Shown: piece by piece, positions 1 through 20,968 of the stretch
Numbering within the stretch: position 1 is the stretch's first letter
Layout of the letters: every line of letters starts with the position of its first letter
IMG/VR virus record: IMGVR_UViG_3300024520_000576
Span: 1-20,968 of that record
DNA: 20,968 nt
Reading direction: 5' to 3' (one strand)
Source: a virus
Position numbers and translations under genes: made by a program
Notes under the pieces: model-generated
What the model was told of the DNA's origin: nothing
What the model saw: only the letters and a program-made list of their open reading frames with translations
Database searches by the model: none

Positions 1-2
1 CT

Positions 3-137
3 CAACAAATAGAATTAGTTAAGATAGCACGTAGAGTATTCAACAGACGCTTTGAAACGTCAGGGTGCGCTGGTTGTGTTAGAGATTTAGTGAATAGATT
101 ACGAACAGTATATGAGACTTATGAAGCGGAGGTTTAA
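3..137 (+). CDS. Partial gene, C-terminal 44 residues of a small CxxC phage protein
   Basis: The reading frame is open from the left edge of the window and stops with TAA at 135-137, so only the C-terminus is present. The residues include a CAGC (CxxC) pair followed by a basic helix-like stretch with the pattern RDLVNRLR. This could bind a metal or nucleic acid, but that is inference. I do not recognise a named family. Its stop overlaps the start of the next small gene (ATG at 121), a compact arrangement that continues up to the terminase genes and suggests one operon. Confidence 0.6.
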   Translation, partial: QQIELVKIARRVFNRRFETSGCAGCVRDLVNRLRTVYETYEAEV

Positions 138-225
138 AAGAGACAAAGAGATAAGAAGATACAGCTTTCTAGTTTTTGTAGCTGGGGTTGTATGGTTAAC
201 ATTAATTTTAAGTCATTGTTTATGA
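121..225 (+). CDS. 34-aa single-pass membrane microprotein
   Basis: This short frame starts at ATG 121, inside the end of the preceding gene, and stops at TGA 223-225. The stop shares the ATGA tetranucleotide at 222-225 with the next gene, which supports translational coupling. The N-terminal 13 residues are strongly basic (MKRRFKRDKEIRR). Residues 15-31 are hydrophobic enough for one membrane helix, and a Cys lies near the end. The predicted topology is cytoplasmic N-terminus. A role in lysis or membrane interference is possible but not shown. The evidence is the overlap pattern and the clear membrane segment. Confidence 0.5.
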   Translation: MKRRFKRDKEIRRYSFLVFVAGVVWLTLILSHCL

Positions 226-428
226 TTGATATATTTGAAGTACAAAGGTTTATAGATAGTAAGCCCGAACACGCAGACCTAGACACAATAGTAATGAACA
301 CAGAAGTACATAACGAACTAAAGCAATACTTCACAGACGGTAAGTATAAAGGCTATTACATGTTAGCTATGGCGATACTAGGTAAAGACGATATGAAGAT
401 GGGTAAGAAACCAAAAGCAATTGAATAA
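222..428 (+). CDS. 68-aa hypothetical protein
   Basis: A longer frame begins at 192, but the ATG at 222 is preferred because it forms an ATGA overlap with the upstream stop, whereas starting at 192 would overlap the upstream gene by 34 bases. The protein is acidic in its first half and ends with a basic tail (KMGKKPKAIE). It has no cysteines, no membrane segment and no motif I recognise. Its TAA overlaps the next ATG by one base (TAATG at 426-430). Position just before the terminase genes suggests a DNA-packaging or accessory role, but the function is unknown. Confidence 0.6.
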   Translation: MIDIFEVQRFIDSKPEHADLDTIVMNTEVHNELKQYFTDGKYKGYYMLAMAILGKDDMKMGKKPKAIE

Positions 429-595
429 TGAGAATACCAAGAAAGATAAAAAAGAAGTATAAAAAGGTATATTTTAAAAAGCGAGGGTACAAAATCAAGA
501 TTATAAAAAGCTCTATTGATTACTGCCATATAGATAATACATGGGGATGTATGATTGAACCGATAAATACGAGAGATAACGATGTCAAAATTTGA
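428..595 (+). CDS. 55-aa basic hypothetical protein
   Basis: This gene starts at ATG 428 in a TAATG junction and ends at TGA 593-595, overlapping the next gene by 14 bases. The first 28 residues are extremely basic (for example KIKKKYKKVYFKKRGYKIK), so nucleic-acid binding is plausible. The second half holds two cysteines and a Trp (DYCHIDNTWGC). No family is recognised. The start-stop coupling on both sides is the main evidence that it is real. Confidence 0.5.
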   Translation: MRIPRKIKKKYKKVYFKKRGYKIKIIKSSIDYCHIDNTWGCMIEPINTRDNDVKI

Positions 596-872
596 AAAAG
601 GAAACAAAGGGAAGCCGAAAGGAGCAGTTAACAAAGTAACTCAGAGCGCAAGGGAGCTATTCTTAGAGACTTTAGAAGGTCAGAGCGAACATATAGCAGA
701 AGCGTTTAATAAAGTGCGTGTAGAGTCGCCTAGTAAGTACTTAGATTTATTCGCAAAGTATGCACAATATTTCGTTCCTAAGAAGACAGAGAGTAGCGAC
801 AAGGTTACACACCAGTTTAGCGACTTTAATATAAAAGAAATCTTTAAAATTGAATCAGATACAGATAAGTAG
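582..872 (+). CDS. Probable terminase small subunit (DUF5681-like N-terminus)
   Basis: The N-terminus FEKGNKGKPKGAVNKVT matches the pattern GN-x-G-x-PKGA-x-NK seen in DUF5681-type proteins, which often sit directly before a large terminase and are annotated as small subunits. Small terminase subunits recognise phage DNA and hand it to the motor. The protein is 96 aa, with a helical middle and a short acidic tail. It overlaps the large subunit gene by 23 bases in another frame. The assignment rests on the N-terminal motif and position. No separate helix-turn-helix is evident, and some DUF5681 proteins have no demonstrated terminase role. Confidence 0.6.
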   Translation: MSKFEKGNKGKPKGAVNKVTQSARELFLETLEGQSEHIAEAFNKVRVESPSKYLDLFAKYAQYFVPKKTESSDKVTHQFSDFNIKEIFKIESDTDK

Positions 873-2058
873 TAAATATAATCTACTCGGTTCAGATAGT
901 AGATACTTTGTGATTACAGGAGGAAGGGGAAGCGGTAAATCGTATTCCCTTAACTCGTTTCTACTACTTCTTACTTACGAGCCTGGACACGTTATATTGT
1001 TTACACGTTATACACTTACCTCTGCGCACGTTTCTATCATTCCTGAGTTCATAGATAAGATTGAAACAGCAGGGTTGTTAGATGAGTTTAAAATTACTAA
1101 AGACGAAATAGTAAATCTTACTACTGGCTCGAAGATATTATTTCGAGGTATAAGAACAAGTCAAGGAACACAAACAGCAAACCTTAAATCGTTAGCGAAC
1201 GTTACTACATGGGTACTAGATGAAGCAGAAGAGTTAGTGGACGAAGATGTATTTGATAAGATTGATTTTTCTATTAGAGCAAAGGGAATACAAAACAGAG
1301 TGATACTTGTATTAAACCCAGCAACTAAAGAGCATTTCATTTATAAACGATTCTTTGAGCAACGAGGCGTACAAGATGGAAGTAATAAAGTAATCAAAGA
1401 TACAACTTACATACATACAACATACTTAGACAACTATAAACACTTGTCAGAATCATTCATACGTCAGGTAACAAGGATGAAAGAGAACAGCCCTACTAAA
1501 TACGAACACGTTATTTTAGGTGGTTGGCTAGACAAAGCAGAGGGAGTGGTGTTTACTAATTGGAGAATAGGAGAGTTTAACCCTGACAACTTACAAACGT
1601 CTTGCGGTATGGATTTTGGTTATAGCGTTGACCCTGACACATTGACCGAAGTAGCAATAGACAAGATAAAGAAAAAGATATACCTTAAACAACATATCTA
1701 TTCAAAAGGATTGCAACCAAGCGTACTTGCTCAAATGATACTTAGTAAGGTAGGAAAGAAATTAATCATTGCAGATTCAGCAGAGCCAAGATTGATAGAC
1801 GAACTTAAATTTGCTGGGTGTAATATCCAAAAAGTAAAGAAGGGAACTATTGAGAGTGGTATTACTATGATGCAGGATTTTGAGATAATAATAACAGAGG
1901 ATAGCACAGACATTGCTAAAGAGTTAAACAATTACGTTTACGCAGACAAGGGGAGTAAGTTATATGTTGATAGTTATAACCACGCTATTGACGGTGCAAG
2001 GTACAACATTATACACCACTTAGATAACCCTAACAAAGGTAAGTACTTCATATCATAA
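850..2058 (+). CDS. terL: Terminase large subunit (ATPase-nuclease)
   Basis: This is the DNA-packaging motor that pumps DNA through the portal and cuts the concatemer. At 402 aa it has the usual two domains. The ATPase domain has a Walker A motif GGRGSGKS (residues 24-31), a Walker B motif WVLDEAEE (121-128, catalytic E about 125) and a coupling-type motif LNPATKEHF (155-163). The nuclease domain has three acidic positions in RNase H-like contexts: D255 in GMDFG, D309 in IADS and D381 in HAIDGARYN. The start is TTG at 850, since no ATG lies between there and the Walker A motif, so the gene overlaps the small subunit gene by 23 bases. The sequence appears intact. Confidence 0.95.
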   Translation: MNQIQISSKYNLLGSDSRYFVITGGRGSGKSYSLNSFLLLLTYEPGHVILFTRYTLTSAHVSIIPEFIDKIETAGLLDEFKITKDEIVNLTTGSKILFRGIRTSQGTQTANLKSLANVTTWVLDEAEELVDEDVFDKIDFSIRAKGIQNRVILVLNPATKEHFIYKRFFEQRGVQDGSNKVIKDTTYIHTTYLDNYKHLSESFIRQVTRMKENSPTKYEHVILGGWLDKAEGVVFTNWRIGEFNPDNLQTSCGMDFGYSVDPDTLTEVAIDKIKKKIYLKQHIYSKGLQPSVLAQMILSKVGKKLIIADSAEPRLIDELKFAGCNIQKVKKGTIESGITMMQDFEIIITEDSTDIAKELNNYVYADKGSKLYVDSYNHAIDGARYNIIHHLDNPNKGKYFIS

Positions 2059-2060
2059 AA

Positions 2061-2088
2061 AAGCCACGCTAACTTAATAACGTGGCTT
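2061..2088 (-). terminator. Hairpin terminator facing left (end of minus-strand cluster 1)
   Basis: AAGCCACG (2061-2068) pairs with CGTGGCTT (2081-2088) across a 12-base loop. On the minus strand the stem is followed by TTTTTTAT, a good intrinsic-terminator tail. On the plus strand it is followed by AATTGG, which is poor. The site therefore best serves leftward transcripts from the 187-aa gene and would keep them out of terL. It may also weakly end the terL transcript. Confidence 0.65.
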
Positions 2089-2109
2089 AATTGGTTAGAA
2101 TCTTAACTA

Positions 2110-2184
2110 GTATAGTCTAACGAGACTGCTACACGGTTCACTGAGCCGAAGCTTTATTAGGAGAGGTACGAGCAACACTGCTTT
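2110..2184. other. Cluster of three short hairpins in non-coding DNA
   Basis: Between the terminator at 2061-2088 and the stop of the minus gene at 2190 lie three perfect short inverted repeats: AGTCT/AGACT with a 4-base loop (2114-2127), CGGTTC/GAGCCG with a 3-base loop (2134-2148), and AGCA/TGCT with a 4-base loop followed by TTTT on the plus strand (2171-2186). They could form the 3' untranslated part of the leftward transcript or a small RNA on either strand. No reading frame of note is present. It is not a canonical tRNA. Confidence 0.35.
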
Positions 2185-2189
2185 TTAAA

Positions 2190-2753
2190 TTATAATAATG
2201 GTTTAGCGATTTCTAGTAAGTCTATAAAGTTCTCAAAGAATAAGTCTCTTAGTTCTTCTGTTTTGAAGTGCATTACTCTTTGGTCTCCATCAAACCAGTC
2301 TTTGACTATTTCGGTTTCATACACAACGATAACGTATTTGTAAGTTGTATTACTCCAATCAGCTTTCCAATCTTCGTTATACCTGTCTCTTAACTGTAAT
2401 AACTGAGTGAGTGCGAGTGATGCCTCTGCTAATTCTTCAGTTGGGAATACGTTTTTATTTTCGTTAAAAATAGCGCATCTATTAGTGGTTTTTATTTCTG
2501 AGGACGTGCTTACATAACCACCTTTAATTTCTACCAACTCTTCCCATGTCTTAGGTAACGGCTTCTCTCCCAACTCAGGGTAATTACTCAGTGCAAACGC
2601 TCTTACGCTTTCGTCTTCTGACTTGTACATTAATTCTGCTACTTCTTTTGTTAACTTCATGTTTGTTTTATTTATTCTTTTATTTACTGCTTCTGCTATT
2701 TCTTCTACTGTGACATGTCTTCTGCCTTGGTAATAATTCTCGTAGTAATTCAT
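2190..2753 (-). CDS. 187-aa conserved hypothetical protein of Bacteroidetes phages
   Basis: I recognise the general pattern (a TWEEL-x-E-x-KGGYVS segment, then a TEELAEASLALTQLLQLRDRYN helix, then a C-terminal ELRDLFFENFIDLLEIAKPLL) as a family common in Bacteroidetes prophages and mobile elements, with no function known to me. The protein is soluble and mostly helical. The start ATG at 2753 is preceded by an A/T-rich spacer and a leader of about 110 bases containing strong hairpins, with its own promoter at 2872-2901. It points against terL and is monocistronic, which makes it look like a cargo gene set within the late region. It appears intact. Confidence 0.75.
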   Translation of the reverse strand: MNYYENYYQGRRHVTVEEIAEAVNKRINKTNMKLTKEVAELMYKSEDESVRAFALSNYPELGEKPLPKTWEELVEIKGGYVSTSSEIKTTNRCAIFNENKNVFPTEELAEASLALTQLLQLRDRYNEDWKADWSNTTYKYVIVVYETEIVKDWFDGDQRVMHFKTEELRDLFFENFIDLLEIAKPLL

Positions 2754-2771
2754 AACTCTATTTTTAAATTA

Positions 2772-2802
2772 AACGAGAGCTACAACTTTTGCAACCCTCG
2801 TT
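2772..2802 (-). promoter_or_regulatory. Strong 14-bp hairpin in the 5' leader of the 187-aa gene
   Basis: The arms 2772-2785 and 2789-2802 pair over 14 positions with a 3-base loop when read as minus-strand RNA. Three of the pairs (2778/2796, 2780/2794, 2782/2792) are G-U wobbles in minus RNA but A-C mismatches in plus RNA, so the structure fits a leftward transcript. It ends about 18 bases before the start codon. Possible roles are translation control, mRNA stability or protein binding. Confidence 0.5.
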
Positions 2803-2829
2803 AAGCGTTGGCACACTGACAATAACTCA

Positions 2830-2868
2830 AAACCTGATTTATAAATTAAGTTTATGTCATTATTGACA
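2830..2868 (-). promoter_or_regulatory. Two further inverted repeats near the transcription start
   Basis: An 11-position stem (2830-2840 with 2843-2853, one mismatch in minus RNA) and a TGTCA-TTAT-TGACA palindrome (2855-2868) lie between the promoter and the 14-bp hairpin. The palindrome covers the expected start point about 7 bases after the -7 box, which is a typical place for an operator. A further TGACAATAA half-site is seen at 2818-2826. The function is inferred from position only. Confidence 0.35.
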
Positions 2869-2871
2869 CTG

Positions 2872-2901
2872 CTAAGTTAATGCTTTATTTTTGATTAGCA
2901 A
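2872..2901 (-). promoter_or_regulatory. Host-type promoter for the 187-aa gene
   Basis: Read leftward, GTTTG ends with TTG at 2901-2899, followed by exactly 19 bases and the box TAACTTAG (2879-2872). This fits the Bacteroidetes consensus TTG-N19-TAnnTTTG with one change. The predicted start near 2866 leaves a leader of about 110 bases. The same spacing is found at three other minus-strand promoters in this window. Confidence 0.65.
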
Positions 2902-2903
2902 AC

Positions 2904-3065
2904 TTATTTGTATTTAATTTTAAATTGTTTAAATATTTCTACCTTACATGCTTCCTCTAATCCCCAGAAGTCCATTTGAAACCATACGAACACGCCTTTG
3001 TAGTTATACATGAAGTCAGGGCTTGTAGATATTGCCCATTCTTCAAACTCTTTACGGTCTATCAT
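2904..3065 (-). CDS. 53-aa hypothetical protein
   Basis: The minus-strand frame runs from ATG 3065 to TAA 2904-2906, beginning two bases after the stop of the 95-aa gene, so the two form an operon. The sequence starts MIDRKEFEEWAISTSPDFMY and is rich in aromatic residues (a VWFQMDFWG stretch), with a single Cys. The C-terminus is basic (KQFKIKYK). I do not recognise it. Its stop abuts the promoter of the next minus gene. Confidence 0.6.
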   Translation of the reverse strand: MIDRKEFEEWAISTSPDFMYNYKGVFVWFQMDFWGLEEACKVEIFKQFKIKYK

Positions 3066-3067
3066 GG

Positions 3068-3355
3068 CTATTTGTTAAACTTTTCGTTGTAATAGTCATC
3101 AACTTTAATGTCTCGCTTTATATCGACATCTAAATATCCCTCGTAAGGATACTCACCGTTAAAGCCCTCACCGCTTGCTTTAAACCCGTCTAAGTACGCA
3201 TTTACAACATCTTCTTTGGTGTGTATGTGCTTAGTGTTCTCTATTAGGTGTATAACGTTTTTAATCATTGATACGTCAGCAGGAGTTAGCTTATTCTCTT
3301 TCCTGTCGATACTTCCTCTCAATACTGTCTTTAGTATTTCTACTTCTACTTTCAT
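3068..3355 (-). CDS. 95-aa hypothetical phage protein
   Basis: This is the first gene of a two-gene leftward operon with a consensus promoter 20 bases upstream. The protein is acidic and helical at the N-terminus. It has a conserved-looking segment VVNAYLDGFKASGEGFNGEY, a pattern I associate with small phage proteins of unknown function, and ends in a charged tail. Start ATG 3355 is the only ATG near the promoter. No catalytic motif is seen. Confidence 0.65.
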   Translation of the reverse strand: MKVEVEILKTVLRGSIDRKENKLTPADVSMIKNVIHLIENTKHIHTKEDVVNAYLDGFKASGEGFNGEYPYEGYLDVDIKRDIKVDDYYNEKFNK

Positions 3356-3375
3356 AATTTATCGTTTTGTTTCTA

Positions 3376-3405
3376 CGAATATACGAATAAAAACTAAATA
3401 AGCAA
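3376..3405 (-). promoter_or_regulatory. Host-type promoter for the 95-aa and 53-aa genes
   Basis: Reading leftward, TTTTTTG (TTG at 3405-3403) is followed by 19 bases and then TATATTCG (3383-3376). The box matches TAnnTTnG and the spacing is identical to that of the other minus promoters. The region is shared with the rightward start signal at 3411-3426, making it a compact divergent control region. Confidence 0.65.
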
Positions 3406-3410
3406 AAAAT

Positions 3411-3426
3411 AGTTTATTATTATATG
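3411..3426 (+). promoter_or_regulatory. Rightward start motif, diverged copy, for the tail module
   Basis: AGTTTATTATTATATG runs into the ATG at 3424. It resembles the AGTTAATTAGTATG motif found at 12395, 14388 and 17861, and it is preceded by the same CAAAAAATAG stretch as the 17861 copy. No TTG box lies at the standard distance, so it is not an ordinary host promoter. It could be a phage-specific promoter or a translation signal. Confidence 0.4.
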
Positions 3427-4098
3427 AAAGCACAGATTACAATACCTGACAATTTAAACGAGTTAAGCATTGGACAGTATCAAAAGTTCCTAACTGTTAC
3501 CGATGGGTTAGAGGGTGAGTTCTTAAACCAAAGAACAGTAGAAGTATTTACACAAACGCCATTTAATAGAGTTCTTACAATGTCACACAAAGACGTTAAA
3601 GACATTGCTAACTCAATGATTGACTTACTTAGTGGTCAAGTAGAGTTCCAACATAGGTTTAAAATCAAAGATGTTGAGTTTGGATTCATGCCGGACATGG
3701 AGAACATGACAAGTGCAGAGTTCGCAGACCTTAGTAGATACATTGGAGACTGGCAAACGATGCATAGAGCAATGGCTGTTATGTTTAGACCAATAGTAGA
3801 ACAACGTAAAGACGCTTACGAGATAGCAGAGTATAAAGGTACTAAAGACTTTGGAGACTTAATGAAGTTCGCACCTTTAGGAATAGCAATGGGAGCTATG
3901 GTTTTTTTTTACAATTTAGTGAACGACTTGTTGAACTTTACCCAACTTTATACACTGGAGGAAGCGGCGAAGGAGATTATAGCAGAGCAGCACAATTCGG
4001 TAAGAAGTGGGGCTTTTACCAAAACTTCTATACACTCGCTCAAGGAGATATTAGACGATTTAGTGAAGTTGAACGTTTACCAATTCATGAGTGTTTAA
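3424..4098 (+). CDS. Tail assembly chaperone, zero-frame product (gpG-like)
   Basis: The 224-aa product begins MKAQITIPDNLNELSIGQYQ. It has a central block (FGFMPDMENMTSAEFADLSRYIGDWQTMHRAMAVMFRPIV) with a pattern I associate with flavobacterial phage tail genes. Position upstream of the tape measure in the tail module, together with a frameshift site, argues for a tail assembly chaperone that coats the tape measure before the tube forms. The slip site falls at residues 160-162 (VFF). Beyond it the zero frame continues for 62 residues, ending in a helical SLKEILDDLVKLN segment. The family is not named from sequence alone, so the role is inferred from synteny and the frameshift. Confidence 0.75.
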   Translation: MKAQITIPDNLNELSIGQYQKFLTVTDGLEGEFLNQRTVEVFTQTPFNRVLTMSHKDVKDIANSMIDLLSGQVEFQHRFKIKDVEFGFMPDMENMTSAEFADLSRYIGDWQTMHRAMAVMFRPIVEQRKDAYEIAEYKGTKDFGDLMKFAPLGIAMGAMVFFYNLVNDLLNFTQLYTLEEAAKEIIAEQHNSVRSGAFTKTSIHSLKEILDDLVKLNVYQFMSV

Positions 4099-4166
4099 CC
4101 TATCTCAGTTTTGAAAAGGAACGTATAGAATTAGAACGTAAAGAAATAGAAAGTAAATTTAAGTAG
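3424..4166 (+). CDS. Tail assembly chaperone, -1 frameshift product (gpGT-like)
   Basis: A -1 slip on the T run at 3902-3910 joins residues 1-162 of the zero frame to 85 residues read from 3909 to the TAG at 4164-4166, giving about 247 aa. The -1 frame is open from 3846 and contains no ATG, GTG or TTG, so it cannot be started independently. Its product includes FGKKWGFYQNFYTLAQGDI and ends in a charged helix with LTYLSFEKERIELERKEIES. This looks like a genuine conserved C-terminal domain. The next gene starts at the base after this TAG, as expected if the extension is translated. A single-base sequencing error in the T run is the main alternative. Confidence 0.7.
3902..3910 (+). promoter_or_regulatory. 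Slippery site for -1 programmed frameshifting
   Basis: Nine consecutive T follow a G. In the zero frame they read GTT TTT TTT TAC, so the heptamer T TTT TTT (3903-3909) allows both tRNAs to re-pair after a one-base slip back. The downstream -1 frame encodes protein-like sequence to 4166 with no start codon of its own. I did not identify a clear downstream pseudoknot by eye. Confidence 0.7.
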
Positions 4167-5762
4167 ATGCAAGTTTATTACAATATATTAGAAATGATAC
4201 GCGTACAGCTTTTACAAGATGTAAACGTAAACACGGTAACCACAGGCGACATATTTGACGTTGATTTAGAGAAGCAAACAATCTTTCCTTTAAGTCATGT
4301 AATGGTTAACCAAGCCACAAAAAGAAAGAATGTCTATACTTTAAGTATTAGCGTTTTGTTAATGGATATTGTAGACTCAGTAAGTCACGAAGCAATTGAT
4401 AATTTCAGAGGTAACGATAACGAACAAGATGTATTCAATACACAGTTAAGCGTTGGTGCTAGGTTGGTAGAAATGATTGAACGTGGAGATATTAGAGACG
4501 ACAATTTCGAGTTAGTAGGCGACCCTAGTTTTGAGCCATTTACAGAACGATTTGAAAACTCTTTAGCAGGTTGGTCTTTAACTTTTGAAGTGAACGTACC
4601 TAATACTATGACCGTATGTGATGCGCCTTTAATCCCTTCTGATTGTGCAGCAGCTTCTTATACTATAACAGATGAAGATGGAACGACATTATACAGCGGA
4701 GATATTGCAAGTGGTTTAAGTTTAACGCAGACAATAACAAACTCAGATGTACAAAACTCAGACGGAAGTTATAACGCAGGTGTAGCTGCTCAGGGTTCTT
4801 TAACTTTGCCTGATGAAACTATATTAGTAACCAATACTAATTTAGATATAATTGCACAAGATGTAAACAGACCAAGTGTAAAAGATGGAACGATAGAAGT
4901 GCCTGATATAACGTTAACCGATTCAGATGGAACAGTATTATCTAAAGCGGCTGGTATTGATTTAGTATGCACGCCTTCAGCAGATGCAACGGTTGAAAAC
5001 AGCGACTTATCATACACAAATACGGTTGCAAGTGGTGGCACTTTAGTTTTGCCTGACGTAACAAATACAGATTCAGACGGTAGTTCAGTAGTTACACCAG
5101 CCCAAACGCCTTTTGTTTGTACGCCAGCAGTACCACCAACTCCGCAATTGTACCAAGCTGCAAAAGTAATACAGACAGGTCAAACGGTAAGTTATACGAC
5201 AGGCGACGACATAACAAGAGGTCGTGGTGTAGATTTTTTCACGCTTGACTATGTTAATGAGTGGGGGCATTCTTTTAGATTCTGCGGTTCAAATGGTGGT
5301 TATTCAGATGGCACAAGTTATTTTGATGTCTCAGGAGTTGCCACGACTAGAGCTTTAGCGTTTCCTAACTTAATAGTGTTTGATTTTAGCGCAAGGAATG
5401 TAGATTCTGTTTTAAGCTATTACATCGGTGACGTTGCAAGTTACGGAAATCAAGCAACGCAAATAGTCAAACATTTAACCTCTACTTTTGGAGGGTTGAC
5501 GGGGTGGAGATTATGGAACGTGTCAGAGTTGTTTAATGTTTTAAATATTGGGGTTTATCCTATTATAACACACTACATGAGTTACCCACCTTTTGACTTT
5601 GGGTCAGCAAACAGATATTTTTGGACGGCTAGTTCATATAGTGCAACGAATGGATTTAGAACAGAATTAAGAGGTATCACGCCAATAGTAGGAAATGGCA
5701 ACACATCTACGTATTTGGGTGTTTGGGTTAGATACACAACGTTGACAGAATTAGGATTATAA
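4167..5762 (+). CDS. Tail protein fused to beta-repeat and DUF1566-like display domain
   Basis: This 531-aa protein is modular. Residues 1 to about 150 (starting MQVYYNILEMIRVQLLQDVN) look like a tail-terminator or tail-completion domain, judging by position and pattern. Residues about 160-325 hold degenerate beta-rich repeats with GSYNAGVAAQGSLTLPDET and DLSYTNTVASGGTLVLPD as related units. Residues about 340-531 resemble DUF1566, a C-type-lectin-like fold, shown by TGWRLWNVSELFNVL, then FWTASSYSATNGFRTE and GVWVRY near the end. The likely role is a structural tail base that carries a surface-binding domain. It starts directly after the chaperone TAG, and its TAA overlaps the next ATG by one base. 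The DUF1566 call is fairly firm; the N-terminal call is tentative. Confidence 0.7.
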   Translation: MQVYYNILEMIRVQLLQDVNVNTVTTGDIFDVDLEKQTIFPLSHVMVNQATKRKNVYTLSISVLLMDIVDSVSHEAIDNFRGNDNEQDVFNTQLSVGARLVEMIERGDIRDDNFELVGDPSFEPFTERFENSLAGWSLTFEVNVPNTMTVCDAPLIPSDCAAASYTITDEDGTTLYSGDIASGLSLTQTITNSDVQNSDGSYNAGVAAQGSLTLPDETILVTNTNLDIIAQDVNRPSVKDGTIEVPDITLTDSDGTVLSKAAGIDLVCTPSADATVENSDLSYTNTVASGGTLVLPDVTNTDSDGSSVVTPAQTPFVCTPAVPPTPQLYQAAKVIQTGQTVSYTTGDDITRGRGVDFFTLDYVNEWGHSFRFCGSNGGYSDGTSYFDVSGVATTRALAFPNLIVFDFSARNVDSVLSYYIGDVASYGNQATQIVKHLTSTFGGLTGWRLWNVSELFNVLNIGVYPIITHYMSYPPFDFGSANRYFWTASSYSATNGFRTELRGITPIVGNGNTSTYLGVWVRYTTLTELGL

Positions 5763-6301
5763 TGTATAAAGAACTACAAATAGAATTAGGACGCTTTGGT
5801 AAAGCCGTAGTTAAACAGGCACGTACGAACCTAACCAAAGTTAAGAAAGAGGATACGAAAGCCCTTTACAGCTCTTTAGATTACGATTTAGACGTACATA
5901 AGAACTCGTTTAGTTTGTCTTTTGAGATGTTGGACTATGGAATGTTTGTAGACCAAGGGGTTAAAGGTGCTAATCCTAGTTTAGTAAAAGAAGGCGAACA
6001 AAAGGGAGGACGTTCGCCGTTTGCATTTAAGAATAAACGACCACCGTTAAAGCCTATTTTGAACTGGGTAAAGCGTAAAGGTTTACGAATGAGAAGCAAG
6101 AACGGTCAATTTGCTAAAGGTTCACAAAAAACACTAGCGTTTATTATACAAAGAAGCATATACGCACAAGGAATTAAACCTTCGTTATTCTTTACTAAGC
6201 CATTTAACGCAGCCTTTGAACGTTTACCAGATGAATTAATAGTACAATTCGGTTTAGATGTAAACGAGTTCTTAGAGGAATCACTTAAAAACAAATTTTA
6301 G
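5762..6301 (+). CDS. HK97 gp10-like head-tail/tail completion protein
   Basis: The 179-aa protein has a helical N-terminus, then a beta segment with DYGMFVDQGVKG, which matches the Y-x-x-FV-x-x-G(T/V) signature of HK97 gp10-like proteins. This is followed by a basic linker (PFAFKNKRPPLKPILNWVKRKG) and a C-terminal helical part with LFFTKPFNAAFERLPDEL. The family acts at the head-tail junction or in tail completion. It starts in a TAATG junction with the preceding gene and ends directly before the next ATG. The length is close to the family norm, slightly long because of the basic linker. Confidence 0.75.
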   Translation: MYKELQIELGRFGKAVVKQARTNLTKVKKEDTKALYSSLDYDLDVHKNSFSLSFEMLDYGMFVDQGVKGANPSLVKEGEQKGGRSPFAFKNKRPPLKPILNWVKRKGLRMRSKNGQFAKGSQKTLAFIIQRSIYAQGIKPSLFFTKPFNAAFERLPDELIVQFGLDVNEFLEESLKNKF

Positions 6302-7345
6302 ATGCCAACATACACACAAATAAACGTTAGAAGTCCTCGCATGGAATCCTTGACAGGAACAGCAGGACAAGAAACAAAGATAGAGCTATTTATTTGGAAC
6401 GCACCAGATACAGAGCCAGCAACAGCAACAAAAACATTAACTAAGCCTGTTCCTAGTTCAGAGGTCTTAACAGTTGATTACGATATAAGTCCTTATTTAC
6501 GAGAATATATCGACCATTCAGAGTTCACACAAGTGACGACAGGTGTAGCAGATGCTCCAGAAAGAGAGTATTGTTATTGTCGTACAAAAAAATGGGTTAA
6601 CGGTCTAGTTGTAGATAACGATTACTACGTTGCTACGGTTGGTTATGGTTATTTTGAGGACTTATACAACCCTACTAACTTAGGATGCCTTAGAAGCGAG
6701 ATAAACAACCAAGTACACACAGGTTCTAACGGTGGTAACTTGTATTTATATAACGACCTTAACGATACTTGGACGGTTAAATACACTTCTTTTGCTGGTA
6801 CGGTTGTAACAAATACATTTGCTTCGTTTACTTCTGAAATGGTAGTAGTGCCCTGTATCCCTGACTCTTTAATTGGAGAAGGTGGATGCACGACTGAGGT
6901 AATAGCAAATGCGGTTACACAACAGACATACGTGTTTACTGAGGTATGCGAAGCTAAGTATAGCGTTATGACTTGCGACTTTGTAAATAAGTTTGGAGTA
7001 TGGCAACAGTTACCACTATTCAAAGCGAGTAGAACGTCTTTAAGCATGGAGAACAAGTCGTATAAGTTAATGCCTGAATCAGTTAACTACGACATAAACA
7101 AAAACATAAAGCAAACGTTCAACACTAACATAACCGAAATAGTAAAGGTTAATACAGGTTGGCTAGATGAAAGTAACAACGAGATACTTAGGCAATTGAT
7201 GTTAAGTAATATTATTCGGTTAGACGGTAAGCCAGTTGTATTAGGTTCTAAAACGTTAGACGAAAAGAAAGGTATTAACGATAACTTAATAAACTATGAG
7301 TTATCATTTGAGTATGCAAACAATATGTTAAACTATATTCAATAA
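6302..7345 (+). CDS. Tail structural protein, function unassigned
   Basis: This 347-aa, beta-rich protein lies between the gp10-like gene and a large baseplate-like gene, sharing a TAATG junction with the latter. The N-terminal region (TGTAGQETKIELFIW, then SPYLREYI) looks like a beta-sandwich. Cysteines occur in EYCYCRTKKW and in CIPDSLIGEGGC, which could form a metal site or disulfides. The C-terminal third (STSL-type strands, then ILRQLMLSNIIRLDGKPVVL) looks like a conserved tail domain of flavobacterial phages. I have no specific role for it. Distal tail or hub adaptor is possible given its place before the tail-tip candidate. Confidence 0.6.
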   Translation: MPTYTQINVRSPRMESLTGTAGQETKIELFIWNAPDTEPATATKTLTKPVPSSEVLTVDYDISPYLREYIDHSEFTQVTTGVADAPEREYCYCRTKKWVNGLVVDNDYYVATVGYGYFEDLYNPTNLGCLRSEINNQVHTGSNGGNLYLYNDLNDTWTVKYTSFAGTVVTNTFASFTSEMVVVPCIPDSLIGEGGCTTEVIANAVTQQTYVFTEVCEAKYSVMTCDFVNKFGVWQQLPLFKASRTSLSMENKSYKLMPESVNYDINKNIKQTFNTNITEIVKVNTGWLDESNNEILRQLMLSNIIRLDGKPVVLGSKTLDEKKGINDNLINYELSFEYANNMLNYIQ

Positions 7346-9729
7346 TGAGAGAAGTACAGCTATACATAAACAACAAAAGAGTAGATTTATTTAACGATGA
7401 AGAAATACAAGTTACAAGCACGATTCAAAACATTCAAGACATTTCTAAAACGTTTACAGATTATTCTCAGACGTTTACTATTCCTTGCAGCGATAATAAT
7501 AATAGTATCTTTGATTACTTTTACAACAATGATGTCGATGGCAGTTTTAAAGCTAAAGAGCGTGTTCCTGCGAGGTTGGAAATTAATAATGTTCCGTTCC
7601 GAAGTGGTTTAGTTCAGCTTGAAGGTTCAGAGATTAAAAACAATGAAGCTAATTCATACAAGATAACTTTCTACGGTGAAGTAGTAACTCTTAAAGATGC
7701 TTTTGGAGAGGATAAGCTAAGCGATTTAAACTACTCTGCTATCGCTTTTGATTACACAGGGGCGAACGTTCAAGATACGATAACAAACACAGCGGATTTA
7801 GATGTAAGATTCCCTTTAATTACTTCTGACAGGATATGGCAATATAATGAGGGCGCAACGAATGAAGATATACATTTAGCAACAGGGGCTATTGCTTTTA
7901 ATGAGTTATTTCCAGCGGTTAAAGATAAGGTTATTCTTGACGCAATAGAGAGCGAGTACGGAGTAACTTTTAATTCCAACTTTATAAACTCTGAATACTT
8001 TAGCAATTCCTTTACTTATTGGAAAAACCAAAAGGAAGCGTTATTTACAAGCCCTCCAACGCCTGCTCTATTCGATTTGAATCAACCAGCACCATATATA
8101 AACAATAATGATTTACAAGTAAAATACATAGACCCTCAGTCTTTTTTAACACCTCCAGACACGGCTATATTAGGAACAGGTTATCACAAATTGAAATTCT
8201 ATATTTCAGCACCTAGTATTTATTACATTGATACTTATAAGAATGGAGTTTTAGACAATACGCAGAACGGAAACGGAACAGGCACTCATGAATTGGTATG
8301 GGTGTTAAACTCGCAAGGAATGAATGATATATACACTGTTCAAGTACGTTTTCAAGGAGACGTTGGTACTTTTGCAGGTGTAATGACTTATGAGTTTATT
8401 TATCAATACTATGACGGTACTTCTAGTGCTTATCAAACAGGAGTAGAGAGTTGGTCGTCTCCTGTTACGTCAGCTTATATCAATAACGACTTAGGCCTTA
8501 ATGTTTCAGCTCCAGATATTACGGTAGCTGATTGGTTTAGCGGTATCTTAAAGCAATTTAATTTAACGTGCTTTCCTTTAGATGCAGCAAATACTTTTCA
8601 AGTTGAACCAGTTGAAACATGGTATAATTACGGAGGGGAGATTAATATAACGCCTTATACAGAAACAGACAGTATAAAAGTAGACAGACCTAAACTATAC
8701 AAGAGAATTAGTTTTGAATGGGAGAAGTCAAAGTCTATAATTAATGAAGCGTTTGATGGTTTCTTTGGTAGACAATATGGAAGTTTAAATAACGAATTTC
8801 CTTACGATGGTAAAGAGTTTAAAATTAAGTTACCGTTTGAGAATTTACTGTTTCAGAAATTTACAAATACAGATTTACAAGTAGCATACTGCACAACTAA
8901 AACAGATGACGGCAACGGTTACATTCCAAAGCCTGTTAAGTTATTTTTAGATAAAACTAGAAATACTGAGTTCTATTTCTACGATGGTACGAACACGGTA
9001 TTATTGACTAACTATATTCCTTTTGGACAAGACCAATATAGCAACCTGGAAAACCATTCTCAAAACTTTGGGTTAGATACTTCTACTTTAAAAGACGAAC
9101 CAATAGTTAACAGCTTATACAAAGACTTCTACGAGCCTTACATACAAAACCTATTCAATGACAAGACTAGAGTAGTTACGGTTAAAGCACACTTACCTTT
9201 GACGATGCTAGCTATGTTAACGTTGGACGATGCTGTTATACTTCGTGACAAGAAGTATAGAATTAACGAAATGAAAACTAATTTAACTAGTGGAGAGGTG
9301 GAGTTAGAGTTGCTTAGTGATTGGCTAGTTCAGAATGGGCAAGTTGATTTTCCAAACGAACCAATAACAGGAGACGGTGGAACTATTATAGTACCTGTTA
9401 AACCTGTTAAGCCAATAATACCTACTAAGAAGTTTGACGGTGGCGGTGGTTATGTTGTAATTGGCGCACCTATTGAGACTAGCTTTGTCACAGGAACGCC
9501 TGCTCTACCTGCTACATTTACTGGAGAAGATACGCTAGAATTAGTTATTACTACAAACGGAACAGGCGCAACAAGATACAATACTCTACCTGTTACATAT
9601 TACAATCCAGACGGCACTGTTATTAGTTCTACTGTAATGATAATTGCACAGAAATCAAATGACAGTTTCTTACTTACAGAAGATGGAGGTTATTTATTAC
9701 AAGAAGATTTAGGACGTATAATATTATGA
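7345..9729 (+). CDS. Large tail-tip/baseplate protein
   Basis: The 794-aa protein begins MREVQLYINNKRVDLFNDEE and has an N-terminal block ending in RSGLVQLEGSEIKNNEANSY. A middle block has DWFSGILKQFNLTCFPLDA followed by ITPYTETDSIKVDRPKLYKR. A third block, RDKKYRINEMKTNLTSGEVE, precedes a glycine hinge near residue 700. This layout matches large conserved tail-tip proteins of Bacteroidetes phages as I remember them. After the hinge comes a beta domain ending with FLLTEDGGYLLQEDLGRIIL, a low-complexity ending typical of surface-exposed phage proteins. A hub or receptor-proximal role is inferred. The stop overlaps the next start as ATGA at 9726-9729. Confidence 0.65.
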   Translation: MREVQLYINNKRVDLFNDEEIQVTSTIQNIQDISKTFTDYSQTFTIPCSDNNNSIFDYFYNNDVDGSFKAKERVPARLEINNVPFRSGLVQLEGSEIKNNEANSYKITFYGEVVTLKDAFGEDKLSDLNYSAIAFDYTGANVQDTITNTADLDVRFPLITSDRIWQYNEGATNEDIHLATGAIAFNELFPAVKDKVILDAIESEYGVTFNSNFINSEYFSNSFTYWKNQKEALFTSPPTPALFDLNQPAPYINNNDLQVKYIDPQSFLTPPDTAILGTGYHKLKFYISAPSIYYIDTYKNGVLDNTQNGNGTGTHELVWVLNSQGMNDIYTVQVRFQGDVGTFAGVMTYEFIYQYYDGTSSAYQTGVESWSSPVTSAYINNDLGLNVSAPDITVADWFSGILKQFNLTCFPLDAANTFQVEPVETWYNYGGEINITPYTETDSIKVDRPKLYKRISFEWEKSKSIINEAFDGFFGRQYGSLNNEFPYDGKEFKIKLPFENLLFQKFTNTDLQVAYCTTKTDDGNGYIPKPVKLFLDKTRNTEFYFYDGTNTVLLTNYIPFGQDQYSNLENHSQNFGLDTSTLKDEPIVNSLYKDFYEPYIQNLFNDKTRVVTVKAHLPLTMLAMLTLDDAVILRDKKYRINEMKTNLTSGEVELELLSDWLVQNGQVDFPNEPITGDGGTIIVPVKPVKPIIPTKKFDGGGGYVVIGAPIETSFVTGTPALPATFTGEDTLELVITTNGTGATRYNTLPVTYYNPDGTVISSTVMIIAQKSNDSFLLTEDGGYLLQEDLGRIIL

Positions 9730-9872
9730 TAGAACAGATTTTAGAATTACTAGCGAGTGATGAGTTTTTAGGTAAAAGCAAAAACATAGACATTGCAAAA
9801 GGGAAGTATAAGATTCCTAAAACAATTAAAGAAGTTACAAAACAAATTAAACGTGAGGACGCATGGCAATAG
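9726..9872 (+). CDS. 48-aa hypothetical protein before the tape measure
   Basis: The gene starts in an ATGA overlap with the tail-tip gene and overlaps the tape measure start by 10 bases (TAG 9870-9872, ATG 9863), so it is coupled on both sides. It has an acidic helical N-terminus (MIEQILELLASDEFLG) and a basic helical C-terminus (KTIKEVTKQIKRED). There are no cysteines or membrane segments. Its exact position suggests a small tail assembly factor, but that is inference. Confidence 0.6.
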   Translation: MIEQILELLASDEFLGKSKNIDIAKGKYKIPKTIKEVTKQIKREDAWQ

Positions 9873-11878
9873 TTAAACAAGTTGATATTCAAGTAGACAC
9901 TAAACAAGCTGTTAAAGGTCTTGCAGATTTAGGTGGTAGCTTTGAGGACGTTTACGGAGAGATACAACCGTTAAGCACTGTTATAGGTGAGCTAGAAGAT
10001 AGGCTTTACCAAATGGCAGCAGCAGGCGAACAAGGCTCTGAGGAGTTTAAGTTACTGTCTAGGCAAGTCGGAGATTACAAAAAGGTAATTATAGACACTG
10101 ATTTGTCGGTTGATTCTATGGCAACTACAACGGCTCAAAAACTAGGCGGTGCGCTTTCGGGTGTAACTGCTGGTTTCGAGTTGGGAGCAGGTGCAATGGG
10201 TGTAATGGGTGTAGAAAGTGCTTTAGTAGAAGAACAACTATTAAAAGTTCAGTCTGCTATGGCTATCGCACAAGGAGTGCAAGGAATCAAAGAAGCAATA
10301 CCAAGTTTTAAAGCGTTAACGGCTGGCATAATGAAAACTACGGTTGCTCAGAAAGCGTTAACGATTGCACAAGGTATCGGAGCAGTAGCAACAGAGGTTC
10401 TAAATACGGTGATGAATAGTAACCCTCTTCTTTTATTAATAACTGCGGTTGCTGGTCTTGCCTACGCTTATAGAGAATACACAAATGTGATTGGAAACGT
10501 TGAAGAAATTAACAACGAGTTTAACAAATCGCTAGAAAGACAAAACAACCTACTAGACAAAACTCTAAAAAAGGTAAGAGAATCAAACGAGCATAAATTA
10601 AAGTTAATGGAGCTTGAAGGTGCGACTGAGGAAGAGTTACACGACCAGCGAATAAAGATGTTAAAGATTGAAGAGTTAGGACGTAAGGCACAACTTAAAA
10701 TACTAGCAGATGAAATTAAAGTAAAGTCGCATAATTTACAAATTGCATTAGCAGCAGACCAACAAGAAGTAGCAGACGCTATTAAAGAAGAATTAGACGC
10801 AGTAGCAGAAAAGTTTGAAACGCTTGAAGGAATGAATCAAGATTACAACCGTAACGTTGAACTTGAAGATTTACAACATAAACAAAAACTAGAACAGCAA
10901 CGAAAAGAGGACGTAGCAAATTATAAACAATATCTAGCAGATAGGAAAGCAGCAGACATTGAAGCGGAGGATATAAGGTTACAACTGTTAGCAGAAGGAG
11001 AGTTCAAAGATATTGAGATACTAAACGCACAGAACGAAAGACGTAAACAAGCGTTACTAGCAGACACGAGCAAGACGCAAGAAGAGAAAAACGAACTGTT
11101 AAAGTTATACGACAGACTAAGAGAGCAAGAAGAGCAAAAAGTACGTGCTAAGTATTTAGAAGATGAAAAAATACACCAAGAAGCAGTAGTAGCTCAAAAG
11201 ATGGAAGCACCTGATTTTGTAGACCCTGAACAAGCACCCGAAGTAATAGCAGAGCAAGTAAAAGGGCAGAGAAGACTTGAAATACAAAAGGCGTTTAATG
11301 ATGAATCTGAAAAGATGCACGCTATTACAGAGTCTAAAAAATGGAAACAAACAGAGCAAGGTTTAGCTGGTGCGGCTTCTGCTTTAAATTCTCTACAAGC
11401 TTTAAGCGATGCTGTAACAGACAACCAACTAGCCAAAGCAGAAGGTAACGAAGAAGAACAAGAAAAGATTAGAAAGAAAGCGTTTGAACGTAACAAAAAA
11501 TTGCAGATTGCAATGGCAGTAGTTCAGGGTATTCAGGGAGTTATGGCAGCGTTTACGGCTGGTTCAAGTATGGGGCCGGCCGGGGTTATAATGGGTCCTT
11601 TAATGGCTGCGCTTGCTGCGGTTACTGCTGGGGTAAACATAGCCAAGATTAAAAACAGTTCATATCAGGGTGGAGGCTCTGCTGGCGGTGCAAGTGTTCC
11701 AAGTGCAGGACAAGTTAGAACTCCCTCGTTTAATATCGTTGGTAATAGTTCAGAAAATCAGTTAGCTACGAGTCTAGGAGAGCAAGGTAACGCACCTATT
11801 GAGACGTATGTAGTTAGTTCTAAAGTAACAAGCGCACAGAGTTTAGATAGAAACAAGGTAGAAACAGCGAGCTTGTAA
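9863..11878 (+). CDS. Tape measure protein
   Basis: At 671 aa this is the length ruler of the tail. The N-terminus (VDIQVDTKQAVKGLADL) matches the usual tape measure opening. Hydrophobic segments lie at about residues 95-118 and 186-202. Residues 220 to about 520 are a long charged coiled coil rich in E, K and Q. A Gly/Ala-rich hydrophobic stretch, AMAVVQGIQGVMAAFTAG through LMAALAAVTAGVNIAKIK, spans about 545-600. At about 1.5 Å per residue the length suggests a tail near 100 nm. A perfect 10-bp hairpin follows the stop. The call rests on size, composition and synteny. Confidence 0.88.
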   Translation: MAIVKQVDIQVDTKQAVKGLADLGGSFEDVYGEIQPLSTVIGELEDRLYQMAAAGEQGSEEFKLLSRQVGDYKKVIIDTDLSVDSMATTTAQKLGGALSGVTAGFELGAGAMGVMGVESALVEEQLLKVQSAMAIAQGVQGIKEAIPSFKALTAGIMKTTVAQKALTIAQGIGAVATEVLNTVMNSNPLLLLITAVAGLAYAYREYTNVIGNVEEINNEFNKSLERQNNLLDKTLKKVRESNEHKLKLMELEGATEEELHDQRIKMLKIEELGRKAQLKILADEIKVKSHNLQIALAADQQEVADAIKEELDAVAEKFETLEGMNQDYNRNVELEDLQHKQKLEQQRKEDVANYKQYLADRKAADIEAEDIRLQLLAEGEFKDIEILNAQNERRKQALLADTSKTQEEKNELLKLYDRLREQEEQKVRAKYLEDEKIHQEAVVAQKMEAPDFVDPEQAPEVIAEQVKGQRRLEIQKAFNDESEKMHAITESKKWKQTEQGLAGAASALNSLQALSDAVTDNQLAKAEGNEEEQEKIRKKAFERNKKLQIAMAVVQGIQGVMAAFTAGSSMGPAGVIMGPLMAALAAVTAGVNIAKIKNSSYQGGGSAGGASVPSAGQVRTPSFNIVGNSSENQLATSLGEQGNAPIETYVVSSKVTSAQSLDRNKVETASL

Positions 11879-11886
11879 ATAAAAAT

Positions 11887-11919
11887 ATCCCCTGAGCTAC
11901 CTATTTTCACTCAGGGGAT
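11887..11919 (-). terminator. 10-bp hairpin between the tape measure and minus cluster 2
   Basis: ATCCCCTGAG (11887-11896) pairs perfectly with CTCAGGGGAT (11910-11919) across a 13-base loop. The minus strand continues with ATTTTTATTT, a good terminator tail; the plus strand continues TGAAAC. It most likely ends leftward transcripts before they enter the tape measure gene antisense, and it may also stop or protect the rightward mRNA. Confidence 0.7.
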
Positions 11920-11944
11920 TGAAACTATCTAGAGAAAGAAAATA

Positions 11945-12109
11945 CTAGAAGTCAATGCTAAAATGTTTTATTTTATGTTTATAATCGTCTATATGCATTT
12001 CCATTAGTTCTATGTTGTGTTGTATCTTTTCAAGTTTAGTAATAGCATCGCCTTTTTCTAACTTTAACTCTTTTAATATCTTCTCCATATATTCTAACTG
12101 TTCATCCAT
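11945..12109 (-). CDS. 54-aa coiled-coil hypothetical protein
   Basis: The minus frame runs from ATG 12109 to TAG 11945-11947. Its start overlaps the end of the AP2-like gene by 8 bases (ATGGATGA), so the two are coupled. Nearly the whole protein is a charged heptad-like helix (MDEQLEYMEKILKELKLEKG and onward), ending in a His/Lys-rich tail. No family is recognised. It lies between the promoter at 12348 and the leftward terminator at 11887. Confidence 0.6.
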   Translation of the reverse strand: MDEQLEYMEKILKELKLEKGDAITKLEKIQHNIELMEMHIDDYKHKIKHFSIDF

Positions 12110-12323
12110 GCTTCTTTACTAATATGTTTACAGGGTCCTTACCCATTCTTATGAGTTGTAAATCTACCCACTTTGCACATTCTCTCTCTGTTTTGAAACC
12201 GTGTTTGCGTTGACTACCAATTTGCCCAAAAAAAGTAACTGCGTCTGAGCCTACGTTACCTTCTAGATAGACGTTCTTGTATAGTTTTGATTTTCCACCG
12301 TAAGTCGTTTTACCTCTTGCCAT
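12102..12323 (-). CDS. 73-aa AP2-like small protein
   Basis: The start at ATG 12323 (MARGKTTYGGKSKLYKNVYL) is preferred. A longer frame to 12350 would use TTG inside the promoter -7 box. The segment FFGQIGSQRKHGFKTERECAKWVDLQLIRMGKDPVN follows the AP2 pattern: three short strands, then F-x-T-x-x-E-A-A helix, then G-x-x-x-N. AP2 domains occur in phage DNA-binding and homing proteins, so a DNA-binding role is plausible. It is a stand-alone domain without a nuclease. The match is by pattern only. Confidence 0.6.
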   Translation of the reverse strand: MARGKTTYGGKSKLYKNVYLEGNVGSDAVTFFGQIGSQRKHGFKTERECAKWVDLQLIRMGKDPVNILVKKHG

Positions 12324-12347
12324 AATTTTTAGTTTTAGTTTTTCTTT

Positions 12348-12377
12348 CAAATATAATCAAACTTTTTACAAATACAA
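12348..12377 (-). promoter_or_regulatory. Consensus host-type promoter for minus cluster 2
   Basis: TTG (12377-12375), 19 bases, then TATATTTG (12355-12348) on the minus strand is an exact match to the Bacteroidetes consensus TTG-N19-TAnnTTTG. The AP2-like start codon lies 25 bases downstream of the -7 box. It is divergent from the start motif at 12395. Confidence 0.75.
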
Positions 12378-12394
12378 CAAAAACAATAAATAAA

Positions 12395-12408
12395 AGTCAA
12401 TTAGTATG
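12395..12408 (+). promoter_or_regulatory. Rightward start motif at the head module
   Basis: AGTCAATTAGTATG ends in the ATG of the protease gene and differs by one base from the copy at 17861. The upstream DNA is A-rich with no TTG box at 19 bases. If it is a promoter, transcription would start at or near the ATG and the message would be almost leaderless. Confidence 0.5.
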
Positions 12409-12981
12409 CAAGAAATAGAATTATTCATAAGAAACGAGAAAGAAGATGGCGTGTTCGCTGTCTCTTTAGTAGAGTCTCCAGCCATTGAGGAAAATTGGGT
12501 TGCTTTATCTTCTCACGGTATAGAGTTAAAAGTAACAGACGAGGAAAGACGAGTAGTCGTAGGCATGGCTTTAGTGCCTGAGAAACGTATTTACAGAAAG
12601 CAGAACGGTAAAGAGTTCAATATTTGGTTTAGTAAGGAAACTATATCTAAGACACAGGAGCTTTATATGCGTAATCTAAACGCAAACAACGCCACAACAG
12701 AACACGAGAAGCCTGTCACGGATTGCGGAGTGATAGAGACATGGATAGTAGAAGATGAGAAGAACGATAAATCTAACATCTACAACCTAAATGCACCTGT
12801 GGGAGCGTGGGTGATTATGATGAAGATTAACAACGATGCAGAATGGGAGCAAGTTAAGCTAGGGACTTACAAAGGCTTTAGTATCGAAGGAATGTTTCAA
12901 GGATTCGAGCAATTAGAAGCAAGTAAAGAGTTAACAGATACAGAAATTATTGAAGCGGTTAAAAAACTATTAAATCTATAA
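12406..12981 (+). CDS. XkdF-like prohead serine protease
   Basis: The 191-aa protein fits the Peptidase_S78_2 (XkdF-like) pattern: MALVPEKRIYR, then FNIWFSKETI, then NNATTEHEKP, VIETWIVED, GAWVIMMKI and KGFSIEGMF. The likely catalytic pair is H100 (TTEHE) and S159 (KGFSIEG). Such proteases cut the scaffold and capsid precursors during head maturation. The scaffold and capsid genes follow within 3 kb, with one fibre-like gene inserted. It starts the head module at the AGTCAATTAGTATG motif. The length is typical for the family. Confidence 0.85.
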   Translation: MQEIELFIRNEKEDGVFAVSLVESPAIEENWVALSSHGIELKVTDEERRVVVGMALVPEKRIYRKQNGKEFNIWFSKETISKTQELYMRNLNANNATTEHEKPVTDCGVIETWIVEDEKNDKSNIYNLNAPVGAWVIMMKINNDAEWEQVKLGTYKGFSIEGMFQGFEQLEASKELTDTEIIEAVKKLLNL

Positions 12982-12993
12982 ACAAAAAAAACT

Positions 12994-14364
12994 ATGGCTA
13001 CATACGTCAAGAATACTTCATTTCAAACACCAATAGAAAGCATAAGTAGTGCTGAGTTATCAGATAGTGATGGAGAACACGCAATAGTATATAATACAAC
13101 AACTCAACGATACGAGGGTTGGGATGGTTCAAAATTCGATTCTTTAGCTATATCTAATGGTCAAGTATTAACAGGAAGAATTGTAGTTAATCAGTCAAAC
13201 GTAGCAACTACTTTAGGCGGTGCTATTGATAGTTCAAAAGAGTATTTTATTGATGGTATTATTGATATGGGAACTACTCAGATAACTGTACCGACAACCG
13301 GAATGACTTTAAGAGGTTATAGCTTTGACATTAGCGGATTAATTTCTACTGAAGATAATTACACCATGTTTATCAGTGAAAGTGCGCTTATAGGTTCGGG
13401 AAACGTTTTAGGGGCTGACTATTATATAACAACTTCAGGGACTAACTCAAAAGTTTATGAATTATATGATGCTACTGGATTTAATGCGTTTGAGTTCACA
13501 AGGGTTAATTATATCGACTGTACTAGTCTTGGAGACATACACGATTATAGACAAGGTTTAGAAAGCGGTACTGGTAGATTTGGTGATTCACCTTCTTTGA
13601 CTTTACACGGTACTTGGTTAGGAGGGTTTAGAATATCAACTTCGATAGTTCGTAATATGTCAGATGTAACGACCGAGCCTTTATTTAAAACGGGAACAGC
13701 TTTCGTTATGAATAGTAGATTTCTTACAGATGTCAATTGTGACTTAGGAGATTTACAACCTTTATTTGATTTTTCAGACACAAACTTCCCTAATCCTTCA
13801 ACGTTAGAAGTAAGAGACGCAATAATAACAAGGGGAGGCGTAACTAATCCTACTGATTCAAACATAACGCCCAACATTGAAGCGTCAAATCTTTCATGTA
13901 GTTGGAGAGATAATAACGGTATTCCAAACACCTTTGTCGGTGCTGTTGCAACATTGACAACAGAGATTGAAACTGGCGTAACTGGTGGGCTTCCTTTTGT
14001 ATTGCTTGGAACTTTTACAAATTCTGATATGCAGCATTTTGATTCGCCTTCTAACGGTCAACTCAGACACTTAGGTAACAGCCCAAGAGAGTATGTGGTT
14101 AATTTTGATTTCGTGCTAGATGGTGGGGCAAATAATGAATATAAAATAGAGCTAGTTAAAAATGACGGTTCAAGTTCAATTGTTTACCAACAAACAAGAG
14201 TAGTAAACAACTTACAGGGAGGTCGTGACGTTGCGTATTTCACTGGACTTGCAAATGTGATTTTAAACAGTAATGATTATGTGTTTTGGCAAGTGACTAA
14301 CCTAACCAGCAACACTAATTGCACACTTGAATTGGGTAGTTCTTGGAGTGTTGAAGAAAGGTAA
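12994..14364 (+). CDS. Fibre-like structural protein within the head module
   Basis: The 456-aa protein has an N-terminal stretch, EHAIVYNTTTQRYEGWDGSK, that matches a motif frequent in Bacteroidetes phage fibres. A beta-rich middle follows with repeated hydrophobic strands, compatible with a beta-helix (for example GTTQITVPTTGMTLRGYSFD). The C-terminal domain of about 140 residues (GGLPFVLLGTFTNSDMQHF through LELGSSWSVEER) looks like a jelly roll. It lies between protease and scaffold, so a head-attached fibre or decoration is likely. Tail fibre is the alternative. The start ATG follows an A-rich spacer after the protease stop. Confidence 0.6.
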   Translation: MATYVKNTSFQTPIESISSAELSDSDGEHAIVYNTTTQRYEGWDGSKFDSLAISNGQVLTGRIVVNQSNVATTLGGAIDSSKEYFIDGIIDMGTTQITVPTTGMTLRGYSFDISGLISTEDNYTMFISESALIGSGNVLGADYYITTSGTNSKVYELYDATGFNAFEFTRVNYIDCTSLGDIHDYRQGLESGTGRFGDSPSLTLHGTWLGGFRISTSIVRNMSDVTTEPLFKTGTAFVMNSRFLTDVNCDLGDLQPLFDFSDTNFPNPSTLEVRDAIITRGGVTNPTDSNITPNIEASNLSCSWRDNNGIPNTFVGAVATLTTEIETGVTGGLPFVLLGTFTNSDMQHFDSPSNGQLRHLGNSPREYVVNFDFVLDGGANNEYKIELVKNDGSSSIVYQQTRVVNNLQGGRDVAYFTGLANVILNSNDYVFWQVTNLTSNTNCTLELGSSWSVEER

Positions 14365-14387
14365 AATAACACAAATTATTAAATAGT

Positions 14388-14400
14388 AGTTAATTAGTAT
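14388..14400 (+). promoter_or_regulatory. Internal copy of the rightward start motif before the scaffold
   Basis: AGTTAATTAGTAT is identical to the copy at 17861, but here it lies 14 bases before the scaffold ATG rather than touching it. This placement argues that it is a transcription signal rather than only a start-codon context. It would boost scaffold and capsid expression. Confidence 0.5.
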
Positions 14401-14414
14401 AACAAAGTTAAAAT

Positions 14415-15008
14415 ATGAACAAAGAAAAAACATTAGTAGAGAAGCTAAAAGCGGTTTTGTTAGGTGAAACTAAGGAGGTAACGCTTGCTTCAATGAAGTT
14501 AGACGATGGTGTAACGGTTATCGAAGCAGAGGTATTCGAAGCTGGTCAACCTGTAAGTATTAAAACAGAGGATGAGCAATTAATCGCTTTACCTGTTGGT
14601 GAATATATGCTAGAAGACGGTATGCAGTTAATCGTAGTCGAAGAGGGTATGATTGATTCTATCGGAGAGAAAGCAGCAGAAGAAGAGCCAGTAGTTGAAG
14701 AAGAGGTAGCAGCGTCAGAGGGTGCAGCAAGTACTCCAGCTACTCCTAAAAAAGTAATCGAAGCGGTTACTAAGGAAAGTCATTTTTCTAAAGATATGCC
14801 TGAGTCCGTTTTACTTGCAATCTCAGAAGTTGTTAAAGCTGAATTAGAAACTTTCAAAGCAGAGTTCAAAGCTGAACAAGAGAAAACAGAACTATCAAAA
14901 GAAGAAGAAGTTAAATCAATTAAACACAATCCAGAAGCAACAAATTTAAGAAAAGCTGAACCAGTTAAAGGATTGACAGGAAGGTTAAATCAATTATTAA
15001 ATAAATAA
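14415..15008 (+). CDS. Capsid scaffold protein
   Basis: The 197-aa protein sits directly before the major capsid gene and has scaffold character. A beta-rich N-terminus carries repeated phrases (DDGVTVIEAEVFEAGQPVSI, then PVGEYMLEDGMQLIV). A very acidic, Ala/Glu-rich linker with a Pro-containing stretch spans residues about 85-112. A charged coiled coil spans about 125-165, and a conserved-looking C-terminal tail (NLRKAEPVKGLTGRLNQLL) could bind capsid. The XkdF-like protease upstream would be expected to degrade it. It starts 14 bases after an AGTTAATTAGTAT motif. Confidence 0.8.
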   Translation: MNKEKTLVEKLKAVLLGETKEVTLASMKLDDGVTVIEAEVFEAGQPVSIKTEDEQLIALPVGEYMLEDGMQLIVVEEGMIDSIGEKAAEEEPVVEEEVAASEGAASTPATPKKVIEAVTKESHFSKDMPESVLLAISEVVKAELETFKAEFKAEQEKTELSKEEEVKSIKHNPEATNLRKAEPVKGLTGRLNQLLNK

Positions 15009-15014
15009 AACAAA

Positions 15015-15947
15015 ATGGCAACAACAACAACAATTACTTCAAATTACAACGGCTCATATGCTGGGGAAATCATTGGAGCAGCATTTTTAGAAGCTGACAC
15101 ATTAGCAAAAGGACTAGTTACAGTTAGACCTAATATTGCGTCAAAAGAATCATTAAGAAAAATCTCTTACTCAGACGGTAGAGTGGATTACGCTTGTGGG
15201 TTTACACCTTCTGGAGCAATCACATTGACTGAGAGAGTTTTAGAGCCTAAAAAAATTATGAACCCTTTACAGGTTTGTAAGGAAGATTTTAGAGGAGTAT
15301 GGGACGCAGCGTCTATGGGTTTCTCTGCTCACAACGACAATTTACCAAAAGACGAGGAAGCAGCTTTACTTGCTGAGATTTTAGGAGATACAGCAGAAGC
15401 AACAGAAGAAGATATTTGGAATGGTGATAGCGCTGTTACGGGTCACTTTGGAGGTTTTGTACCATTATTCACTGCTGATGCTTCGGTAATCAAAGCGAAT
15501 AACGGAATTACAACATTGGCTGGTGCAGTAACTAAAGCTAACGTAGTATCTGAAATTGAGAAAGTACTTAACGCTATTCCTAAACCTTTAAGACGTAAGA
15601 AAGATTTGGTTTTCGGTATATCTTCTGACATCGCTTTAGCATACCAACAAGCTTTAATTTCTTCTGGTATTTCTAATGGTCTAGGAGGTGACGATATGCC
15701 ACTTCAATATGGTTCTTACAAAATGGAAGTTATCAACGGATTGGCAGATAATACGTTTGTAGTTTACCAAAAGAAAAACCTTTACTTCGGTTCAGGATTG
15801 ATGCAAGACTTCAACGAGTTAAAACTTGTAGATGAGGATGAGATTGGATTATTAACTGGAATGGTTAGAGGTAAGATGGTTTACACTGCTGGTGTTCAAT
15901 ATGTGAACTCAGAAGAAATTATCTGGTACTTAACTACAACAGTTTAA
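15015..15947 (+). CDS. Major capsid protein
   Basis: This 310-aa protein follows the scaffold by 6 bases. Its layout is typical of an HK97-fold capsid from Bacteroidetes phages. An N-terminal arm is followed by RPNIASKESLRKISYSDGRV and by MNPLQVCKEDFRGVWDAASM. An acidic loop with DIWNGDS and the domain with PLRRKKDLVFGISSDIALAY come next. The C-terminus has DEDEIGLLTGMVRGKMVYTA and ends with IIWYLTTTV. No cleavage site was identified. A U-rich terminator follows the stop, consistent with high, separately controlled expression. Confidence 0.88.
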   Translation: MATTTTITSNYNGSYAGEIIGAAFLEADTLAKGLVTVRPNIASKESLRKISYSDGRVDYACGFTPSGAITLTERVLEPKKIMNPLQVCKEDFRGVWDAASMGFSAHNDNLPKDEEAALLAEILGDTAEATEEDIWNGDSAVTGHFGGFVPLFTADASVIKANNGITTLAGAVTKANVVSEIEKVLNAIPKPLRRKKDLVFGISSDIALAYQQALISSGISNGLGGDDMPLQYGSYKMEVINGLADNTFVVYQKKNLYFGSGLMQDFNELKLVDEDEIGLLTGMVRGKMVYTAGVQYVNSEEIIWYLTTTV

Positions 15948-15967
15948 GACTAACAAATTAATCTAAG

Positions 15968-15999
15968 AGGGTGGTAGTATTTGCGGCTACCCTTTTTTT
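15968..15999 (+). terminator. Terminator after the major capsid gene
   Basis: AGGGT...AG (15968-15977, with a 3-base bulge) pairs with CTACCCT (15987-15993) and runs into seven T. A competing GGTAG/CTACC stem is also possible. It lies 20 bases after the capsid stop. Because the tail tube gene follows in the same direction, it probably works as a partial terminator that lowers downstream expression. Confidence 0.7.
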
Positions 16000-16022
16000 A
16001 TAAACATTAAATAATAGAAAAT

Positions 16023-16559
16023 ATGGCGTGCGACATTACAGCAGGTAGAGCAGAAGTATGTAAAGACTCAGTAGGTGGTCTTAAAAACGTTTACTTCACT
16101 AACTACGATGAAATCACAGGTTACACATACGATGGAGTAAACACAGACGTTATTGCAACCGTTACAGGTGCAGCAACAATTAATGCGTTTAAATACGAGC
16201 TTAAAGGAGCTAACGTATTCGACCAAACGGTGACAAGCTCAAGAGATAACGGTACAACTTACACAGAGCAAAATTTAACGGTTGTATTGAAGAAACAAGA
16301 CATTGCAACTCACAAAGAATTAAAGTTGCTTTCTTACGGTAGACCTAGAGCGATTGTAGAAGATTACAACGGAAACTTCTTCTTATTAGGATTAGAACAC
16401 GGTGTAGAACTAGAAACAATGGCTATCAGTTCAGGTACAGTTATGGCTGATTTAAACGGTTACACATTAACGTTAAAAGGAATGGAGAAAATTCCTGCTA
16501 ACTTTATTGATGCAGCAAACGAAGCGGCATTGTCTACGGTTGGGTTTACGGTAGTGTAA
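16023..16559 (+). CDS. Major tail tube protein
   Basis: The 178-aa sequence begins MACDITAGRAEVCKDSVGGL and contains AFKYELKGANVFDQTVTSSR and NGTTYTEQNLTVVLKKQD. It continues with LLSYGRPRAIVEDYNGNFFL and ends with a NGYTLTLKGMEKIPANF strand region. This strongly resembles the tail tube family of flavobacterial phages as I remember it, with alternating strands and a conserved GRP-x-x-x-VED-x-NGN-FFL block. It would polymerise around the tape measure. It is placed after the capsid gene and lies about 12 kb from its chaperone gene, which is unusual. Confidence 0.75.
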   Translation: MACDITAGRAEVCKDSVGGLKNVYFTNYDEITGYTYDGVNTDVIATVTGAATINAFKYELKGANVFDQTVTSSRDNGTTYTEQNLTVVLKKQDIATHKELKLLSYGRPRAIVEDYNGNFFLLGLEHGVELETMAISSGTVMADLNGYTLTLKGMEKIPANFIDAANEAALSTVGFTVV

Positions 16560-16574
16560 TTTTATTAACTTTGT

Positions 16575-16606
16575 AAGGCCTTGTCGTATTGGCAGGGCTT
16601 TATTTT
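16575..16606 (+). terminator. Likely terminator after the tail tube gene
   Basis: AAG-CCTTG (16575-16583, one bulged G) pairs with CAGGG-CTT (16593-16600) around a 9-base loop and is followed by TATTTT. It lies 15 bases after the tail tube stop. Its stem is weaker than that of the capsid terminator because it includes a bulge and a G-U pair. It probably limits read-through into the small helical gene. Confidence 0.55.
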
Positions 16607-16619
16607 AAACATATTTAAC

Positions 16620-16949
16620 ATGGGTGCAATTATAGACACACTAAACAAAAGAAACGTAGAGTTGAAGTCTGAGCAGGTTAACTTGGGTCTTGTGGAAGAC
16701 TTCTTGAAAAAAGTAACGCAAGGAGAAACATCTTCTTCTGCTGCTACTGGCAGTTTGATTAAAGCTAAGAAACAATTAGAAAATGCTATAGCGATTTTTG
16801 AAAAATCTATATCAATGTCAGATGATTTAAAAACTAAAGCTAAAGAGCTAGGCGTTGATATTACTAAAAATAAATCATACGTGAACAGACTAAAGGTAGC
16901 TACTTCTAAACTAAAAGAAGCTGAAAGAGTCTATAAACTTATAAATTAG
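16620..16949 (+). CDS. 109-aa helical hypothetical protein
   Basis: A longer frame begins at 16581, but that start lies inside the terminator hairpin, so ATG 16620 (MGAIIDTLNKRNVELKSEQV) is preferred. The protein is predicted to be almost all helix, with Ser/Ala-rich residues near 37-45 and a Lys/Glu-rich second half (KELGVDITKNKSYVNRLKVA). No family is recognised. Position after the tail tube would suit a tail assembly factor. It ends just before the hairpin at 16970. Confidence 0.6.
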   Translation: MGAIIDTLNKRNVELKSEQVNLGLVEDFLKKVTQGETSSSAATGSLIKAKKQLENAIAIFEKSISMSDDLKTKAKELGVDITKNKSYVNRLKVATSKLKEAERVYKLIN

Positions 16950-16969
16950 ACAAAAAGGAGAACATATCT

Positions 16970-17003
16970 AACCCTAGTACTTTAATCGGTGCTAGGGTTT
17001 TTT
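16970..17003 (+). terminator. 11-bp terminator between converging genes
   Basis: AACCCTAGTAC (16970-16980) pairs with GTGCTAGGGTT (16989-16999) with one G-U pair and an 8-base loop. A run of six T (16998-17003) follows on the plus strand. It ends the head module transcript. The stop codon of the leftward gene (16982-16984) lies inside the loop, so the element also ends minus cluster 3, though the minus side has only a weak T tail. Confidence 0.8.
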
Positions 17004-17296
17004 ACGTTTAACTGTTTTAGTAATTCAAAATACCTATGCTTTATTTCTAATAAAGGATTTACATCTGCTTCTAACTCATTACATCTTTCCATATAATATG
17101 TATACTGACTATCATTGTACTCTCTCTCCTGTTTTAACCATCTATACTCTGACGCGTCCATTTCTATAATAGATAACCTTTTTTCTTTAGCTCTTAACTG
17201 TCGTTTTAATACAAGTAACTCACTTTGACTAAGATTTAAACGTCTTAACTTCTTGATTAATCTGTTTTTTCTACCATTATTTTTAAGTATTTTCAT
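16982..17296 (-). CDS. 104-aa basic coiled-coil protein
   Basis: ATG 17296 (MKILKNNGRKNRLIKKLRRL) is preferred to a TTG start at 17314, and it overlaps the upstream gene by 14 bases. The first half is highly basic (LRRLNLSQSELLVLKRQLRA) and helical. The middle carries several Tyr and one Cys. The end is a short amphipathic helix. Nucleic-acid binding or a small regulator is possible. It is the last gene of minus cluster 3 and ends inside the terminator loop. No family is recognised. Confidence 0.6.
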   Translation of the reverse strand: MKILKNNGRKNRLIKKLRRLNLSQSELLVLKRQLRAKEKRLSIIEMDASEYRWLKQEREYNDSQYTYYMERCNELEADVNPLLEIKHRYFELLKQLNVKNPSTD

Positions 17297-17474
17297 GATT
17301 GTTATTTTTAACAAGTTTTATACTGCAATAAAAAGTACATAAATCCTTTTTTAATAACAGATATTTTAATTCGTTTTCTACTGATTTTAAATGTCTATAA
17401 TCTCGTATTTCTATTGTATTATATATACAATGCACATCCTCCCTTAGTTCTCCATTAATGTAAGTCTCCCACAT
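17283..17474 (-). CDS. 63-aa hypothetical protein
   Basis: This frame starts at ATG 17474, two bases after the stop of the upstream gene, and overlaps the following gene by 14 bases. It begins MWETYINGELREDVHCIYNT and has three cysteines (in VHCIY, LCTFYC), then a basic, Asn-rich C-terminus. A small mixed alpha/beta fold is likely. No function is recognised. Tight packing within the leftward cluster is the main support. Confidence 0.55.
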   Translation of the reverse strand: MWETYINGELREDVHCIYNTIEIRDYRHLKSVENELKYLLLKKDLCTFYCSIKLVKNNNHENT

Positions 17475-17476
17475 AA

Positions 17477-17653
17477 CTATATAATATTGTCGTTTTTTAA
17501 TGAATTTAGCGCATCTATAAGGTTTTGTCTTTTATTATTAACCTTACTGTAATACTCTTTATTTTCCATATTTAAAGCACATCTTCTTAATTTATCAAAT
17601 CGCTCTAGTTCTCTTTGCAGTGTCTCAACTGCGTGATTATTTGAATATTTCAT
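17477..17653 (-). CDS. 58-aa helical hypothetical protein
   Basis: ATG 17653 (MKYSNNHAVETLQRELERFD) lies one base after the stop of the CxxC gene, in the context TAGTATG. A GTG at 17665 would extend it by four residues into that gene and is less likely. The protein is a charged helical hairpin with one Cys (LRRCALNMENK) and an Asn/Lys-rich end. No known family is recognised. It is co-transcribed with its neighbours from the promoter at 17826-17855. Confidence 0.6.
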   Translation of the reverse strand: MKYSNNHAVETLQRELERFDKLRRCALNMENKEYYSKVNNKRQNLIDALNSLKNDNII

Positions 17654-17654
17654 A

Positions 17655-17813
17655 CTAAGAGCCACAACCTATACAATCAAAATGAGAATCAGTCGGTTTC
17701 GTTCCGTTCATCTTCATTTCGAGTTCGTGTATCTCTTGCTTAATATCCATGTCAACCATCATGTCTCCTGTTAACTTTTGCTTAAGTTCTTCTAATTTCT
17801 CTAAATCTGTCAT
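17655..17813 (-). CDS. 52-aa small protein with C-terminal CxxC
   Basis: This is the first gene of minus cluster 3, from ATG 17813 to TAG 17655-17657. It has a helical acidic N-terminus (MTDLEKLEELKQKLTGDMMV), a Met-rich middle, and ends HFDCIGCGS. The CIGC pair next to His suggests metal or thiol chemistry at the C-terminus, but this is inference. The consensus promoter lies 13 bases upstream of the start codon. Bacteroidetes phages carry many such small CxxC proteins without known function. Confidence 0.65.
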   Translation of the reverse strand: MTDLEKLEELKQKLTGDMMVDMDIKQEIHELEMKMNGTKPTDSHFDCIGCGS

Positions 17814-17825
17814 ATTGTTTTTCTG

Positions 17826-17855
17826 CTAATATACAAATAAAAACATAAACAACAA
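17826..17855 (-). promoter_or_regulatory. Host-type promoter for minus cluster 3
   Basis: TTG (17855-17853), 19 bases, then TATATTAG (17833-17826) on the minus strand. The region closely resembles the divergent region at 3376-3426: AATATAC-R-AATAAAAAC is shared, as is CAAAAAATAGTT. It drives the four small genes leftward from 17813. Confidence 0.7.
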
Positions 17856-17860
17856 AAAAT

Positions 17861-17874
17861 AGTTAATTAGTATG
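17861..17874 (+). promoter_or_regulatory. Rightward start motif at the portal module
   Basis: AGTTAATTAGTATG ends in the ATG at 17872. It is identical over 13 bases to the copy before the scaffold at 14388 and one base different from the copy at 12395. It is preceded by CAAAAAAT. The TTAATTAG core differs by one base from the TAnnTTnG box, but no upstream TTG box is present. Confidence 0.5.
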
Positions 17875-18192
17875 ATTATCCTAAAAGAACAATTAACAGC
17901 GCAAGACTTAAAGGTAATTCCTAGAAGCTACTCAGCAGATAAGGTTACTATAATAGGTCAAGAAGGCAGTACAGACTACGTAGTTACTCCAACGATTGAA
18001 AGTTATTACTTAGTGCTTAACGCTATTTATACACTCGTAGAAGGACAGCAATACAGCTTAATAGTTTACGATGGTTTAGACATTGTTTACACGGATAGAA
18101 TCTACTGTACCAACCAAACGATAGCAGACTACACTATTAACAAGGATGAATACATACAAACAGAATCAAATAACGACTTTATCATAGTATAA
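17872..18192 (+). CDS. 106-aa beta-rich hypothetical protein
   Basis: The first gene of the portal module begins MIILKEQLTAQDLKVIPRSY and contains YSLIVYDGLDIVYTDRIYC followed by a CTNQ segment. It ends with INKDEYIQTESNNDFIIV. The alternating hydrophobic pattern indicates a small beta-sandwich. I have seen similar short proteins before portal genes in Bacteroidetes phages, without a known role. The stop overlaps the portal start (TAATG at 18190-18194). Confidence 0.65.
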   Translation: MIILKEQLTAQDLKVIPRSYSADKVTIIGQEGSTDYVVTPTIESYYLVLNAIYTLVEGQQYSLIVYDGLDIVYTDRIYCTNQTIADYTINKDEYIQTESNNDFIIV

Positions 18193-19982
18193 TGAGTGAA
18201 CAAAAGAACAATAACGTACATATTTTAAACCTTGCTACGTATGAGCAACCCGAAGCTATAGAGACTTCTCGCTTTGAATGGGTAGAATACGGTAAAAATA
18301 ACGACCACTACGACTGGTTAATAGGTAGATATAAAAACAGTACTACAAATAATGCAATTATAAACAACATTTCACGCCTTATTTATGGTCGTGGTATTCA
18401 TGCCTTAGACGCTTCAAGAAAGCCTAGCGAGTACGCAATGTTAAAAAGTATGATTACACCCTCTGCGCTTCGTAACGTAGGGTTAAACTTGAAAATGTTA
18501 GGTGCTGGATATTTCCAAGTACACTACAATAAGCAACATACTAAAATTATAAAGGTTGATTACATAAGCACTAGATTAATTCGACCTGAAAAATGCAACG
18601 AAGATGGAGATATTGTTGGTTATTATTATAGTAACGATTGGAGTGATGTACGTAAAAACGAACCAGTAAGAATTTCAGCGTTTGGAACTTCAAAAGATAA
18701 AGTAGAAATTTACTCTTGTCACTTCGACAGTGTAGACATGAAGTATTTCGCAGACGTTGACTATATCGGTGGTTTACCTTACGCAGTTTTAGAGGAAGAA
18801 ATCGCAGACTATCAAATTAACGATGTTCAAAACGGATTTAGCGGAACTAAACTTTTAAATTTTAACAACGGGGTTAAGGATGACGAAACCAGACAAGAGG
18901 TTTCTAGGAAGGTAAGAAATAAACTCACAGGGGCTAAAGGGGATAAGGTTATTATTTCATTTAATGATAATAAAGAAGCGGCTGCTACTATTGAAGATAT
19001 TGCCTTAAACGATGCGCCAGAGCATTACCAATATTTGTCTACTGAGTGTCAATCTAAATTATTAAACGCTCACACTGTTATTTCTCCGATGCTTGTAGGT
19101 ATCACAACAGAGAACAGTGGATTTAGCTCAAACGCAGACGAAATAGAAATGGCCACGAAAGTATTCTACAATCAAAGTGTCGTTCCGTTCCAAGAAGTTA
19201 TATTAGAAGCATTAGAAGCGTTCCTAGCGTTTAACGGTGCTAGTTTGGATTTATACTTCATGCGTCTTAATTTAATGGACTCAATCGAAGAAAAACAACA
19301 AGCCAAAGAAGAAGCAAACTTAAAAATGAGCAAAGACTTTGACAATATAATTGCAGAGTTCGGAGAATCAGAGAGCGAAGATTGGGTATTGATTGACGAG
19401 AGAGAGGTTGACTACGATAACGAAACGGACTTAGATAGCCAAGTAGCAGAGTGGGAGAACGAGTTAAAAGAAGAGCCTACAACACTGTCAAAGATTAAAG
19501 CTAGATTAACTGAGTTAGTATCTACTGGTAAAGCAAACGCAAATAGAAAAAGCTCACAAGATGCAGAGATAGACGGATTTTATTTTAAAGTACGTTATCA
19601 ATATACAGGGAATGAAAACCCTGAGCGTGGTTTTTGTCGTGCTATGATGTCGGCTAACAAACTTTACAGAAAAGAAGACATAGATAGAATGGGTAGCCAA
19701 ATGGTTAACGCTGGATTCGGTGAAGGTGGCGGAGATTTTTACGATATTTTTAAATTCAAGGGAGGCCCGAGATGCCATCATAAATGGGTACGTAAAACAT
19801 TCGTAAGCGCAAGCCAAAAACAAAATGTACTAAATCCAGAAGCCAACACAATAAGCACGAACAAGGCACGTAAATTCGGTTACAGACCAACTAACCCAAA
19901 AGAGGTTGCAATGAAACCAAACGACATGAAGCATAAAGGCTTTAGCCCTAATAATCCTAACATACCAACAGACGCAAGATAA
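18192..19982 (+). CDS. Portal protein with C-terminal extension
   Basis: The 596-aa protein has a portal-like core over residues 1 to about 420. This includes FEWVEYGKNNDHYDWLIGRY, LRNVGLNLKMLGAGYFQVHY and an ISPMLVGITTENSGFSSNAD segment typical of portal stem and clip regions. The last 150 residues form a separate domain with GFYFKVRYQYTG, then RAMMSANKLYRKEDIDRMGS, ending in GGPRCHHKWVRK with a CHH cluster. This second domain could bind metal or resemble a MuF-type minor head domain. The portal forms the ring where the terminase docks. It couples to both neighbours by one-base overlaps. Confidence 0.82.
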   Translation: MSEQKNNNVHILNLATYEQPEAIETSRFEWVEYGKNNDHYDWLIGRYKNSTTNNAIINNISRLIYGRGIHALDASRKPSEYAMLKSMITPSALRNVGLNLKMLGAGYFQVHYNKQHTKIIKVDYISTRLIRPEKCNEDGDIVGYYYSNDWSDVRKNEPVRISAFGTSKDKVEIYSCHFDSVDMKYFADVDYIGGLPYAVLEEEIADYQINDVQNGFSGTKLLNFNNGVKDDETRQEVSRKVRNKLTGAKGDKVIISFNDNKEAAATIEDIALNDAPEHYQYLSTECQSKLLNAHTVISPMLVGITTENSGFSSNADEIEMATKVFYNQSVVPFQEVILEALEAFLAFNGASLDLYFMRLNLMDSIEEKQQAKEEANLKMSKDFDNIIAEFGESESEDWVLIDEREVDYDNETDLDSQVAEWENELKEEPTTLSKIKARLTELVSTGKANANRKSSQDAEIDGFYFKVRYQYTGNENPERGFCRAMMSANKLYRKEDIDRMGSQMVNAGFGEGGGDFYDIFKFKGGPRCHHKWVRKTFVSASQKQNVLNPEANTISTNKARKFGYRPTNPKEVAMKPNDMKHKGFSPNNPNIPTDAR

Positions 19983-20527
19983 TGGCATATCCACTTTTTA
20001 TAACAACAGAGGACGCAAAGAAGTTCACAGCAGCAAACGGAAACATTGACGACGACAAGTTTATCCAGTTTCTAAAGATTGCGCAAGACATACACATTCA
20101 AAACTATTTAGGCTCTAACCTATTTGAAAAGATAAGCGCAGACATTGTAGCAGGAACTTTGGCAGGTGACTATTTAAACTTAGTTACTAATCATATTAAA
20201 CCGATGTTGATACATTTCGGCATGGTTGAATTTCTACCTTTCGCAGCTTATACAATCGCAAACAAGGGAGTTTATAAACACGGCTCAGAGAACTCTAGTG
20301 TAGTAGATAAAAACGAGGTAGACTTTTTAGTAGAAAAAGAACGCCAAATAGCCGAACACTATACAAGAAGGTTCTTAGATTATATTTGCGCTAACTCTAC
20401 GTTATTCCCTGAGTATAATAACAACACGAGCGAGGATATGAAGCCAGACCGTGAAGCAAGTTTTAACGGTTGGTATTTGGAAGATGACACGAGAGACATT
20501 TTAAAATACAGAAATTTAGAATTATAA
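19982..20527 (+). CDS. Head-tail connector (DUF6712-like)
   Basis: The 181-aa protein begins MAYPLFITTEDAKKFTAANG and continues FLKIAQDIHIQNYLGSNLFE. It then has a helical segment, LVTNHIKPMLIHFGMVEFLP, and EVDFLVEKERQIAEHYTRRF. This all-helical layout with the IQNYLG motif matches the DUF6712 type of head-completion protein that sits next to portals in Bacteroidetes phages. It would bind beneath the portal ring. TAATG junctions link it to the portal gene and to the next microgene. The start is well fixed by the overlap. Confidence 0.78.
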   Translation: MAYPLFITTEDAKKFTAANGNIDDDKFIQFLKIAQDIHIQNYLGSNLFEKISADIVAGTLAGDYLNLVTNHIKPMLIHFGMVEFLPFAAYTIANKGVYKHGSENSSVVDKNEVDFLVEKERQIAEHYTRRFLDYICANSTLFPEYNNNTSEDMKPDREASFNGWYLEDDTRDILKYRNLEL

Positions 20528-20616
20528 TGGCAAAGAAGATTTACAAGCCCAAAGAGGAAGATATTAAAAAATTACAAATTTACTTAAATAAGATAAAATG
20601 CCAGACAGCAAAATAA
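20527..20616 (+). CDS. 29-aa microprotein
   Basis: The frame starts in a TAATG junction with the connector gene and ends at TAA 20614-20616, overlapping the next gene by 19 bases. It is lysine-rich with a helical core (MAKKIYKPKEEDIKKLQIYL). It is short, so chance cannot be excluded. The coupling on both sides is the main support. Confidence 0.4.
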   Translation: MAKKIYKPKEEDIKKLQIYLNKIKCQTAK

Positions 20617-20968
20617 GCGATTTAACAGCAGTAACTACATTAGACGGGACAGAAGAACTCCCGATAGTACAAAGTGCAACTACAATGAAAGTAACCACAC
20701 AACAATTAGGAGGTAACGTACTTTTTAACGGTGTAGTGAATGACGTAATAACAGGAGCAGACGCAGTTGATACATTCGACTTAGGTACAACTGTAAACGT
20801 TCCAACTATGGCGATTGGCGATAAAATACAGGTTCAAATGACATTTAAAAATAATGTTGCTCCTGCTTCTGGTGGTTATGGTATTTACTTCTTTTGGTAC
20901 AATGAGGACTATACGCCGTATTCTGCGAGTACACCAACTTACGGGAATAGCATCATACAGATACCATA
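20598..20968 (+). CDS. Partial structural protein, probable fibre or head-decoration N-terminus
   Basis: The gene begins at ATG 20598 and is open to the right edge, so about 123 residues are visible. The start, MPDSKISDLTAVTTLDGTEE followed by LPIVQSATTMKVTTQQ, is a recurrent N-terminal attachment motif of phage head or tail fibres. A beta-rich domain follows with MAIGDKIQVQMTFKNN and GGYGIYFFWYNEDYTPYSAS. The placement after the connector gene makes a virion attachment role likely. The C-terminal, possibly receptor-binding, part is outside the window. Confidence 0.65.
   Translation, partial: MPDSKISDLTAVTTLDGTEELPIVQSATTMKVTTQQLGGNVLFNGVVNDVITGADAVDTFDLGTTVNVPTMAIGDKIQVQMTFKNNVAPASGGYGIYFFWYNEDYTPYSASTPTYGNSIIQIP

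Follow-up and report, generated by a model that had tools for sequence, protein, structure and literature searches.

Organisation of the G/T locus

The window analysed here is a stretch of 20,968 nucleotides of viral DNA with a GC content of 36%, and its only run of eight or more T is a T9 run that lies within a gene here termed G. The features of the locus that are used below, all on the plus strand, are the following:

850..2058, plus strand, large terminase gene (PF04466), the conserved upstream neighbour
3424..4098, plus strand, G gene with a zero-frame product of 224 aa (160-aa G domain and 64-aa tail Z)
3902-3910, plus strand, T9 run, the putative slippage site joining zero-frame G to -1-frame T
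3903-3909, plus strand, in-phase heptamer T TTT TTT inside the T9 run
3903..4166, plus strand, T domain in the -1 frame, 87 aa followed by TAG at 4164-4166, predicted to be reached only via a frameshift
3904..4098, plus strand, zero-frame tail Z overlapping T, apparently kept open by selection and less constrained than T
3917..3919, plus strand, TAG in the third (+1) frame just 3' of the run
4167..5762, plus strand, next gene of the conserved module, its ATG directly after the T stop
9863..11878, plus strand, probable tape measure protein gene, four genes downstream of G/GT

Read from the ATG at 3424, the zero frame crosses the run as GTT TTT TTT TAC (3901-3912) and stays open for 64 further codons, ending at 4098. 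In the -1 frame no stop occurs between 3846 and the TAG at 4164-4166, and 3846-4163 contains no ATG, GTG or TTG; the only other potential starts are ATT and ATA codons, at 4050, 4083, 4125 and 4146. The initial annotation had proposed a programmed -1 ribosomal slip on the nine-T run of a tail assembly chaperone gene in a Bacteroidetes phage. On re-reading of the window, its T9 run, zero-frame codons and -1 ORF coordinates were all exact, and our recount agreed with it on the missing start codons, as did the ATG at 4167 with its statement that the next gene begins right after the T stop. A T9 run was present in 67% of first-order Markov copies of the window, so that the run by itself proves nothing and the case rests on comparison.

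Evidence for a frameshift that joins G to T

Scans of IMG/VR returned hundreds of loci homologous to G/T. All 386 loci in which T was found carried a run of 8-10 T at the junction (T9 in 373, in the same register; T10 in nine; T8 in four, from one lineage), and wherever G was also present, T lay in the -1 frame. After later scans the homologous loci with T in the -1 frame of G numbered 514, from viral contigs and from bacterial genomes, the latter including a Flavobacterium sp. contig and other Bacteroidota. The T homology reached the T run unbroken in all relatives. At one locus (L479) the upstream frame looked wrong, and the frame break was found farther up in G, with normal frames beside the run. 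In the Nonlabens phages P12024L and P12024S, identified by tblastn, both halves abut in a -1 relation with T9 at the join and are annotated as separate hypothetical proteins. P12024L_41 (L003 4001-4252), annotated from an internal ATG, corresponds by homology to the T domain and joins P12024L_40 at T9. Divergent T and G queries searched by tblastn against named phages returned Nonlabens P12024L/S or nothing. Among predicted structures, several viral proteins of about 230-270 aa matched the models of both G and T; judged from these models, the two domains form one protein elsewhere.

Comparison of the window with the related locus L005 showed differences of 25/13/59 at zero-frame codon positions 1/2/3 upstream of the run and of 14/5/34 at T-frame codon positions 1/2/3 downstream of it, while in the overlap the zero-frame positions 1/2/3 differed 3/25/9 times. 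The substitutions thus change codon phase at T9, which marks T as the main coding frame past the run, and the pattern indicates that T is translated and under purifying selection. Z diverges faster than T (identity 58% vs 87%), and in 95% of 64 relatives it runs for at least 50 codons without a stop, compared with 21% after the synonymous codons of T had been permuted. Because Z is kept open beyond the permuted expectation, both C-termini, Z and T, seem to be used. The TAG in the +1 frame was found at the same place in 64/64 reference relatives; it resembles a shield against wrong slips, but it is dictated by the amino acids of the other two frames and is absent in the Bacteroidota chromosomal group (see below), and was therefore not taken as evidence.

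Taken across the relatives, the conserved junction indicates that a programmed frameshift yields a G-T fusion in Bacteroidota phages and prophages. The initial proposal of a programmed -1 shift at T9 is thereby borne out, by the 514 loci and by 30 distant chromosomal copies, and homologues of the -1 peptide proved to be many, including separately annotated ORFs and distant fused G-T proteins. Its assignment to a Bacteroidetes phage likewise stands, with homologues in the Nonlabens phages and the Flavobacterium sp. contig: the window virus is a phage of aquatic Bacteroidota.

Run length is conserved across codon registers

In a non-redundant set of 200 regions (nucleotide identity <90%), 181 had T9, 18 T10 and one T8, so that 199/200 carried T9 or T10. 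T8 occurred solely in the lineage L188/L190 (3001-3264), which reads GGT TTT TTT TAC and comes from two metagenomes. When alignment columns were permuted (5000 trials, 200 regions), a mean of 13.1 regions and a minimum of 9 fell below nine T; the observed number was 1.

The run was found in several codon registers, including GTT TTT TTT TAC, TTT TTT TTT ATC, GGT TTT TTT TTG and GCT TTT TTT TTG. Where the first T was lost, a T was usually gained 3' of the run (GGT TTT TTT TTG), and where a T was lost at the 3' end, the run extended farther 5' (TTT TTT TTT ATC). Within a clade encoding V-F-F-F-Y, GTA TTT TTT TTT TAT and GTT TTT TTT TTC TAT differ by synonymous changes only, and both have T10. 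A FastTree tree required 15 changes of register or length, one of which falls below nine. End losses that were compensated numbered about five per side on the best tree and three per side on supported branches; a sign test on independent pairs of end losses was not significant, the events being too few and the counts not fully independent. A single inserted codon could also account for the -4/10 register, and amino-acid constraint in either frame could explain most single T positions.

Of the stretches near the junction that do not vary at all among 64 relatives (<90% identity), T9 and a TTTA close by are the longest. A C at position 3909 would be synonymous in both frames (TTT to TTC; TTA to CTA) and would leave T TTT TTC, and this position is T in 64/64 reference relatives; in the G region of the 64 relatives, Phe is encoded by TTC in 23% of cases and Leu by CTN in 42%. 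These comparisons indicate that what selection keeps at the junction is a run of at least nine T.

Copies of the G/T gene in Bacteroidota chromosomes

When Bacteroidota genomes were searched with a profile, T turned up in 28/101 genomes of one family, at about 25% identity to the T of the window. The run was exactly T9 in 30/30 chromosomal loci, in a codon register other than the window's, flanked by C, G or A on its 5' side and by G or A on its 3' side; in all 30, T occupied the -1 frame, and upstream the G frame was open for about 160 codons. At one further locus (L564) the run is T10 and G-T forms a single 253-aa frame, while a paralogue in the same genome (L565) has T9; L564 is an isolated instance and may reflect an assembly error.

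In this family the surroundings of the T9 G/T gene are often made up of ordinary chromosomal genes (L568 and L570-L575, from genomes G1117, G1133, G1144, G1140, G1119 and G1200), and lipoprotein neighbours of the G/T gene are common to different species. A terminase was found in 32/101 genomes, nearly the same genomes as T and mostly as a single copy, and an MCP-type gene (phrog_11320) was present in one copy in each of three genomes tested. In several genomes the terminase, MCP-type, tape-measure and amidase genes are separated by tens to hundreds of kb or sit on other contigs. These dispersed phage-type genes look like a vertically kept set resembling a gene transfer agent.

RNA polymerase or ribosome as the slipping machine

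The long T run is conserved as a run, as expected of transcriptional slippage, and the heptamer T TTT TTT stands in phase, as expected of a ribosomal -1 site; the heptamer does not discriminate, since any T9 holds exactly one of them in phase. Three lines of evidence favour programmed transcriptional slippage at T9, which we regard as the probable mechanism: the nine T are kept irrespective of codon register, as slippage of RNA polymerase predicts; T TTT TTC is nearly absent at a doubly synonymous wobble position; and the run length matches known thresholds for RNA polymerase. The RNA-DNA hybrid measures 9-10 bp, and bacterial RNA polymerase slips efficiently in vivo at nine A or T (PMC5009743). 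For the E. coli enzyme, T runs are more slippery than A runs; T7/T8 gave 5-10% insertion, and on fewer than seven T no slippage was detected (PMC6260861), so that the T8 lineage may be able to slip too.

Under transcriptional slippage, a faithful U9 transcript would be translated into G-Z. On some transcripts the host RNA polymerase would slip on T9 and add one U, and an ordinary ribosome would read such a U10 transcript from G on into T, giving the frameshifted product G-T, with the 160-aa G domain common to both proteins. U8 and U11 transcripts would lead into the third frame and, in the window's clade, to a stop within about three codons. The length of the run would then set a fixed ratio of G-Z to G-T.

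The main alternative is programmed -1 ribosomal frameshifting, in which the P- and A-site tRNA-Phe would slip on U_UUU_UUU without a stimulatory structure. We consider this unlikely, although several observations speak for it: U_UUU_UUU or U_UUU_UUC is in phase in every relative, the T8 lineage retains only the heptamer, U-to-U re-pairing in the A site could, on reasoning, also favour U over C at 3909, and the G/GT shifts of lambda-type phage tail genes are ribosomal (PMC5009743). Against it, the heptamer needs only seven T, yet runs shorter than nine are almost absent, the T's outside the heptamer trade places between the ends of the run, and U_UUU_UUU shifts poorly in E. coli, where it is much less slippery than A_AAA_AAG (PMC5009743). 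Nor was a conserved RNA structure found upstream or downstream of the run (consensus energy -1.31 kcal/mol, 11 relatives), and z-scores of single-sequence RNA folds near the run (0.26, 1.32 and -1.16) supported none. A downstream stem-loop or pseudoknot is frequent, not obligatory, at ribosomal -1 sites. Of the ribosomal slip first proposed for this gene, the frameshift itself stands; as to the slipping machine, the evidence leans to RNA polymerase rather than the ribosome. The accompanying remark that a T9 run is an unusual site can be taken up in the same sense: the run length is conserved independently of register, which points more to transcriptional slippage.

That both machines act, RNA polymerase slipping at T9 and ribosomes at the heptamer within it, is very improbable; one sequence could serve both, but nine T would not be required for slipping by ribosomes on their own.

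Production of T as a separate protein by internal initiation is more improbable still. A T-frame start codon occurs before T codon 30 in 17/111 non-redundant relatives, and annotators gave Nonlabens P12024L_41 an internal ATG, but the window has no start in the T frame, the T homology is unbroken up to the run in all relatives and fused G-T proteins occur; this reading was rejected on the missing start codons, the conservation and the codon-position pattern. A sequencing error or a decaying gene is ruled out by conservation and the codon-position pattern, for although homopolymers are error-prone and a T9 is not rare in AT-rich DNA, the same run recurs across hundreds of independent assemblies, isolate phage genomes and bacterial genomes, and T is under purifying selection.

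Function and gene neighbourhood

The gene order is conserved: large terminase, G/GT and then the genes corresponding to those at 4167, 5762, 6302 and 7345 of the window. In 107 relatives the T stop overlaps the ATG of the next gene as ATGA. In the window, 2059-3423 carries minus-strand ORFs (2190-2753 and 3068-3355) between terminase and G, and these are probably an insertion, since the terminase adjoins G in relatives. A repeat of about 80 bp, 78% identical, occurs at 3343-3423 and 17789-17873, preceding the G gene and the gene at 17872, and is possibly a shared promoter element. The first 146 aa of the 4167-5762 product match phrog_30964 (a short conserved phage protein); the other approximately 380 residues form an extension that ends in a weak Lcl_C match and may be a fused binding domain.

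G belongs to phrog_32199 of PHROGs, a family of unassigned function, and neither G nor T could be placed in a named family by searches of Pfam, PHROGs and PDB. Alignment of G/T to lambda gpG/gpT by hhalign revealed no relation (probability 0.1), and a fold search against PDB gave no match. The best named fold match was a predicted 'tail assembly chaperone' of Caudovirales sp. ctCpR1, a weak one (E 0.13, probability 0.91). The predicted fold of gp10 of Flavobacterium phage 6H (L389 10048-10927, minus strand) resembles G; an unannotated out-of-frame ORF follows it, there is no T9, and the layout would need more than one shift. By analogy with the lambda system, we consider it fairly probable that G-Z and G-T are tail assembly chaperones. 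In this respect the initial annotation was right as to organisation (the place of the gene in a conserved tail module, and the existence of remote fused G-T proteins) and was not upheld as to sequence family and gene position, as gpG/gpT did not align and the tape measure gene lies four genes away; G/GT is not in the canonical position between the major tail protein and tape measure genes.

Comparison with known systems

Frameshifting in tail chaperone genes is a textbook case of ribosomal recoding. A conserved translational frameshift is described for lambda G/GT and its kin (Xu, Hendrix and Duda 2004, as cited in PMC5009743). Like lambda G/G-T, the locus would encode two products with a common N-terminal domain, the longer one made via a -1 shift near the end of G; the gene lies in the tail module, the next gene begins at the T stop, and a C-terminal -1-frame domain appears to be fused to G by a programmed shift, as in lambda-type genes. 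Unlike lambda G/G-T, it has T9 in place of a mixed heptamer, a zero-frame tail of about 64 aa, no detectable sequence relation to gpG/gpT and no adjacent tape measure gene, and its shift is probably transcriptional.

Programmed transcriptional slippage at nine-base A or T runs is known from Thermus dnaX, Shigella mxiE/spa13 and Citrobacter and Yersinia tssM (PMC5009743, PMC4256274). These genes share with G/T a homopolymer of about nine bases at the frame junction, short and long products that both seem to be used and no visible ribosomal stimulators; they differ in being cellular genes in which slippage was measured, whereas here slippage is inferred from sequence evolution for a gene of a phage structural module. 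In potyviruses, P3N-PIPO is an overlapping frame reached by polymerase slippage at GAAAAAA. It resembles G/T as a viral overlapping frame with polymerase slippage at a conserved homopolymer and differs from it in its RNA-dependent RNA polymerase, its short A run and its occurrence in plant RNA viruses. In the open-access literature searched, transcriptional slippage is described for dnaX, for insertion sequences and for genes of type III and type VI secretion, while the slips described for phage tail genes are ribosomal; we found no description there of a T9 site in phage tail genes.

Implications

On balance, the comparisons suggest that a large group of Bacteroidota phages and the dispersed chromosomal phage-type genes set the ratio of two tail-module proteins by slippage of the host RNA polymerase, with T9 conserved more strictly than the protein. 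If this is true, slippage at T9 would be the transcriptional counterpart of the ribosomal G/GT switch, the same two-product logic having been reached by a different machine, RNA polymerase, and frameshift finders that use only ribosomal heptamers would misjudge such sites. Together, T9 and the T domain provide a marker for naming a hidden gene that annotators miss, and the T9 kept in the chromosomal copies points to a possible gene-transfer-agent-like element in Bacteroidota.
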